A DNA stretch of 64,000 nucleotides from Ruegeria sp. HKCCA6707. Its GTDB lineage: Bacteria > Pseudomonadota > Alphaproteobacteria > Rhodobacterales > Rhodobacteraceae. The notes beneath the pieces are model-generated. The model ran no database searches and was not told the origin of the DNA. It saw only the letters and a list, made by a program, of their open reading frames with translations. The stretch is from NCBI RefSeq assembly GCF_013033515.1, contig NZ_WQEG01000003.1:430375-494374 (forward strand). Reading direction: 5' to 3'. Every line of letters starts with the position of its first letter. Positions within the stretch are counted from its first letter, which is position 1. Below are positions 1-64,000 of the stretch, piece after piece. The position numbers were made by a program, and so were the translations under genes.

Positions 1-633
1 TCGGATATCCGCCAAGTCCACCACTCGCGCGTCGATCTTGCGACTCGAAAGGTGCGAGATGAGGTTCATCAGCTGCGACTTCGAAAGCATGCGTGTAACT
101 TCTTGGGCAAAGAAATCGCCCAAACCGTCCCATTGAGACGACTCGCCGTAAAGCACGAATGGAAGAACAGCTACGATCGGGCGAACTTCCACAACCGGAA
201 CGGGATCGTCGTGCTTCTCCTGGCCTGGAAAGACTGGCGCCTCCGAAAGCCGCTGGTCTCGCAACCAATCTTCAAAGCCTTCCTCGGAAATATCCAGTCC
301 TTCGAGGAAATCGCCTTGCGAGGGGTCACCTTCAAGTTGAATGTTTTCTAGTTTCAGTCCGATCCTGTCCGCTTCAACGAAAAAGACATCATCGAACCGT
401 TCGCCAAGCTTTTGTCGAATGGTTGTAAGCGCCTGCCTTAGACTGCTACGCCCGAGACGCTGGTCCACACGGCTCCAGAATTTGTCGACAATCCAGGCCC
501 GCGTTCGGACCATGTTCGGGGAAGCCGCCAGAATGGCGATTATTGCCAGATGCTTCGCACCCAGACCAATAATTCGCCCTTCGTCGGACCAGGCCAGAGT
601 AACCGGTCCATATAGTGTAATCTTAAGTTTCAC
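1..633 (-). CDS. Winged-helix/TolB-like regulator, N-terminal part (cut by window edge)
   Basis: This reading frame runs off the left edge, so only about 210 N-terminal residues are visible. Residues 1-95 read as a SARP/BTAD-like winged-helix domain (starts VKLKITLYGPVTLAW; later SSLRQALTTIRQKLG). After an acidic linker comes IVAVLPF...LGDFFAQEVTRMLS, the start of the TolB-like domain often placed before TPR repeats in alphaproteobacterial cyclase-like regulators. The start chosen is GTG, with AGGGAGG about 10 bases upstream. It probably acts as a cytoplasmic transcription factor, but no target is visible. The same TolB-like module recurs in the cyclase at 40.3 kb. Family assignment is by motif only. 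Confidence 0.6.
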   Translation of the reverse strand, partial: MKLKITLYGPVTLAWSDEGRIIGLGAKHLAIIAILAASPNMVRTRAWIVDKFWSRVDQRLGRSSLRQALTTIRQKLGERFDDVFFVEADRIGLKLENIQLEGDPSQGDFLEGLDISEEGFEDWLRDQRLSEAPVFPGQEKHDDPVPVVEVRPIVAVLPFVLYGESSQWDGLGDFFAQEVTRMLSKSQLMNLISHLSSRKIDARVVDLADIR

Positions 634-1136
634 TCCTTCACAGCCTCCCTGAGCTGAGCGTAGTCACCAATTCATTCGAAATAAACAAAAATCTCGATGT
701 TTCGAGCGCTTGTGGTTGAGCCAAATGCAGGTCGCTGCAGGAGGTCGATATCAAAGAAGACGTGGCGGTGCATCGCCTAACGCAATTGGGTTCGCCATCA
801 GTTACAGTCTTCTAACGGGGTGTACCCAGCGACGGCATGCGCCTCTAAGGCATCTATGGCGGGCTAGCTCATCCCAAAAAGACAACCAATGCGATGAAAG
901 TTAGTAATCGTTCGCGGTAGAGCATCTTTTCTCCGTTGTCTCAATTAGTTCAAAGGCTGACTAGCTAAATTCCGTTGTAATAATTTCTGGAACTGGAAAC
1001 AGATATTAGTACATGTCGCTGCACTGGTCGCTTTTGGGCTCGGTGCGGTCTTTCGCTACGATCTGTCTGAGGGACCGCTATGCGGACAAAGCTGCCATGA
1101 CCCGCTGAAGCAAAATTGTTCTGAAATGATTGACCT
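634..1136. other. Gene-free stretch with dispersed repeat copy A
   Basis: No supported gene. The short open frames here lack a start context and resemble no family I know. The only structure I see is the 56-bp repeat at 1032-1087. Confidence 0.5.
1032..1087 (+). repeat. 56-bp dispersed intergenic repeat, copy A
   Basis: It opens with CTTTTGGGCTCGGTGCGGTC and closes with GCGGAC exactly 50 bases after the start, as in copies B and D. Inside, GCGGTC and GACCGC can pair as a short stem. Confidence 0.6.
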
Positions 1137-2342
1137 TCAAACGGAGGCATACCCCCGCAATCGGATCACCAGCGGCATCATCAGCAGAACCAGTACGGCC
1201 GCGAAAAGGAACGGTGCACCCGGGAAGTAAAAACCTGTCGCATCAACGGAATTCTGAAACAATCCAGTCATCACCAAGGGAGATAATACTGCGGCAACGG
1301 ATGACAGCGACGCAATAACGCCCTGCACGACACCCTGCCGATCTTCATTTACTTGGTTTGATGCCATCGCTGTAGTAAACGCTGGTACGAGGTCAGACAA
1401 CGCCGCAAGAACAAGGAAGATGATCAGGGCCACAACCGAACCGGTGAAGCCAAAACCGATCATCCCAATCAGTGCCGAAATCATGCCCAACATCAGCGTG
1501 CGGAAATCTCCGATCCACCTGATAAAGATGGGCATTAACCCCCCCTGAACCAAAGCTAACAGCACGCCGTAGGCCGCAAGCGACAGTCCGATATAAAGTG
1601 TCGGCCAGTCGAATACTTCGCGCGTCCAGAACGCCCAAAGCGTTGGGTAGACCATATTGGCAAACTCAAAGATAAAAATGCAAAGCAGGGGCACCGCTAG
1701 GCCCGGTAGGCGGAAAGCATCTAAAATCGACTTGAATGGGTTGAGGTCGCGTTTTCCAAAAGCACGGCGTTTGTCCGACGCCAGGCTTTCTGGTAGCGCG
1801 AAGTAACCAAACAAGGCGTTGCTTGCCGATAGAACCGCCGCAATCCAAAACGGTGCCGCAATGCTGATTTCTGCAGCAATGCCACCCACAGCTGGTCCCA
1901 GTACAAAGCCGATCCCGAACGCTGCGCCAATAAGGCCAAAATTCGCCGCCTTTTCCTGAGGAGAAGATATGTCGGCGATATAAGCTGTCGCAGTGATATA
2001 GGTCGCCCCTGCAAGGCCAGCGAGGGTCCGCCCGAGAAGAAGAAGCCAAAAACTGTCCGCCATGGCCATGATCACATAATCCAGTGCCAGCATGACAAGT
2101 GCCGTGATCAATATTGGCCTGCGTCCAACGGCATCTGAAATGCTTCCGACAATGGGGCCACACAGGAACAACGCCCCTGCGTAGGCAGCCATCAGTAAAC
2201 CACCCCAGAACGCTCCTTGCCCAGTATCACCCGCTCCGACCCGGTTCATCAAATCCGGCATAATCGGGAACACGATACCGATGCCGATAGCGTCGATTAG
2301 CAGTGTTAGTAAGATGAAGACAATAGCTCGGTTCTTGAACAT
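1137..2342 (-). CDS. MFS drug exporter, TCR/Tet (TetA-like) family
   Basis: A 401-residue inner-membrane protein with about 12 hydrophobic helices. It opens IVFILLTLLIDAIGIGIVFP and carries the A-motif region GSISDAVGRRPIL between helices 2 and 3, as in TetA-type proton/drug antiporters. Length matches the family. Many chromosomal members do not confer tetracycline resistance, so the substrate is unknown. It stands alone, with no divergent TetR-type repressor next to it. The Tet-like subgroup call is fairly firm from the N-terminal signature; the role in drug export is inferred. Confidence 0.85.
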   Translation of the reverse strand: MFKNRAIVFILLTLLIDAIGIGIVFPIMPDLMNRVGAGDTGQGAFWGGLLMAAYAGALFLCGPIVGSISDAVGRRPILITALVMLALDYVIMAMADSFWLLLLGRTLAGLAGATYITATAYIADISSPQEKAANFGLIGAAFGIGFVLGPAVGGIAAEISIAAPFWIAAVLSASNALFGYFALPESLASDKRRAFGKRDLNPFKSILDAFRLPGLAVPLLCIFIFEFANMVYPTLWAFWTREVFDWPTLYIGLSLAAYGVLLALVQGGLMPIFIRWIGDFRTLMLGMISALIGMIGFGFTGSVVALIIFLVLAALSDLVPAFTTAMASNQVNEDRQGVVQGVIASLSSVAAVLSPLVMTGLFQNSVDATGFYFPGAPFLFAAVLVLLMMPLVIRLRGYASV

Positions 2343-2445
2343 ACCGCCCTATCGAACGGGAACACCGGCAAAGCAAGCCAAAAGAGTTTTCTATGTGAGG
2401 TGTGGATCCCACCAAACAAAAAACATCACAAAGGAGTTCGCGGTT

Positions 2446-2501
2446 GCTTTGGGTTCGAAGCGGTCGTTCAGTGATTTCAGCCCGATGTCTGCTGTGCGGA
2501 C
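2446..2501 (+). repeat. 56-bp dispersed intergenic repeat, copy B
   Basis: Starts GCTTTGGGTTCGAAGCGGTC and ends GCGGAC with the same 50-base offset as copies A and D. The flank to 2518 (CCTGCCGTTCGTC) also occurs beside diverged copy G near 40.16 kb. Confidence 0.6.
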
Positions 2502-2597
2502 AAACCTGCCGTTCGTCACTTCATCGATGCGGACCAAATAAATCTGTCGTGGGAAAGCTTGGCCTTTCCAAAGCTTGAAGGCACCGATGGGTCTCGA

Positions 2598-3071
2598 TTA
2601 CGATCTAGCTGGGCCGGCTGCAAGCGTGAGATGCGAAAAGGCGAAGACGGCGTCTGACGGCCCCTCGGCGGCCATTTGGTCGACCTTGCTCCAGGCTTCG
2701 GTGATGTCGGGTCTGTGACCCGGCGCGACCCACCACAGAGCGTAACCGCGCGGGGAATCCTGATCGAACCACTCGGCGCGCCGATTTTAGAAGGCGCCGT
2801 GCGAGCCACGGTACACCAAGGCCTTAAGCGCCTCGGGCGGTTCCCAAACGGAAAAGGACGCGATGATGCGATCATCATCGAAGAGCGGCCAGCCTGCCGC
2901 CTCCGCTGGTGGTCGCTCGTCGCCGAAACGCCAGACAAAGCCGGGACTGTCCTCGGCTCTCGCGTTGACGCGCGGAACGGCCTCGGCAAAGGTAGTGATT
3001 TGCGGGTCGTCCACAGAGGCACGTAACATGCCCCAGCTGAAATGAGCGAGGTGGCGGATCGGTGTTGTCAT
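2598..3071 (-). pseudogene. DUF3291 protein broken by one in-frame stop
   Basis: The first 94 codons read as a DUF3291 N-terminus (HLAHFSWGMLRASVDDP...PGFVWRF...VWEPPEALKALVYRGSH). A TAA at 2787-2789 then interrupts the frame. Past the stop the same frame continues with the expected second half (RRAEWFDQ...YALWWVAPGH...AFSHLTL) to a stop at 2598-2600. Total length would be 157 residues, normal for the family. The break falls inside the conserved HGAF-x-NRRAEWF stretch, so one substitution (for example a Tyr codon to TAA) explains it. It could be a recent inactivation, a sequencing error or a read-through stop. DUF3291 function is not established. Confidence 0.75.
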
Positions 3072-3422
3072 TCCCGAGCCTATGCACGCGAGCCACGGAC
3101 TCTACAATTGATCTTCGAGGCATTTGGAACACGGGCGTCGATGAGCTCATTCCGGACCTTGGTGCTGTTACAGCAAGTTCCTTGCCCCGCAGTTAGTTGA
3201 TCGCGTAGAACGGTCCTGTCCGGACATTTGGCCTTCTGTCTTTATGTTGCGCCCGCAGTCGGAATAACTGCCATTCGCGGCACCAGCGAAACAAGACCAA
3301 GATTGAATTTATTGTCTGCCGTACGAAGTGTCCTTTTCATTCATCAACGACCGTGGCGCTTGCTAGACTGAACCGCGAAACAATGGCATGATTTTCCGCG
3401 TTGAAGGCAGGTGGATTTGATC
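3072..3422. other. Gene-free stretch upstream of the S9 peptidase
   Basis: No gene seen. It should hold the peptidase promoter. A weakly repeat-like segment near 3200-3290 contains CATTCGCGG, but I cannot align it convincingly to the 56-bp family. Confidence 0.4.
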
Positions 3423-5405
3423 ATGAAACGTTTTTTCAAATGGCTTTTGGCTCTCGTCGTTCTCCTTGGTACTGTCGGTGGTGGCACAATCGCGTGGCTT
3501 AGTCGCGATACAGCGCCGACCCACGCTTCGCTTAAGTCGGCCGATCTGCCTCCCATCATTCCGATTCGCGATTTCTTCGCCAATACAGGCGCTGAATGGG
3601 AACACCGGGTCTCTATTATAGGAACCTACGTCGCCCGAAGGGCGGTACGGCTAACGAAAGAGGTGGTGATCCTAAGTGACGCGGCTCTAAAAAACGAGTT
3701 CGCTGTCATCGAGAATGTGGATTATTACTTTTGGTCGAACGTTGTGGAAGAACTGCACGTCAGCATCGACGATCGTTTGTGGCGTGTGAACCCCTCGAAT
3801 GCCGATAGAGAAAACTGGATGGACGTGACCCCTCGCGGCTTTCAGAGCTGGTTCATTGTGAACCAACCAGAAACATCCGAAGACCCGTGGATTGTCTCGT
3901 CGAGAGATCGCAATCCTGCTTTTGCGGATCTCTACAAAACGCGCTTGGATGGCGGCGGGAAAGAGCTGTTTATCGAAAACGAAGGACAGACGTTAGGTTG
4001 GGCCATTGGTCAGGACCACAAGCCTGTAATGCGGTTTGATCGCGCCGAGAAGAATAAGACCAAGGTTCTCGTATTTGACGATCCCGCGACCGAAGTCTGG
4101 CGCGAGTTATTCACCCTTGATGCATTTGAAACGTTCTGGGTGCATGAGGTTACCGTAGATCGCCTGTTTGCCTTCGCCAATTCGTCGCGCGGTCGGGACA
4201 AATCCGCTGTGGTGAAAGTCGACTTGCAGACCGGTGCAGAAGAGGTGTTGGCAGCAGACGAGCGGACCGATATCTTCCGCGTCGTGAACCTGTCCAATCA
4301 CGATGGTCAGCTGGACTTGGCGTTGCCTCACAGAAAGGGCATGCCCCCTATTCCACTTTCGGAACGAGGAAAGACCCTGCGCCGCATTCTTGATTTATTT
4401 GGCAACGAAGTGATGATTGACGGCATCGTAAATTCGGGCGGCAGCCCGCACCTTTTGGCCTTCTTGTCGCCGGAAGCTAAGAACTATCAGAACATTCTTA
4501 TCGATCTTGAAGCGGAACAAACCTCAGATTTGGGCGACTATATTTTCCGGCGCGATCACCTCGACAAGATTGCGCCAACAGAAGAAGTGTTCATTCCAGC
4601 TCGCGACGGTTTGGAGATCCCAGCATTGTTGGTTCGGCCATTGGGCGTCGACGACCCAGTACCAATGGTGCTTGAAGTGCATGGCGGTCCGGCTAGCCAT
4701 GTCGAGTGGGAGTACAACAATTTTCGACAGTTCCTTGTGAATCGCGGATATGCCGTGCTTTCAGTAAATTTCCGCGGTTCAACGGGTTATGGCCGTGCAT
4801 TTCAATCCGCCGCATTTGGACAGTTCGGTCGCGCGATGCAAACGGACCTCTACGATGCCGTCGCATGGGCGGTTGAAAATGGCATTGCCGACCCCGAAGC
4901 GGTTGCGATTAATGGTAGTTCCTATGGCGGCTACGCTTCGGCTATGGCAGCAACCGATCCTGACGGCCCATTTGCCGCGGCCATCATCGAACACGCAGTC
5001 TTGGACGTTGAATACCAGATGCGAAATAATCCCTTCGCTTGGGGCCTGAACACGTCCTACCTTGAGCGTTACTTCGGTAGCTTGAATAACCCTGACGATG
5101 TTGAAGACATGCGTGCTTTTTCACCGTCTAACCGCATCGATGGCTTACAAATTCCGGTGATGATCGTCGCAGGCAAACGAGACCGGATCGTCGGATTTGA
5201 ACAATCTGAAGAATTTCTGCGCAAAGCCCGCGAAGCAGGTTTGGAACCGGAAGAGTTGATTTTCGAAGACGAGGGCCATGGGATTGACCGCTGGCAAAAT
5301 TCAATCCGTCATGCCCGTCGTGTTGAAGAGTTTCTGACAGAACATCTTGGTGGTCGTTCCGGCGGATTTGACTATATCGAGATTGCGGTCGAAGTGTTGG
5401 ACTAA
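3423..5405 (+). CDS. S9 (prolyl oligopeptidase) family serine peptidase
   Basis: About 660 residues. It opens MKRFFKWLLALVVLLG, a signal peptide or membrane anchor, so it likely acts in the periplasm. The middle resembles a beta-propeller, and the C-terminal alpha/beta hydrolase has the full set of S9 marks: HGGPASH (oxyanion region), nucleophile Ser about residue 500 in GSSYGGYA, Asp in GKRDRIV and His in DEGHGI. The start is the ATG at 3423, with AGGTGG 8 bases upstream; a GTG at 3411 would add four residues. It is expected to cleave short peptides, and related proteins are sometimes acylaminoacyl-peptidases. It has no obvious operon partner. Confidence 0.88.
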   Translation: MKRFFKWLLALVVLLGTVGGGTIAWLSRDTAPTHASLKSADLPPIIPIRDFFANTGAEWEHRVSIIGTYVARRAVRLTKEVVILSDAALKNEFAVIENVDYYFWSNVVEELHVSIDDRLWRVNPSNADRENWMDVTPRGFQSWFIVNQPETSEDPWIVSSRDRNPAFADLYKTRLDGGGKELFIENEGQTLGWAIGQDHKPVMRFDRAEKNKTKVLVFDDPATEVWRELFTLDAFETFWVHEVTVDRLFAFANSSRGRDKSAVVKVDLQTGAEEVLAADERTDIFRVVNLSNHDGQLDLALPHRKGMPPIPLSERGKTLRRILDLFGNEVMIDGIVNSGGSPHLLAFLSPEAKNYQNILIDLEAEQTSDLGDYIFRRDHLDKIAPTEEVFIPARDGLEIPALLVRPLGVDDPVPMVLEVHGGPASHVEWEYNNFRQFLVNRGYAVLSVNFRGSTGYGRAFQSAAFGQFGRAMQTDLYDAVAWAVENGIADPEAVAINGSSYGGYASAMAATDPDGPFAAAIIEHAVLDVEYQMRNNPFAWGLNTSYLERYFGSLNNPDDVEDMRAFSPSNRIDGLQIPVMIVAGKRDRIVGFEQSEEFLRKAREAGLEPEELIFEDEGHGIDRWQNSIRHARRVEEFLTEHLGGRSGGFDYIEIAVEVLD

Positions 5406-5669
5406 GGCATCGGCTCATTCCAGACCTTGGATATGCGGTCGGAATGCTGTCGTCACACCCGATTTACAGTCATTCGCTGATGGGGCAGCGTCTTGACCAG
5501 ACCGAACTCAAAGTTCGCGTGACAAAGCCACCAATCGGCAACTTCAGTCGCTACACTCAGTTTGTGTGACACCAATCACGCTGTATGAGTTCATAGGCGA
5601 GGACTGTCCAAGCATATACGTCGCAGGAATTGAAAACCCGGAAAAACAACCGACAGCGACCAAATCTGC

Positions 5670-7742
5670 CTACATATCCACTATTGCTTCAATTTGATTG
5701 CGCAATAGGGATCCGAGTTTTCGGGAAAACGTCTCAGAGAAGTGTCCAGTGTCTGCTTTAACTAAGAAACCTCCTATCTGCTGAGGGCAGATCAAATCAG
5801 AACTGCAGACCCAAAACGTTAAGTCTAGGAACGGTAAACCCGCATCAGCTGCCACAACCGCCTTCTTTTTTGCCAGCCGATGCTCGAAAAGGGTAGCTTT
5901 CGACGTCACACAGTCCGCCGGACCAGTAGGCCCCGTCACAAGGCAGTTTGCCCTGGGTGGGGATTCCACAATAACGATGGGCCATTTACCTCGACTGAGG
6001 ACCCGATAAGACTTCTGAACCCCGGTGACTACTTCGTCGAAGGCGGCATCACCAGTCGCGCTGGAATTCAACCGGTCAAGCGCACTTATCGTCGAATCCG
6101 ATGCGATAACTAGATCCGGACTAATCTGTTCAAGGATCGTGGGAATAGAACTTCTATGTCGCGCACAAGCTGAGTATTCATAGCTATCACTCCATTTGTG
6201 AACTGCCACGTCTGCTATCGGGCACTGGCCTACGGTTACGACGTGAATATCCCAATCCTCACCAAACGCCTGACGTACGCCGGGCAACAAGTGAATGGCC
6301 CAAGAATCGCCTAGGAGTACTAGTTTTCGCGATGCGTCGGGTGTTCCGTATCGACAAAACTGCTCTCCACTCCGACTGATGCTAAGGCATTTGTCTACCA
6401 TCCACTCTTTAGGGAGGGCTTCTTTTCCGGGAGGCTGATTTCCCTCCGGCCAGCTTTTAGACTCGAGCGTGGTCCTCAACTCAGCTTTGATATCTGCTAC
6501 AGACAAATATGAAAAACCCCCATCAAAACGTAATTCGTGATCCCTTTGAACGATCTGGTGCCCTACAGCGCTCGCGACTGTGAGCACGACCATCCCGGAG
6601 ACCGCAAACCCGAAAACCGTCCGGATGCTGCCGGATTTCGGTGTTTTGTAGCGGATCGGATCTTCAACATACTTTTTCGTCAGCCATGCCAAAAGTAACG
6701 TAGCGATTACAAGCAGGATGCCATCCCATCCTGTATGATCGCGGCCAAACACCAATGGGAAAGCGATTATTAGTGGCCAGTGCCATAAATACCCTGAATA
6801 AGACAAATCACCGAGCAGCCTAACAACTCGTACCTCGCTCAACCGAGACCAAGAATAGACCTCATCCTGTCTACCAGCCCAAATCACAATTGCAGTACCA
6901 ATCGTCGGCAGAAGAGCCGCAACGCCAGGAAAAGCGGTGGTGTCTGAGAATGTCACTGCCGCGACGACGATCCCAGCAACACCAATCCACGCTACGCCAG
7001 CAAACAGCCACTCTGCCCGAAAAACATTTCGGGGCGATCTAGGTAAAGCATGTAGGAGAGCACCAAGCGCAAACTCCCACGCCCGGGTTGCGGTTGAGAA
7101 GTATGCTATACCGGGCGATGTCGACGTCACATAGGCCGAATAGAAGAGCGAAATGAAGAATAAGGAAAGCACAAGGGTCAGGAATACTCTTTTTGTTGAG
7201 GACCCAGCACGCCCGTCACCGTGCTCTCGAGTATTCCGGCTGGATTTCACTAAGGCAAAAACCAGAGCCAGAGGCCATATTATATAAAACTGTTCTTCGA
7301 CGGAGAGGGACCAGAAATGTTGGACCATAGTTGGGTCGTATTCGACCGCGAAGTAGCTAGCGGATTCCCAGGCAAGCAACCAATTCTGAACATAAAGCCC
7401 GCTTGCAGCAGCTTCTGTCAAAGTCTGTTTCCACAGTCCCTTTGGCAGAATAAGAAAGGTTAGGGCAACACAGGTAAAAAGCACGAGTAACGCTGCGGGT
7501 AGAAGACGCCTAATGCGGCGAACCCAGAACGTACGCAGATCGATCCTGGCAGTCTCTTGATACTCTCTAAGTAACAGTCCAGTAATCAGGAACCCCGAAA
7601 TTACAAAAAAAACATCGACGCCAACATAGCCTCCGGGGATTGCGGAAGGCCAAACGTGAAACCCGACGACAAATAGCATTGCAATTGCTCGAAGTCCCTG
7701 AATTTCGGGTCGAAAACCGTTCGCGCTAGCCGATACACGCAT
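5670..7742 (-). CDS. Acyltransferase-3 / SGNH fusion (OafA/OatA type)
   Basis: A 690-residue membrane protein. Residues 10-370 form the acyltransferase-3 domain: FRPEIQGLRAIAMLFVVGFH with the conserved RAxA and catalytic-type His, DVFFVISGFLITGLLL, the basic RRIRRLLPAA loop, then about ten helices. The C-terminal ~250 residues are a periplasmic SGNH domain, with block I LLGDSWAIHLLPG and a final segment carrying DTGHFSE. Such fusions O-acetylate lipopolysaccharide, exopolysaccharide or peptidoglycan. The sugar target cannot be told from the sequence, and no glycan cluster surrounds the gene. Confidence 0.88.
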   Translation of the reverse strand: MRVSASANGFRPEIQGLRAIAMLFVVGFHVWPSAIPGGYVGVDVFFVISGFLITGLLLREYQETARIDLRTFWVRRIRRLLPAALLVLFTCVALTFLILPKGLWKQTLTEAAASGLYVQNWLLAWESASYFAVEYDPTMVQHFWSLSVEEQFYIIWPLALVFALVKSSRNTREHGDGRAGSSTKRVFLTLVLSLFFISLFYSAYVTSTSPGIAYFSTATRAWEFALGALLHALPRSPRNVFRAEWLFAGVAWIGVAGIVVAAVTFSDTTAFPGVAALLPTIGTAIVIWAGRQDEVYSWSRLSEVRVVRLLGDLSYSGYLWHWPLIIAFPLVFGRDHTGWDGILLVIATLLLAWLTKKYVEDPIRYKTPKSGSIRTVFGFAVSGMVVLTVASAVGHQIVQRDHELRFDGGFSYLSVADIKAELRTTLESKSWPEGNQPPGKEALPKEWMVDKCLSISRSGEQFCRYGTPDASRKLVLLGDSWAIHLLPGVRQAFGEDWDIHVVTVGQCPIADVAVHKWSDSYEYSACARHRSSIPTILEQISPDLVIASDSTISALDRLNSSATGDAAFDEVVTGVQKSYRVLSRGKWPIVIVESPPRANCLVTGPTGPADCVTSKATLFEHRLAKKKAVVAADAGLPFLDLTFWVCSSDLICPQQIGGFLVKADTGHFSETFSRKLGSLLRNQIEAIVDM

Positions 7743-8394
7743 TAGTCAATCCTTCGAGAGAGGTTGATTGAACTGCAAGCCTACCGAAAGGCGCTGTAGT
7801 GTTTGCTTTGACTGTGTCGTGTCGCTTATCACATGAGTCAAAGCCACCTCAACCACTGTCACATTGAGATGTTTTCGGGTGTAGAGGCGAACCAATCGCA
7901 CTGTTCGTTTTTTGTTCGAAACAAACGTTCGACAGACTTGGTTGAATCGCCGATGCAATATTCCATCGGGAACCCTCAAGTGGTGTCTGAAACCTCGCAA
8001 GGCCGAAATGAGGATAGTTTAGCGCGCGAGAGGCCCCACTCAGAGAGCGACTGAAGCCGAGAAGACTAAGCTGGCTCGGCGTCACTCGCCACCGACGAGC
8101 CAGAAAAGTGAGTGCCTTACTAGTGGATTGCATGGGACCGGAAAGGTAAAACACTAGATCACAACGGCAAACTGCTTTTCGCAAGAGTAATCGGATTACT
8201 AGACTGCAAATTATGAACGTCAGCGCCTGATAAGCTTTTGAGCAGTCTGACCACCGATAATTTTGGGCCCCCATGCAAATTCAGCTATTGGCGCAAACCG
8301 GCTGCGAAAGCTAACGCAATAAAGGCCAGCTTTGGGCTCGGAGCCGTCATCTGAGGCTTTTTGTCGGATGACCGGTTCGCTGTTCTGAGCGGAC
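7743..8394. other. Gene-free stretch left of the IS5 element
   Basis: Several open frames of 70-140 codons overlap on both strands, but none has family features or a convincing ribosome site. Repeat copy C lies at its right end, directly against the IS5 element. Confidence 0.45.
8329..8394 (+). repeat. Dispersed intergenic repeat, copy C (66-bp form)
   Basis: Starts GCTTTGGGCTCGGAGCCGTC and ends GCGGAC, ten bases longer inside than copies A, B and D. CCGTCATC and GATGACCGG inside it can pair as a hairpin. Its right edge abuts the presumed left end of the IS5 element. Confidence 0.55.
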
Positions 8395-9224
8395 ATTGTA
8401 TGAGCCGGTTCCATCGGTGACGCCATCATGATTCAAGGGCGATAGGAGGATTGTCCATGTCGCACTTGTTCTGGCTCGACCTACAGCACCTGAAACGCAT
8501 CCAGCACCTGTTCCCCAAACCGCGCGGGGTAGCGCGTTCCGACGACCGCAAGGTTCTCAGTGGTATCATTCATGTCATCCGCAATGGGCTGCGATGGCGG
8601 GATGCACCGGCTGAGTATGGGCCGCACAAGACACTATACAATCGGTTTGTCAGGTGGTCCCGCCTTGGTGTATTCGCTCGTATCTTCCGGGAACTGGCGC
8701 AACCGGGACCGGACGGCAAAACCATCATGATCGACAGCACCCACCTGAAAGCGCACCGAACAGCGGCAAGCCTTTCAAAAGGGGGGCTCGAACACGAGCC
8801 ATCGGTCGAACCAAAGGTGGTTTGAACAGCAAGCTGCACACGGTCTGCGACGGGCGCGGGCGACCTCTGACGTTCTTTCTCTCAGCTGGACAAATGAGCG
8901 ATGCCAAAGGTGCGCTGGCCTTGCTCGGCAGCTTGCCACCCGCCAAGATTCTGTTGGGGGACAAAGGGTATGACGCAGACTGGTTCCGAGAGGCACTGGC
9001 CGAACGCGGCATCGCTGCGTGCATTCCAGCGCGTCGAGGACGAAGGGACCCTGCCAGCCATGACCCTTGCATGTATCGCAAACGGCACCGCGTTGAGAAC
9101 CTGTTCGCACGGTTGAAAGACTGGCGTCGTATCGCGACCCGCTATGATCGATGCGGTGAGCTGTTCCTGTCGGCAATCTGCATCGCTGCTACCGTCATCT
9201 TCTGGTTATGAGTCCTGACCCTAG
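8395..9224 (+). mobile_element. IS5-family insertion sequence (IS427-like)
   Basis: It holds one frameshifted transposase. The right end appears to be GAGTCCTGACCCTAG at 9210-9224. I could not find the inverted counterpart (CTAGGGTCAGGACTC) on the left, so the left end may be truncated, and 8395 is only where repeat copy C stops. No target duplication found. Confidence 0.55.
8457..9211 (+). CDS. IS5-family transposase made by -1 frameshift (orfA/orfB)
   Basis: The first frame (ATG 8457, GGAGG upstream) encodes the N-terminal insertion domain (PKPRGVARSDDRKVLSGI, then GLRWRDAP) and the first catalytic Asp in IMIDSTHLKAHRTA. At 8777-8786 the run A4G6 moves ribosomes back one base into the second frame. 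That frame carries GRTKGGLNSKLH, the second Asp in LLGDKGYDADW and the last Glu in RVENLFARLKDWRRIATRYD. The DDE triad is therefore complete if frameshifting occurs. Joint length of about 250 residues is normal for this subgroup. Frameshifting at such a slippery run is known in IS5 relatives; here it is inferred. Confidence 0.85.
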
Positions 9225-9530
9225 GCTGGTTCGATACGCTCAAATTCAAATTAGCTGCTTGAGAGAACATCTTTGTTTGCGACTACGCCTACTCAAATCG
9301 AGGACCGTTTTACACATTGCAATCGCGCATTCTATCCCGGCTAAACTGGACGCTGGTTCTCTGCGCATCATCCATCAATCTGGACGGAAAGCAGACCTTC
9401 TCTGCATCCGCGATGTTACAGTGTCGATCTCGAAAAAAGCAGGCATTCAAGAAGTCTCATGCACATTCGATCTACCAGCCTTTGATCCAATGTCAGTGAC
9501 GAGTAGAAAGCAAAGTTTGCGAAATCTGAC
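9225..9530. other. Gene-free stretch right of the IS5 element
   Basis: No gene supported. A 181-codon plus-strand frame starting at 9208 is mostly antisense to the cyclase fragment and has no recognisable domain. Confidence 0.4.
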
Positions 9531-9923
9531 CTACGGCTCGACCGGCTGGCTGCCCGACTCCAACGACGCTGCATTGCCGCTATTTATTCCTGAAAACGGC
9601 ACCTCGATGACATCAATATTTGTCCGTCCATTGTCGTGCAGGTATTCGGTTAAAACCAGCCAATCACGTTCTGGGTCGATAAGGCATGCCGCTTCCAGCG
9701 TCATGCAGATCCCCGGGAAACCATCGGCATCCGGTGTTAGGGATTTATTGTAACTTTCCAAGCGGGCGGCGACGTTAATGGTGTCTCCTATTACGTTGTA
9801 CTTCATCGAGCCGCGGGCTCCCAGCGTTCCTCCGAAGGCGTCGCCACTGTTTAACGCGATGCGTAGCCTGTAGTCTGGCTGATCCGGGAACGCTGCGTTC
9901 AACGCCACTGCGGCGCTGCGCAT
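9531..9923 (-). pseudogene. Class III nucleotidyl cyclase, C-terminal fragment
   Basis: About 130 residues match the second half of a class III adenylate/guanylate cyclase domain (RIALNSGDAFGGTLGARG, KYNVIGDTINVAARLE). The first half, with its metal-binding Asp residues, is absent, and an in-frame TGA lies a few codons upstream. The fragment cannot be active alone. The missing end faces the liv operon, not the IS5 element, so the deletion point is near 9930-10020. It is a remnant of a family also seen intact at 40.3 kb. Confidence 0.7.
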
Positions 9924-10030
9924 TAGTTTGTCGTTTCATGTTGTTCAGCAGACTTACAGCCGAAGCAAACCACCGCTGTGGACAAGCATTAAACCCTCTC
10001 TACTAGTCTGATCAGCGCGGAATATCCGAG

Positions 10031-10786
10031 CTAGATCGCCAGATATTCCTCACGAAGCTTGGTGTCTTCAAGCACCTCTTTCGCTGTACCATCAAAAACA
10101 ATGGTTCCGGTATCCAGTATGATCGCACGGTCCGCCAACTCTAAGGCACGTACGGCATTCTGTTCGACAATTATCGTTGTCATACCTTGTTGCTTAACGT
10201 GAGAAAGGGTTTTTTCGATCTCATCGACAATGACGGGGGCCAATCCCTCATATGGTTCATCCAAGAGCAAGACCTTGATGTCCCTCGCCAGGGCTCTGGC
10301 GATTGACAACATTTGTTGTTCGCCTCCTGACAGTGTAATTCCCTCTTGTTTTCTTCGCTCTCCCAAACGCGGAAACAACTCGTAAAGCCGTTCTAGTGAC
10401 CATCCGATTGGGGGTGCAATCTGAGCAAGCTGCAGGTTTTCTTCGACTGTCAGGCCTGGAATTATTCGCCTGTCTTCTGGTACCAGACCAAGACCAGCTG
10501 CCGCCGCCTCGTAGCTAGTCATTTTGTGTAGTGGCTTATGGTCCAGCCAGATTTCGCCATGTCTTACTTCAGGCTCTCCAACTCTCGCGATCGAACGAAG
10601 TGTTGAGGTTTTTCCCGCACCATTACGCCCAAGAAGCGCAAGAATTTCGCCTTCGTGCACGTTGAAACTGATGCCTTGAACAATATAGCTTTCGCCGTAG
10701 TACGAGTGCATATCCCAAACGGAGAGAAACGCAGGTGCAGTGCTGGCCATATTGGCATTTTTCGAAAAATCAGGTTTCTCGTTCAT
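10031..10786 (-). CDS. livF: Branched-chain amino acid-type ABC transporter ATPase LivF
   Basis: A 251-residue cytoplasmic ATPase, last gene of the minus-strand transport operon. Visible motifs are Walker A GRNGAGKT, the signature LSGGEQQ, Walker B VLLLDEP and the switch His region in VEQNAVRAL. The pattern PGLTVEENLQL and the short length are typical of LivF rather than LivG. With LivG it energises import of a branched-chain amino acid, amide or similar small solute. The substrate cannot be fixed from sequence. It starts 10 bases after livG ends. Confidence 0.9.
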   Translation of the reverse strand: MNEKPDFSKNANMASTAPAFLSVWDMHSYYGESYIVQGISFNVHEGEILALLGRNGAGKTSTLRSIARVGEPEVRHGEIWLDHKPLHKMTSYEAAAAGLGLVPEDRRIIPGLTVEENLQLAQIAPPIGWSLERLYELFPRLGERRKQEGITLSGGEQQMLSIARALARDIKVLLLDEPYEGLAPVIVDEIEKTLSHVKQQGMTTIIVEQNAVRALELADRAIILDTGTIVFDGTAKEVLEDTKLREEYLAI

Positions 10787-10795
10787 AGGTTTTCC

Positions 10796-11551
10796 TTACG
10801 CAGCCTCGCCTAGATAGGCCTCGCGAACCTTAGGGTTTCCGCGGATGTTTTCAGGAGTATCTTCAACCAGGGGTGTTCCCTGCGCCAGAACGGTGATGCG
10901 TTCGGCAAGGCTGAATACGACGTGCATATCATGCTCGATGATTGCGATGGTGATGTCGCGCTCATCCTTAATCTGTTTCAGTAAGTCGATTGTGTTGTTT
11001 GTATCCGCCCTCGCCATACCCGCGGTAGGTTCGTCTAACAGCAGTAGCCGCGGATTCTGACTTAGGCACATGCCAATCTCGAGTCGGCGCTTATCGCCAC
11101 GTGAAAGCGAGGCTGCATGCATTTCGCGCTTGTCAGCCATGTTCATCTCTTCCAGCATCGCTTCAGCCTGTTCAACAATCGCTTTTTCGTTGGCGATGGT
11201 CTCATACGCATGCATCCGGAAAACTCCATCCCTCATTGCAAAAATAGGGATCAACATGTTCTCAATCACCGTCAGTTCACCAAAAATCTCTGGTGTCTGG
11301 AAAACACGGCTAATGCCCATCTGATTAATCTGAAAAGGTTCGAGTCCCAAAACCGAGGCGTTGTCGAATAATACGGCTCCTGTGTCCGGCATAAGCTTGC
11401 CCACCAGACAATTCAGCAGGGTCGACTTACCAGCACCATTGGGCCCAATGATCGCATGAACCGAGTTTTCTTCTACATCTAGGTTTACGTTCGTCAGCGC
11501 CTTGAGGCCGCCGAAACGCTTGCTCACGTCTTTGACTTTTAGAATTGCCAT
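10796..11551 (-). CDS. livG: Branched-chain amino acid-type ABC transporter ATPase LivG
   Basis: A 251-residue ATPase starting MAILKVKDVSKRFGG. It has Walker A GPNGAGKST, the divergent signature LSRGDKRRLEIG usual in LivG, Walker B LLLLDEPTAGM and switch EHDMHVVF. An in-frame upstream extension exists, but it overlaps livM and has no family similarity, so ATG 11551 is preferred. It pairs with LivF on the cytoplasmic face of the LivH/LivM pore. Confidence 0.9.
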   Translation of the reverse strand: MAILKVKDVSKRFGGLKALTNVNLDVEENSVHAIIGPNGAGKSTLLNCLVGKLMPDTGAVLFDNASVLGLEPFQINQMGISRVFQTPEIFGELTVIENMLIPIFAMRDGVFRMHAYETIANEKAIVEQAEAMLEEMNMADKREMHAASLSRGDKRRLEIGMCLSQNPRLLLLDEPTAGMARADTNNTIDLLKQIKDERDITIAIIEHDMHVVFSLAERITVLAQGTPLVEDTPENIRGNPKVREAYLGEAA

Positions 11552-11561
11552 GGCTCGCCCC

Positions 11562-12767
11562 TTATTCCGCCGGTTCTGTTTTGCCAGACGTTGCATCATC
11601 GGTTTTTGGTTTCTTGCGTTTGATCCGGTTGAGCAAACGCTGGCCACCTTCGACCAGCCCCCCCGGCAGGTAGATAACGACAAGCATGAAAAGTATGCCA
11701 AGCGTTAGATGCCAACCTTTTCCAATGAACGGATGGATCACGAAAACAACCGCGTCCTCCAACCCATCAGGCAGGAAAGCAAACCAACTGTGCAACACAC
11801 TGTCGTTGATCTTAGAGAAGATATTCTCGAAGTATTTGATGAAGCCTGCGCCCAGAACTGGGCCTATCAATGTTCCGGTACCGCCAAGGATAGTCATCAG
11901 AACGACCTCGCCTGACGCGGTCCACTGCATACGCTCTGCGCCTGCCAATGGGTCCATTGCAGCCATAAGACCACCAGCCAGACCGGCATACATACCAGAG
12001 ATAACAAACGCCGCCAGTGTGTAAGGCTTTGAATTCAGGCCGGTGTAGTTCATTCGCTGCTGGTTAGATTTGACAGCCCGTAGCATCATGCCGAAAGGCG
12101 AGCGGAAGATGCGGATAGACAAGTAGAACACTACCATCATGACTATCGCACAAAAATAATATCCCGCGTTAAAATCAAAGCTCCAAGCTCCAACATCCAT
12201 CGTATAAGTAGCGCGCATCGGCAGCCCGAATAGATGTGGCAGATCCGGTGAGTTGGCACCCTGCAGGATTTGCGGATCGTCTGCGTAAACCTGCAGTCCG
12301 GTTTCCCCGTTGGTTAGGTTGAACTTAGGGTTCGACAAGACAGAGTAGGCCAGTGCAAAACTCATCTGCGCAAAGGCCAGGGTCAGGATCGAAAAGTAGA
12401 TCCCGGACCGGCGCAGACTGACATACCCAATCAGCAGCGAGAATACCCCAGCGACCACAACGCTGAGTGCGATAGCCGGAATAATGTTGTAACTCAGCAA
12501 TTTAAACATCCAAACGGCTGAATATGATCCGACACCCAAAAAGGCTGCGTGACCGAAGGACAGGTACCCGGTTAGGCCGAACAGGATGTTAAACCCGATG
12601 GCAAAGATGCCAAAGATCACGAACCGTTGCATCAAATCCGGATAACCCGCGTTGAACTGCGCCATGGCGCTGCCTTCTGGGAACGGGTTCAGGATGAACG
12701 GGGCCAACAGAGTGAGAAGGCCGACGATGATCAGCAGGCTCGTGTCTTTTTTATTCAGTCCAAACAT
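11562..12767 (-). CDS. livM: Branched-chain amino acid-type ABC permease LivM
   Basis: A 401-residue inner-membrane permease with about ten helices. It shows the LivM signature regions [21 protein letters not shown] and GGLAGG...[10 protein letters not shown]. Compared with E. coli LivM it has a loop of about 60 residues between helices in the middle and a basic, charged C-terminal tail rich in Lys. Gene order and spacing (4 bases from livH, 10 from livG) indicate one transcript. Confidence 0.9.
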
Positions 12768-12770
12768 CGA

Positions 12771-13802
12771 TTATTCCTCCATCACGCCTTTGCGTCCCAT
12801 CAACCCGCGGGGGCGTGTCAGAAGCACAATGATGGCAACAAGGTAGATGATGATTTGGTTGATCCCTGGGATGGTCGTGGTGGCCCAGGTCGTTGAGGCA
12901 AAGCTCTCCAGAATACCGAGCAGAAAACCAGCCAGCACGGCTCCAGGTAGCGAGCCCATGCCGCCAACAACAACAACGACGAAACTAAGGACCAGAAAGT
13001 CCATCCCCATGTGATAATTTGGCGGGTTTAGCGGCCCATACATTACACCGGCCAATCCGGCCACTGCGGCGGCAATGCCGAACATGATCGTAAAGCGCCG
13101 GTCGATATTGATACCCAGCAAACCTACGGTCTCGCGGTCCGCCATTCCTGCGCGCACTACCATGCCAAATGTGGTAAATTGCAAGAATGAGAAGACAGCA
13201 CCTATAATGGCGACAGCAAATCCGAAGTAAACCAGACGCCAAATTGGGTAGATTATGGCATTGGGATCAAACCCAATCATTGTGCCAAGGTCAATCGATC
13301 CGCTCAACGCGTCAGGCGCCGGAGTTTGGATTGGATTGGCGCCGAAGAAATATTTCACGATTTCCTGTAACACGATCGCAAGACCAAAGGTTACAAGGAT
13401 CTGGTCAGCGTGAGGGCGCTTGTAAAAGTGCTTAATCAAGCCCCTTTCCATCACATAGCCCACTGCTAACATGATCGGGATCGCAAACAAGATAGCCAGC
13501 GGAACAGACCAATCGATGATCGTCGCCCCAGTCTCTGGGCCGAACCAAGCTTCGACGTAAGGTGTTTCAACCTTCAGTGGGTTGCCCAGAAAGTCGGTTT
13601 GGCTCTCGTCGATGGTCTCAAAGCTTAGGTTCATGAGCTTTTGCAGGGTAACGGCACAAAATGCACCGATCATGAACAGTGCCCCGTGGGCAAAGTTCAC
13701 AACACCCAACGTCCCAAAAATAAGCGTCAGTCCCAGCGCAATCAACGCATAAGCCGACCCTTTGTCCAGACCGTTCAAAATTTGCAATAGGATGGCGTCC
13801 AT
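12771..13802 (-). CDS. livH: Branched-chain amino acid-type ABC permease LivH
   Basis: A 343-residue permease starting MDAILLQILNGLDKGSAYAL, with LGLTLIFGTLGVVNFAHGAL, the LivH/UrtB hallmark, close behind. The ATG at 13802 is preferred because GAGGTGG lies just upstream; a GTG nine bases earlier is possible. Residues about 50-75 form a hydrophilic insertion (after MNLSFETIDE) between the first helices. It is the first membrane gene after the binding protein, separated from it by a perfect hairpin. Confidence 0.9.
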   Translation of the reverse strand: MDAILLQILNGLDKGSAYALIALGLTLIFGTLGVVNFAHGALFMIGAFCAVTLQKLMNLSFETIDESQTDFLGNPLKVETPYVEAWFGPETGATIIDWSVPLAILFAIPIMLAVGYVMERGLIKHFYKRPHADQILVTFGLAIVLQEIVKYFFGANPIQTPAPDALSGSIDLGTMIGFDPNAIIYPIWRLVYFGFAVAIIGAVFSFLQFTTFGMVVRAGMADRETVGLLGINIDRRFTIMFGIAAAVAGLAGVMYGPLNPPNYHMGMDFLVLSFVVVVVGGMGSLPGAVLAGFLLGILESFASTTWATTTIPGINQIIIYLVAIIVLLTRPRGLMGRKGVMEE

Positions 13803-13860
13803 TGGCCCCACCTCAGGGTTGGTCAGAGTGAATTTGGTTGTGTAACGGGATCAAACCAGT

Positions 13861-13901
13861 TGCCTATGTCTGGCCGCCGTTTCAGCGGCCAGACATAGGC
13901 A
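13861..13901 (-). terminator. 17-bp perfect stem-loop between binding protein and livH
   Basis: TGCCTATGTCTGGCCGC (13861-13877) pairs perfectly with 13885-13901 around a 7-base loop. It sits 7 bases after the binding-protein stop and 58 bases before livH. No good U-run follows on the minus strand, so it more likely works as a partial terminator or 3' stabiliser that keeps binding-protein mRNA more abundant than permease mRNA. Confidence 0.8.
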
Positions 13902-13908
13902 AAAGGAC

Positions 13909-15255
13909 TCATGCGCCTGGATTACACTCACCCAGCGAACCACCTTTGAACATCGGATGCTCAGGGTCGTATTCGACCTGAGCACGTGGCGTGATCTCGA
14001 CGATTTCCAGAGTGTCATAAGCATTTGTCGGATTCTCGTTGCCACGAACAACCAACACGTCTTTGAAGCACTGATGGTCTGCGCCACGATACCAAGTCGG
14101 ACCGTTGCCCAAACCGTCGAACTCGAAGTCTTCCAGAGCTTCAACAACTCCGCACGGATTGAATGTACCAGCACGCTCACAGGCATCCGCATAAAGCAGG
14201 ACTTGTGCATAGCAAGTCTGTGCTGAGTTGGACGGCGGCTTGCCGTACTTTTCACCAAAGGACTTCACAAAGGCCTTTGTGCCCTCATCCTGAAGCTGCC
14301 AGTTCCAGTTCATCGAACCCAGCACGCCTTTGATGTTCTCGCCAGCACCAGCTGCCATCAGTTCGGAGTACAACGGTACGACGATCTTGAAGTCCTTGCC
14401 ATTAGCGACTTTATCGAGCAGGCCGAACTGGATCGCGTTAGTCAGCGAGTTAACCATGTTGCCGCCGTAATGGTTCAAAACCAACACATCTGCGCCCGAG
14501 TTCAGAACCGGCGTGATGTAGGAGGAGAAGTCCGTCGACGCAAGTGGTGTTTTTACAGTATTGACCGTCTCCCATCCCAAAGCTTCGGTCGAGGCAACAA
14601 TCGACTCTTCCTGGGTCCAACCCCAGTTGTAGTCCGCAGTCAGATGATAAGCCCGGCGTTCGTTGCCCATTTCAGCCGCAAGCACGGGTGCGAGTGCAGC
14701 GCCGGACATATACGCGTTAAAGAAATGACGGAACCCGTTTGCTTTCTTGTCCTTACCGGTCGTATCGTTGGCGTGGGTTAGACCCGCCATGAATATAACG
14801 CCTGCTTCTTGACACAGGCCCTGCACCGCAACGGCCACACCCGATGACGAACCGCCGTTGATCATGATCGCGCCGTCTTTTTCGATCATCGACTTTGCAG
14901 ATGCACGTGCGGCGTCTGATTTGGTCTGTGTGTCGCCGGTGACGAATTCAACCTTTTTGCCAAGGATACCGTTGCCCTTAAGCACCTTCGAAGTGAAAGT
15001 GTTCAGGCAACCACCATCTCCTTCACCGTTGAGATGTTCGACCGCAAGTTGTTGCGCCAGAAGCTCGTCGTTACCCTCTTCTGCATACGGCCCTGTCTGG
15101 GGAACATTGAAACCCAGCGTTACGGAACCGCCGGTTGGTTCGTTGGTGTAAGCAGCAGCCGACGAAGCCGTGAAGATCGTAGGCAAGAAAAGACCAGCAC
15201 CTGTAACGGCACCAGACTTCAATACGCCGCGGCGTGTGATAGATTTATTGGTCAT
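13909..15255 (-). CDS. Periplasmic substrate-binding protein of the liv-type ABC transporter
   Basis: A 448-residue type I periplasmic binding protein, first gene of the operon. The start MTNKSITRRGVLKSG gives a Tat signal with twin arginine and an AAA cleavage region, so the protein is probably exported folded. The body has VTLGFNVPQTGPYAEEG, GGSSSGVAVAVQGLCQE and LTADYNWGWTQEE, all usual in the family. An upstream in-frame ATG at 15327 is rejected because the Tat signal would then be internal. It is not assigned as UrtA: no urease genes are near and the order is liv-like. The ligand is unknown. Confidence 0.88.
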   Translation of the reverse strand: MTNKSITRRGVLKSGAVTGAGLFLPTIFTASSAAAYTNEPTGGSVTLGFNVPQTGPYAEEGNDELLAQQLAVEHLNGEGDGGCLNTFTSKVLKGNGILGKKVEFVTGDTQTKSDAARASAKSMIEKDGAIMINGGSSSGVAVAVQGLCQEAGVIFMAGLTHANDTTGKDKKANGFRHFFNAYMSGAALAPVLAAEMGNERRAYHLTADYNWGWTQEESIVASTEALGWETVNTVKTPLASTDFSSYITPVLNSGADVLVLNHYGGNMVNSLTNAIQFGLLDKVANGKDFKIVVPLYSELMAAGAGENIKGVLGSMNWNWQLQDEGTKAFVKSFGEKYGKPPSNSAQTCYAQVLLYADACERAGTFNPCGVVEALEDFEFDGLGNGPTWYRGADHQCFKDVLVVRGNENPTNAYDTLEIVEITPRAQVEYDPEHPMFKGGSLGECNPGA

Positions 15256-15373
15256 TAATTCCTCCCATTTCCCTATCTTACGTCTACTGGCTCCTCTTCC
15301 AGCAGACGAAAGTGCACAGGCGTGCAAACCAACAATGGAAGGCTGTTAGAAAATTACGCAACAAATTACTGGA

Positions 15374-15434
15374 TTTACAACATAATCTTGTAAAGCTATT
15401 TACCGATTGCGACAAATACTGTAAAAAAATTACA
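15374..15434. promoter_or_regulatory. Inverted repeats in the liv operon promoter region
   Basis: TTTACAA (15374-15380) and TTGTAAA (15388-15394) form a perfect inverted repeat with 7 bases between. A second, TGTAA-N5-TTACA, is at 15420-15434. Both lie 119-179 bases upstream of the binding-protein start in AT-rich DNA, where an operator would be expected. No regulator gene is adjacent. Confidence 0.4.
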
Positions 15435-15544
15435 CTTGAGGATAAAAAATGTCTTTGTTTTAATCAGTTAAATGAAAAGTCTGTTCGTCACGCTTCTGCT
15501 GTGAATCGTCGTGCATGCTTTGCCCTCTATTAGCTCCTTGGTTT

Positions 15545-15859
15545 TCATAGCCAATCGATACCAAACATCAGCGTTATATCCGCGCCTGCCCGTCGCCCAA
15601 CCTCACGCCCCGTTGCCTCCATGCGAGCCTGAAAGTCAAAATAATCTTCATCCTTTTCTCGCTTCATAGGGACGCGTTCATCTGACACCGAGCTACCAAT
15701 GTTTGCGCTGTCCAGGATTTCACTGAAGTTCTTCGGCGGGCCTTTTTCAGTGGGTATCTGTTTCCCCTCTGCGTCGAAGTATTCACCTTTAATGACCGCG
15801 ACAACAATTTGCTTCCCTGCCTTCTGTTCCAAGCTTTTTACTCTGCGTTTTACATTCAT
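15545..15859 (-). CDS. Hypothetical protein of decayed integrative element
   Basis: A 104-residue soluble protein that I do not recognise. It begins with a basic, possibly coiled stretch (MNVKRRVKSLEQKAGKQ) followed by a beta-rich middle and an acidic/aromatic segment (EDYFDFQARMEATG). Its ATG overlaps the stop of the DUF5681 gene by four bases (ATGA), which suggests coupled translation. Genes paired with DUF5681 in this way are common in phage and plasmid packaging regions. Function unknown. Confidence 0.55.
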   Translation of the reverse strand: MNVKRRVKSLEQKAGKQIVVAVIKGEYFDAEGKQIPTEKGPPKNFSEILDSANIGSSVSDERVPMKREKDEDYFDFQARMEATGREVGRRAGADITLMFGIDWL

Positions 15860-16302
15860 TTCTTCGCCTCCAATGCCGTGATCCGGCGTTCAAGTTCGGT
15901 TGTTTCCAGTACCCGCCTGTACTGCTCAACGAGCCCCATGACGGTCGCACCCTCCAGTGGTGTAATCTCACCATCTGAGACGGCCTGCAGCACCGCCTGT
16001 GCGGCCTCAGAGGCGTCCTCTGCAGATTTGATGGATGGCAGGTCAAAACTGACCGGTGCATCCTTTCTGGCAGGGGCTATCCGCTCAAGACAGAGACGCA
16101 GTGCGGTGGTGTCACCCTCCAGCGCTCTGTTGATTGCGCTTTCGGTCAGGGCCTCAAGTTGGCCGTGCAGCATTTTTTCAACCGCCTGCGTGGCCTTGTT
16201 GCGCGACCCTTTCGGCTTGCCTGGGTTGCCCGCAGCAAAAGTGCCGTCCGGGTTTCTGTCATCCGTATTTTCACCGCTGTTACGGTTCTCATCACTGCTC
16301 AT
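15856..16302 (-). CDS. DUF5681 domain protein (phage/mobile-element associated)
   Basis: About 148 residues. The N-terminal DGTFAAGNPGKPKGSRNKAT is the DUF5681 signature (FxxGNxGRPxGSRNK), seen mainly next to terminase or portal genes and on mobile elements. The rest is helical and ends in a likely coiled coil (VEQYRRVLETTELERRITALEAKK). The chosen start (16302) has GGGAG 8 bases upstream; a longer form from 16332 is possible. It overlaps the upstream gene by 11 bases and the downstream one by four, so the three small genes form one unit. Confidence 0.65.
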   Translation of the reverse strand: MSSDENRNSGENTDDRNPDGTFAAGNPGKPKGSRNKATQAVEKMLHGQLEALTESAINRALEGDTTALRLCLERIAPARKDAPVSFDLPSIKSAEDASEAAQAVLQAVSDGEITPLEGATVMGLVEQYRRVLETTELERRITALEAKK

Positions 16303-16651
16303 TTGCTTTCTCCCATTTCTGAGTTTTGCCATTCCAATGCTTGCCTCTGGGGCCGTACCGTTCCCAGTCGGTCATGTTCCGCCATTCGTCCAGATTCACG
16401 ACTTTGCCGGTCCACGTGACGGGCCTGCCACCGACGCCGGCCTTGTTGGGCACCGGCCCTTGATTTGGGGGCTGTTGTGGGGGATGTGGCGCTCTGTCTT
16501 TTTCTTCGCTCTCTACCCGGCACCCATTAGAAACCAGCAAAAAGCCCTGATCCCTTTTCTTTCCACCCCTTTTTAATGGTTCTTGCTGGGTGCCGGTATG
16601 GTGGTCGGGGTATTCCCGGGCCTTGCGGACTATGTCTAACCACCTGCTCAT
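16292..16651 (-). CDS. Hypothetical protein of decayed integrative element
   Basis: A 119-residue basic protein, not recognised. It has a Pro-rich middle (HPPQQPPNQGPVP) and a C-terminal Trp-rich block (VTWTGKVVNLDEWRNMTDWERYG...KHWNGKTQKWEK). It overlaps its neighbours on both sides, by four bases with the DUF3987 remnant and 11 with the DUF5681 gene. Probably expressed with them if at all. Confidence 0.45.
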   Translation of the reverse strand: MSRWLDIVRKAREYPDHHTGTQQEPLKRGGKKRDQGFLLVSNGCRVESEEKDRAPHPPQQPPNQGPVPNKAGVGGRPVTWTGKVVNLDEWRNMTDWERYGPRGKHWNGKTQKWEKANEQ

Positions 16652-16985
16652 TTACCAACCTCCAGCTTTGGATTAACGGCGTAATCAACACTCGGGCTGC
16701 CACCAGTCGCGGCGCGGATTTCGCGCAACCAATCAGCTTCAATCAGAACTGATAGAGCGGCCTTTACTTGCTGAGATTTAGTCAGACCGGAGCGGCGGCG
16801 ATTATAGATATCGCGCGCCTTTAAGGTTTTAAGGCCCTCTGAGCGGATCAAACTTGCAATCGACTGAGCACCTTCGACTTCGGGAGGAATCTTGGCAGCG
16901 CCATAGGCACGATAGGCATGGTGGCGAAGATATTCCCCCACAAAGTGACAGGCGCGGCCCACATGGGTTTCGTCAATCTCTGAGG
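16648..16985 (-). pseudogene. DUF3987 (YfjI-like) primase/helicase, C-terminal remnant
   Basis: About 105 residues match the end of DUF3987 proteins, mobile-element replication proteins: EYLRHHAYRAYGAA, then SLIRSEGLKTLKARDIYNRRRSGLT and VKAALSVLIEADWLREI. The full protein should be several hundred residues with an N-terminal ATPase-like part. Here the frame begins abruptly at the integrase remnant and has no good start. The missing part was lost in the deletion that joined it to the integrase. Confidence 0.6.
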
Positions 16986-17377
16986 GATAGGGTGGCGTTG
17001 CGCCATGACTTCTTGTTGGCCTCGTGCGCTTCCCTTGCGGCTTTCTCGAAAGTCGGGATTTCTTCGGCGCGTCTTTTCTCAGCCGTTGGGTCGCCCCCTG
17101 CCCTAGCGGTACGCCTGTTATCTAGCGCCGCCTCGCGCGCACTGGATAGAGAAACAAGGGATACTGATCCTATTGCAATCTCGCGCCGCTTACCCCGGAT
17201 CATCAGACGTTGAATCCAGCGCCGTGCACCGCTTGCGTCAACTTTGAGGTACAAGCCGTTACCATCAGCATAAAGCGCAGGCCCCTTGGCTGACCGAACA
17301 AACGGAGCCTTCAATGCGTTCTGGGGATGCTGACCCTTTCGCTTGCCTACCATTATACCCAACATTCTTTTTGTCAT
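16973..17377 (-). pseudogene. Tyrosine integrase (P4-type), N-terminal fragment
   Basis: Residues after about 20 match the DUF4102 arm-binding domain of P4-like integrases: YADGNGLYLKVDASGARRWIQR, RREIAIGSVSLVSLSSAREAAL, RRTARAGGDPTAEKR. The core-binding domain stops after HEANKKSWRNAT, and the catalytic domain with its R-H-R-Y residues is missing. Translation then ends in five unrelated residues. The likely start is an ATG at 17377 or 17353. The fragment cannot recombine DNA. The cut point is at 16983-16995, directly against the DUF3987 remnant. Confidence 0.75.
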
Positions 17378-17465
17378 TGTACGTCCACGCATGGCAACGC
17401 ACAACACAAACATGCCTGTATTTAAAAAGAGAATTTCAACAGGTGGCAACGCAAGTCAATCAGGG

Positions 17466-17488
17466 ATGGCAGCCCTACGGGCTACCAT
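17466..17488 (-). terminator. Stem-loop after the extensin gene
   Basis: ATGGCAGCCC / GGGCTACCAT with a TAC loop pairs with one mismatch. It begins 10 bases beyond the extensin stop on the minus strand. No U-run, so termination is only likely. Confidence 0.4.
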
Positions 17489-17497
17489 TTCCGCACC

Positions 17498-18262
17498 CTA
17501 TCGACAGTAAGATCCATTTCTGCGGCGCGTTGTGTCGAAATGAAAATGACCGGCATGAAACCGGTCGGCATCAGGGCCAAGCACCGTGCCGAACACACCG
17601 CAGGCGCCTGCGTGCAGCTCTTTCATCACGTCCTTGGTGTCCTCATCCGCCCATCCGTCCTGAACCGTAATGATAGTGCCATCCATCAAGATGAAGGATG
17701 AGATATCGATGGCCCGACCCTGCGCATGGGCTGAAAGCCGCGCGCGTGGCTGGTTGTTCTGTGTCTTGCACGCATAGTGACCAGCCAGCCGCAGCCCCTT
17801 CAGGCCACCGCCTTGATCTGCAAAGGCCGGTTTGGCGGTGTTCTCAAGCCATGCCTTGAGCGTGATCGCGGTCGGGCAATCCAATGTCGCAAACTGGCTG
17901 AGTAGTATCCCAGATACCGCGCGGATACGCACAGGTTCAACGATGCCGCAGCCTGGGTATCTGCCTTTAAACGGCTTTCGGGTTTCGCCAATTATGGTCC
18001 AATCTCCGCAGATCGCACCACGATCATTCATCCTTTCGATTTCGACCTCAAATTTACGAAATCTGCACGGACGTAGCCGTGGCCTTGGAGAGGTTGTGAG
18101 CTCTTTCCTTGGGGCAACCACTTCTTCTTCTGGGATTTCCCCAAGATCTGCTGGCAATTCAAAGGGAGTGCGTGCCTGGCTCAAGACGTCTTCTTCACAT
18201 CCTGGGGTTGCGTTTGCCGTGTTGGCGCAGAGAACAAACAAAAGAACCAATAAACGCGTCAA
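17498..18262 (-). CDS. Extensin-like C-terminal domain protein
   Basis: A 254-residue exported protein. A signal peptide (MTRLLVLLFVLCANTANA) precedes a Pro-rich linker (TTSPRPRLRPCRF) and the extensin-like C-terminal domain: GILLSQFATLDCPTAITLKAW, then GLRLAGHYACKTQ, SAHAQGRAIDIS and AGHFHFDTT. The SxHxxGxAID and HxH patterns resemble a zinc-dependent M15/LAS-type peptidase fold, so a role in peptidoglycan cleavage is plausible. Family members are common in Rhodobacteraceae. No operon partner; it is the first intact gene beyond the decayed integrative element. Confidence 0.82.
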   Translation of the reverse strand: MTRLLVLLFVLCANTANATPGCEEDVLSQARTPFELPADLGEIPEEEVVAPRKELTTSPRPRLRPCRFRKFEVEIERMNDRGAICGDWTIIGETRKPFKGRYPGCGIVEPVRIRAVSGILLSQFATLDCPTAITLKAWLENTAKPAFADQGGGLKGLRLAGHYACKTQNNQPRARLSAHAQGRAIDISSFILMDGTIITVQDGWADEDTKDVMKELHAGACGVFGTVLGPDADRFHAGHFHFDTTRRRNGSYCR

Positions 18263-18779
18263 CCATTCTCTCCGTTCTCGGACAAAGCGGGCACCTCGCC
18301 CTCAGGCTATTCAAATCACAAATCTATCGCGGATCCATGCGCCACCGGATTGATCAAAGCCTTCCCCTGCGTCCACCGCCCCCCGAACATACCACGGCTC
18401 GGCACGCTGCCGAGTATTTTCCCCCACCGGTGCGACAATTGTTTATCCCCTCGCAACAAAGGGCGCGTTTTTTCTCACTATCGGTTTTTCCATACACAAA
18501 CGAAAACACCAAGAAGCTCACCGATTGTTACTTTTTTAGACATTTCCCTGCACCGGCAATCTGACAAAACGAGTGCCGCCAAGTAACACCCGGAACGGAC
18601 CAGCCAGGGACTCATTCTGCTTGGAAAAGTGCCAGTATTCACGTCGGTTGATCGCGGTGAGTGCCCTGCTGCGCGGCAACGAAACGGGTCATTGATGCTA
18701 GTCGCGGCGAAAAGGATTCCGGCAGTAAATGCGTAGCGGATTCTGGCAAAATCAGATCGGCGCGCGACAGCAACGAAAT
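18263..18779. other. Gene-free stretch before the hemN remnant
   Basis: No gene supported. Open frames on both strands overlap without any family pattern. It may contain unrecognisable N-terminal remains of hemN. Confidence 0.4.
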
Positions 18780-19222
18780 GACGGTACGATTGACAAGGTT
18801 CTGACCTTCGAGCCGGACCGCGTTGCGCTACACGGCTATGCGCATATGCCTTGGGTCTCAAGGCGGCAGAAGTTGATCGACGAGGACGCTCTGCCAGATG
18901 ATATGACGCGGTATACGCTAACGGCGCTGGCGGCGGAGAAGTTCACCGGGGCAGAGATGACGCCAATCAGATCGCCCTAATGCACGCGCGATTGAGCGTC
19001 TGATGTGCACCTTCGCTCTGGATCTGGAGGATATGAGGCCTGAATTCGGACGCCGTGCAGCGGCCCTGATACCCCAGCTTTCTGAAATTGAAGGCCGCTT
19101 CGCTTGTTTCGTCAAAAAGAATGGATCATGCATCGCGATTTTTGCCCGAGCGTCAGCCTCTCACCCGCATCATTGCTTCAGTATTTGATCAACATGTCTC
19201 AAAGGGCCTGCGTTACTCATGA
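18780..19222 (+). pseudogene. hemN: Oxygen-independent coproporphyrinogen III oxidase (hemN) remnant
   Basis: Three pieces in order match HemN. The first is FEPDRVALHGYAHMPWVSRRQ with LIDEDALPDDMTRYTL. After a deletion, in another frame, comes NARAIERLMCTFALDLEDM with FGRRAAALIPQLSEIEG. After a further shift comes PLTRIIASVFDQHVSKGLRYS and a stop at 19220-19222. The N-terminal radical-SAM part with CxxxCxxC is gone. An intact enzyme would make protoporphyrinogen precursor for haem under low oxygen, which fits its place beside nor genes. At least one internal deletion and two frame changes make it nonfunctional. Confidence 0.75.
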
Positions 19223-19263
19223 GCGCCCCGAGCGACCGGACAAAGCGAAGATCGCTGCGAAGT

Positions 19264-19634
19264 TCACAGCGCCGACACACCGATGACAATGGGGTGCAGG
19301 ACGATCAGGGCAGCAAACAGGACGACGCCGAGTACAAGTCGGGCCATGTCGCCAAACCAAGACGCCGGTCCTCCGAGAACCGGAGTCTCTGCAACGATTT
19401 CGTTCAATCGATGCCACTGATCCGATCTCATCTCACGTTTTTTGCGGCGGTTGATCAGCGCTCGGCCGACCAAATAAGCAATGCCAGCATTGCAAACGAC
19501 AAGATCGAGTGGCCGACGGCAAACCCGAGCGGACCGACCTGGGCAACGATGCGCGACTTTATCGCGGGCCGCACCGGGATCGAGTGCGTTGACAAAGACA
19601 AGGCAATGATGCCGATGAAGCCTGCCCCGGTCAC
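19264..19634 (-). pseudogene. nnrU: NnrU family membrane protein remnant
   Basis: The GTG start at 19634 overlaps the nnrS stop by four bases. The first ~60 residues match NnrU: STHSIPVRPAIKSRIVAQVG, then GFAVGHSILSFAMLALLIWS. The frame stops after SAER. In the next frame the expected C-terminus appears (RRKKREMRSDQWHRL ... LVLGVVLFAALIVLHPIVIG) and ends at 19264. The middle, normally starting APYVPLW, is missing. So the gene has one internal deletion with a frameshift. NnrU is required for NO metabolism in some denitrifiers by an unknown mechanism. Confidence 0.68.
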
Positions 19635-20827
19635 GTGCTTTGTACGACCTTTGGCCGCAGCAGCATCGGACCATAGACAAGAACAAACCCCCCGAAGGCC
19701 AGCAGCCAGAACATGCCGGAAAGGGTGCTCAGGCCCTGGTGGAGAGGGGTCAGCAACCGCATCAGAGCTGCTAAAAAGACGCACAGAAATATTGCAACCG
19801 TGGCCTTGCCCGCCGTCAATGCGCGGCCTGTATGGCCCAGTGTGGCTCGGGTCATGACCGCGAGTGTCATCGCCCCGATGGCACCTGCCATCCACAGATG
19901 CTGTGCCCCCGCGGTGCCCGGATTGCCCAAGATCTGATCCAGGCCAAGCGCCAAGGCGCCCAGGGGAATGAACGCATAGGACGCATGCAGGACAAACAAC
20001 AAAGGCTCGCTCAGCGTGTGGTGCCCTTGCCACCGGGCCAGCCGCATCAGATGCAAAATGCCCAACACCAGCAGGCAGAGCCCGGTGCTTGCCGTAAAGG
20101 GCCGAAGCGTCCAGATCGCCAAGATCGGCAGGCTCAGCAACAAGGTGGCCTTGTCGAAGCGCTGCATCGGCGGTGTAGGACGTGCCCTATGCTGTTCGCG
20201 CACCAGCCAGTTGCGGGTAAAGGACGGGATAATCCGCCCACCGATAACGGCGATCATCATCACAGCTGTCGCCAGGCCCAACCGCAATCCATAGCCCTGC
20301 GCCGCATATTCACCGACAAGCACCTCAAAGTGAAACAGCGCATTGGCCAGCGTAAAGACGGCTAGCAGGCTCAGCACGATCAGATTGCGCCAATTCTTGC
20401 CTGCAATGATCTCTCGCAGGATCAGACCGCCGAGCGCGACGGGAAACAAGAGGTCGATTACGGGAGCGATCAGGGGCGGCAATACCCGGGAGAACAGGAT
20501 GGCCCCGCGCCCGGCGCACCATAGCGCAAAGAGTCCCGCCAAGGGCCAGCCAACGATCGGCAACCGTCCGGTCCAGTTGGGCACGGCTGTCAGCAGGAAC
20601 CCGGCGAGCACCGCGCCAAGATAGCCGAACAGAAACTCATGGGCGTGCCAGGATCCACGGTCAAAGCGGGTCGGCAAGTCGAGCATTCCCGCCAGAATAG
20701 CCAGCCAAAGACTCATGGCGACAATGACCCAGACCGCTCCAAAGAGGAAAAAGGGCCGAAACCCGAAACTGAACAGAGCGGGCCCCTGCCAACGGCGCAT
20801 TTGTTCTGCAGATGTCTGAGCCATCAT
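19631..20827 (-). CDS. nnrS: NnrS family haem/copper membrane protein
   Basis: A 398-residue protein with about 12 helices. It has the conserved opening FGFRPFFLFGAVW, then SWHAHEFLFGYLGAVLAGFLLTAVPNWTGR and GGRIIPSFTRNWL, which mark NnrS. NnrS protects against NO stress and usually accompanies nor genes. The start ATG 20827 follows GGGAG; a longer in-frame form from 20923 lacks family similarity. It lies in the distal part of the nor operon, after two small membrane genes and before the nnrU remnant. Confidence 0.9.
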   Translation of the reverse strand: MMAQTSAEQMRRWQGPALFSFGFRPFFLFGAVWVIVAMSLWLAILAGMLDLPTRFDRGSWHAHEFLFGYLGAVLAGFLLTAVPNWTGRLPIVGWPLAGLFALWCAGRGAILFSRVLPPLIAPVIDLLFPVALGGLILREIIAGKNWRNLIVLSLLAVFTLANALFHFEVLVGEYAAQGYGLRLGLATAVMMIAVIGGRIIPSFTRNWLVREQHRARPTPPMQRFDKATLLLSLPILAIWTLRPFTASTGLCLLVLGILHLMRLARWQGHHTLSEPLLFVLHASYAFIPLGALALGLDQILGNPGTAGAQHLWMAGAIGAMTLAVMTRATLGHTGRALTAGKATVAIFLCVFLAALMRLLTPLHQGLSTLSGMFWLLAFGGFVLVYGPMLLRPKVVQST

Positions 20828-20894
20828 AGAGCTCCCGCTTGCGGTCTGTTGTGCATTGAAACTCTGCCGTCCGCGGCGCGGGTCCGTTGCAGTC

Positions 20895-21134
20895 TCATAC
20901 CTCTGCCTTTTCATCCGCGACATCCATCAGATGGCGGATGTGCCGCGCAAAGTACCATGTCGCAGGCACACCGACGATTGCGCCAATGAGGACCGTCAAG
21001 CTGGTGGGTAGCACGGGTCCGCCTACCCAACTGAAGATCAGTGAGGCAAAGAACACATTGACCGCCGTCGCGCCCGCACCGAACGGGTATAGCGCGACCG
21101 CGATTTTGGTTGTGGACCAGCCCGCCCGTGTCAT
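20895..21134 (-). CDS. Small membrane protein of the nor operon
   Basis: A 79-residue protein with two predicted helices (VALYPFGAGATAVNVFFASLI and SLTVLIGAIVGVPATWYFA) and a charged C-terminus. The start at 21134 overlaps the previous stop by four bases (ATGA), so translation is coupled; an ATG at 21152 is an alternative. Small two-helix proteins occur in many nor operons (NorE/NorF-like positions), but I see no diagnostic motif and do not name it. Confidence 0.6.
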   Translation of the reverse strand: MTRAGWSTTKIAVALYPFGAGATAVNVFFASLIFSWVGGPVLPTSLTVLIGAIVGVPATWYFARHIRHLMDVADEKAEV

Positions 21135-21313
21135 CTGCGCGACACCAACCATTGTACCGCCACCATGCTCAGCACAAGCGTGATGCAGGCCATGGCGTAC
21201 CAGAATTCCGCCGTAGCGGATTGCGCCTGTGGGATCGGCCGGTCGAAGCCGTCCGCGAAGAGGCGCGAGCCTGCGAGGACAAAGACGCCGGTGAGGGGAA
21301 GAAAGAAGCGCAT
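21131..21313 (-). CDS. Small membrane protein after norD
   Basis: A 60-residue protein with two helices: LPLTGVFVLAGSRLFADG and FWYAMACITLVLSMVAVQWLV. It starts one base after the norD stop and overlaps the next gene by four bases. Its position matches NorF-type accessory proteins of nitric oxide reductase, but the sequence alone does not prove it. Likely an accessory or assembly subunit in the inner membrane. Confidence 0.6.
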   Translation of the reverse strand: MRFFLPLTGVFVLAGSRLFADGFDRPIPQAQSATAEFWYAMACITLVLSMVAVQWLVSRR

Positions 21314-21314
21314 A

Positions 21315-23213
21315 TCAGGTCTCCTGTGTCAGTGTTCTGTAGATGTCAGGCAGCGCGCGCAGCAGGCGTTCGGGATTAGGCAGAAGGGCAAACCCACCGC
21401 GCCCGAAGATGCGCGCGAACCAGTCCTGCCCGTCTTCGTCGATTACAACACCATGCAGGCTCTGGCCCGCTGCACGAGCCTCGCGCACGGCCATGTGGCT
21501 GTCTTCGATCCCGTGCTGGCCTTCGTAGTGGTCCAGATCGTTGGGTTTGCCATCTGTCAGCACGATCAGCAGCTTACGGACGCTCGGTTCCTCGGCCAAT
21601 TGCGCGCTGACGTGGCGGATCGCAGCACCAAGCCGGGTGTAGTGGCCGGGTTTCAATGCGCCGATATTGGCGGTGATCGCCGGTGACATCGGGTCTTCGA
21701 AGCCCTTGCAGCGGGTCAGGAACACTCGGTCACGGCGCAATGAAGAAAAGCCCCAGATACCGCAGCGGTCGCCCGCCGCGTCGATCCCGGCGGCCAAAGC
21801 CGCCATCGTGTCACGGGCCACGTCAATGACGCAAGCATCGCCGATTGCCGCTTCGGTGGACCGCGACGTGTCGATCAGGAAAGCAACTGACACGTCGCGA
21901 TCCATTTGCCGCGCGGACTGCCATATTCGATCCGATCCGCGCCCGGTCGCCACCATGTCGGCACGTGCGGTCAGCACAGCGTCAAGGTCCAGCTCGGTCC
22001 CGTCAATCTGGCGCGGTTGCAATATGCGGCGCGGGCGCAGGGCCTCAAACTGGCGGCGGACTTCACGGATATAGCGTTCGTTGGGTGTGTAGGTTTCCCC
22101 ACCGGCCACAATCGGTGCGTCGAGCACCCGGCAGTGATCTTCCATGTAGCTGCGTGACCGATGGTTCCATTCTGGATAGGTATGCTTGCCCGCCAGAGCC
22201 TCGTGATCGGCATCAGCCGGCGACAGGTCGAGATGCAGGCGCAGCCGCGTGGCGACCTTACGGTCCTGTTTCGACAGTGTGATCCGGTCCTGATCGTCGG
22301 CCGCCTTCCGTGCGTTTTCGTCATCGTCGTCATCGACGCTGCGGTTGATGTTCATCGACTCGACCCATGACAGGATCGATTCAAACCGGTGAATGATGAA
22401 GCTGTCCTTGCGGTTTTGCTGATCCTGATCCTTGCGCTCGCCCAGCTTGCGGTTGCTGAGAGCGGCGTTGGGTGCCGGCGCGGCGGTATCGGCCTCGGCA
22501 TCGTCGGCAGCCTGACCGCCCGTGCCCGGGCGTTCAAAGCGCAGCCATATGGGGACAGGCGCGCAGGGCATGTAGCTGCGAGCGTCAGCGTCAATAGTAT
22601 CAAGTGCGGGCCTCTGGCCGCACAGCTGGTCGCGGACAGCTTGTTCCATTGCGGCCTCTTGCGCAGGGCGGTGCATGTTTGTCCGAGCCTCGGCACAGAA
22701 CTTGGCCATGGCGACATAGCGGTCGCGTAATCCGGGGCAGGCAATAAAAGCCTTCTCCGCGGCCGCTGCATTCGCGCGAATGTAGGCGCAATCGAGCATG
22801 GGGCCGAACGCTCCCGGATCAAGTGCGTCAACCTCGGTCATAGCAGCAAGTGCCGTCAGCCACAAAAAGGCGGCACGGTTCAGGTCTGGGTCGGGGAAGG
22901 CTTCCATGACGGGCGGTAATGCCAGCCGTTCGCCATCGAAGCGGGCCACCCATTCGCGATCCCGCTCGGCCCCGAGCTTGCGGCGCATGACCTGCCGATG
23001 CTGCACGATGCTTGGTGCAACCTCGGCCAGTTCGACCCCCGGTGCGCCGCCGAGCGCGCGGAAGAGAACGGCAAGGCTGGGTCGGACCGAGGCCAGCGTG
23101 ACCCCCGCTTCGGGGTATGTGACGCCAGCCCCGATCCCGCTGGCCATGTCGTGCCAGATGTTTCCGACCGTCTCTTCGGGTTCCATGAGGTCGCGCAGTT
23201 GCATCATCGTCAC
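21315..23213 (-). CDS. norD: NorD, VWA-domain nitric oxide reductase activation protein
   Basis: A 632-residue cytoplasmic protein. The C-terminal ~200 residues are a von Willebrand A domain with a MIDAS motif in VAFLIDTSRSTEA and LIVLTDGKPNDLDHYEG later, as in NorD. The acidic stretch with DDDD before the VWA domain is also typical. With the AAA+ ATPase NorQ it inserts non-haem iron (FeB) into NorB. Its start overlaps the norQ stop by four bases. Confidence 0.93.
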   Translation of the reverse strand: MTMMQLRDLMEPEETVGNIWHDMASGIGAGVTYPEAGVTLASVRPSLAVLFRALGGAPGVELAEVAPSIVQHRQVMRRKLGAERDREWVARFDGERLALPPVMEAFPDPDLNRAAFLWLTALAAMTEVDALDPGAFGPMLDCAYIRANAAAAEKAFIACPGLRDRYVAMAKFCAEARTNMHRPAQEAAMEQAVRDQLCGQRPALDTIDADARSYMPCAPVPIWLRFERPGTGGQAADDAEADTAAPAPNAALSNRKLGERKDQDQQNRKDSFIIHRFESILSWVESMNINRSVDDDDDENARKAADDQDRITLSKQDRKVATRLRLHLDLSPADADHEALAGKHTYPEWNHRSRSYMEDHCRVLDAPIVAGGETYTPNERYIREVRRQFEALRPRRILQPRQIDGTELDLDAVLTARADMVATGRGSDRIWQSARQMDRDVSVAFLIDTSRSTEAAIGDACVIDVARDTMAALAAGIDAAGDRCGIWGFSSLRRDRVFLTRCKGFEDPMSPAITANIGALKPGHYTRLGAAIRHVSAQLAEEPSVRKLLIVLTDGKPNDLDHYEGQHGIEDSHMAVREARAAGQSLHGVVIDEDGQDWFARIFGRGGFALLPNPERLLRALPDIYRTLTQET

Positions 23214-24004
23214 CCGTAGATCGTACTGACCAGATCGCGCAGCGATTGCTGTACATCCGGCTCGTCGCTCAATGGTTCGATGACTGCCGCCTCCAGCGCC
23301 TGGGTTACCCCCATACCGCCGGCCATCAGCGTCGCGGCGTAGATCAGAAGGCGCGTTGAAACGCCTTCCTCCAGATCCATGCCGCTGAGGTTGCGGATAT
23401 GGCCTGCCAGACGGACTAACGGCGCGACACGCCCCGGCTCCAGTCGGCTCTCGGATGCGACCACCGCAATCTCTGTCTCTGCATCGGGGAAATCGAAGCT
23501 GATCGACAGAAACCGCTGTCGGGTCGAGGGTTTCAACCGCTTAAGCACGTTCTGGTAGCCGGGATTGTAGCTGGCCACCATCATGAACGACGCGGGTGCC
23601 GCGAGCTCTTCGCCCGTGCGGTCGATCATCAGCGTGCGACGCGTGTCCGTAAGCGGGTGCAGAACGACAGTGACGTCCTTGCGGGCCTCAACCACCTCAT
23701 CAAGGTAGCAGATGCCACCCTCTCGCACAGCCCGGGTCAGGGGGCCATCGGCCCAGACAGTTTCTCCGCCTTTCAGAAGGTACCGCCCGATGAGATCTGC
23801 GGCTGACAGGTCGTCATGGCAGGCGACGGTGTAAAGCGGTTTGCCCAGACGCGCCGCCATATGTTCGACAAAGCGCGTCTTTCCGCAGCCGGTCGGCCCC
23901 TTCAGAAGAAGGGGCAAACCGTTGTCATGTGCCGTTTCGAACAGGTCGCATTCGCGACCCGTCGGTTGATAGAAAGGCAGGGTCGGCGTGGTTTGCATGT
24001 TCAT
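23210..24004 (-). CDS. norQ: NorQ, AAA+ (MoxR-type) ATPase for nitric oxide reductase activation
   Basis: A 264-residue ATPase (CbbQ/NirQ/NorQ family). Walker A is GPTGCGKTRF and Walker B is GGICYLDEVVEA. The family pieces ADLIGRYLLKGGETVWADGPL and SYNPGYQNVLKRLKPSTRQRF are present. It drives iron insertion into NorB together with NorD. It is three bases downstream of norB. Confidence 0.94.
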   Translation of the reverse strand: MNMQTTPTLPFYQPTGRECDLFETAHDNGLPLLLKGPTGCGKTRFVEHMAARLGKPLYTVACHDDLSAADLIGRYLLKGGETVWADGPLTRAVREGGICYLDEVVEARKDVTVVLHPLTDTRRTLMIDRTGEELAAPASFMMVASYNPGYQNVLKRLKPSTRQRFLSISFDFPDAETEIAVVASESRLEPGRVAPLVRLAGHIRNLSGMDLEEGVSTRLLIYAATLMAGGMGVTQALEAAVIEPLSDEPDVQQSLRDLVSTIYG

Positions 24005-24007
24005 GGC

Positions 24008-25357
24008 CTACTCTCCTGGCACAGGGTTGGCGGGGCCGGGTTCGATGATTTCGTCCTTGCGCACCACCAGCATCGAGTAAATGAAAAGGAGCGCCCCCAG
24101 AACGACCGCCGCACCGGCACCGAACCGCATCAGGTAGAAGATCGCCAGATCGTCCTGCACCGTCATGTAGTAGTCGCCGATCACCCGCTGCATATGCGTC
24201 TGGATGGTGCCTGCAAAGGTCAGCACGAAGGTCATGAAGGCCATGCCACCGGTCATCAGCCAGAAAGACGCCATGTTCAGCACCTGGTTGTAAGGCGCAC
24301 GTTCCCGCAGCATCGGCATCGCATAGGTGAACACCGCGAGATTGAGCGCCACATAGGCTCCGAAAAATGCCAGGTGCCCGTGTGCGGCGGTGATCTGCGT
24401 GCCGTGGCTGTAAAAGTTGACCCCATGCAGTGTGTGTAGGAAGCCCCAGACGCCAGCGCCGAAGAACGCGACGGTGCTGGACCCGAGCGACCACAAGAGA
24501 GCGGCCTTGTTTGGGTGGTTTTTGCGGCCCTTCCAGACCATGACGAAGGCAAAGCTCATCATCAGGAAGAATGGGATTGCTTCCAAGGTCGAAAAGATCG
24601 AACCGATCCACTGCCAGTAGCCTGGAAGGCCAATCCAGTAGAAGTGGTGTCCGGTGCCAAGGATGCCGGAGAACAAAGCGGTAGCGACAATGACATAGAG
24701 CCATTTCTCGACCACCTCGCGGTCAACGCCCGTCAGCTTCAGCAGCAGAAAGGCGAGGATCGCGGCCATCACCAGCTCCCAGGTTGCCTCCACCCAGAGG
24801 TGTACGACGAACCACCAGTACATCTTGTCGAGCGAGAGGTTATCCGGGTTGATAAAGGCGAAGATCCACAAGAGCGACAGAAGCCACAGGCCCATCAGCA
24901 GCACGTTGGTGATGGCTGTCTTCTTGCCGGAGAGCACCGTCATCGAGATGTTGAGAAGGAAGATCAGAGCCGCCACGAGGATACCGAACTTCACCCAAAG
25001 CGGCTGTTCGAGAAACTCGCGTCCACCATGGATGCCGACGAGGTAACTGCCGACTGCGCCAAGTGTGCCAACCAAAAGGATGATCAGCTGGACATAGGCC
25101 AGTTTGGGCGACCATATCTCGCGTTCGGACTCCTCTGGGATGAGGAAGTAAGCTGCACCGAAGAAGCCGAGCAGCAGCCAAACGATCAGCGCGTTTGTGT
25201 GGATCATCCGGATCACATTGAACGGCAAAAGCTCGGACAGGAAGTTGGGCGAGACATAAATCCAGCCTGCGAGAAGCCCGCCCAGCACCTGAATGCCGAA
25301 CAGTGTCATGGCCGCAAGGAAGTACCAGTAGGCCACTTTCTGTGATTGATATTTCAT
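24008..25357 (-). CDS. norB: Nitric oxide reductase large subunit NorB (cNor)
   Basis: A 449-residue haem-copper-superfamily protein with about 12 helices, catalysing 2 NO to N2O. Haem and FeB ligand regions are visible: IRMIHTNALIVWLLLGFFG, HLWVEATWELVMAAILAF, LGTGHHFYWIGLPGYW and HGHLAFFGAYVALNL. The Glu in VEATWE near the FeB-site His is kept. There is no N-terminal quinol-oxidase extension, so it is the cytochrome-c-dependent type, in agreement with the adjacent norC. Confidence 0.95.
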   Translation of the reverse strand: MKYQSQKVAYWYFLAAMTLFGIQVLGGLLAGWIYVSPNFLSELLPFNVIRMIHTNALIVWLLLGFFGAAYFLIPEESEREIWSPKLAYVQLIILLVGTLGAVGSYLVGIHGGREFLEQPLWVKFGILVAALIFLLNISMTVLSGKKTAITNVLLMGLWLLSLLWIFAFINPDNLSLDKMYWWFVVHLWVEATWELVMAAILAFLLLKLTGVDREVVEKWLYVIVATALFSGILGTGHHFYWIGLPGYWQWIGSIFSTLEAIPFFLMMSFAFVMVWKGRKNHPNKAALLWSLGSSTVAFFGAGVWGFLHTLHGVNFYSHGTQITAAHGHLAFFGAYVALNLAVFTYAMPMLRERAPYNQVLNMASFWLMTGGMAFMTFVLTFAGTIQTHMQRVIGDYYMTVQDDLAIFYLMRFGAGAAVVLGALLFIYSMLVVRKDEIIEPGPANPVPGE

Positions 25358-25369
25358 TTTTTCGTCTCC

Positions 25370-25822
25370 TTATCCGGCCTCGTTTGGCGGCCAGCCCTGG
25401 GTGTCGGTCTGGTCAGCCCAACGAAGGAATTCCGCGAGACCGCGAATGTCCTCGTCCGTCAGTTCGTATTTCGGCATTTGCCTGCGTCCATCGATTCCGC
25501 TGGGCTGGCTTTCGATCCAGGCCTTGAGAGTTTCAAATGCGTCTTCAGGGCTGTCGAGCACGCCCCAGCGTGTCATCACGTTGCCGACTTCAGGTGCGAA
25601 ATACGCACCCTCGCCATGCAGGCTGTGGCAGTTGATGCAGGAGTGTTGCTCCCACACATGCTTGCCGTGAATCACCTCTTCGCTCAGCGGCATACCCGCC
25701 GTCGAGACATTCACGACGTATCTATGGGAGTGGACGGTCATCGCCACGAAGACCACGACAAAGAAAATCGAGCCCCCGTAGAAGATGTTTCGCGCCCGCG
25801 ATTTTGTAAGAATTTCCGCCAT
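25370..25822 (-). CDS. norC: Nitric oxide reductase cytochrome c subunit NorC
   Basis: A 150-residue membrane-anchored cytochrome c. One N-terminal helix (about residues 13-30) is followed by the haem-binding CINCH (C62, C65, H66) and a likely axial Met in RRQMPKYELTD. It passes electrons from soluble carriers such as pseudoazurin to NorB. The start 25822 (MAEILTKSRAR) is preferred to an upstream frame extension. First gene of the nor operon, 60 bases downstream of an NnrR-type box. Confidence 0.94.
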   Translation of the reverse strand: MAEILTKSRARNIFYGGSIFFVVVFVAMTVHSHRYVVNVSTAGMPLSEEVIHGKHVWEQHSCINCHSLHGEGAYFAPEVGNVMTRWGVLDSPEDAFETLKAWIESQPSGIDGRRQMPKYELTDEDIRGLAEFLRWADQTDTQGWPPNEAG

Positions 25823-25881
25823 GAGCCGGTCTCCTTGAATTCGGGATGACCGATCTCTAGCGCGGTGCGACACGTCAAAGT

Positions 25882-25895
25882 TTGCGCCAGCACAA
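25882..25895. promoter_or_regulatory. NnrR/Dnr-type box between norC and the DUF1858 gene
   Basis: TTGCGCCAGCACAA fits the TTG-N8-CAA dyad of FNR/CRP-family NO regulators, differing in one base from the box at 26958. It lies 60 bases upstream of norC and 48 upstream of the divergent DUF1858 gene, so it could serve both. Confidence 0.7.
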
Positions 25896-25942
25896 CGTTT
25901 CGCCTGTTTGGGTGTCTAGTCTTGGGTCATCAGGAGAGACAC

Positions 25943-26152
25943 ATGGGAATGATCAAACTCAATGATCCCGACCTGCCGCTGTCAGATTTGATATCGAGTT
26001 GGCCACAGACAATTGCCGTTTTCAACAGGCACAAGATGCTTTGTGTCGGGTGCCTCATCAGCCCCTTCCACACGATTGTTGATGCCTGCGCGGAGTACGG
26101 TCTGGAAGAAGACACGTTTATCGCGGAGTTGATGGAGGCTGCGGGTCTATAA
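25943..26152 (+). CDS. DUF1858 small cysteine protein
   Basis: A 69-residue protein with the DUF1858 pattern: LNDPDLPLSDLISSWPQTIAVF followed by MLCVGCLISPFHTI. The CVGC pair is the conserved feature and could bind a metal or react with NO. The start ATG 25943 has AGGAGA upstream. It is transcribed away from norC and its 3' end overlaps the nnrR stop by six bases. DUF1858 also forms the N-terminus of iron-sulfur repair proteins (Ric/ScdA), which suggests a nitrosative-stress role here; that is inference. Confidence 0.8.
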   Translation: MGMIKLNDPDLPLSDLISSWPQTIAVFNRHKMLCVGCLISPFHTIVDACAEYGLEEDTFIAELMEAAGL

Positions 26153-26875
26153 ATCACTCTTGGGCTGGGAAATCACGACAAGCGCGTGTGGGTCCAGTAC
26201 CTTGATGCGTTTGCGCTTGCTTTGCACCAGCCCTTGTTTTTCCCAAGCGCTGAGGAGGCGGCTGGCGGTATGAAGCGTGGTTGCGGTGAGTTCCGACAGG
26301 TCCTGCCGCGTGATTGGAAAATCAATCTCGATCCCGTCCGATACTTTTCGACCCGTCTGGTTGATTAGCCGCAGCAGTGCATTCGCGACCCTCTGCTCGA
26401 CTTGCTGTGTTGCCATCTCCACAACGCGATTTTGGATTTCGCCCATGCGATCACCAACAGTTTTGTATGTTTCCGTAGCAAACCCATCATAGTCTGCAAC
26501 AAATGTATCCCAAAGCCGGGTAGGCCAACTGAGCACGATCGACTCGGTCGCGGTCAGTGCTGTTGCCGGGTAGATCTCTCGCCCAATCGCCTTTGCAATT
26601 CCCAACAGCTGCCCAGTGGGAATGTGCAAAGCCGTCACTTGCTCTCCCGTTGGAGTGACCCGCACCACCCGCACATATCCATCAAGTAACATGAAGAAGC
26701 GTTCGGCGGGTGCGCCCTCGTCAAAAATCGCGACGCCTTCGTCGTATCTGCGTGACGTCGCCTGATCGAGAATCGTGCGGATCTCGCGCTTCTCCAGTTT
26801 GGAGAAGGGCGGCAGATGCGTCAGCAGGCTTTCATCGAGCCACGGCAGGGTCTTGCGATGTGACAAATCGGTCAT
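26147..26875 (-). CDS. nnrR: CRP/FNR-family NO-responsive regulator (NnrR/Dnr type)
   Basis: A 242-residue regulator. It has an N-terminal cyclic-nucleotide-binding-like barrel (EGVAIFDEGAPAERFFMLLDG), a long dimer helix (MGEIQNRVVEMATQQVEQRVAN) and a C-terminal HTH (ITRQDLSELTATTLHTASRLLSAW). It contains no Cys at all, so it cannot hold the FNR 4Fe-4S cluster and belongs with the Dnr/NnrR branch that senses NO through haem. The start ATG 26875 is chosen; 26887 is possible. A much longer in-frame extension overlaps pseudoazurin antisense and is rejected. It stands divergent to pseudoazurin with a perfect box between them, so autoregulation is likely. Confidence 0.85.
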   Translation of the reverse strand: MTDLSHRKTLPWLDESLLTHLPPFSKLEKREIRTILDQATSRRYDEGVAIFDEGAPAERFFMLLDGYVRVVRVTPTGEQVTALHIPTGQLLGIAKAIGREIYPATALTATESIVLSWPTRLWDTFVADYDGFATETYKTVGDRMGEIQNRVVEMATQQVEQRVANALLRLINQTGRKVSDGIEIDFPITRQDLSELTATTLHTASRLLSAWEKQGLVQSKRKRIKVLDPHALVVISQPKSDL

Positions 26876-26957
26876 GCACAAAGTCATGCCACAATATCTA
26901 CCGTAAATTCCATCGCTTATCGGTTCAGAGCCACCTGCAGCGCGATCGAATTTGAAT

Positions 26958-26971
26958 TTGCGCCAGCGCAA
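26958..26971. promoter_or_regulatory. Perfect NnrR/Dnr-type box between nnrR and pseudoazurin
   Basis: TTGCGCCAGCGCAA is a near-perfect dyad (TTGCG-N4-CGCAA). It lies 67 bases upstream of pseudoazurin and 83 upstream of nnrR. Together with the norC box this defines a local NO-responsive regulon. Confidence 0.78.
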
Positions 26972-27037
26972 AGTTCTCTTCGTCGAAAATCTTAACCTTG
27001 TCCTCAACGAACAACGCGAACGGAAAGGAAAACGAAA

Positions 27038-27478
27038 ATGCTTCGCACTGTTGTATCCGGTCTCGCTTTTGCCGCCCTGATGGGGGGCGCAGCTTTTGCC
27101 GAAACCTTCGAAGTTCAGATGCTCAACAAGGGCGCGGATGGGGAACGGATGGTCTTTGAACCTGCCTTCATCCAGGCGCAACCCGGCGACACGATCAAGT
27201 TCATCGCGGCTGATAAGGGCCACAACGCCGAAGTAAACAAAGGCATGCTTCCGGATGGCGCAGACGTCTTCAAAGGCAAAATCAACGAAGAGATAGAGGT
27301 CACGTTGAACACCGAAGGCGTCTACGGCGTGATCTGCAAACCGCACTACGCCATGGGCATGGTGATGAGCATCGCCGTTGGTGACGTCGAGGTGCCTGAC
27401 GACTTTTTCGAAGGTCGGGTTCCACCGAAAGCCAAAGAGCGCTTCGAAGCACAGCTCGCCAATCTCGCAACAAATTAA
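27038..27478 (+). CDS. Pseudoazurin (blue copper electron carrier)
   Basis: A 146-residue exported cupredoxin. A signal peptide ends near AAFA (residue 21). The four type 1 copper ligands are present: H62 in DKGHNAEV, and C100, H103 and M108 in ICKPHYAMGMV. Spacing matches pseudoazurins. It donates electrons to NirK, and possibly NorC, in the periplasm. It is first in a probable pseudoazurin-nirK-nirV operon behind the NnrR box. Confidence 0.93.
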   Translation: MLRTVVSGLAFAALMGGAAFAETFEVQMLNKGADGERMVFEPAFIQAQPGDTIKFIAADKGHNAEVNKGMLPDGADVFKGKINEEIEVTLNTEGVYGVICKPHYAMGMVMSIAVGDVEVPDDFFEGRVPPKAKERFEAQLANLATN

Positions 27479-27531
27479 CGGCTCGGCGGATCTAACGTCC
27501 GCCTTCAGAAACAACCCAAATGGAGGGACCC

Positions 27532-28749
27532 ATGACCAAATTCATCAATCCCGGCCTCATCAAGACAAGCCGCCGCAATGTCTTGCGCGGCAGTATGCTC
27601 GCCGGTGCCGCTGCCATGACGGGAGCCGGTGCAATGGCTGCACCTCGGGCACCCAAGCTGCACGGCATCAACGCCGCATCGGCCAAAATCTACAACGCTG
27701 CGGGCAAGGAAGAGGCCGCGTCAGATGCCAAACCTGCTGATTTGTCAGGCTACACCCGGGTGAAGCAAGAACTCGTACCCCCACCTTTCGCTCCGGTACA
27801 CGAGCAGGTCGCGACCGGGGGGCCTAAGATCATTGAGATCACCATGGAGACCGAAGAGCGGCTGATGGTCGTCGACGAGGACAACGGCGCAAGCATCTGG
27901 GCGCTGACCTACAACGGCTCTGTGCCGGGCCCGCTGATCATTGTTCACGAAGGTGACATGGTCGAACTCACCCTGCGCAACCCCGCGTCGAGCATGATGG
28001 AGCACAATATCGACTTCCACGCATCAACCGGCGCTTTGGGGGGCGGTGGCCTGACTCATGTCTATCCCGGCGAGGAATGCGTGCTCCGCTGGAAGGCGAC
28101 GAAACCGGGTTGCTTCACCTATCACTGCGCACCCGGTGGTGACATGATCCCCTACCACGTCACGCACGGTATGAACGGCGCGATCATGGTGCTGCCGCGC
28201 GATGGCCTGAAGGACAAAGAAGGCAATCCGCTGCGCTATGACAGCATCGCGTACTTCGGTGAGCAGGATTATTACCTGCCCAAGGACGAAAACGGCGACT
28301 ATCGCACCTATGAGGCGGCAGGCGAAGACTATGCCGACAGTCTTGAGGTGATGCGCGGTCTGATCCCGACCCATTCGGTGTTCAACGGTGCCGTGGGCGC
28401 TCTGACCGGAGAAGGCGCGATCAAAGCGAAGGTCGGCGAGACCGTGCTGATGGTTCACAACCAGGCGAACCGCGACTCCCGTCCACACCTGATCGGCGGG
28501 CACGGCAACTATGTCTGGGAAAGCTCGTTCACTGACCCGCCTTTGCAGGACATGGAAACCTGGTTCGTGCGGGGTGGCAGTGCGGTCGCGGCGATGTACA
28601 CCTTCGAACAACCGGGTGTTTATGCCTACGTGAACCACAACCTCATCGAGGGCGTGATGCTCGGGGCGACCGCTCACGTGGTGGTCGAAGGTCAGTGGGA
28701 CAATGCGCTGATGGAGCAGGTTGTCGCTCCGCGCAGTTTCGAGACCTAA
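27532..28749 (+). CDS. nirK: Copper-containing nitrite reductase NirK
   Basis: A 405-residue two-domain multicopper enzyme reducing nitrite to NO. A Tat signal (SRRNVLRGS) directs export. Type 1 copper ligands are H158, C199, H209 and M214; type 2 ligands include H163, H198 and a later His in [11 protein letters not shown]. The catalytic Asp161 is in HNIDFHAS. The Cys-to-His spacing is one residue longer ([11 protein letters not shown]) than in the classical Alcaligenes and Achromobacter enzymes, a form I recall from Rhodobacter. The start at 27532 has GGAGGG upstream; the ATG at 27520 is less likely. Confidence 0.95.
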
Positions 28750-28765
28750 GAGAGGAGGAGGACCG

Positions 28766-29515
28766 ATGTCGGTCGCCGCAAACTCAGAAGCAAGACTTGG
28801 TAAGACGTCCCTTCGTTTCGCCATCTTGGGTCTTGCGGCGGCAAGCATCGTCTGGGTCGCGCTCATGCAGCGCGGCCCGGATCCAGCCTTTTTGCCCGCG
28901 ATGGCCGAGCGGGCCGTCAATTTGCCGGATGGGCGTTCGGTCTACGTGCAAAAGTATGAAGTCACCGTAACCGAATGGAACAGATGCGCGGACGAAGGTG
29001 CCTGTGAGCTGACCTTGCGCGCACGACCTGACCAGGACCCTGCTACAACACCGGCAACCGGGCTGAGCTATGTGGACGTTCAGCAGTATGTCTCTTGGAT
29101 CAACAAAAGAAGCCGCCACGATTTCCGGCTGCCGACAGCTGAAGAATGGAACTCGATGGCCGCCGCGGTTCTTCCCGAGAAACCCGATCCTATCTTTACG
29201 GACCCGTCGTTAACCTGGGCATCCAGCTATCTCGTTGAAGGCCTAGCCCCACGAGCGCTCAAGCCTCAAGGCAGCTTTTCTGCATCCCCCGAAGGCGTCA
29301 TCGATCTCGACGGCAGCGTCTGGGAATGGACAACGGAATGCTACGATGGACTGGATGGTGGCACCGCTCCTGATCGTTGCCCGGCGTTCTTCGTGGGTGG
29401 AGAGCACTTGGCAGCGATGTCTTATTTGGTCAGGGATCCCGCACGTGGAGGTTGCGCTGTCGGAACGCCGCCGGCCCACCTCGGGATGCGCCTGATCAGC
29501 GACACAGCGGTTTGA
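28766..29515 (+). CDS. nirV: NirV, SUMF1/FGE-fold protein linked to nirK
   Basis: A 249-residue protein with an N-terminal membrane anchor (about residues 18-34) and a formylglycine-generating-enzyme-like domain: VQKYEVTVTEWNRCADEGAC, then FRLPTAEEWNSMAAAV, DLDGSVWEWTTECYDG and HLGMRLI. It follows nirK by 16 bases with a strong GAGGAGGAGG site. The Cys pair used by true FGE enzymes (GGSFLCHxxYC-type) is replaced by SYLVRDPARGGCAVG, so it should not make formylglycine. NirV is not essential for NirK activity where tested, and its function is unknown. Confidence 0.88.
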   Translation: MSVAANSEARLGKTSLRFAILGLAAASIVWVALMQRGPDPAFLPAMAERAVNLPDGRSVYVQKYEVTVTEWNRCADEGACELTLRARPDQDPATTPATGLSYVDVQQYVSWINKRSRHDFRLPTAEEWNSMAAAVLPEKPDPIFTDPSLTWASSYLVEGLAPRALKPQGSFSASPEGVIDLDGSVWEWTTECYDGLDGGTAPDRCPAFFVGGEHLAAMSYLVRDPARGGCAVGTPPAHLGMRLISDTAV

Positions 29516-29571
29516 GCATCTGACGCGCCCTATGCGATTGTCCTCGCCCTACTGATGGTCCGACCGCACCG

Positions 29572-32214
29572 CTACTTCAATTGCAGGATATCTGGGATGC
29601 ACTGCTTCCGCTGTGTCGGCATTTGATCCGCACCGTCCGATCGTTTGAGCCGTTTTGGCCCGTCCTTTACCTTGACGTTCGGCTTGGTCAGCGGGCCTTT
29701 TAACGTGACCGGCCACGGGCTGCGCGAAAGCGGCTCGCCGATTTTGCGCGGTTGCAGGTTCAGGTCCAGGGCCTTGTCGGCAATGTTAACACCGCCGAAG
29801 ACGACGACTTGCACCTGATCCGTTTCCAACGTGGTTTGCTTGGTCGTAATGGTGCCGTTGGAAATGCTAAGGGGGGCGCGCATACATACGATTGGCGCAA
29901 CCTTCTGCTTTTCCTTGGAGAAAACCCAGGGCAAAACGCCCAGCCCCGCCAGATCCAACAACTGGGTCTCGATTGACCCGTCGCGCATAGAAACCGTGGC
30001 ACTGCCGCTCATGGTACTGGCAAAGTGTTTGGCGGAATCGGTTCCTCCGGTCACCGAAAAATCCACATAGATTGTGCCACTTGCACCCTTTTTGAAGTTC
30101 AGGTTGTGAAGGATGTCGTCCAACTGCCAACCACCGGCCTTGCCGGATAGGGTCAGCAGATGCGCCTCATCAGAGAGATCTATCTGCCCGCTCAAATCAA
30201 ACTGGGCCCCACCATATTCAAATGCCAGCGGACCTGCGCGCAATTCCTCTTTGTTGAGTGTCAGTTCACTCTGCAAGCTGCTGATACCTTTGGCGCCTTC
30301 GATATGCCGAAGGTCAATATCAACATCCATATCAATACCCGACAGAAGAATGGAACGTCCGATGGGTTTCAGCGTCACATCCCTCAATGCGCCGGGTTCA
30401 TCTGCTTCGCCACTGGCGTCTTCGACATCCTCCGCTGAGCCGCCGAGTTTTCTCAGTTGCGCCGCGGCCTGAACGATGTCACGAAGTTGATCGATCTTAA
30501 TCAGGTCACTTTCAATAGTGCCCCGCAGCACTGGATCGCTTGTCGCATCATCAAGATCGGCCTCTATGCGCAGTACGGACTCGGCGAGTTCGACACTGGC
30601 GTTTGCGTTCCAATCGGTGCCTTCGCTCACCAAATCGATCCCAAAGCGCGCCCGCCCCGTTTCAACCGGGTCCAGCGACAATGCGGCCAACAGGTCTGCA
30701 CCGGACGGAACGTCGACATCGATTGCCAGATCCAGGTTTTCGAATTTGAGGACATTCTTGACCGTGCCGTGCACCTCAAGGGACCAGACATCCGTTTCGC
30801 TCGTCTTGCCATCAAGGTTGGTCAGCGAAAGTTGATTGATGTTCCCGTTCAAATGAAAGTCACCCGAAAACCGACCCAGCTGATCGTCTGGCCCGATGAG
30901 TTCGGGCGAAATCAAGCTGCTCGCGGGAATATCCATCTGGCCTTCGGCTGATACGCCTTGCAATTGCAGCGCGTTATCAACTGATCCATTCAGAATGATA
31001 AATGGATCAGCCGGGTTCCCGATGCGCAGGTTTATGTTTCCGACCCGCAAATTACCGTCGGCCGTTCTGAAAAGTTCCGAAAATTTGATCGGCGGCGGCC
31101 CTTCACCAGCGGTTTCCAAGGTAAAACCGTTGGTTTTGATAACCATTTGCCGCTGAGGCACCTGCCCCGGCACGCTGTCCATGACCATGTCAACCGCAAT
31201 TAGCTTGAGATCATAGCGAGATGCCGCAGGGGCCGGTTCCGCATCTTCGGGGTAAAGCCGAATGCGGGTCGTCAGCGACACATCTGCGGGGTTCCCCAAC
31301 TCTCCGATTTGGCCCGTCAGCGAAAGGCTTTGCCCGCCGTCCAATTCAGCCCACACGCTCAGATCATCAATCCGGGCGACGCCATCAGCCAATTTGAAGG
31401 TTGCCGCGACACTACCCGCCCCTTCCAACACACGGTTAAGTTTCAGTGCGTCCAGTAGCTGTCCGAGTTCTGCAACCTCCACAGTCGCCTTGACCTGTAA
31501 CCCGTTCTCTTGGGGGATCTGTTCAGCCGCAATCGATATCTGCTCGAAATCCATTGCCATCTGAAACGGGTTTTTTGCAGGGAATGTCCCATTCAGGTCA
31601 AATGTTTCACCGTTTAACGATCCTGTCCCAACCGCCGATGCCGTCTTCGTTCCCTCGTCACGCGCCAGCACCAGGTCCTCGAGTTGCAGATCCAGATCAA
31701 GTCCGTTCAGGTCGTTCTGGTAACGAACAGTGACGTCCGTCAGGTCAATTCGACGATCCGCCAAAATTCCACCGACAGAAGGGTCCTGAGAATTCCCAGA
31801 CCTTTGGGTTTCCGCCATGGAAAGCGACTGCCAGTTCGCGTTTCCGTCTTTGTCGGTGATCAGATTCAGGTGAACACCCGATATGGAAAGGTTGCTGAGC
31901 GACAGCTTGCTGTTCCAAATATCGCGGGCCGAGATTTGGAACTCAATCGCGTCGATGGCTGCCAGATTCGCGTCTACCCCAGACGATCCGGGAAGCACCA
32001 GCCCCGCTGCCGAGACCTGCAGTTGCCGACCAAAGCCCAAACGCACTTCGTCCTCAATCAAAACGTCCTGACCAAGTTTCTTGGAGATCAGGTTTTCAAC
32101 GAAACCGGTCCTAAGCGAAGAAAACAACGCCGAGGACAGGAACAGCCAAGCCGCCAAAACAGCAACAAACGCGATCGCGCAGCAAATCAAAATGCCGTTG
32201 AATATCAAACGCAC
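29572..32214 (-). CDS. AsmA-family envelope protein
   Basis: An 880-residue protein with one N-terminal helix (about residues 5-30), then FVENLISKKLGQDVLIEDEV, the usual AsmA N-terminal pattern, and a long beta-rich periplasmic body. The C-terminal block (WQLDDILHNLNFKKGASGTI, then FSVTGGTDSAKHFASTMSG, later GGVNIADKALDLNLQP) is the AsmA_2-like domain. Members are thought to form lipid-transport bridges between membranes. It faces nirV convergently and has no operon partner. Confidence 0.88.
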   Translation of the reverse strand: MRLIFNGILICCAIAFVAVLAAWLFLSSALFSSLRTGFVENLISKKLGQDVLIEDEVRLGFGRQLQVSAAGLVLPGSSGVDANLAAIDAIEFQISARDIWNSKLSLSNLSISGVHLNLITDKDGNANWQSLSMAETQRSGNSQDPSVGGILADRRIDLTDVTVRYQNDLNGLDLDLQLEDLVLARDEGTKTASAVGTGSLNGETFDLNGTFPAKNPFQMAMDFEQISIAAEQIPQENGLQVKATVEVAELGQLLDALKLNRVLEGAGSVAATFKLADGVARIDDLSVWAELDGGQSLSLTGQIGELGNPADVSLTTRIRLYPEDAEPAPAASRYDLKLIAVDMVMDSVPGQVPQRQMVIKTNGFTLETAGEGPPPIKFSELFRTADGNLRVGNINLRIGNPADPFIILNGSVDNALQLQGVSAEGQMDIPASSLISPELIGPDDQLGRFSGDFHLNGNINQLSLTNLDGKTSETDVWSLEVHGTVKNVLKFENLDLAIDVDVPSGADLLAALSLDPVETGRARFGIDLVSEGTDWNANASVELAESVLRIEADLDDATSDPVLRGTIESDLIKIDQLRDIVQAAAQLRKLGGSAEDVEDASGEADEPGALRDVTLKPIGRSILLSGIDMDVDIDLRHIEGAKGISSLQSELTLNKEELRAGPLAFEYGGAQFDLSGQIDLSDEAHLLTLSGKAGGWQLDDILHNLNFKKGASGTIYVDFSVTGGTDSAKHFASTMSGSATVSMRDGSIETQLLDLAGLGVLPWVFSKEKQKVAPIVCMRAPLSISNGTITTKQTTLETDQVQVVVFGGVNIADKALDLNLQPRKIGEPLSRSPWPVTLKGPLTKPNVKVKDGPKRLKRSDGADQMPTQRKQCIPDILQLK

Positions 32215-32565
32215 GTTCTACTCCTTTGGTTTCGAAGCACTGTGTGGCCAGGCCAATTCCACGTGCGACACTTCAATACGCGGCTCTGCTGATGCTCTGA
32301 GCACTGCGCGCGCCTGAAGGTTAAGCTGCCAATTTCCAGTGACTTGATCAAACAGGAAACAACTTCAGTCCGCATAAACACCTGCGATGTCGTCATGCCG
32401 GGCAGCCTCGCACCAAATATCGGTAACACCTGCCCTATCGGGACATTTCGATAACGAAAAGTCATTCTATGCACGATCTTTCTAACGGTTCTGGCAGGCA
32501 GCAAGTGCCGGTTTCTCATACCATAAAATTAATGATATATGATAATTCAAATATATGAGGGACCA
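32215..32565. other. Gene-free stretch between asmA-like gene and K+ channel
   Basis: Nothing recognisable apart from expected divergent promoters. AT-rich near 32520-32560, just before the channel gene. Confidence 0.4.
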
Positions 32566-32880
32566 ATGAACTCACTGACAAGAATTACACGGGGAATAGG
32601 TGCCGCCTTGCGGGACGGCCGGGTCAAAAGCCTGCTTGCTTTCACACTTGGAATGGTCCTCTGGGCATCTGTTTTCTATCACTATGTTGAAGGCTGGAGT
32701 TGGTTAGATTCCATCTACTTTTCTGTCGTGACAATCTCGACCGTAGGTTTCGGTGATTTTTCCCCTCAGACTGCGGCGGGGAAGATCTTTACGATGGTCT
32801 ACATCATCGTAGGACTGGGCATCTTTGTGGCCGCGGCGACCACAATCGCAAACACAATCCTATCTCAGGACGACGAATAG
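32566..32880 (+). CDS. Two-TM potassium channel
   Basis: A 104-residue minimal ion channel with helix 1 (SLLAFTLGMVLWASVFYHYV), a pore loop with selectivity filter TISTVGFGD and helix 2 (FTMVYIIVGLGIFVAAATTI). The protein ends a few residues later, so there is no RCK/TrkA regulatory domain. The start ATG 32566 follows GAGGGA; an in-frame ATG at 32539 is weaker. It likely forms a tetrameric K+ pore. Confidence 0.88.
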   Translation: MNSLTRITRGIGAALRDGRVKSLLAFTLGMVLWASVFYHYVEGWSWLDSIYFSVVTISTVGFGDFSPQTAAGKIFTMVYIIVGLGIFVAAATTIANTILSQDDE

Positions 32881-33067
32881 TCACCGACAAAAACGCCAAA
32901 AAACTCAAGTGCTGCAAGATCGCCTGACGGTCGGGTTCTAGATGATTAGGCAGATCTCCATCCAAGGCGACGCAAGGGCCCTAACGACGACCAAAGCCCG
33001 GATTTCACAAAAGATATTCATATTGGGTTTTTTGAGTGTATTGTTGCCAAAGTAACGGAGGGATGGA

Positions 33068-34147
33068 ATGGAAAAGACACAGGACGCCAAGATCGTCGAC
33101 CTTGCGATACGTTTGCTCTTTCTCGGGGTATTTCTTTACAGCGCGTTGGTAATGGTCGCCCCGTTGGCGAGCGTGGTGATTTGGGCCACAATCCTTTGTG
33201 TAGCGCTTTACCCGGTATTCGATTGGCTGCAGTCCAAGCTGGGCGGACGAAAGTCGCTGGCCGCAACGATACTGGTTTTGCTGGGTCTTGTGCTGACCTT
33301 GGGGCCGGTTGCCACTGCGGTGTCGGGGGCTGCTGAACTTGGGTCCGAGTTTGCCGAACAGGCTGACAGCGGCGAATTGAAAATTCCACCTGCCCCGGAC
33401 AGCATCAAGGACTTGCCCCTGATCGGAGAAAGAATTGCAGAAGTCTGGGGGTTGTTTGAACGGAATCTGGATGGTGCGCTCGCAAAATACGGGGCGCAGA
33501 TTCTTGAGATCACCAAGTCGCTGTTCGGAAAGGTACTGGGCATCGGAATCGGACTGTTGGGCCTTGCCCTTTCGGTGTTGATCATGGGTGGCATGTTCAG
33601 CCCCGGCCCGAATTTGGTTCAAGGCCTTCAACGCTTTGCCAACCGGGTATTCGCGCCGCGAGGTGGCGAGTTCGTGACGCTGGCGGGTGCGACGATCCGG
33701 AATGTGACCAAGGGTGTCATCGGTGTTGCTGCCATTCAGGCCGTGGTTGTCTGGATTTTGCTGTCGCTGTTCGGGATTTCATCCGCTGCGACTCTGGCGT
33801 TTATCTGCCTGATCCTCTCGATCATCCAGATCGGGCCGGGATTGGTTCTTTTGCCAGTTATCATCTACGCGTGGAGTTCTATGTCAGGCGGCGCGGCTTT
33901 GGCGTTCACCATTCTCGCCATTCCCACAACGATAATGGACAGCTTCCTGCGGCCCGTCTTCATCTCAAAGGGCCTAGAAACGCCTATGCTGGTGATCCTG
34001 ATCGGTGTTCTCGGCGGTATGATGGCTTATGGACTGATCGGCATTTTCATGGGACCGGTTCTGTTTGCCGTTTTTTACGAGCTGTTCAAGGTTTGGATCG
34101 ATGCCACGCCGGACGGTCATGACGCTGCGGACGGAGCGGCGCAATGA
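33068..34147 (+). CDS. AI-2E family (PerM-like) transporter
   Basis: A 359-residue membrane protein. N-terminal helices (LLFLGVFLYSALVMVAPLA, VIWATILCVALYPVFDWL), a soluble middle and the conserved C-terminal half (NVTKGVIGVAAIQAVVVW, FLRPVFISKGLETPMLVILIGVLGGMMAYG) mark the AI-2E/PerM family. Substrates differ widely within the family. It starts a three-gene operon and its end overlaps the next gene by four bases (ATGA). Confidence 0.9.
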   Translation: MEKTQDAKIVDLAIRLLFLGVFLYSALVMVAPLASVVIWATILCVALYPVFDWLQSKLGGRKSLAATILVLLGLVLTLGPVATAVSGAAELGSEFAEQADSGELKIPPAPDSIKDLPLIGERIAEVWGLFERNLDGALAKYGAQILEITKSLFGKVLGIGIGLLGLALSVLIMGGMFSPGPNLVQGLQRFANRVFAPRGGEFVTLAGATIRNVTKGVIGVAAIQAVVVWILLSLFGISSAATLAFICLILSIIQIGPGLVLLPVIIYAWSSMSGGAALAFTILAIPTTIMDSFLRPVFISKGLETPMLVILIGVLGGMMAYGLIGIFMGPVLFAVFYELFKVWIDATPDGHDAADGAAQ

Positions 34148-35208
34148 GGAAGACGATATGGACGACCCTAGCCGTCATAATGATTCTTCTCGTCTGGTAT
34201 CTGGTTGCTGATCGAAAAACGCCATTTACCGGAAATGCCAGGGTCAAGGCCGTGGCAACCCAGATCGTCCCGCAAGTCACCGGAACTGTGATCGAGGTTT
34301 TGGTCGAAAATGGTCAGGTCGTCTCGGCCGGTGATCTTCTGGTTCGTATCGACCCAAGACCGTACGAAATTGATCGCGACAAAGCCGAAGCTGACCTGGA
34401 AGCAGCAACCCAAGAGGTTGGCGCCTCGTCGGCAGAAGTAAGCGCCGCTCAGGCCAAACTGGCAAGGGCGCAGAGTGATCTGGACACCATGCGCATCCAA
34501 ACAGAACGCGTTTTTGCACTTGAAAAGAAAGGATTGATTGCCGTCTCAAAAGCAGACGATGCGCGAGGTCAACTGGCCGAATCCGAGGCGAATTTTGAAA
34601 ACGCCGTAGCAGATCTGGAAAAGGCCAAGCAGCGGTTGGGTGACGAAGGAATTGAAAACCCCAAGATTCAGCGCGCGTTGGCCGCGTTGGCGGATGCAGA
34701 GCTTAACCTTGAATGGACAGAACTGCGCGCCCCGGCGACAGGCGTGATCTCTAACCTGCTGATAGCACCCGGAACCTATGCCCGGTCCGGGCAGGACCTG
34801 CTGACCTTCCTGGATGCGACGGATATCTGGATCGAGGCGTATTTCACCGAAAACAACCTGGGCCGGGCGTCGGTTGGATCTCCCGTGGATGTGGTGCTGG
34901 ACATGCATCCCGGCAAAATTGTCCCAGGCGTCATCGAAAGCTTCAGCGCAGCCGTTTCCCTAAGCGGTGGCGACACACCCGGACAGTTGGCCAGCCCACC
35001 AAGCACCAAGGGGTTTCTTCGCGAACCCGAGCGCTTTCCGGTACGTATCGTGCTGCCGGGCTACGAGGCCGGAAGCGCTGAGGATGACCTGCGCTTTCAG
35101 CTCAACGGGCAAGCCGACGTGATCATGTACCTTAGCGACAGCTCTCTGCTGAACGCGGTGGGCCGCGCCTACATTCGCGTGGTTTCGATCCTGTCCTATG
35201 CGTACTGA
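34144..35208 (+). CDS. HlyD/EmrA-family membrane fusion protein
   Basis: A 354-residue periplasmic adaptor anchored by one N-terminal helix (TLAVIMILLVWYLVAD). The biotinyl-lipoyl-like hairpin (VPQVTGTVIEVLVENGQVVSAGDLLVRID) flanks a coiled-coil of Ala-rich heptads (residues about 80-170). The second half is WTELRAPATGVISNLL followed by a beta-barrel domain. It overlaps both neighbours, so the three genes form one exporter unit. The substrate is likely a small hydrophobic or aromatic compound, by analogy with AaeA-type systems. Confidence 0.9.
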   Translation: MRKTIWTTLAVIMILLVWYLVADRKTPFTGNARVKAVATQIVPQVTGTVIEVLVENGQVVSAGDLLVRIDPRPYEIDRDKAEADLEAATQEVGASSAEVSAAQAKLARAQSDLDTMRIQTERVFALEKKGLIAVSKADDARGQLAESEANFENAVADLEKAKQRLGDEGIENPKIQRALAALADAELNLEWTELRAPATGVISNLLIAPGTYARSGQDLLTFLDATDIWIEAYFTENNLGRASVGSPVDVVLDMHPGKIVPGVIESFSAAVSLSGGDTPGQLASPPSTKGFLREPERFPVRIVLPGYEAGSAEDDLRFQLNGQADVIMYLSDSSLLNAVGRAYIRVVSILSYAY

Positions 35209-36214
35209 AGATCGGCGCGCAGTACACAGACTAGCGCTAGGTGTAACCAGCGTCTTCGCACTGGGCCTGTTTCTGGGGTGGCCTTTGTCCATTGTCGGGG
35301 CCGTGTTCACGGCCCTGTTTCTTCAGGCCCCAGCCGCACTGCCATTGGCTGCCTTCGCGAAGTTGTTTGTGTTCTCAATTGGGTTGATGTTCATTTCTTT
35401 CCTACTGTCATCGACCTTCGCGCCTTATCCGCTGGTTTTCCTCATTCTGGTGGCCATGGGGATTATCTTGTCGTTCATTTGGTCGATTTCCGGCGCAGGT
35501 GTTTTACCGGGGGTCATCGCTCTGATGGGGGCATTGATGATCCCCAACCTTGCGCTTCAATCGCAAGATCTGGCCTTGGTGCTTGTATTCTGGATCCCAC
35601 TGAACCTGCTGTTTGCAGGCTTTGTTTCGACACTGATGTTTGTGGTGATACCAGCCGCACCTCAGACAGCGACCGAGAAAAAAGCTGCGTCCCCACCAGA
35701 CTTTGATCCGTATCGCCGGATCGTCAGAATGTCGCTTGTCACGGTTCCATTTGCTTTGGTATTTTTTGTGTCCGGCGCGTCGGCGTTGCTGGTTCTGTTC
35801 TTTGTTGCGCTTCTCAGCCAGCAGTTGGCGGCGATGCCTGCGGCGGGCAAAACCGTGGCAAAGGCAATGCTAACGGCAAACCTGCTTGGTGCGGCAGTAT
35901 CCATCCTTTGTTACGAAATCAACGTCATCGCCCCTATTATTCTGACACCCGTTCTGCTTTGCTTTTTCGTCTGTATAACGCTTGGGGCGCTCGGAAAATC
36001 TCAAGCTTCGCTCGCCGCGGCGGCCGGCTCGGCCCTGACAACGGTGCTGATCGTCTATGGTGGATCGATTTCTCCGTTTTCGGATGAGGCCGACGTCAAA
36101 AGCATCACGCGCGTTCTGCAAGTCGCCAGTGCCGCGATCTTCGTGATCGTTGCCTATGTCGTGGTGGATGAGTTCTGGCCGGAAAAGAAACGGCAGACTT
36201 CGGCAAGCACCTGA
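35198..36214 (+). CDS. DUF2955/FUSC-like inner-membrane efflux protein
   Basis: A 338-residue protein with about ten helices in two similar halves, separated by a charged middle (ATEKKAASPPDFDPYRRI). This matches DUF2955 proteins, relatives of FUSC/AaeB aromatic-acid exporters. It overlaps the HlyD gene by 11 bases. A role as the inner-membrane pump of the AI-2E/HlyD/DUF2955 set is inferred from gene context. The IS6 remnant begins four bases after the stop codon, so the native 3' region has been displaced. Confidence 0.82.
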   Translation: MRTEDRRAVHRLALGVTSVFALGLFLGWPLSIVGAVFTALFLQAPAALPLAAFAKLFVFSIGLMFISFLLSSTFAPYPLVFLILVAMGIILSFIWSISGAGVLPGVIALMGALMIPNLALQSQDLALVLVFWIPLNLLFAGFVSTLMFVVIPAAPQTATEKKAASPPDFDPYRRIVRMSLVTVPFALVFFVSGASALLVLFFVALLSQQLAAMPAAGKTVAKAMLTANLLGAAVSILCYEINVIAPIILTPVLLCFFVCITLGALGKSQASLAAAAGSALTTVLIVYGGSISPFSDEADVKSITRVLQVASAAIFVIVAYVVVDEFWPEKKRQTSAST

Positions 36215-36217
36215 CAG

Positions 36218-37019
36218 GGTGCTGTCAGACGAATTCGAACCAGTCTCAGTGTACCGTAGAAACCGCGAACCTATCCGGACCAAAGTTGACGCCACTCGGC
36301 AAGAGCAGCGCTGCGTCTCTGCTTGAAGGCGTCTCGGTTAGCGATCCTTCCCGGTTGAACTGGTTGTAGACCGAGGAATGAACGGATGCGAATTTCTGTA
36401 AACTTCGCATGCGCCTGAAACGCTGCATCGCGCGTTCGCGTCGTCGAAACGGGAGGTGCGAATTCTCAACGCGGTTGGTAAGCCACCTGCCCGTCTGTTG
36501 TTTTGCAAGCGCGCCCATTTCTCTGAGCGCAGCCTCATAGGAAGCGAAGCTATCTGTGACGACCTCCTCGGCGCAACCGTGCCGCGTCATCAATTTCTTG
36601 AGGAATTTCACTGCCGCAGCTTTGTTTCGGCGTTTGGTGACAACGGCTTCCAGTTCCTCGCCTTCCTGATCAACAGCCCGCCAAAGATAATGCCGCTTGC
36701 CATTCAGCTTCACGAAAACCTCGTCCACGTGCCACTTCCATTTCGAGAATGCGCGCACGCTTCCGTCTGATTTCAGCAACAAACATCGGCCCTAACCTGT
36801 TCCACCAAATTTGGACAGTTTCGTGGCTCGCGCCGATGCCTCGCTCGTGCAACAGATCTTCGACATCCGAAGCGACAGCGGGAAGCGGAGGTGCAACATC
36901 ACCGCAAGGCGGATGATCTCGGGGCTGGTTTTGAAATACTTGAATGGCGATTGTTTAATCATACGCGAAGGCTACGAGAGCACCCTGCCCCGCTCAAGCA
37001 AAGTTCTGCTGACAAGACC
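36218..37019 (-). mobile_element. IS6-family insertion sequence, decayed
   Basis: Imperfect terminal inverted repeats GGTGCTGTCAGACGAA (36218-36233) and, inverted, GGTCTTGTCAGCAGAA (37004-37019) match at 12 of 16 bases and bound an 802-bp element of normal IS6 size. The flanking 8-mers differ, so there is no target duplication; the element is old or has recombined. Confidence 0.75.
36271..36962 (-). pseudogene. IS6-family transposase with three frameshifts
   Basis: It reads MIKQSPFKYFKTSPEIIRL then RFPLSLR, then shifts frame to DVEDLLHERGIGASHETV and WWNRLGP. It shifts again to RAFSKWKWHVDEVFVKLNG (first catalytic Asp) and continues through EEVVTDSFASYEAAL and LTNRVENSHLPFRRRER (Asp and Glu). 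It shifts once more to RDAFKQRRSAALAEWRQLW and a stop at 36271. The DDE residues survive, but the product cannot be made in one piece. Confidence 0.8.
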
Positions 37020-37202
37020 TACATGGCTTAGATGGATGTCACTGCACTTTGAAATATGGGAAAATGGCGCCCCCACACGTCTTCCCAATTAAAATCTAAA
37101 TATTTGTATATAAATATAATTACTATCTACGTTTTCTAACGTACCCCCAATCGTACCCCCAAACACATCTTTAAACCGCACTATTTGCGGTCCAGCTAGA
37201 GT
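37020..37202. other. AT-rich spacer with tandem CGTACCCCCAA units
   Basis: From 37092 a strongly AT-rich run is followed near 37140-37162 by two close copies of CGTACCCCCAA in tandem. I recall such GTACCCC repeats near integrase genes and attachment sites of integrative elements. No integrase is left here. Confidence 0.35.
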
Positions 37203-37541
37203 TCATGTGAGCCTGAAGTTGTATGAAATCGCATCGGTATTTGGGAGCGCTGCCGATAAGCCTGCTTGCCTAAGGCGCTCTGCTCTGTCCTTGTAGCTTT
37301 GGGACCAAGCTTGCTGTTTTCGCGGGCTGATCAGTTGCGCCGTCCGGTCTTCATCGATCATAAATCGTCTTCCATCAATCCAACCATGCGCGATCAGCGC
37401 ATCCAGCACCTCTCCCCGACTGACATATTTCTGCGGATGTGCCGACTTCCACGTGATCAGGCGGACGCTATCTCGTTGGGTAAAATGCGTGCTCGACCAC
37501 TCCCACAGCTGATCACGGGATGTAACCTCAATATCAGTCAT
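37203..37541 (-). pseudogene. YdeI/OmpD-associated family protein, C-terminally truncated
   Basis: The first ~95 residues fit the YdeI/OmpD-associated family: SRDQLWEWSSTHFTQRDSVRLI, then VSRGEVLDALIAHGWIDGRRFMID, then ISPRKQQAWSQSYKDRAERL. Family members normally continue for another 80-90 residues. Here the homology stops after LRQAGL and an unrelated tail leads to a stop. The break lies towards the IS6/AT-rich side, so loss of the 3' half probably came with that rearrangement. Probably nonfunctional. Confidence 0.62.
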
Positions 37542-37650
37542 GCGCCACCATAGTGTTCATGCTTATCCGCGAACCAGTTGAGGTTTTTCGGATGACCTTC
37601 GACAATGCAGAGTAGTATAGCAGGCGTTGGCGACGGTTGGTCTGAAGGCT

Positions 37651-37706
37651 GCTTTGGGCTCGGTGCGGTCATTCGCAAAGTACTCGTGAGCATCTGCTTT
37701 GCGGAC
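37651..37706 (+). repeat. 56-bp dispersed intergenic repeat, copy D
   Basis: Starts GCTTTGGGCTCGGTGCGGTC and ends GCGGAC, exactly 56 bases. Inside, CGCAAAG and CTTTGCG can pair. It lies between ydeI and the multicopper oxidase. Confidence 0.65.
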
Positions 37707-37721
37707 CTGGGGTTCATATGA

Positions 37722-39164
37722 CTAAGCGACTTCGAACCAACCCATCATCCCAGTCGCCTGATGTGACAACATATGACAGTGGATCATCCATTTGCCAGGA
37801 TTATCCGCGACGAAAGCCAGCTCGACAGTTTCATCAGCAAGGATGAGAACGGTGTCCCGTACGTCTTTGTAAGGGGCAGAAACACCGTTGCGTGACAGAA
37901 CAGTAAAATGATGTCCGTGGATATGTATGCCGTGTGGGAACGCTGAGCGATTGACCAACTCCATGCGCACGGTTCTACCAAGCCTTGCCACAAACAATGG
38001 TTCCTCCATACCATGGGCGACCCCATTGAATGCCCATGCCATGCCGCGAGATGTCAGTTCGCGGAAATCCATCGTCTCGCCTTGATAAATGGCTTCATCA
38101 ATACCCCGCATGGCACCACCGTTCATTAGCAGCGGTTGGTTTTGCGCAGATGCTAAATCAACCTCTGGCAGTGTTTTCCACGGTGGTAATGGTCGGACAT
38201 TTTCTTCCGAGGGCTGTACCGGTTTGCCCTCCATACGGAACGAGGCAAACTCCACTTGATTTCCTCTTCCAATGTCGACCAGGAGACTGGTCGTTTCTGG
38301 AGAGGTCGCCGGTGCGTCAACGACTATGTCGGCCCGCTGCGCTGGCGCCAGTTCCAAGACTTCCAGGCTACGCGGTGCAACGGGATGACCGTCCAGCGCG
38401 ATCAGGGTCGGGGATAGGTCAGGCAGGCGAATTGGCATGATCCGGTCGGTTGCGAAGTTGATCATCCTCAGGCGCACACGCTCCCCGGGGCGAAGCGCAA
38501 ACTCCGGGTATGACTGTCCATTTACTGTCCCTGTATTGCCCATCCGTCCTGCATGAGCCGCTGCATGAAGATCGTCCCATCTATCCTCTACAATCGATCC
38601 ATCTTCGTTGAGTAACCAGTCATCTAGCACGAGGATCAATTCGCGAGTTGCCGCGCCGGACAGGCCCAGCCAGGGCTCGGTGTCTTCCACGATCAATGGA
38701 CCTGCAAGTCCGCGTGCCACCTGCTCTCGGCTCCGGTTGTGGGAGTGATACCAGTATGTTCCGGGGTCGGGGCAGACAAAATCGTAATCGAACTCGCCTC
38801 CAGTTGGCACAGGTGCTTGGGTGAGCGGAGCCGCACCATCCATTGCATTGTCGATACGGATGCCGTGCCAGTGTACAGCTGTAGGCTGTGGCAGTTCGTT
38901 CAGCAACGTGCGCGACACCCGCTCGCCGGCCTTAACCCTTATCGCAGGACCTGGAACTGATCCGGCACCTTGTTGGGCATAGGCCCAAACATCCGTTCGC
39001 GGATACCCTTCAGGGGTGAGTTGCGCTGTTGATGTCGTTGCTCGAAGTACCGACTGAGTTCCGTTGGCATGGCTGTTTATTGGTAGCAAGGGAACTGCTC
39101 CGACCGCAGATAGACCAGTTACAAATAAGCGACGTGAAAGCGATGTCATAAGTCTACTCTTCAT
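37722..39164 (-). CDS. Tat-exported multicopper oxidase
   Basis: A 480-residue three-domain laccase-like enzyme with a Tat signal (SRRLFVTGL). Copper-ligand clusters are complete: HWHGIRIDNAMDG, WYHSHNRSREQ, PHGIHIHGHHF and the type 1/trinuclear HCHMLSHQATGMMGW. It should oxidise Cu(I) or phenolic substrates in the periplasm. The adjoining copD remnant points to an old copper-resistance locus. An ATG at 39149 with GAAGAG upstream is an alternative start that would keep the Tat motif. Confidence 0.9.
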   Translation of the reverse strand: MKSRLMTSLSRRLFVTGLSAVGAVPLLPINSHANGTQSVLRATTSTAQLTPEGYPRTDVWAYAQQGAGSVPGPAIRVKAGERVSRTLLNELPQPTAVHWHGIRIDNAMDGAAPLTQAPVPTGGEFDYDFVCPDPGTYWYHSHNRSREQVARGLAGPLIVEDTEPWLGLSGAATRELILVLDDWLLNEDGSIVEDRWDDLHAAAHAGRMGNTGTVNGQSYPEFALRPGERVRLRMINFATDRIMPIRLPDLSPTLIALDGHPVAPRSLEVLELAPAQRADIVVDAPATSPETTSLLVDIGRGNQVEFASFRMEGKPVQPSEENVRPLPPWKTLPEVDLASAQNQPLLMNGGAMRGIDEAIYQGETMDFRELTSRGMAWAFNGVAHGMEEPLFVARLGRTVRMELVNRSAFPHGIHIHGHHFTVLSRNGVSAPYKDVRDTVLILADETVELAFVADNPGKWMIHCHMLSHQATGMMGWFEVA

Positions 39165-39290
39165 AAAGGTTCACAGGCGGAGTCGTTACAGAAGAACATG
39201 TTGCTGTCGTAATAAGTATCAAGAGGGCAACAAAGCCCTCAATCTTGATTGAACGGCGCAACTTAGACGCCGCGTCTGAGCCACCATATT

Positions 39291-39589
39291 CTAACGCGGG
39301 GACGAATTCAGTTTGTTAAAGGTAGCAAGGCTCAGTAACCCGAAAAAGAGCATTGCCTTGATAACAAGTGCTTGGCCATAAGCTGTGGAGAGCACCGCCG
39401 CGAGGGTTCCACTCATGAACCAGGCAAATGCAAGCCATACAAAAACAAGCACCGGCACCGTAATGCCCGCGATTTCGCCGAAGCACGAAAGATTGCGTAG
39501 TCAGAGTCTTGTAGCGCCAACGGATGAAACGGAGCTAAAGCCGCAACCCGAAACCCAACTGCCAGCAAATATATCATGAGCAGCCTCAT
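39291..39589 (-). pseudogene. CopD-family copper resistance protein remnant
   Basis: Two frames together read LLMIYLLAVGFRVAALAPFHPLAL, then after a frame change FGEIAGITVPVLVFVWLAF, then STAYGQALVIKAMLFFGLL and TFNKLNSS, ending at 39291-39293. This is the CopD membrane-core pattern (GxWxGAL..., YGxxLLxKxxL, ALNRL). Both ends are incomplete. It lies directly upstream of the multicopper oxidase in the same direction, as expected for a former cop operon. Confidence 0.6.
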
Positions 39590-39610
39590 CTGGCTGCCCC
39601 CGTTTGATTG

Positions 39611-39961
39611 TTAATGCATCATCGGCCTTTGATCCATTCCAAAATGGCGGGTCATAGAACGCTCTCTAGTTACGGAGAGTAACTCAATCCGCAAACCGTG
39701 CCACTGCCGCGAAATTCCCTCTTCGGGCTCAGTATATACCACCGTCACAGCTGGGCGATCGCACTCGCGTGAGAGCCAAATTGAGAGCGGCACAGGCTCA
39801 TGCAAGAACCGTTCAACGCAGACAGCATATAGATAAATCGTCTCGCTGATCGCGTCCGGGTCAGTCGAACACTCACCCTCAAAACCGCGCGTGCCATCCT
39901 CTTGCAACACACAATCTGGGCAATTGGTCAGGGACACATCTAAGCCAACATAATTATTCAT
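39611..39961 (-). pseudogene. IS110-family transposase, N-terminal fragment
   Basis: The first ~77 residues match IS110 transposases: MNNYVGLDVSLTNCPDCVLQ with the first catalytic Asp, and LSIWLSRECDRPAVTVVYTE. The sequence then departs from the family and stops at 39611. The rest of the DEDD domain and the C-terminal Ser-containing domain are missing. Confidence 0.65.
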
Positions 39962-40312
39962 GGCTGTCTCTCCTTCAGCTCAAGGTCTTCGAGATACGAC
40001 AATAGCCGCTCTCAATACCCGGAATGCCGAATTCTCAGCAGATACGCCATGAACGCATTCTGCGCATCGCCGACGTTGAAGGCGACCGTAGCATCGGTCG
40101 CTATGGGCTCTGAGCCGCTCAATGCCACCGCGACAGGTCGCTGAGTTCGGGCCGCATGAAACCTGCCGTTCGTCAAGAGCGCGAAGTTCTTGATCTTTAG
40201 CCGTCTCTGTCGATCCGGAGACATTCGCCCATCGGTAGGCGACGATCACGCCGGACGCCGCTAATTCGGGCTCTGAACCCAAACAAGACATTCACCCTTC
40301 ATATGAATGTCG
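39962..40312. other. Gene-free stretch with diverged repeat copy G
   Basis: No gene. From about 40101 to 40176 it carries CTATGGGCTCTGAGCCGCTC and later CCTGCCGTTCGTC, a diverged relative of the 56-bp repeat that shares its right flank with copy B. Confidence 0.45.
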
Positions 40313-42655
40313 TTATTGCTGACTTTCAGTGGTTTCTGTGGGCAAACCCGCTTCCTGCCATGCGGGGAACCCACCGGGATAGTAGCGGGGCTCCTCGAAG
40401 CCCCAAAGCTGCGCCTTAGCTGCGGCATATGCAGAATAAGGGCAGTGTGGTCCATGGCAGCTGAAGATCAGCGTGTCGTCTTTTGACGCGATTTCCATCA
40501 ACGCTTCGCGTGAAAGTCCGACCATCAACGACAGGAAGTGTGCGCCAGGGATATGACCGGCATCGAAGTCGAGTTCGGCACGAACGTCCACGAAAACCGC
40601 GGCGTTATTCCTCCAAAGTTCATGCGCTTCCTCTGTTGAGATCATGCGAACATCTTCGACCGAATAGAGCCCCTCTGATTGAGAAACGAGTTCGCGTACC
40701 GTCGACCATTTCAGATCACTCCCTGCACCTTCCGGAACCCCTGCTTTGACCAACCCCTCAAAAAGGTGCTGCCTGTATTCGGGGTCGTATCCAAACATGT
40801 CTCCGTACCACCACAGAAGACTCTCCTGTGCAGTGAATGGGTCATAAAAAGAAGGGACCGCGATCTCGTTGTATTTTTCGATCAAGGCGGGCACTTCATC
40901 TGTTTCGTTCAGATGGCCGAGAGCGGAAACAAGGGTCATGATATCCGGCGCACTGTCGTTTTCCCTTGCAATGACACGCCGCATCGTGCTTACCGCTTCC
41001 CGGTATTTCCTTTGATGAAGTTGCGCGACGCCCAACTCACGCAGGTAGCGCGTGGTCTGCAAGGGGTCAAATCGGACCGCGTAACGCAGCGCAACCTCCG
41101 CTTCGGCGGCCCGACCGGTGGCGTTCAGTACTTTTGCCTTTGCAACATGTATATCCGGATCGCTCGGTGACAGAGCGAGCGCCTTGTCCAACTCGTCAAA
41201 CGCCTCGGAGTGACGCCCTTGTTCAACGAGAATCTGCGCTTTTAGCGAATAGGCAAGCGCAGAGGGAGCCTCCATCGCTTTATCGATGTTTTTCAGGACC
41301 TCTCTCCAAGAGCGTTCGAAGCCGCCTCCGGCGGCAAGGAACCAAACACTTTGAACGATACGCCAGTGCGCCGCAGCCAGCCCTGCATAGGCTCGCGAGT
41401 AGTCGGGATCGAGTTCAATCGCATTCTCGAAAGCAGAGATCGCTTCCGCGGTAGCGTCTTCGTTGTCACGTCGCAAAAGGTCGAGGCCACGCAGCACAGC
41501 GTCATATGCCAGCGGAGACTCTGTTTCCGCGCGTTCCAATCCACCTTCTTCAATCGCCGTCAGCTGAACGGCAAGAGCGGTGGTAATTTCCCGAAGAACC
41601 TGGTCCTGCAAGGCAAAGACATCTTCAATCTGGCTGTCATAACGATCGGCCCAAATATGATGCCCCCCGAGCGCGTCGATGAGCTGCGCGTTCACGCGGA
41701 CCTGATCTCCTGCCCGCCTGACACTGCCTTCTAGTATGTACTGCACGCCCAGTTCCTCGGCTACTTGCTGCGACCTGACGGCCTTGTCCTTGTAGGTCCA
41801 ACTTGAATTGCGCGAGATGACGAAGATACCTGATATCTTGGAGAGATCGGTGATGAGATCTTCTGTCATTCCGTCGGCAAAATACTCGTTTTCTTTGCTG
41901 TCGCTGAAATCTTCGAATGGGAGAACGACAAGCGACGGCTTGTCTGGCAATGGTAGGGCCATCCGGTCAACGGACGCGCGGGAGAATTCGGGTTTCCAAG
42001 GCTGCCAAACGGCAAGACCTGTGAGGAATAGCACGGCCAAAATGACTGCCGCGATCCAAGGGGTGAACTGGCGCTTGGAGGGTGGCGATTGCACTTCCAG
42101 CATCGGCGTCGAGAGGCTGGCCGCTTTCGCGTTTCGCTCGACTTTGTAGATAAGAATTGGAGTCGGGATATTCTTGACCAGTCGTTCACCAAGCGGTGTA
42201 ATGTCGAGATCGAGTTTTCCGGCGATGTGCTCCATCACGGAACCCGAAAGGCAGATGCCACCCGGATCGGACAGGGCCTCAAGCCTGGCAGCAATATTCA
42301 CTCCGTCTCCGTAAATGTCTTCTTCATCTACGATAATGTCGCCGACATTGATGCCGATCCTGTACAGGATCGGTTCCTCGTCCCGGCTTGCATTGAATTC
42401 GTCTACCTTGTGCTGAATATCCACCGCAAAGCAGACCGCGTCGAAAACGCTTGAAAACTCCATAAGCGTTCCATCGCCCATGAGTTTTATGGTTCGTCCG
42501 TGGTATTGTTCAATTTTGGGTTCGATGAGATTCCGGCGCAGTTCCTTCAACGATGCGAGCGTCCCGCTCTCATCACGATTCATCATCGCGCTGTAACCGA
42601 CGACATCTGCCGACAGTATGGTCGTGAGTTTTCGTTCTTGAGGCATCGCGATCAT
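40313..42655 (-). CDS. Class III adenylate/guanylate cyclase with TolB-like, TPR and rhodanese domains
   Basis: A 780-residue multidomain protein. The N-terminal cyclase domain (about 5-170) has the metal Asp in LSADVVGYSAMM, KLMGDGTLMEF and YGDGVNIAARLE. A single helix (about 192-212) anchors it. The TolB-like domain starts PSLVVLPFEDFSDSKENEYFADGMTEDL in shape and contains ILEGSVRRAGDQVRV. About six TPR repeats follow. The last ~110 residues are a rhodanese domain with AVFVDVRAELDFDAGHIPGAH and active-site Cys in IFSCHGPHCPYSAYAA. Start 42655 is chosen for the upstream GAGGA. The rhodanese end is unusual for this family. Confidence 0.82.
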   Translation of the reverse strand: MIAMPQERKLTTILSADVVGYSAMMNRDESGTLASLKELRRNLIEPKIEQYHGRTIKLMGDGTLMEFSSVFDAVCFAVDIQHKVDEFNASRDEEPILYRIGINVGDIIVDEEDIYGDGVNIAARLEALSDPGGICLSGSVMEHIAGKLDLDITPLGERLVKNIPTPILIYKVERNAKAASLSTPMLEVQSPPSKRQFTPWIAAVILAVLFLTGLAVWQPWKPEFSRASVDRMALPLPDKPSLVVLPFEDFSDSKENEYFADGMTEDLITDLSKISGIFVISRNSSWTYKDKAVRSQQVAEELGVQYILEGSVRRAGDQVRVNAQLIDALGGHHIWADRYDSQIEDVFALQDQVLREITTALAVQLTAIEEGGLERAETESPLAYDAVLRGLDLLRRDNEDATAEAISAFENAIELDPDYSRAYAGLAAAHWRIVQSVWFLAAGGGFERSWREVLKNIDKAMEAPSALAYSLKAQILVEQGRHSEAFDELDKALALSPSDPDIHVAKAKVLNATGRAAEAEVALRYAVRFDPLQTTRYLRELGVAQLHQRKYREAVSTMRRVIARENDSAPDIMTLVSALGHLNETDEVPALIEKYNEIAVPSFYDPFTAQESLLWWYGDMFGYDPEYRQHLFEGLVKAGVPEGAGSDLKWSTVRELVSQSEGLYSVEDVRMISTEEAHELWRNNAAVFVDVRAELDFDAGHIPGAHFLSLMVGLSREALMEIASKDDTLIFSCHGPHCPYSAYAAAKAQLWGFEEPRYYPGGFPAWQEAGLPTETTESQQ

Positions 42656-43319
42656 GTGCAAATCCTCGTGGGCGAGCAGGAGAAACACCCGTGAACGCTA
42701 CGGGTGCCTCTGGAATTGCCTGCCAATCATGACATGATAGTCTAATTTCGATTGATAATAAACTGGTGGACCCTGATGAGGGCTTCAGCATGGGAGCCAG
42801 CTTCGTCCGCATCTTCCCAGTTCCACACCGGCGCAGCGAATGACGGCAACGGATCCGGCGGTTGAAGGCGCCCGCCAATGACCCGTCAGGGGAAAATCGC
42901 TGCGCTGGCGAACTCGCGTCGCCGCAGGCGCGAATACCACTAGCTTACTTCACCGATCGCACTCACTGCGGCTGCACGAGTCCGGAAAGTCCGCAAAGCT
43001 GAATCTCACAAAAAACCTGCAAATGACCGAACAGAGCCAAGCTCAGACAGTTTCGGGTTCTTGGAAGCTGCTTGCAACGCGCAACTATCATTTTGACGCG
43101 GTCAATCGAATTTTCGTCTGCCGCAACCCGTATTAGCGGCTGCGCCGATTGTTGGATCATACCAGCATTTTTATAAGTAATTGCCGCATGCGTCGACGCT
43201 AGACCCGACGATGTCAGACTGACAGGAATGCGAAAGCAACGGACATGGTAGATTTGCGAATAATTCGGTCCCAGTGAAAATGATAGAATCCCTGGCTGGC
43301 GCACTTCTAGAGTATGCTC
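42656..43319. other. Gene-free stretch between the two signalling genes
   Basis: No gene supported. GC-rich near 42850-42940 with several short inverted repeats of no clear type. It should hold the cyclase promoter. Confidence 0.4.
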
Positions 43320-44678
43320 TTAACTTGGTGGTTTCCAATTGGCCTGTCTCATAGCGTCGCCAAGGTCTTTCCCGTATTGCGGATTTGCAAAAAGCCTCTC
43401 AAACAGCGCATCCACGCGACTGTCAGGCCACTCGCGTGACAGTTGTTCCGATAGCGTCTTAGCTTCCACCTTATTCCCCAGCATCTGATGTGACGCCATG
43501 AGGTAAGCAACGGATACAGGTCCGACAGGGCCGCCTTTTTCTGTTGCTCTCTCAAAGGCCGACACGGCACCTTCATAGTCCTTCATATGGAACTTTGCAG
43601 ATCCCATCGCGTTCTGAAACACATAGCCTCGCTCTAGCTCGATTTTTGAGAGTGCTTCCTCGCTAATTTCCACAACTTGTTCAAATGAACCGGAATAGAG
43701 CAGGACAAGCGACACGAACTCCAAAACATGAACGTCGTGCGGTGCCAAACGCTGCGCTCTTTGCGCAAATTCCATGGCCTCAGGCCAGTTTCCCGTGGCA
43801 AACTTGACCCAGGCCATTGCGGACTGGCTCCAACCTGTTTCCGGGGCCAACTCAATGGCCCTGTTGGCCTGCACGTTGGCGTAGTTCAACATTTCTTTGC
43901 CGAGGTCGGCATCAGGTGTCAGCACCGCGATAGTTGCAGCTACTTGGGCCGCACCTGCATGGCCGCCGAAATAGCTGTCGTCGTTTTCAATTGCGCCTTT
44001 GAAAATGGTCAACGCCGCTTCAAGGCGCGCAGGTTCCAAGGCGGGAAAGATCAGATCGCGACCAGTATTTGCCAGATTGACAGCCTGCAGTCGCATTGGG
44101 GATGCATCAAAAATCGCGCCACGCTCATCACGGCTTAGCCCATCTACCGACAAATCAGCCGGCACATCCTGCTTCGTCGAGTTCACACGATAGGCAACCG
44201 CAAAACAGCCTAGAATGATAATCCCCACAACCCCAACACCTGGCCGAGCCCATGCGCGCGCACTGATTTCCAGCTTTGAGAACTCGGGCTGAGCGGTTTC
44301 GGAGCCGCTTTTTGAAATTCGAGGTGCGTAACCACCCTTTGGCAGCTCAAACACCGTCTTTTCGTCAAGCCCGTCCGCGGCGTAATACTCGGCAAGCTTG
44401 CGGCGCAAGCGACCAGCGTCCACCCGCACGACATTCTCGCGGCGCTCTATCTCGTCCACTGAGCCACCATAGACATCCATTGCAATTGTCTTGGCGCGAA
44501 TTTGATCTGCCCTTCCGTTGAGAGTTTCCTCAACTACATACACGAGAAAGTCCTGTAGTCGCAGTGACCCTTCGAAGGTCGTGGAGTTCACAAGCCGCTG
44601 AAGCGCTGCCCGCACATCCTTGGCGTCGGGCTTTTCCTGATCTTCTGCCGCTGGGGATGATCTGCCGGATAATACCAT
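43320..44678 (-). CDS. Winged-helix/TPR membrane-linked regulator
   Basis: A 452-residue protein. Residues 20-120 carry a conserved DNA-binding-like domain seen before TPR arrays in Rhizobiales and Roseobacter proteins (ALQRLVNSTTFEGSLRLQDF, KTIAMDVYGGSVDEIERREN, VRVDAGRLRRKLAEYY, then ELPKGGYAP). A single helix (VGVVGIIILGCFAVAY) follows, then TPR repeats to the end. Topology suggests a cytoplasmic DNA-binding head with TPRs outside, ToxR-like. It is divergent from the sulfatase operon, so it may regulate it; that is inference. Confidence 0.72.
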   Translation of the reverse strand: MVLSGRSSPAAEDQEKPDAKDVRAALQRLVNSTTFEGSLRLQDFLVYVVEETLNGRADQIRAKTIAMDVYGGSVDEIERRENVVRVDAGRLRRKLAEYYAADGLDEKTVFELPKGGYAPRISKSGSETAQPEFSKLEISARAWARPGVGVVGIIILGCFAVAYRVNSTKQDVPADLSVDGLSRDERGAIFDASPMRLQAVNLANTGRDLIFPALEPARLEAALTIFKGAIENDDSYFGGHAGAAQVAATIAVLTPDADLGKEMLNYANVQANRAIELAPETGWSQSAMAWVKFATGNWPEAMEFAQRAQRLAPHDVHVLEFVSLVLLYSGSFEQVVEISEEALSKIELERGYVFQNAMGSAKFHMKDYEGAVSAFERATEKGGPVGPVSVAYLMASHQMLGNKVEAKTLSEQLSREWPDSRVDALFERLFANPQYGKDLGDAMRQANWKPPS

Positions 44679-44794
44679 TTTTTCAGAGAGTTACATCCAT
44701 CGTTACACCGTATTATGCCCCGATAAACCTATTGTGAAAAGTGAATTCGTTGTTCGCGTTGGAAACATGCTGCTCCATCGAATGAGCTGTCTAA

Positions 44795-45037
44795 ATGAAG
44801 TGTAACGCTGTTGATAATCTATTTCCCAATCAGGAGGCCGCGATAGCGGACCTAAGGCGGGAGGACACGGTTTTCGATGAAATTTGCCGAGACTATCAGC
44901 TTCTCAGTGACGAGCACCTCTCTTTGAGCGCTGAGCCTGGAAGTAAGTCGTACCAGTTTGCCTGCGACATCCGCGAAACTTTGGATGGTCTTCGGGACGA
45001 AATTGCCCGGTCACTGCGGCGGGCCGGGAAGACGTAG
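44795..45037 (+). CDS. Small hypothetical protein ahead of the sulfatase
   Basis: An 80-residue, helical, charged protein without Trp or membrane segments; not recognised in detail. It ends 22 bases before the sulfatase start and reads in the same direction, so they are probably co-transcribed. FPNQEAAIADLRREDTVFDE and FACDIRETLDGLRDEIARSL suggest an amphipathic helical hairpin, as in small YdcH-like proteins. Confidence 0.55.
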   Translation: MKCNAVDNLFPNQEAAIADLRREDTVFDEICRDYQLLSDEHLSLSAEPGSKSYQFACDIRETLDGLRDEIARSLRRAGKT

Positions 45038-45059
45038 TTCAAAAGAGGAAGGGATACCG

Positions 45060-46700
45060 ATGAAATCAGTCTCAAAACAAGTCGCGGCCATAGTATTGAT
45101 GGCTGGCGCGAGCTTTGCTCAGGAAACGCCTATCATCCACGATGGTGAGTTCGAGTATCTCCGCGCACAGTTTGGGGAGCAATGGGACGCACAGGATATG
45201 GAGATAGATGCTCGACTTGCCGAGATCCGTGGCGCGAATGGGGGGCAACCGCCTAATTTCCTCTATATTCTGATTGACGATGTGAGCTTCGGTCAGATGG
45301 GTAACCGGACAATGAACTATGTCACAGGTTTCGACACGCCCAACATCAACGACTTTGCCACCGAAGGTATGTCTTTGATGAGAATGTACACCGAGCCATC
45401 TTGCACACCGACACGAACGGCAATGTTGACCGGTCGCCATCCGGTACGTGCCGGTGTGGAGGAGGTCAAAGTTGCGTTGGTTGGCGAAGGTCTTGCGGCC
45501 CAGGAAGTCACGATTGCCGAAATTCTAAAGGAACAAGGTTACAACACCGCGCACGTTGGGAAATGGCATCAGGGCGATATTGAGCAGGCCTATCCGCATA
45601 ATCAGGGTTTTGACTGGGCGGCATTCCCCTTGCATCAGCAGGTTCAACTCAGCCTGATGACACGCGACGCGATGGTTGCCAACAATATGCTTGGCTTCCA
45701 TCCGTCCGGACAGTCCAACCAATTCCAGTTGGATGAGCGATTCAAGCCCTACGGTCTAGTAACCGGCGTTGAAGGGGAAGCAGGTGGCCCAGCTCGCGAA
45801 GTAGACATGGCGCCGGGCGAAGAATGGACACAAGCCAAATACGAAGAAATGAACCTGCGCTATCAGCGTCAGGCACTGGAACAGCTAGACCGCCTCACCT
45901 CGCAGAATGATCCATTCTTCATGCAATATTGGCCACTTTATCCGCTGAATTTTGCTTATCCGGATCAGGCTGTTTCCCGCAATGGTGGCTTCCATGCCGA
46001 CAAGTTGCAGGTTTTGGACGGCTGGATAGGCGAGGTTCTGGCAAAGCTAGATGAAACTGGCAAGGCAGACAACACCGTCGTCATGATCATGGCTGACAAT
46101 GGCTTGATGTATCACTACGAAGGAACGTCCGGTCTGAACCAGTTGATTTATCGCGGCGGCAAGACGCAGCACCTTGAAGGCGGAGTGCGAACTGACGCGT
46201 TCATCCGCTGGCCCGGCGCAATTGAGCCAGGCAGTGCGGCAGGTGACATCGTACATGTATCTGACCTGTTCACCACGTTCGCGCGGATCGCAGGCGCAAC
46301 TGACCGCATCCCTCGCGACCGCGTGATCGACGGCATTGACCAGACGGCGCTGTTACTTGAAGGTGAAGGTAACTCGCGTCGCGACTACGTCTATGTGTAT
46401 GAAGGGCCCGTGTTGCGTTCAGTCGTGAAGCAAGAGTTCAAAATGCATTTGCCAGCCCCCGGTCAGCCCGGAGCTGCGGCCCCCGTTTTCAATGTCTATC
46501 GCGACCCACGTGAAGCACATCCGCTTGTCGGATATTCATTGTGGTCCGGTGCATCATTCCAAGACATGGTCAAGCGCCATCAGAAAACCATTGCAAAGCA
46601 CCCGCATCTGCCGCTGGGCAAGGGTGTGCCGTATGAAGGTATTGAGAACCTTCGTCCCGAAAGCGAGTTGACCCGAGAAATCTTCTCCAGCTGGCAATGA
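45060..46700 (+). CDS. Exported arylsulfatase (formylglycine type)
   Basis: A 546-residue periplasmic sulfatase with a signal peptide (MKSVSKQVAAIVLMAGASFA). The active-site motif is C115-T-P-T-R followed by TAMLTGR, the substrate for conversion of Cys115 to formylglycine. Metal ligands are D73/D74 in LIDDVSFG and the Asp in MIMADNGLM. The third conserved region is VGKWHQGDIEQ. It should hydrolyse a sulfate ester of an algal or other organic compound. No formylglycine-generating enzyme is adjacent, so maturation must depend on a gene elsewhere. Confidence 0.92.
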   Translation: MKSVSKQVAAIVLMAGASFAQETPIIHDGEFEYLRAQFGEQWDAQDMEIDARLAEIRGANGGQPPNFLYILIDDVSFGQMGNRTMNYVTGFDTPNINDFATEGMSLMRMYTEPSCTPTRTAMLTGRHPVRAGVEEVKVALVGEGLAAQEVTIAEILKEQGYNTAHVGKWHQGDIEQAYPHNQGFDWAAFPLHQQVQLSLMTRDAMVANNMLGFHPSGQSNQFQLDERFKPYGLVTGVEGEAGGPAREVDMAPGEEWTQAKYEEMNLRYQRQALEQLDRLTSQNDPFFMQYWPLYPLNFAYPDQAVSRNGGFHADKLQVLDGWIGEVLAKLDETGKADNTVVMIMADNGLMYHYEGTSGLNQLIYRGGKTQHLEGGVRTDAFIRWPGAIEPGSAAGDIVHVSDLFTTFARIAGATDRIPRDRVIDGIDQTALLLEGEGNSRRDYVYVYEGPVLRSVVKQEFKMHLPAPGQPGAAAPVFNVYRDPREAHPLVGYSLWSGASFQDMVKRHQKTIAKHPHLPLGKGVPYEGIENLRPESELTREIFSSWQ

Positions 46701-46707
46701 TGAAGGT

Positions 46708-46735
46708 AGACGGCGGCGAGAACCTGTCGCCGTCT
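46708..46735 (+). terminator. Stem-loop after the sulfatase
   Basis: AGACGGCG (46708-46715) pairs perfectly with CGCCGTCT (46728-46735), 7 bases beyond the stop. There is no U-run, so it may attenuate rather than end transcription into the next gene. Confidence 0.5.
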
Positions 46736-46764
46736 CACCTGACCCTCCAACTTCTCTCAGGTGT

Positions 46765-47514
46765 ATGATGTCACGCAACTTACATTGTCTTGTTCCACTG
46801 ATCTGTGCATTGCTCGTGGTAGGCTCTGCTTCCGAAGCTGAGGAAAACGCGTCAAATCCATTGGCTGCGGTTGACAACACCGACATTCGATATCAGTACT
46901 TTGATCTTGGAGGGGATGCAGACCGTCGGGATACCTTTGTCGATGGTGCATACATGTTACGCCCCGATCTGAAACTAAAATACGAGCTCCACTACAATTC
47001 AACGAATGCTACTGGCGAAAGGTTCAAAGGGTTCGAAAAGACAAGCTTCAAGCTGATCTACTTTCCCTCACAGAAACCCTTGGATGACACCTGGAGCGTG
47101 AAGTCCGCACTTGGTTTGGAGTGGATCCTCGATTTTGGTGACCCCGACGAAGGCATCGGCACCGGGTCGGATCAGATAGCCCCATTTGGTGGGTTCGCAT
47201 TTGCAAACACTAATACTGGGCTGACTCTGATCCCTCTGGTCCAGCACTTTGCATCTTACAATGGACCAACTGATGTCAGCCAAACCGCGATGCGCCTAAT
47301 TGCACTTCAGCCATTTGGTGAAGGGTATTGGATCAAAGCAGATATTAAAGCGCCCTATGATTGGGAGAATGACGCCTGGCCCGCGACCGCAGAATTCCAG
47401 TTCGGAAAGAACCTGAGCCCTGGAGTGGCGCTCTATGCAGACGTGCTGATCGGAATTGGTGCTGATCGCCCCTATGACCAAGGCGCCGGGATTGGACTCA
47501 GATTCAATTATTAG
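46765..47514 (+). CDS. Putative outer-membrane beta-barrel protein
   Basis: A 249-residue protein with a signal peptide (about residues 1-25). The rest alternates hydrophobic and polar residues in strand-like stretches (LKYELHYNSTNATGERFKGF, TSFKLIYFPSQ, AGIGLRFNY at the end) and ends in an aromatic residue (Tyr), a feature of outer-membrane barrels. No family recognised. It follows the sulfatase in the same direction after a 64-base gap with a hairpin, so it may admit the sulfated substrate. Confidence 0.6.
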   Translation: MMSRNLHCLVPLICALLVVGSASEAEENASNPLAAVDNTDIRYQYFDLGGDADRRDTFVDGAYMLRPDLKLKYELHYNSTNATGERFKGFEKTSFKLIYFPSQKPLDDTWSVKSALGLEWILDFGDPDEGIGTGSDQIAPFGGFAFANTNTGLTLIPLVQHFASYNGPTDVSQTAMRLIALQPFGEGYWIKADIKAPYDWENDAWPATAEFQFGKNLSPGVALYADVLIGIGADRPYDQGAGIGLRFNY

Positions 47515-47815
47515 GTCGTAATTTCCTTAAAACTGCGGTCGCGCCCTGTACCGCATCTCAATACGCCATGGTACTTGCGACAAGCCTTATGGCTCTGCCA
47601 GCGATCATCGTGGTCGCCTTTAGGCTCGAAGCGGTCATTCGCCTGAATACCACGAGCGACCGCTCCGCGGATCTTCCGGACCTTCACCGCAGTTGCTCGA
47701 ATGTCCGGTTGCAGCGCATTTCATTACCCGCATCGGTAAGACCAAATGCGCAAGTTCTGGGTCGATTTCAGGTATCTCAGATGCAAGCCTGCAATCGCCA
47801 CTGAAAGTTGAGGGT
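47515..47815. other. Gene-free stretch with repeat copy E
   Basis: No gene. Holds repeat copy E (47616-47672) and the thioesterase leader. Confidence 0.45.
47616..47672 (+). repeat. 57-bp dispersed intergenic repeat, copy E
   Basis: Starts GCCTTTAGGCTCGAAGCGGTC-like and ends GCGGAT. GCGGTC and GACCGC inside can form a stem, as in copy A. Confidence 0.6.
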
Positions 47816-48226
47816 ATGGAATTGAATATCAGACAAAGACTGGCTGAGAATGAATGGAAGGGCGAAATCGGCTTCACCATTGAAAGCCGCGAGCCTGAAC
47901 GCGTGGTTGCCAGAATGCCGGTAACTGAAGCTGCAAAGAACCCGTTTGGAACGATGCACGCGGGCGCTTTGATCTGGTTTGCCGATATCGCAGCAACCTT
48001 GTGTGCCATCGGCGATCTGGACAGTATTGGTGAAGACGGGTCAGACTTTCCGCTCGCCGTTGATCTTCATACCGTGCTGTCGGGCAATGAAAAGGCAGGC
48101 GATCTGATTGCAACCTCCACAACGGTCAAACGCGGTGGCAAGCTCATTGTCATTCGCACCGAGGTTCGCGGAGAAACAGGGCGTCTGTTGATCGACATGA
48201 CAACCACGCATCTGCGCGCCGGTTGA
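47816..48226 (+). CDS. PaaI-family hotdog thioesterase
   Basis: A 136-residue single hotdog domain. The pattern NPFGTMHAGALIWFADIAAT and VDLHTVLSG, then GGKLIVIRTEV, fits PaaI-type acyl-CoA thioesterases, which work as tetramers. The start at 47816 begins MELNIRQRLAEN; the upstream frame extension runs through the repeat and is rejected. The substrate is unknown. It converges with the PLP decarboxylase. Confidence 0.82.
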   Translation: MELNIRQRLAENEWKGEIGFTIESREPERVVARMPVTEAAKNPFGTMHAGALIWFADIAATLCAIGDLDSIGEDGSDFPLAVDLHTVLSGNEKAGDLIATSTTVKRGGKLIVIRTEVRGETGRLLIDMTTTHLRAG

Positions 48227-48276
48227 CCAACTGGAAAGCACCCGCCCTTCTTGCGGCGGATGCATGTTTCCTTGCC

Positions 48277-49671
48277 TCAAACCGTCGTCAGAAATTCCGT
48301 CAACTGATCAATTATCGCTTCATCCGTACGTCCATTGGTGACGCAGGCCCGCAAAACCGGTTTGCCCTCGAACATCGCCTTGGAAATCCAGAAACGCCCA
48401 TCTTCGTGAACCGCATCGACATAGCGTTGCACGGCGTCGTGCCCTTCCGGCGGAACCATGCAGCTTACCCCCATGAGAGACTGGTTTGCCTTTGTCCAAC
48501 CCGCATTTCTAAGATTTTCCGTGAACCGGTTGGTCAGTCGGATGGTACGCTCGACATGGTCGCCGTAGCCGTCCCATCCGGCGGCACCAAGGGCGAGGAA
48601 CAGGCGCAATCCCACGAAGCGGCGTGACCACTGATTGGAATTCACATAGAAATCCTTGGCTGCCTCGCTTTCCGGCATGTAGCTGGCCGAGATACGGAAA
48701 ACCTGTGCGGGTATGTCGGGGCGCGAGGTCAGAAACATGCCTGCGCCCATCGTGGTGGCGAACCATTTGTGGGCGTCAATCGTGATCGAATCCGCTTGCT
48801 CAATGCCGTCCAGTGCGGTTCGCCGTTCGGTGCTGGCGATCATCGCCCCACCCCATGCCGCATCGACGTGAAACCACATACCATGCTCTCGCGCCAGAGC
48901 ACCGCAAGGTTTGAGGGGGTCGATCATCCCGGCATTCGTGGTGCCAGCCGTAGCTACGATCAGGACCGGGACACAACCGTTTTTCGAATCCTCATCAATG
49001 GCGGTCGCAAGACAACTTGCGTCCATCTGGCCTTGGCCGTCAGTTGCGATCAATCGAACGGCGTTGCGCCCGATGCCCGCCGATTGCGCCATCTTCAACC
49101 ATGCGAGATGGCTTTCCTTCGAAACGTAAATCGTTGGTTGGCCACCGAACTCATAGATGCCCTTGTCGCTGTACTCCGGGCATTTGGCCTGCAAGGCACA
49201 TAAAACAGCCGCCGAATTGGCCTCAGCCCCACCACTGGTAAAATGCCCCCCGGACCCCTTGGGAAGCCCGGCGCGCCTGGCCAGTTCATTGATGACATGC
49301 TGTTCAATTTCGACAGCGGCTGGCGCATGAGAATACACACAGATTTGCGGATTGAAGGCTGACGCGATCCGGTCGGCACATTCCGAGGCAAAGGTTGGCG
49401 CGGGATTGAACAGACCAAGATATCCCGGATGAGTCATCTGAACGCTGCCGACATCTAGTGCATTAATCACCCAATCCATCAGGGGTTCGAGTTCTTCTGC
49501 CTGATCAAACTGTTTGGATTTCAACTCTCCCAACCAGTCAGGCGTTAACTCAGCCGAGGTCGCCTTGCGATTGGCATAGTCGCGGCGTGCCTGGCTCAAG
49601 CGCTCGGTCAACGCGTTTTCCGCGTCTGTTATTTGGTCGAAATCCGGGAAGAGTGCGTCGCGTCCGTACAT
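48277..49671 (-). CDS. Group II PLP-dependent decarboxylase
   Basis: A 464-residue enzyme of the aromatic-L-amino-acid/diaminobutyrate/glutamate decarboxylase group. Markers are HFTSGGAEANSAAVLCAL (phosphate region), FHVDAAWGGAM (Asp270 pairing with the pyridine N) and the Schiff-base K302 in IDAHKWFAT. It releases CO2 from an amino acid to give an amine. The subgroup cannot be fixed from sequence; HPGYLGLFNPAP at residues 81-92 resembles the aromatic-amino-acid and related branch. No pathway partner adjacent. Confidence 0.86.
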   Translation of the reverse strand: MYGRDALFPDFDQITDAENALTERLSQARRDYANRKATSAELTPDWLGELKSKQFDQAEELEPLMDWVINALDVGSVQMTHPGYLGLFNPAPTFASECADRIASAFNPQICVYSHAPAAVEIEQHVINELARRAGLPKGSGGHFTSGGAEANSAAVLCALQAKCPEYSDKGIYEFGGQPTIYVSKESHLAWLKMAQSAGIGRNAVRLIATDGQGQMDASCLATAIDEDSKNGCVPVLIVATAGTTNAGMIDPLKPCGALAREHGMWFHVDAAWGGAMIASTERRTALDGIEQADSITIDAHKWFATTMGAGMFLTSRPDIPAQVFRISASYMPESEAAKDFYVNSNQWSRRFVGLRLFLALGAAGWDGYGDHVERTIRLTNRFTENLRNAGWTKANQSLMGVSCMVPPEGHDAVQRYVDAVHEDGRFWISKAMFEGKPVLRACVTNGRTDEAIIDQLTEFLTTV

Positions 49672-51158
49672 CGGGAATTCCTGTGGTTGTTTGGTGTGAA
49701 ACTATCCGTGCTGAATAAGTTCATCGACCCGAAACATGCGGTATTCACGCGGCAATACTGCCAAATTACTATCCCGAACTGGACCAATGACGGCTTTCCG
49801 CACATCGCTACAAAATGAGCGAGGCGCAGCATTGGTCACTAAGGGCTCCTAGCGGTCATCCGCTGCGAAACCACCGGGTGTCCGCTAAATGCCATCATAT
49901 GTTTAACAGCTATACTCCAACTTTGAATCGGTTTCCTTTGAACCACAAAGCCAGCGCTATTGAACGAGCCTAAGCGACACAACCAGTCTTCATCTAAACC
50001 TCAGAACCAGCGCCCAGCGCCGAACACTGCAAATGCTCGTTTTCTATCGGCGCTCTTCCATGCAAGGCAAGCGCACCTGCAAATTTGATTGTGCGGCCAG
50101 GTGGTCCAAACGGAGAAGATCGCGCTCTTTTCTCGAAATCGTTGTCGGCTTTGGCGACACTGCAAGACTTCATTTCGTTTGGCGCTAAGATCAAAGGCTT
50201 GGTAGAGGAAGATGCCCATATCACTCTCGACCCGCCCTACCAGGCAACTGGCGGGTAAATCACAGTTGAAGCCGCCATGTCACAGAGCTCTCGTGTGCTC
50301 TCAGCAGGGGCAGCACTTATCCAAGGGGCAGAAGTGTTTCAGAAAGTATCGACACGTCATGCACCAATTAACGCGCGATCGGCTATCAGCTTTTCCACTT
50401 TCGAGCCGATGCAGTTTAGCCGAGTAGATTTCGACGCCGACCCCAATGTCGAGCTTACGCTATCGCCACCGTCTTTCAACACGGCAAAAGTGGATCTTGA
50501 TGCATTCGATCAATACGTCGCCCTCCGTCTCACTCGCCGCCTATTCCGAGACGTCTCCGCTGAACGAATGGTAGTTCAACTTTTGTAGCCATTAATCCAA
50601 GTGCTACGGCGAGCGCTCGACGCCGACTTCGTTGATGTCCTTGGTGATCAATGGCTAACACGGTACCGTCACACTCAACCTAAATGGCGCTTAGAGGCTG
50701 TTGAGGCGGAGGCTGAAGCGCTGTTTTGTCTAGCGGAAAAGAAGCGGAAAAGTGTCTCTCGCGAGCGGATAACTCCACTCTTTCAAGCTGCACGTCTCAC
50801 AAGTTGTTCGATAAACAGGATGAAAACAGGTATCTGGCTGGTTTAGGCATTATCCACACCGCAGATTGGATTGTAAGCTAGGTTCCCTTAAATCCCGCTT
50901 AATTTTACTTTTTTGCAAGCAACCGTGGGTTATCGGTTTTTGAGAAGAGCAATGAGAATTATAGCGTGACGACAAGAACTAATTCTGAAGACAACCCTTT
51001 CTGATCTTTTCCTATATGTTCGTTGAGCGCCATCTAGGTCACCGTGTACCGCAGACAAAAGTAAACTAGTCGACCAGTACAATCTTCGGATCATGCATGC
51101 TCGTCAATCGAGGTTCAAAGTTTGCGACACATCCTGAAAACCAGCGTTATCTCCCACG
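49672..51158. other. 1.5-kb gene-poor stretch with uncertain ORFs
   Basis: No recognisable gene. Diverged repeat copy F is near 49841-49883. Two plus-strand frames look protein-like but match nothing I know: one without a start codon, about 49999-50264, ending DPPYQATGG, and the 103-codon frame at 50277-50588. The right part (50870-51060) is AT-rich and apparently empty. Confidence 0.45.
50277..50588 (+). CDS. Uncertain hypothetical ORF
   Basis: 103 codons starting MSQSSRVLSAGAALIQGAEV with a helical C-terminal part (LDAFDQYVALRLTRRLFRDV). There is no clear ribosome site and no family resemblance. It directly follows another open stretch (to 50264) in a neighbouring frame, so both may be pieces of one decayed gene. 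Low support. Confidence 0.25.
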   Translation: MSQSSRVLSAGAALIQGAEVFQKVSTRHAPINARSAISFSTFEPMQFSRVDFDADPNVELTLSPPSFNTAKVDLDAFDQYVALRLTRRLFRDVSAERMVVQLL

Positions 51159-52460
51159 TCAAAACGCGAGTTCGGGCAGGAAAGTCGCGATTGACGGGAT
51201 GAGCAGGATCAAGATGAGGGTGATCACTTCCACCTGAAGGAACCACCAGATCCCACCAAAGATTTCTCTTAGCGAAAACGACGGTACGACCCCTTTCAGA
51301 ACAAAAGCGTTCAGTCCGACAGGTGGAGTGATCAGCCCGATCTCAAGTGTTTTGACGATCACGATGGCCAGCCAGATGGGATGCGCACCTAGTGCGACCA
51401 GCGGCGGCACGAAGATTGGCACCGTTAAGAACATGACCGAAACCGGATCCACCATACAACCGAGCACCAGCAAAAGCAGCACGTATATACAGACAATCCC
51501 CATCATTGGCATATCAAGCCCAATGATATGGGCCGACACTGCTCCGGACGCGCCACTGACCGCAAGATAGGATGAAAATATCAACGCCCCGACCAAGATG
51601 ATAAAGATCACAGAGGTTGTCTGCGCAGTATCGAGGAAGACTTCCCTCAACACAGAAAATGACAGCCGCTTGCGAAAGAGCGCGATCAGGAAGGCGCCGA
51701 CAGCCCCGATGGCTCCCGCTTCAGTTGGCGTAATGATACCGGCATAAATACCGCCGATGACGATACCGCCAAGGGCCAGAAAGCTCCAGACGCCCTTAAG
51801 CGAGTTTAACCGCTCCTCCATCGGCGCCTTCGGAAGTGCAGGCGCCATTTCTGGGTTCCGGCTTACGCGGATGTAGATCATTACCAGATAGGCAAAGGCC
51901 GTCAGCAAGCCCGGAACAATCCCCGCAATAAGCAGCTTGGGAATGGATTCGCGCGCGATGATTCCATAAACTATGAGGTTGATACTGGGAGGGATCATAC
52001 CAGCCAGCGTACCTACGGTGGCCACACATCCCGCAGCCAGCTTTCGGTTCACATTGAGCCGCAACATTTCAGGGATGGCAACGCGCCCGAACACGGCCGT
52101 CGAGGACGTGGTGGACCCCGAACAGGCGGCAAAGGCGACAGCTGCAACTGTGGTCGCAAATACCACGCTGCCCTTCAGGTGCCCCAACCAGGCCCTCGCG
52201 GCACGGTAGATGTCCTGCGTGATACCCGCCTTGGCCGCAACATGCCCCATAAGCAAAAAGAGCGGTACTGCGCTCAGCGCATAGCCCGACCCAATATCGA
52301 AGAGCCGCCCGCCAATGGTGTCGAGCGTTATCGGCATGCCACGAATGAAGGCAAAGCCCATGGCGCCCGACAACAACAGGGCAATCCCAACCGGGATACG
52401 CATGACCATCAAAACGACCACCATACCCAGCACAAAGGGCAACTGAAGCGCGTCCATCAT
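51159..52460 (-). CDS. dctM: TRAP transporter large permease DctM (system 1)
   Basis: A 433-residue inner-membrane protein with about 12 helices. TRAP-M signatures: VLMVMRIPVGIALLLSGAMG at the start, ACSGSTTSSTAVFGRVAIPEM, VGTLAGMIPPSINLIVYGI and ITPTEAGAIGAVGAFL. It forms the Na+-driven carrier with DctQ. The start overlaps the dctQ stop by four bases. Last gene of the dctP-dctQ-dctM operon; ligand unknown. Confidence 0.92.
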   Translation of the reverse strand: MMDALQLPFVLGMVVVLMVMRIPVGIALLLSGAMGFAFIRGMPITLDTIGGRLFDIGSGYALSAVPLFLLMGHVAAKAGITQDIYRAARAWLGHLKGSVVFATTVAAVAFAACSGSTTSSTAVFGRVAIPEMLRLNVNRKLAAGCVATVGTLAGMIPPSINLIVYGIIARESIPKLLIAGIVPGLLTAFAYLVMIYIRVSRNPEMAPALPKAPMEERLNSLKGVWSFLALGGIVIGGIYAGIITPTEAGAIGAVGAFLIALFRKRLSFSVLREVFLDTAQTTSVIFIILVGALIFSSYLAVSGASGAVSAHIIGLDMPMMGIVCIYVLLLLVLGCMVDPVSVMFLTVPIFVPPLVALGAHPIWLAIVIVKTLEIGLITPPVGLNAFVLKGVVPSFSLREIFGGIWWFLQVEVITLILILLIPSIATFLPELAF

Positions 52461-53020
52461 TTTGCTGTCTCTTCCTCTACGGTCTCTTGCAGGGCGGTCT
52501 CGCTTTCAGCAGCTTCTTCAAGCAGCAGGTCCTGAGTGATTAAATAATAGAGCTGAACCAAAAACCGGAGGGAGAGGAGCGCCAGCCCAACTGGAATTCC
52601 GGCACGCGCCCACCAGGTTTTAACTTCAATGATGCCAAGTACGGTGTCGCCCATGACATAGGCGCTGAAGGCCGACACAGCACTCGTCCAAGTCAGGGCA
52701 GAAAAGAAGAGGCATGCCACAAGCAGGTAAATCGCCTGGCTGGTTTTTCGCGCACCGCGTGGCAAATGGTCGTATAGAACGCCTACCGTGATATGGGCGT
52801 CACGTCGCTGGGAAAAGGCCAGGCCGAGATAGATCAGATAAACGAACATCAGGCTGACGTATTCATAGGACCCAGGCACGCTGATCTTGAAAATCCCCCT
52901 TGCCACAACCTCTAGCACGGTGATGGACATCATCGTCGCAACAGCCAGCGCCGAAAAATAACAAGCGATCTCTTCCAGCCTGCGTTGCAGCCCAATACCG
53001 CTGCTCACCGAATTCGGCAT
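52457..53020 (-). CDS. dctQ: TRAP transporter small permease DctQ (system 1)
   Basis: A 187-residue protein with four helices and the DctQ pattern (VLEVVARGIFKISVPGSYEYV, FSQRRDAHITVGVLYDHLP). The C-terminus is unusually acidic (EEAAESETALQETVEEETAK). The start at 53020 has a purine-rich GGGGGG stretch upstream; an in-frame start at 53065 is less likely. It is separated from dctP by a 188-base gap that contains a hairpin. Confidence 0.88.
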   Translation of the reverse strand: MPNSVSSGIGLQRRLEEIACYFSALAVATMMSITVLEVVARGIFKISVPGSYEYVSLMFVYLIYLGLAFSQRRDAHITVGVLYDHLPRGARKTSQAIYLLVACLFFSALTWTSAVSAFSAYVMGDTVLGIIEVKTWWARAGIPVGLALLSLRFLVQLYYLITQDLLLEEAAESETALQETVEEETAK

Positions 53021-53124
53021 CGTCGCCCCCCCCTTATGAACCGAGAAATCCGTTCGACCGCGCATGGCTCAGTTTATCCAAACTCATGTGCTTTCAGCTT
53101 ATTTCGCAATGTCTTATTATTGCT

Positions 53125-53162
53125 GCGCCGCCCACAACCTCCTCAGATGTGCCGGGCGGCGC
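53125..53162. terminator. Stem-loop between dctP and dctQ (system 1)
   Basis: GCGCCGCCC (53125-53133) pairs with GGGCGGCGC (53154-53162) around a 20-base loop. On the minus strand there is no U-run, so partial read-through into dctQM is expected. It lies 47 bases after the dctP stop. Confidence 0.6.
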
Positions 53163-53208
53163 TTTGTTTGTGTTCGGGTGTTGCCCCGGGTCTCAAACCG
53201 CAGAGCTT

Positions 53209-54225
53209 TCACCCACCATGCTTTTGGAGGATCACAAGGAAATCATCCAGAACCGCCTGACCCGGAAGACCTTCTGCTTCACGCGCATCCGCCCAACTCT
53301 GCCAGGTCGCGTCACGCACGGCATCCATCTTGGCCTGTTCAGCCGGCTCCAAGTTCACCACCTCTGTCAACCGATGTAATGCTTCTCGCGCCTCAATCTC
53401 TTCAGCCTCAAGAAGATTGCGCGCCTGCGCTACTGTTTCGTTGCCGACCTGTACCATCACCTCCTGCACGTCGGCTGGAAGTTCGTTCCATGTGTCAAGG
53501 TTGATAGATACCGGCATCGGGAAATAGAACCAGTCCACGTTGTCCCAGTAACTGAAGATTTCCCCGAAGCCAAAGGCATAGGCATCTGCAGGCGCTCCGA
53601 TGATTGCAGCTGTCACCACTTTGCGCTCCGCAGCTGCAGGCAGTTCGCCCCATGGGATTCCATAAACAGAAATATCCAGTTGTTTCAGAATTTCAGCGGC
53701 CCCACCATGGGCCCTTATCTTGGCCGCTTTTAGATCATCGATCGTACGAATGGGGTCGTGCGACAGTAGTTGAATGGAACCCCATTGACCCGGAAACAGG
53801 TACTTCTGGTTCATCGCGGTGAATTCAGCCTCGACCGCTGGAGTCTTGAAGAGTTCGTGCCCGGCTTGCGCGTGCGCCATCGGGTTGTCCGTCATGAATG
53901 GAAGCGATGTCACATTGGCCAGCGGAAAGATGCCCGGGTTATATACGGGTGAAAACTCTCCCATGTCGAAAGCGCCGACCTTGATGTTCTCCGGCTGGCC
54001 AGACAACTTGCCAAGCGGCCCGCCGAAGATCCGAGTGAATTTCACTTTGCCATCGGTGCGCTTCTCAACTTCATCCATGAACCATCGAGTCGCAAGGTTG
54101 GAAGGCCCTACTCCGGTAAAGGCATGGTACTTCAGGTCAATTTCCTCTGCCATGGAGGTTGCCGGTGCGGTCAAAGCTGTGACCGCGACAAGCGCGCTTG
54201 CAAACAGCGTTCTGAAGGATTTCAT
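53209..54225 (-). CDS. dctP: TRAP transporter substrate-binding protein DctP (system 1)
   Basis: A 338-residue periplasmic protein with a signal peptide (ending near TSMAEE). Residues fit the TRAP DctP family: YHAFTGVGPSNLATRWFMDEVEKRTDGKVKF, then LKAAKIRAHGGAAEI with the conserved ligand-binding Arg. It captures an organic acid anion for DctQM. An identical palindrome to those before the two-component and tautomerase genes lies 180 bases upstream. Confidence 0.9.
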   Translation of the reverse strand: MKSFRTLFASALVAVTALTAPATSMAEEIDLKYHAFTGVGPSNLATRWFMDEVEKRTDGKVKFTRIFGGPLGKLSGQPENIKVGAFDMGEFSPVYNPGIFPLANVTSLPFMTDNPMAHAQAGHELFKTPAVEAEFTAMNQKYLFPGQWGSIQLLSHDPIRTIDDLKAAKIRAHGGAAEILKQLDISVYGIPWGELPAAAERKVVTAAIIGAPADAYAFGFGEIFSYWDNVDWFYFPMPVSINLDTWNELPADVQEVMVQVGNETVAQARNLLEAEEIEAREALHRLTEVVNLEPAEQAKMDAVRDATWQSWADAREAEGLPGQAVLDDFLVILQKHGG

Positions 54226-54404
54226 CTTAGTCTCTCTCCCTATCGTAGTTTCTTAGTCAAATACTGAGGCCGCTGGCCCCTTCAGGCATACCTGCGTTCA
54301 AACGCTAAATTCCTCCCTTCAGGTCGTTTCGCGCTCTTCACGCTTCCTGTCGATTGATACCGCCGTAAACCAATCCATTTGTACCGGGGATCGCGCTTTG
54401 AGTT

Positions 54405-54418
54405 TGCGGGAACCCGCA
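54405..54418. promoter_or_regulatory. Palindrome TGCGGGAACCCGCA, site 1 (upstream of dctP)
   Basis: A 6-bp inverted repeat with AA in the middle, identical to sites 2 and 3. It lies between the OsmC gene and dctP, about 180 bases upstream of dctP. Candidate operator of the response regulator at 56.4 kb. Confidence 0.6.
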
Positions 54419-54456
54419 GCATTGACGGGTACATCCGCAGCAACGTCCTTGGACAC

Positions 54457-54912
54457 CTACTTTCGCACCCAACTCTCTTGAATCTGGCAGCCCGCGCGGC
54501 GCAACAGAACGGAAACAGGACATTTCTCACCTGTCATTCGCTGCAATTCTGCGATCTGTTCGTCGCCCACATCGGTGTCGAGAACCACTCGCAGTTCAAT
54601 GACTGGAAAGGGCGACGCAATCTCGGCCTTACCAAATACACCTCGAGTATCGAAGTGGCCGCAAACCGACATTTCCATGCCACGCAGTTCGATCTTCAAC
54701 AGACCGGCCACGTAGTTCGCGATCACATTTGTACAGCCTAGAAAGGAAGACAGCATCGTTTCCAGCGGTGTCGCAAAGAGATTGGTGCCGCCACGTTCCG
54801 GTGGCTCATCGGTGTTAACGACCTTACCACGCGCCACCATCTCTGTGCGGGCATGTGTGATTGCGTGACCTAGCACATCAATCTTGAACAGATCTGGCAT
54901 CACATGTGCCAT
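54457..54912 (-). CDS. OsmC/Ohr-family peroxiredoxin-like protein
   Basis: A 151-residue OsmC fold protein. C60 in SSFLGCTNVIANY and C131 in GEKCPVSVLL are the redox pair of the family. GGTNLFATPLETMLSSF corresponds to the usual GGxxxGxxPxExLL. The start has AAGGAG six bases upstream. It should reduce organic hydroperoxides, although some OsmC proteins in catabolic loci have other roles. It lies between the SMP-30 gene and dctP on the same strand. Confidence 0.85.
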   Translation of the reverse strand: MAHVMPDLFKIDVLGHAITHARTEMVARGKVVNTDEPPERGGTNLFATPLETMLSSFLGCTNVIANYVAGLLKIELRGMEMSVCGHFDTRGVFGKAEIASPFPVIELRVVLDTDVGDEQIAELQRMTGEKCPVSVLLRRAGCQIQESWVRK

Positions 54913-55121
54913 AAACTTCTCCTTATTTCCGAATTTCGATGCTTAACAAGCACCATGAACTTGAATGAATCCGTGAATTGTACTTTCAGATCTTCCGGCG
55001 CGGCGCGCTCCAAAGATCATCCGGCAACAGATGCCGCGACCACGTTTTGGGAGGATACGATCCCAGACATCTGTGCCGGATGTCGGACAGTCACCCGTCC
55101 GTTATCTTGTCGAGCTAGAGA

Positions 55122-56012
55122 CTAGAACAGCGCTAGTCCCGGCGTTTTGACCGCAATGCGATAGATCGACGTGGACGAGGTGAAATAGAGATCCGTCAAG
55201 TCATCACCCCCCCAGGCAAAATTTGCTGTGAACTCTGCCATGCGGATTACGCCCAGTGTCTCCCCGTCCGGCGTAATCACGTGGACTCCACCAGGACCAG
55301 TGCAATACACGTTGCCCTTGCTGTCGATCTTCATTCCATCCGGGTGGCCGTCGCCCTCCCCGACTGTCACCTCGACCCAAACGTCCCCGCCTGTAACGGA
55401 GCCGTCTTCAGCAACCTCAAACCTGCGGATGTGTTTGTGCTCGGTGTCGTTGACGTAAAGCGTATTGTGATCGAGCGAAAAACAAAGCCCATTGGGCTGG
55501 GCGAAATCATCGGCGATCCGCGTGATTGTTCCACCATCGGGTGTCAAACAATAGACACCCTGCGCACCCATCTCCGGTTCGCGTATCACGCCGTAGTATT
55601 CCATGCGCCCATAAGTCGGGTCAGTAAAGAAGATCAATCCATCGCGGCGTGCCACTAAGTCATTCGGGCTATTTAACTCTTTGCCTTCATAGTGCGTAGC
55701 AAGGGTAGTAATGGTCCCGTCTAGTTCAGTGCGGGTGACAGAGCTGGTGGCATGGTGGCATGTCAACATCCGGCCTTTGTGGTCGTATGTGTTCCCGTTA
55801 CCCATATCACTCGGCTTGCGAAACGACGTCACATTGCCATTTGCATCCATGCGAAACATCTCGTTTCCTGGAATATCCGAGAACGTTAGATGTGCTTCCA
55901 CCGGATGCCAGATTGGACCTTCGGTAAAGAGAAACCCCTCCGCAACTTTCTCGAGGGTCGCTTCAGCATCTACGATGTCGTGCATCCCATAATTCCGAAC
56001 CTCGACACTCAT
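55122..56012 (-). CDS. SMP-30/gluconolactonase-family lactonase
   Basis: A 296-residue six-bladed beta-propeller. Family marks: LFTEGPIWHPVEAHLTFSDI with the metal-ligand Glu, NSPNDLVARRDGLIFFTDPTYG with the Asn ligand, FAQPNGLCFSLDHNTLYVND, and DGHPDGMKIDSKGNVYC with the catalytic-type Asp. It should hydrolyse a sugar or other lactone. Its ATG overlaps the tautomerase stop by four bases, so the two are translated together. No signal peptide, so cytoplasmic. Confidence 0.88.
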   Translation of the reverse strand: MSVEVRNYGMHDIVDAEATLEKVAEGFLFTEGPIWHPVEAHLTFSDIPGNEMFRMDANGNVTSFRKPSDMGNGNTYDHKGRMLTCHHATSSVTRTELDGTITTLATHYEGKELNSPNDLVARRDGLIFFTDPTYGRMEYYGVIREPEMGAQGVYCLTPDGGTITRIADDFAQPNGLCFSLDHNTLYVNDTEHKHIRRFEVAEDGSVTGGDVWVEVTVGEGDGHPDGMKIDSKGNVYCTGPGGVHVITPDGETLGVIRMAEFTANFAWGGDDLTDLYFTSSTSIYRIAVKTPGLALF

Positions 56013-56218
56013 GACTCGGCCCGGAGTTCTTTCACGCGTTGACCACCCGCAAACCAATCCGTCTCATCGACTTCCTCGAAGGTTACCCAAACATTTTCTT
56101 TCGGAATTCCTGCGGACTCAGCAATTGACTCCGTCACTGAGGTTTGCACCCTAGATTTTATCCCTTCAGGGTCACGCTCAATAACTTGCTTCACGATGCG
56201 AATATTGACAAACGGCAT
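56009..56218 (-). CDS. 4-oxalocrotonate tautomerase-family protein
   Basis: A 69-residue tautomerase. The start at 56218 is fixed by GGGAGG six bases upstream and gives MPFVNIRIV, leaving catalytic Pro at the N-terminus after Met removal. The ATG at 56224 would bury that Pro and is rejected. Members tautomerise 2-hydroxymuconate or similar enols. Paired with the lactonase gene, it suggests catabolism of a ring-derived or lactone acid imported by the nearby TRAP system. Confidence 0.87.
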   Translation of the reverse strand: MPFVNIRIVKQVIERDPEGIKSRVQTSVTESIAESAGIPKENVWVTFEEVDETDWFAGGQRVKELRAES

Positions 56219-56349
56219 CGACATCCTCCCTTGCGATCAAAGCCCTATGCTACCGACCTCGCAGGTCGTGTGAGAACAACGGTAGATCACCGGGAAGCGG
56301 CAGTATGCGTCGGCTTACGCAGGAATTGAGCGGACACCCACAAGAAAGC

Positions 56350-56363
56350 TGCGGGTTCCCGCA
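56350..56363. promoter_or_regulatory. Palindrome TGCGGGTTCCCGCA, site 2 (upstream of tautomerase)
   Basis: Same 14-bp palindrome, reading TGCGGGAACCCGCA on the minus strand. It lies 132 bases upstream of the tautomerase start and just past the response-regulator stop. Confidence 0.6.
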
Positions 56364-56381
56364 ACACAACGGCAGGGACGT

Positions 56382-57113
56382 TTACTTCAGATGACGCCCG
56401 GTCCAAACGCGGAGGTTTTCTTCCTCTTTGCGCAACGCGTCCGCGTTTAAGATGCCTTGGCTTAATGCAAGACATATGGCCCGTGTACGAGAGTTATAGG
56501 TTGGTCCCCACTGGCCCACGGGAATATCGCCTTTGTCCAAACCAAGTTTCTGATAAAGATGCTGCAGCCGGCTCTGGGCACCTCGCAAGGATACATTGCG
56601 CCGCGCAGCCATCGCCTTGTCCGTCAGACCTAAGCAGAGGTCGACCAGCGCTTCGTATTCCGGCTCGCTCAGCCCAGAAAGCCGATCTCCCGCCCTCTGT
56701 TGTACCCTGCGTACCTCACGGTCGATTACGCATTGCTCGGCAACAAAAACCCCTTGCATAGCTAATTTCAGCTGTTCTGCCGGAGCGGATTTGAGGATAT
56801 AGCCATAGACAGAGGCGCCGGGAACGATCTTAGTGATCCCACGAATATAAGCTTCGTCGGTGTAGTTTGACCAAAACAGAATCTTGGTGCATGGCTTCTT
56901 GGCCCAGATATTTTTGGCTACTTCAACCCCTGTAAGACGCGGCATCTGCAAATCCAGTACCACTGACTCATATTCGGCCGCGTCAAATTCCTTGATAGCT
57001 TCCTCACCATCTTCAGCTATCTTCAAAAAGCTCAGATCCGACAAAGTGTTCAGTGCCACTTTCTCCAAAAATGCTCGGTGTAACTTGTCGTCTTCTGCAA
57101 TTAGGAGGCGCAT
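56382..57113 (-). CDS. NarL/LuxR-type response regulator
   Basis: A 243-residue regulator. The receiver domain starts MRLLIAEDDKLHR (acidic pocket E7/D8/D9) with phospho-acceptor D54 in VVLDLQMPR and Lys in YILKSAPAEQL. A GerE/LuxR-type HTH follows (LTDKAMAARRNVSLRGAQSRLQHLYQKLGL), then about 50 extra residues after the HTH. The start at 57113 is preferred over an in-frame ATG at 57161. It lies 28 bases after the histidine-kinase stop, forming one operon. Likely binder of the TGCGGG-AA-CCCGCA palindrome. Confidence 0.88.
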   Translation of the reverse strand: MRLLIAEDDKLHRAFLEKVALNTLSDLSFLKIAEDGEEAIKEFDAAEYESVVLDLQMPRLTGVEVAKNIWAKKPCTKILFWSNYTDEAYIRGITKIVPGASVYGYILKSAPAEQLKLAMQGVFVAEQCVIDREVRRVQQRAGDRLSGLSEPEYEALVDLCLGLTDKAMAARRNVSLRGAQSRLQHLYQKLGLDKGDIPVGQWGPTYNSRTRAICLALSQGILNADALRKEEENLRVWTGRHLK

Positions 57114-57141
57114 GGTAGATCCCGCAGCTTTGAGAATTTGA

Positions 57142-58383
57142 TCATAGTACGAGCGCCTCACCGACAGTCTTGCCGGCGCTCAGTGGTACGGTAATTCTTA
57201 CGCGAGTGCCCTTCTGATCCTTCAGTCGTTCAAACGATACCTTGGCAGATATCAGATCAGCCCGAGTTTTGATATTACTGATCCCACTGTTCGAACGCAG
57301 ATCAGACTCGGAAATACCAGTGCCGCTGTCGTCAATTGTCACAACCATTTCGCCACCAACCTTTACGATCCAAACATCAAGTGAATCACATTCTGCGTGT
57401 TTCAGGGCATTATTCACGGCTTCCTGTACGATCCTAAACACCGCCGTGCGAACTGTGTCTTGCAGGGTATCCATTTGGGCGTCCGATAAGTCCCGCACTC
57501 GCATTGCTATCTCACGTCGCATGTGCTTTTGGCATCGCTGCAAGTGCGCTTCGACGGCTTCGGAAAAACCAAACATCTGTAGTACGCCGGGCTTCATATT
57601 TTCGACAATACCTCGAACCTCGTCCAGACAATGGTCCAACTCATCCTGCAGGTCGTCAATCTCCTTCTGCGCCGCCGCTGAACCTCCATCAATCCGCGAC
57701 ATGCGCCTACGTATTCGCGCGAGATCAGCCAGCGTCTGATCATGCAGGTCCATGCCAAGGCGTTGCCTTTCGCGTTCTATACCTTCGGTAAGCCGCAGCG
57801 CTCCAAGCCGAAGTGCTTGTTCACGCCCAGTCGCCTCCAGTTCGGCGATAGCGGACTCTTTGGCTTCCTTGCCCCGCTCAAGCGCAAAAAGGTAGGCCGA
57901 TACCAGGTCTGCTGCCCCTTGCGCTAATACCAAGAGCTCTTCATCATAAAAATCCGTCTTGTGGCTGGAAATCGCGAGCGATCCAATCAACTCACCTTGA
58001 ACCCGCAAGGGTACAACGATCCGGCTGTGCAGATTTGCATCAAAAAGGGGTTTGCTGTCTGACCCTTCAAAATGAAACCGCGGGTCGGTCCACGCGTCGT
58101 GGGTCAGGATATAGGGCGTGTCACCGCGCAGCACATCGCGGATCGGACTTTCAGTAGTCGGCTTCGCTGGGTTTTGGGTGTGACTCCACGAGGTATGTAA
58201 ACGCGCCTCATAGCATATTTGTGTGCCAGATGGGTGCAGCAAAACAATATCGAGATGGTCGTGGGAAATCAGTGTACGCAGACGATTGGCAAAGTTCTCC
58301 AACACCAAGTCGTACTCAGTTTGACCGGCGATCGCTTGCGCAATCGACAGATAACAGTGAAGAGCCTCGTCAGCATTTGGCAT
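57142..58383 (-). CDS. GAF-domain sensor histidine kinase (NreB/NarX-like, HisKA_3)
   Basis: About 413 residues without membrane segments. Residues 1-175 are a GAF sensor domain (VLENFANRLRTLI ... LHSRIVVPLRVQGELIGSLAI). HisKA_3 carries the phospho-His in RERQRLGMDLHDQTLADLARI. The ATPase part shows QEAVNNALKHAECD (N box), VTIDDSGTGIS (G1) and SGISNIKTRADLI (G2). It probably detects a soluble cytoplasmic signal. ATG 58383 is used; the open frame continues to a TTG at 58458, so the N-terminus is uncertain. Confidence 0.85.
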   Translation of the reverse strand: MPNADEALHCYLSIAQAIAGQTEYDLVLENFANRLRTLISHDHLDIVLLHPSGTQICYEARLHTSWSHTQNPAKPTTESPIRDVLRGDTPYILTHDAWTDPRFHFEGSDSKPLFDANLHSRIVVPLRVQGELIGSLAISSHKTDFYDEELLVLAQGAADLVSAYLFALERGKEAKESAIAELEATGREQALRLGALRLTEGIERERQRLGMDLHDQTLADLARIRRRMSRIDGGSAAAQKEIDDLQDELDHCLDEVRGIVENMKPGVLQMFGFSEAVEAHLQRCQKHMRREIAMRVRDLSDAQMDTLQDTVRTAVFRIVQEAVNNALKHAECDSLDVWIVKVGGEMVVTIDDSGTGISESDLRSNSGISNIKTRADLISAKVSFERLKDQKGTRVRITVPLSAGKTVGEALVL

Positions 58384-58665
58384 TGATGCCGAAAATCCCT
58401 CTGCCGATACCTTTGGTTGATGATAGCCTATTTTCCGTTTCAATCTAACCTCGTGCAATCCCGGCTTTCATGTTCTCGAAAGGCACGACATCGACTCGAA
58501 CTGGAGATCAGGGCAATGGCCTTAGACTTTCGATGTTGGTGTCCACGCCAGGGCTTCGCCCGAATGCCTTTGGCGATCGAGAAAAGTTTTGTACCTTCAG
58601 AGGACTTAGCTTTTAAGTATGCCGCACATCGATCACTCGGCAAATTGTCAAGACCGCAACGTTTT

Positions 58666-58679
58666 TGCGGGAACCCGCA
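58666..58679. promoter_or_regulatory. Palindrome TGCGGGAACCCGCA, site 3 (upstream of the kinase)
   Basis: Identical to sites 1 and 2. It lies about 210-280 bases upstream of the kinase gene, depending on its start, and 134 bases before the small plus-strand ORF, so autoregulation of the two-component system is plausible. Confidence 0.6.
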
Positions 58680-58812
58680 CTTGTTCAAGAGCAGCCTCTT
58701 TTGAGTGGCTCCAATCGATAGTTACGACATGATTTGGCTTGTTGCTATCTTACTCTTTCGCAACGCCCGTCGAAAAAATCTCGGCCAATTTGTTTTACAC
58801 AGGAGTGTCAAA

Positions 58813-58902
58813 ATGCGTATTTTCGCCAATTTATTTCTCTTCGCCTGCGCCCTTCCTGCTTCAGCTGACAGTGCTCCGGAACCTCAAACACATAAAATCT
58901 GA
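58813..58902 (+). CDS. Short exported peptide or truncated secreted-protein start
   Basis: 29 codons with AGGAG seven bases upstream. MRIFANLFLFACALPASADS is a textbook signal peptide with an Ala-Ser-Ala cleavage site, followed by only about ten residues. It may be the surviving 5' end of a lost exported-protein gene, such as a cytochrome or binding protein, or a true small peptide. It reads away from the kinase and lies near palindrome site 3. Confidence 0.4.
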   Translation: MRIFANLFLFACALPASADSAPEPQTHKI

Positions 58903-59169
58903 AACACTTTGGCTGCTCAATTGAAGCCCAGGAGCTTTCAGACGAAGCTAAAAGAGCCTTCCTCGTTTTAAGGTTGGGAAATTGGCGTGCAGGCTGTTGA
59001 TGCACGGTAGAGCTCAATGCCGTCATTGTCCCAGCTTCACGTGTTTGCAAGCGTGCCATTATGGTACGGCCCATTGCGGACTCTTGAACAGCATCAACGA
59101 TGCTGCAGTCACAGCCTGCATTCCAGACATTCGACCCTGGAGCATAGCGGTCGACGAGTTCGCAAACCG

Positions 59170-59913
59170 TCACGAAAACAGCATACCTCCGTTGATGTCG
59201 ATGTTGGTGCCGGTCATGAAAGCGCTGTCTTCGGTTGCGAGGAACACCACAAGATTGGCTGCATCGTCCACGTGCCCTTGCCGCTTGAGCGGCGCATTGG
59301 CTTCGAAGCCGCGCCGCCCGGCATCTGGTGTGTGGATATTGTGAAAATCCGTATCGATCATGCCGGGGCATAAGGCATTGACGCGAATGTCCGGCCCCAG
59401 TTCCTTTGCCAAGCCACGGGTCATCGTCATGACAGCGCCTTTGGCCGTGGCATAGGCGACGGCGCCTGGTCCTCCGCCGTCGCGCCCGGCCTGACTTGCG
59501 ATGTTGACGATCACGCCTGATGTCATGTGCGCGAGGCACGCCTTGGTCATCAGAAACGTGCTGGTCAGGTTCAGCGTCATGACCGCGTTCCAGTGCTCAA
59601 GCTCCATCTCCGCCACTGTCTTGCGGGCGATCAGACCCCCGGCGTTATTGACGAGGATGTTCAGGCCGCCGAAGGTCTCAACTGTTTTTGACACCAAGGC
59701 CTGGACCGCTGCGGGGTCATTCAGATCACCCTGCACGGCGATGGCATGCCCACCGTTTGCTTCAATCTCCGCGACGAGTGCCTCGGCACTCCTGGAACTC
59801 GCAAAGTAGTTGATCACGAGACTCGCCCCTTGCTCGGCAAGCTTGCGTGCGACGGCTGCACCGATGTCACGCCCCCCGCCTGTGACAATTGCGGTCTGAC
59901 CTGCAAGTTTCAT
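59170..59913 (-). CDS. SDR-family oxidoreductase
   Basis: A 247-residue classical short-chain dehydrogenase. Cofactor motif TGGGRDIG (Asp in place of the usual Gly/Ala), NNAG, catalytic Ser in NIASQAGRDG and YATAK (Tyr-x3-Lys), then CPGMIDTDF. It starts 46 bases after dctM of TRAP system 2 on the same strand, so it should oxidise the imported hydroxy acid or sugar derivative. An Asn follows VI in the second strand (SLVINYFAS), compatible with NADP(H) or NAD(H). Confidence 0.88.
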   Translation of the reverse strand: MKLAGQTAIVTGGGRDIGAAVARKLAEQGASLVINYFASSRSAEALVAEIEANGGHAIAVQGDLNDPAAVQALVSKTVETFGGLNILVNNAGGLIARKTVAEMELEHWNAVMTLNLTSTFLMTKACLAHMTSGVIVNIASQAGRDGGGPGAVAYATAKGAVMTMTRGLAKELGPDIRVNALCPGMIDTDFHNIHTPDAGRRGFEANAPLKRQGHVDDAANLVVFLATEDSAFMTGTNIDINGGMLFS

Positions 59914-59959
59914 GAGTGTCTCCGATAGATTTGGGCAGGCGTGCCTGCGATTTCGTATG

Positions 59960-61270
59960 TCAGGGAAAGGCCGCCGGCATCAAGAGACGTGGCAACCAAA
60001 GTATGATGTCAGGGAAGGCCGCGAGCAGCACAAGGATCGCGAGCATCGGTGCCAGGATGACGGCCACTTCGCGCAACACCCGCACGACATTCAGCCCTCC
60101 AATGGCCGATGCGATCAAGAGACAAAGGCCATAGGGTGGCGTCACCAGTCCAAATGCCAAAGAGACAATGCCGATGATGGCAAAGGCAATCGGGTCAAGC
60201 CCTCCGGCTTGAGCGACCGGCATCAAAACCGTACCCAGAATGATGATGGTCGGGATCGCGTCGATGAAAAGGCCGAAAATGAGGAACAGCGCCGCAATCA
60301 CAAGGGCCGTCCCGAACGGTCCAAACTCCCACGCCGTCAGCATCGCCACGATCATGCGCGGTGCGTTATAGAACGACAGAAGCCATCCAAAAGCCGTTGC
60401 CGTGCCAATGGCAAACAGCGAAATCGCCGCAAAGCGTGCCGTGTCGTAAAGAATGAAGCCAAGATCTCGCGGCCTGACTGTGCGATACACAAACATGCCA
60501 AGGATCAGCGCATATCCTGCAGCAATAATTGCGCTCTCCGTGGGTGTCACGATCCCGCCAACGATGCCACCGATCACGAAAACCGGTGTCAGCAGCGCAA
60601 GTGCCGCACCTTTCCATGCCGCAGAAAACTCGGCCCAATTTGGAACAGCATTCACAGGATATCCCCGCACTTTGGCAAAGCCGTAAACCGTTCCGATCAA
60701 AGCAAGTCCGATCATCAGGCCTGGCACCGCGCCCCCGAGGAACAAGGCCCCGACAGACACCTGCATCACCCCCCCCCAAACGATCATCAGGATCGAGGGC
60801 GGAATGATAACGCCCATCACCGACGAACAGGCTGTAATCGCGACGGCAAAGCGGGTGTCATAGCCTTCGCGCTGCATGGCCGGGATCAGGATTTTCCCGA
60901 TACCTGCGGCGTCGGCTGTTGAAGACCCCGAGATGCCCGCAAACAGCATCGACACCGCCACATTCACATGGCCCAGCCCGCCCGGCATCCAGCCCGTCAG
61001 AACGCGGGCCAGTTCGATCAGACGATCGGTCACCTTTCCCGAATTCATCAGGTTTGCGGCCAGCAGAAAGAACGGAACGGCCAGGAGGATGAAGGAGTTA
61101 TAGGATTGGAACATCCGATCCAGCACAATGAACGGCGTCAGGCGCAACTCCAGCAGCACGACCGGGACCGTGGCCAGGCCAAGCGCAAAAGCGACTGGGA
61201 TTCTAATGATGACAAGAACCAGAAAGGCCGAAACCAACATCAGGCACGCGGTGGCGGTCTCAAGTATCAT
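59960..61270 (-). CDS. dctM: TRAP transporter large permease DctM (system 2)
   Basis: A 436-residue membrane protein with about 12 helices. TRAP-M hallmarks: IRIPVAFALGLATVPV, MLFAGISGSSTADAAGIGKI, ACSSVMGVIIPPSILMIVWG, IVTPTESAIIAAGYAL and LVTPPYGLCLLIASAIGG. The start MILETATA (61270) overlaps the dctQ stop by four bases. It is distinct in sequence from DctM of system 1, so a different ligand is likely. Confidence 0.92.
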   Translation of the reverse strand: MILETATACLMLVSAFLVLVIIRIPVAFALGLATVPVVLLELRLTPFIVLDRMFQSYNSFILLAVPFFLLAANLMNSGKVTDRLIELARVLTGWMPGGLGHVNVAVSMLFAGISGSSTADAAGIGKILIPAMQREGYDTRFAVAITACSSVMGVIIPPSILMIVWGGVMQVSVGALFLGGAVPGLMIGLALIGTVYGFAKVRGYPVNAVPNWAEFSAAWKGAALALLTPVFVIGGIVGGIVTPTESAIIAAGYALILGMFVYRTVRPRDLGFILYDTARFAAISLFAIGTATAFGWLLSFYNAPRMIVAMLTAWEFGPFGTALVIAALFLIFGLFIDAIPTIIILGTVLMPVAQAGGLDPIAFAIIGIVSLAFGLVTPPYGLCLLIASAIGGLNVVRVLREVAVILAPMLAILVLLAAFPDIILWLPRLLMPAAFP

Positions 61271-61758
61271 CCCGCGCTCCTCGCGTGTCTGTATTCTGTA
61301 AAGCATTCAACCAGGCGATACACGGAGAGGATTGCCCAGAGCGTTCCGACAATCGAAAGCGAGATGTGCGTGATGACAAGGTTGGCCCGCATCATGACCG
61401 AGCGCTGCTTCGCTCCGAACTCGGCGTATTCAACGCCGTAGACGGCAAACATCAGTCCAAATAGAAGAATGGAGAGATACACGATTCCTTTCTGCAGGAG
61501 CTTCAGTATAGGCCGCTCGGCGTCCGGGATCACCCGCACGTCGAAATGCGTGCCGTCCCATACTGCAACAACAGACCCGATCATCACGATCCAGATAAAG
61601 ATGAAAGTGGCGAGTTCCTCGGTCCAAAGAAACGTCGGAATGATGCCTGTGTAGCGAGAGATCACCTGCATCGCGACCGGGATCGCAAGGATCCCCATCA
61701 GGAGACCAAGCAGGAAACGAAGACCGGTGCAAAACCGATCCAGAAGCTGTCCGATCAT
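61267..61758 (-). CDS. dctQ: TRAP transporter small permease DctQ (system 2)
   Basis: A 163-residue protein with four helices and the DctQ pattern (MQVISRYTGIIPTFLWTEELATFIFIW, then WDGTHFDVRVIPD). It starts 84 bases after the dctP stop; that gap contains a GC-rich stem-loop. Confidence 0.9.
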   Translation of the reverse strand: MIGQLLDRFCTGLRFLLGLLMGILAIPVAMQVISRYTGIIPTFLWTEELATFIFIWIVMIGSVVAVWDGTHFDVRVIPDAERPILKLLQKGIVYLSILLFGLMFAVYGVEYAEFGAKQRSVMMRANLVITHISLSIVGTLWAILSVYRLVECFTEYRHARSAG

Positions 61759-61800
61759 AGCTTTGTCCTAAATGGAGACATGGGAGTGATGTGCCACAAA

Positions 61801-61830
61801 GGCGCAGGCGCAGACCAGCGGCCCGCGCCC
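61801..61830. terminator. GC-rich stem-loop between dctP and dctQ (system 2)
   Basis: GGCGCAGG pairs with CCCGCGCC across about 14 bases with one mismatch, 13 bases past the dctP stop. Weaker than the hairpins of the liv and TRAP 1 operons. Confidence 0.4.
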
Positions 61831-61842
61831 GCAGGGAGGAGA

Positions 61843-62826
61843 TTACATGCCCCGGATTTCCTCCAGAAGCTCGGTCGCCCCGAGGCTTGCGGCATAATCA
61901 TCCTGAACAGGTTTCACGAGTTCCAGCATCTTCTCACGCCCTTCGAATTCGTGAATTTCGATCTGGCCCGCGTCGGCCATTTCCTGAAGGATTTTTCCGT
62001 CGGCACTGCTCTCAAGGTCACGACCGAAGGCCCCCGCCTCGGCACCTGCTTCCATGATCGCGGCCTGAAGGTCTTCGGGCAGCGCATCGAACGTCTTGGC
62101 CGACATCACGATGGGGCGCACGGTGATCGTATGCTGCGTCAAGGAAATATGCGGCGAAACCTCATAGAACTTCAGGTTCTGGATAGAAGCCGCTTCGTTT
62201 TCAAAACCGGCGATCACGCCGGTCTGAATGGCGTTGTAGACCTCGTTATATGCAATCGCTGAGGGTGCCGCGCCGACAGCATCGAATGTTTGCGCCTGAA
62301 TAGGTGCACCCATCACCCGCATCCGGTGGCCTGCAAGCTCTTCCATATTGGTGATTGGCTCAGCAGAGGCCAGGTTGCGCACGCCGCCACCGTGATACCC
62401 GATGATCACGATACCTGCGGCTTCCCGCAGATCGTCCTCCAGCGGTGCCAGTACATTCGAGGATAGAACGGCATTCCAATGATCCAGATCGCGGAAAAGG
62501 AATGGCATGTCCATCAGCGGGATGGACTCCGAAAAAACCGCCATGTTCGAGGGCGCAAGGATCGTATAGTCGACCGCCACACCCTGGTTCAGGTAGGTGA
62601 CGTAGTCGCTTTCGACGCCGAGTTCGCCATTCAGGCGCAGGTCGAACGAAACATCGCCATCATACTTTTCGCCAACCAGGCGTTCGAACTCGCGCATCGT
62701 CTTGGTGAAGGCATGTTCTTCATCAAACATGCTGGCACCCTTGAGCGTGGTCTGTGCCTGCACGATTGACACACCGCCCACAAACATCGCGGCGACAGCC
62801 ACAGCTTTAAGTGAAAAATTGAGCAT
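61843..62826 (-). CDS. dctP: TRAP transporter substrate-binding protein DctP (system 2)
   Basis: A 327-residue periplasmic protein with a signal peptide ending near VQAQ. The DctP marks are MPFLFRDLDHWNAVL, MEELAGHRMRVMGAPI with the ligand-binding Arg, NEVYNAIQTGVIAGFENE and VSPHISLTQH. It resembles the family branch binding sugar acids. It is the first gene of the dctP-dctQ-dctM-SDR operon and stands divergent to the GntR regulator. Confidence 0.9.
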   Translation of the reverse strand: MLNFSLKAVAVAAMFVGGVSIVQAQTTLKGASMFDEEHAFTKTMREFERLVGEKYDGDVSFDLRLNGELGVESDYVTYLNQGVAVDYTILAPSNMAVFSESIPLMDMPFLFRDLDHWNAVLSSNVLAPLEDDLREAAGIVIIGYHGGGVRNLASAEPITNMEELAGHRMRVMGAPIQAQTFDAVGAAPSAIAYNEVYNAIQTGVIAGFENEAASIQNLKFYEVSPHISLTQHTITVRPIVMSAKTFDALPEDLQAAIMEAGAEAGAFGRDLESSADGKILQEMADAGQIEIHEFEGREKMLELVKPVQDDYAASLGATELLEEIRGM

Positions 62827-62958
62827 GGTTTCCTCCCATTTTGCTCCCTATCCCAGACGCTCCCCCGGCTAGATCGGACCGTCTGTTCCCGGCTTCGAAG
62901 AGACGCGGTCCACGCCCGTAACGAACCCAAGATGAATGTCTCGGATAGGACGCCAAAA

Positions 62959-62970
62959 CTTGTATACTAG
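62959..62970. promoter_or_regulatory. Candidate GntR operator CTTGTATACTAG
   Basis: A near-palindrome 133 bases upstream of dctP (system 2). Read on the opposite strand it resembles the second copy at 63050. It fits the TNGTNNNACNA-like sites of FCD-type GntR regulators. Confidence 0.5.
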
Positions 62971-63049
62971 TCAACCTGAATCGAAGAAGATTATTTATTG
63001 CCATAAAAACATAAGATTAACTCAGACCTCTTGCGATGCCTAGGAAATG

Positions 63050-63061
63050 CTTGCATACAAG
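63050..63061. promoter_or_regulatory. Candidate GntR operator CTTGCATACAAG
   Basis: A perfect-arm palindrome (CTTG/CAAG) 65 bases upstream of the GntR gene. With the copy at 62959 the shared form is CTTGYATACWAG; centres are 91 bases apart, which would allow looping. Confidence 0.5.
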
Positions 63062-63125
63062 ATACGAAGAGAAACTGAGCGTTGTGGCGCAGCGGAACGC
63101 ACAGAATCGCGCAAGAAGGAACGAT

Positions 63126-63806
63126 ATGGCACTCTCAAATGTTGCTGAGCGCACGACAAGCACTGACCTCATCTTCGATTCTCTTTACGAGCGAATTGTC
63201 AGCCTTGAACTGTTGCCCGGAACAAAGATCTCCGAAACGGAAGTTGCCAAATCCCTGGGGTATTCGCGCCAACCGGTCCGAGAGGCATTTACGCGGCTCG
63301 CGAACTTGAACCTTCTTCTGATCCGACCTCAGCGTGCCACGCTCGTTCGACCGTTTTCCTTGGAACTCATTGCAGACGCGCGGTTCATGCGACTGGCGAT
63401 CGAATTGGAGGTCGTCCGACAAGCGGCGGCAATCCCTGTTCCGGGAGCCGTCAAGAAACTGCGATCCAGCATTAAGGCACAACGCGAAGCGGTGAACACC
63501 GGCGATACGCAGGCCTTCCATGATTTGGATTATGAATTCCACAAGCTGATGTGCGAGGCAGCGGGCCGGCCTGCAGCATTTCAAATCATTTCCGAAAACA
63601 AAGCTCAGGTGGATCGCCTCTGTGTGCTGTCGCTAACGAGCCCGGAAACGATGGAAACGCTCTTCGCAGATCACGTCGCCATTTTGGAGGCCATGATGGA
63701 TCATAACGCCTTAAGGGCCGAAGAGGTTCTTCGTCAGCACCTAAGCCGGCTCGATCCGGTTATCGACGCGATCTACACAACGCACCGCGCATATTTCGAA
63801 CATTAG
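63126..63806 (+). CDS. GntR-family regulator, FCD (FadR-type) subfamily
   Basis: A 226-residue repressor-type regulator. The N-terminal winged helix has LIFDSLYERIVSLELLPGTKISE, then EVAKSLGYSRQPVREAFTRL. The FCD ligand domain shows the metal-binding pattern Asp/His in HDLDYEFHKLMCEAAG, ADHVAILEAMMDHN and LRQHLSRL. Start 63126 has AGAAGGA upstream; the frame is open to 63036. It should respond to the TRAP 2 substrate or its oxidation product and control the divergent operon. Confidence 0.9.
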   Translation: MALSNVAERTTSTDLIFDSLYERIVSLELLPGTKISETEVAKSLGYSRQPVREAFTRLANLNLLLIRPQRATLVRPFSLELIADARFMRLAIELEVVRQAAAIPVPGAVKKLRSSIKAQREAVNTGDTQAFHDLDYEFHKLMCEAAGRPAAFQIISENKAQVDRLCVLSLTSPETMETLFADHVAILEAMMDHNALRAEEVLRQHLSRLDPVIDAIYTTHRAYFEH

Positions 63807-64000
63807 TGCCGAACCGATCGTTTTAGGCGAAGTGAGAAACGGCCCGAAGCGGACGTTCATCGACACATGTCGCCGCTGCGGTGCGGCCCGTCGAACCGGC
63901 CGTTCGCTGCAGGCGCAAATTTTCAGGGTGCACGAACTCACAGTCTGCGGACTATTCGGACATTGGCGACGTCACTTCATGCTCCTGGCAAATACTTGTC
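63807..64000. other. Window-edge tail with diverged repeat copy H
   Basis: No gene seen. Around 63850-63900 GGCCCGAAGCGGACGTTCATC resembles the left half of the 56-bp repeat family. Confidence 0.35.

Follow-up and report, generated by a model that had tools for sequence, protein, structure and literature searches.

Several described systems share part of their design with the locus analyzed here. According to PMC7419079 and PMC4549865, a NarL site is made of two 7-mers in inverted orientation, separated by 2 bp, and such sites occur singly or in tandem. As in E. coli NarX/NarL, our locus combines a HisKA_3 kinase, a predicted NarL-type regulator and an inverted repeat around 2 bp, found as single or tandem promoter sites. 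It differs from NarX/NarL in its GC-rich TGCGGG arms, its 21-bp spacing and its GAF kinase, in the insert predicted within the DNA-binding domain, and in putative targets that belong to catabolism instead of respiration. Rhizobial MctS/MctR and RpuS/RpuR, which control the MctP importer, place an acid importer under an adjacent LuxR-family two-component system, as is proposed here, according to PMC9100948; there, unlike here, RpuS is an SLC5/STAC kinase and the promoter motif of RpuS/RpuR forms an imperfect direct repeat. MctS and MctR are also the nearest named NCBIfam models to our two proteins, which stay outside these families with 56.7 of 300 and 81.5 of 700 bits, far below the cut-offs. 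In Pseudomonas aeruginosa, GtrS/GltR responds to a sugar acid, 2-ketogluconate in that case, and controls sugar transport and catabolism, similarly to what we propose below; by contrast the GltR operator is tgGTTTTTc, and phosphorylation relieves the repression that GltR exerts (PMC4081096). EupR of Chromohalobacter salexigens is a NarL/FixJ regulator that governs uptake of an organic solute, but it serves ectoine uptake and the salt response, with a hybrid kinase bearing a transmembrane sensor part (PMC2964678). Finally, one operator set joins a TRAP importer to a predicted sugar lactonase under Halomonas AraR2, and another joins a COG3386 lactonase to galactonate genes under DgoR; these regulons depend on AraR2 and DgoR, unlike the system here, and the terms "two-component" and "response regulator" are absent from the consulted portion of PMC5507952.

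The window, i.e. the whole 64,000-nucleotide stretch of DNA that was analyzed, contains three exact copies of the 14-mer TGCGGGWWCCCGCA (Table 1). The first-pass annotation had reported identical, intergenic 14-mers at 54405, 56350 and 58666, each 130-290 bases upstream of an operon, and had judged them unexpected by chance. Both statements hold. All three copies are intergenic and upstream of minus-strand starts, at 131 bp from the likely start codon of the tautomerase (ATG 56218), 179 bp from that of DctP (ATG 54225) and 282 bp from that of the kinase (ATG 58383). About 0.11 copies are expected from the base composition of the window, and the backward-read pattern, taken as a genome-wide control, has 0 copies. 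The assignment of the 56350 copy to the inverse strand is correct for its AA/TT centre only, since the arms are symmetric.

Table 1. Putative operators, weaker copies and genes of the locus (positions in the window).
Feature	Positions	Strand	Evidence
Palindrome (putative operator) before kinase-regulator operon	58666..58679	(-)	exact TGCGGGWWCCCGCA; at most 1 mismatch in 15/16 assessable close loci
Weaker copy TGCGGTCTTGACAA	58645..58658	(-)	21 bp downstream of kinase-side palindrome; 6/12 letters; best offset +21 over 15 loci
Sensor kinase	57142..58383	(-)	GAF, HisKA_3, HATPase_c domains; start set at ATG 58383 to agree with relatives (tblastn)
Response regulator	56382..57113	(-)	receiver domain (Pfam Response_reg, PF00072); predicted NarL/LuxR-type DNA-binding domain with insert
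Palindrome (putative operator) before tautomerase-lactonase-OsmC run	56350..56363	(-)	exact copy; at most 1 mismatch in 15/16 close loci with tautomerase
Weaker copy TGTGGGTGTCCGCT	56329..56342	(-)	21 bp downstream of tautomerase-side palindrome; 9/12 letters
Third, wider copy TGCGTAAGCCGACGCA	56306..56321	(-)	42 bp downstream of tautomerase-side palindrome; TGCG...aCGcA columns kept in 15-locus alignment
4-oxalocrotonate-type tautomerase	56009..56218	(-)	Pfam PF01361; conserved ATG-CC start in alignment
SMP-30/gluconolactonase-like lactonase	55122..56012	(-)	Pfam PF08450, 172 bits; nearest solved chains 3e5z, 3dr2
OsmC-like protein	54457..54912	(-)	Pfam PF02566; in 15/18 close loci
Weaker copy TGCGGATGTACCCG	54426..54439	(-)	21 bp upstream of dctP palindrome; 13-locus alignment; offset -21 ranks third
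Palindrome (putative operator) before dctPQM	54405..54418	(-)	exact copy; at most 1 mismatch in 13/13 close loci with dctP
Weaker copy AGCGCGATCCCCGG	54384..54397	(-)	21 bp downstream of dctP palindrome; GGCG.GATCCCCcGT nearly invariant in 13-locus alignment; best offset +21
DctP, TRAP solute receptor	53209..54225	(-)	Pfam PF03480; NCBIfam TRAP_S1 over cut-off
DctQ, TRAP small permease	52457..53065	(-)	Pfam PF04290
DctM, TRAP large permease	51159..52460	(-)	Pfam PF06808; NCBIfam TIGR00786 over cut-off

Weaker copies of the palindrome, overlooked in the first-pass annotation, lie 21 bp from the main site at all three promoters. At the position of the weaker copy 21 bp from the tautomerase-side palindrome, four relatives (L043, L044, L045 and L048) align a near-perfect copy. 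Copies at 21 bp are present in every locus group, with a signal above that of 200/200 flank shuffles, a test in which 2 of the 15 distant loci count twice because each has a pair of sites at this distance. Neither the single site of Arenibaculum nor that of G451 has a partner at exactly 21 bp. A sigma-70 scan of the region was uninformative (3 matches against 3.3 expected).

The kinase exceeds the cut-offs of PF07730, PF02518 and PF01590, as a HisKA_3-type sensor kinase does, and Pfam detected no membrane part in it. In the response regulator, the receiver-domain residues D8, D54 and K108 are invariant in 35 aligned sequences. No LuxR/GerE domain was matched by Pfam even at E 1, yet alignments to ChrA, DevR and NarL extend to residues 192-194 and thus include the DNA-binding part. 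A structure model of the regulator places helices at 150-160, 165-172, 176-189 and 208-218, with the insert between the last two. This model resembles NarL/LuxR-type regulators: its top Foldseek matches are of this family and include LiaR, VraR, NarL and DNA-bound RcsB, with poor superpositions (TM 0.3-0.6, whole chain). A close paralogue of the kinase-regulator pair is found in this genome, on C25. Among the putative targets, the tautomerase start leaves Pro as residue 2, and the lactonase, a 296-aa form as in most relatives, has the SGL beta-propeller and is predicted to hydrolyze sugar lactones. The link of OsmC to the palindromes, proposed in the first-pass annotation, goes through the tautomerase-lactonase-OsmC run; the gene has no palindrome of its own. 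Receptor, small permease and large permease all exceed their Pfam cut-offs, as in a TRAP importer. Among solved receptors, searched for a hint of the ligand, DctP gave distant matches only (best E 1.2e-28).

The association of site and regulator was then considered among relatives. Exact copies occur in 17 of the 20 family genomes that have a homologue of the response regulator, compared to 9 of the 275 without (295 genomes, Fisher p 1.9e-18). A homologue was defined by at least 41% identity over at least 94 residues among at most nine candidates scored per genome; G147, a contig-end fragment, is included, and G018, whose match spans 61 residues at 49% and which lacks an exact site, is left out. 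In the regulator-bearing genomes, 20/20 exact copies are no more than 3.1 kb away from the regulator gene. Only this search started from the site. The close and distant loci discussed below were picked by the regulator, so that its presence there is circular. In the 18 close loci (the window, L034-L049 and L094; L095 repeats L044, and the contigs of L035, L042 and L044 also appear as G257, G218 and G232), 43 of the 45 promoters that could be assessed carry the site with one mismatch or none, kinase-side counts omitting L039 and L041, which are cut by contig ends. The palindrome is thus present before orthologous operons, as the first-pass annotation had asked to be checked. One copy lies outside promoters in about 225 kb of close loci. 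Locus L047 has no site and L046 has two mismatches before the tautomerase gene. The 15 distant loci, of which L084 is cut by a contig end, contain 18 copies at the expected place and one outside. In four other alphaproteobacterial families, all seven regulator-bearing genomes found have the site. In Azospirillum the sole form present is an altered one that has three mismatches, and no site was found with the regulator homologues of an acidobacterium and of cyanobacteria.

The kinase, the response regulator and the SMP-30 lactonase recur at these loci, together with an importer whose type changes: TRAP in this genome, sugar ABC or LIV-type ABC in relatives. Among the 15 distant loci, 14 have a sugar ABC ATPase and 13 a recognised SMP-30 protein. 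The names given to the sugar ABC families (F3, F11, F12) and to the LIV-type ABC come from similarity and from reading, and Pfam confirmed one receptor each from L093 and L040 and one permease. The solved chain nearest to the CUT2 receptor, 4pe6, is named merely "putative ABC transporter". The operator appears to be older than the TRAP version it has in this genome. DgoK genes join 9 of the 18 close loci and KDPGal aldolase genes 4 of 18, which indicates a sugar acid or lactone. The substrate or signal is therefore probably of this class, a narrower proposal than the organic acid of the first-pass annotation. A De Ley-Doudoroff (galactonate) regulon would have this operator before both DgoK and KDPGal aldolase, an arrangement seen in part in some relatives only and not here.

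In this genome the palindrome is confined to the upstream regions of three adjacent operons, and in several bacterial families it accompanies relatives of the kinase-regulator pair, which makes it a likely docking site of the response regulator. We find it likely that the palindromes are operators of this regulator, each bound as a dimer aided by the weaker copies 21 bp away, and that three operons are switched on by a probable sugar acid or lactone. The GAF kinase would detect the ligand inside the cell and phosphorylate D54 of the regulator, whose NarL-type domains would then come together in pairs along the array of operators next to the promoter. Activation is predicted rather than repression: the kinase-regulator operon, the tautomerase-lactonase-OsmC operon and the TRAP importer would be turned on, and uptake, lactone opening and regulator synthesis would increase together. 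GltR, also a two-component regulator tied to a sugar acid, is a precedent for the opposite direction of control. The compact regulon suggested in the first-pass annotation is thus supported, with no exact copies elsewhere in the genome and the site kept at orthologous promoters.

The palindromes might instead be RNA hairpins, terminators or processing sites, that end the preceding genes. The 56350 copy, 18 bp past the regulator stop, does have a terminator-like score with a T-rich tail, and the region has 12 terminator-like matches against 4.9 expected, but the other two copies are not among these 12. We dropped this reading, which is hardly credible, because the genes that flank the site in the distant group and the other families are transcribed divergently, which leaves no transcript to be ended there, and the alignments show no conserved T-run behind the palindrome; hairpins would also give no reason for copies at exactly 21 bp. 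That a different regulator, encoded elsewhere, binds the palindromes and has the two-component pair merely as one target would agree with the site at the kinase-regulator operon itself, and the C25 pair, with its one-mismatch site, could share or compete for the operators. This is nevertheless improbable, given that exact copies follow the regulator among genomes and, in carriers, always adjoin it. No other predicted regulator recurs at the loci, which also counts against it; the GntR protein of the window matches just 2 of 23 loci, weakly.

With control by the adjacent regulator retained, the substrate could still be a non-sugar organic or keto acid, which we regard as rather unlikely. Of the 18 close loci, 16 also have a 4-oxalocrotonate-type tautomerase, TRAP receptors accept many organic acids and the solved receptors that DctP matches are distant, and the two DgoK genes of this genome lie elsewhere, on C11 and C12, with no operator copy there in the exact and one-mismatch counts. 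Opposed to this are the DgoK and KDPGal aldolase genes of close loci and the relatives in which the same operator and regulator accompany CUT2 sugar ABC transporters and SMP-30.

Opinion is evenly balanced, in our view, on a broader proposal: an undescribed, old alphaproteobacterial sugar-lactone two-component regulon. Its GAF kinase would sense the lactone or its acid intracellularly, and the DNA-binding domain of its NarL-type regulator would contain an insert. The regulon would use one 7-2-7-like operator, mostly in 21-bp-phased arrays, in at least five families, the SMP-30 lactonase being retained while the importer is exchanged (CUT2 sugar ABC, LIV-type ABC, TRAP). In the open-licence literature we found analogues only, no description of this regulon and no printed occurrence of the 14-mer. 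In marine Rhodobacteraceae there are, to our knowledge, few two-component systems for which the operator, the set of targets and the likely class of ligand are all known. The present one offers a 14-bp putative operator, three promoters and a likely ligand class in testable form, and ligands of the receptor and of the lactonase can be screened. For orphan TRAP and sugar ABC importers, a regulator-operator pair that keeps its lactonase while the importer changes would also help in substrate prediction.

Further targets in this genome were sought by counting the 14-mer genome-wide, as the first-pass annotation had recommended. There is no fourth exact copy in the 4,537,988 bp. With one mismatch and any centre, 10 further places were found against 25 for the backward control, so that one-mismatch copies alone mean nothing; all 10 fall within open frames that are 100 or more codons long, and further targets were rejected. 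Only the place at the start of the paralogous kinase gene (C25, L161) has a good 21-bp partner (8/12 letters), and it is the sole one-mismatch place that looks real.

The 14-mer palindrome TGCGGGAACCCGCA lies at 54405, 56350 and 58666, with one copy ahead of each of three gene runs: kinase-regulator, tautomerase-lactonase-OsmC and dctPQM. The distances to the likely start codons are 282, 131 and 179 bp respectively. The tautomerase start is most likely the ATG at 56218 and not 56224; proline is then the first residue once methionine is removed, as 4-OT-type enzymes need. Beyond dctM (47693-49671), reading of the translations identified a thioesterase-like ORF on the plus strand and a pyridoxal-dependent decarboxylase-like ORF on the minus strand. 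On the other side, an SDR oxidoreductase and a second TRAP set (59170-62826, minus; the TRAP set named by reading of translations), with a divergent GntR/FCD regulator (63036-63806, plus), form a separate acid-use unit (59170-63806) which has no operator.

Genes of the proposed regulon in the window
Feature	Position	Strand
GAF-HisKA_3-HATPase_c kinase	57142-58383	minus
Response regulator	56382-57113	minus
Tautomerase	56009-56218	minus
SMP-30 lactonase	55122-56012	minus
OsmC	54457-54912	minus
TRAP dctPQM	51159-54225	minus

The three copies reported by the first-pass annotation were borne out, and they are the only exact ones: TGCGGGWWCCCGCA has 3 matches in the entire 4,537,988-bp genome, all in the window; about 0.11 are predicted genome-wide from base composition, and the same pattern read backward has none. 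With one mismatch and any centre, 10 additional places were counted genome-wide, fewer than the 25 of the backward control. Each of the 10 is inside an open frame of 100 codons or more. A good partner copy (a weaker repeat of the palindrome) at a distance of 21 bp accompanies just one of them, the one at the start of a paralogous kinase gene (contig C25). A one-mismatch copy at 62416 is inside the second TRAP receptor gene.

The distribution of the site in related loci was analyzed in 45 loci gathered via the regulator. Sixteen from Rhodobacteraceae (regulator 63-89% identical), together with the window and one from genome G210 (L094), make up 18 close loci. Those holding dctP (13/18) retain the order kinase, regulator, site, tautomerase, lactonase, OsmC, site, dctPQM. 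At the orthologous promoters the palindrome, with no more than one mismatch, is present on the kinase side (15 of 16 assessable), before tautomerase (15/16) and before dctP (13/13); 43 sites are within promoter windows vs 1 outside in about 225 kb. L047 (66%), which is a second system of the isolate that also has L038, lacks a site as well as any match to tautomerase, lactonase, OsmC or dctP. In Phaeobacter sp. J2-8 the regulator gene (L049:8001-8710) is split over two frames, by a frameshift or an assembly error; the sites of this locus are intact. In a distant group of 15 further family loci (regulator identity 41-50%), all 15 carry the kinase-side site with no more than one mismatch; beyond it is a CUT2 sugar ABC operon in divergent orientation in 14, and an SMP-30 gene is also present in 13. 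Here 18 sites are inside the kinase-side window vs 1 outside in about 233 kb.

Because these loci were collected by the regulator, finding it in them is uninformative; an unbiased comparison has to start from the site and search the genomes. A regulator homologue (at least 41%) occurs in 20 of 295 genomes of the family, one being a contig-end fragment. The exact site was found in 17 of these 20 carriers vs 9 of the 275 other genomes (Fisher p = 1.9e-18, a guide only because related genomes are not independent). The 17 carriers hold 20 exact sites, all at most 3.1 kb from the regulator gene by coordinates, and the other three (G263, G026, G106) have one-mismatch sites. An ORF of 150 aa or more overlaps eight of the 9 stray exact sites.

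Further copies were sought in the 75 bp either side of every site, with flanks shuffled 200 times as control and partners scored over 12 letters. An offset of +21 scores best at the tautomerase (7.5/12), dctP (7.9/12) and kinase (5.5/12) promoters, the mean over offsets being 3.1-3.2; in the distant group -21 ranks first, followed by +21. Each best value exceeds all 200 shuffles. Taken by themselves, the three sites of the window give +21 as well (7.3; maximum of the shuffles 6.7), and the tautomerase alignment has a near-perfect copy in second position in four loci (L043, L044, L045, L048). The lone sites of Arenibaculum and genome G451 count against this phasing, as they have no partner at exactly 21 bp, whereas the best partner in genome G309 is at -21. 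Dimers on one DNA face, two helical turns apart, would be the natural reading of this spacing.

The site has the layout TTGCGGG-WW-CCCGCA, with A next in many copies. NarL is described as binding two 7-base elements as an inverted repeat around 2 bp, single or in tandem (PMC7419079, PMC4549865). The predicted structure of the regulator (mean pLDDT 81, pTM 0.56) shows a receiver together with a set of LuxR-like helices. Its best solved-structure matches are LiaR, VraR, spr1814, ChrA, FixJ, NarL and DNA-bound RcsB, the superposition over the whole chain being weak, and sequence alignments to ChrA, DevR and NarL reach into the DNA-binding part. Pfam detects no LuxR domain in the regulator; the model places an insert of about 15-18 residues (around 190-207) between the last two helices of the DNA-binding domain, which may be the reason. 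The nearest family models for the kinase-regulator pair are MctS/MctR, with scores far below cut-offs. No second predicted regulator recurs at the loci, the window's GntR protein matching weakly in 2 of 23. Systems in which a NarL-type two-component pair controls an importer are already known as a kind; a literature search of searchable papers found no description of this regulon and operator.

The comparative tests support the regulon proposed by the first-pass annotation and give it a wider reach than claimed. Class-wide searches of 240 and 385 genomes (partly overlapping) and a family search of 23 genomes found the regulator in seven genomes of four other families; in all seven, a site with no more than one mismatch lies next to the kinase and regulator. 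In one of these families (four genomes) a site of this kind precedes the sugar ABC operon; another, differing at one or two positions, separates the kinase from a divergent SMP-30 gene. Among Azospirillaceae, a site is found ahead of a sugar-receptor gene in Arenibaculum (TGTGGGATCCCGCA, one mismatch) and in Azospirillum (TGTGGGAATCCACA, three mismatches, spotted by eye among ties). No site was found with acidobacterial and cyanobacterial regulator homologues.

The recurring partners of regulator and site are an SMP-30 lactonase and an importer, which is TRAP in 13 of the 18 close loci, LIV-type ABC in L046 and L048 (named by reading), and CUT2 sugar ABC in L040, the distant group and other-family loci; the regulator tree requires more than one importer change. 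Among relatives, 9 of the 18 close loci hold a DgoK gene, either next to the kinase or after dctM, and 4 hold a KDPGal aldolase gene; three of the DgoK proteins exceed the PF05035 cut-off and one aldolase exceeds that of NF006600. This suggests that the substrate is a sugar acid or sugar lactone. Galactonate is one candidate; against it, both DgoK genes of the strain's own genome are located elsewhere, without operator. They belong to two DgoK-KDPGal aldolase loci apart from the regulon, L123 (C12) and L124 (C11), each with further SMP-30-like matches.

The distant group includes a paralogous system of the same genome (L093, C25:339901-356611), with a kinase-regulator pair, SMP-30 and a CUT2 sugar ABC operon in divergent orientation; its operator has one mismatch and a 21-bp partner. 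With two related systems in one cell, operators could be shared or discriminated. In Cognatishimia maritima (L034:1848-5454), the regulon adjoins genes which by eye resemble plasmid partition and replication genes, and may therefore be on its own replicon there.
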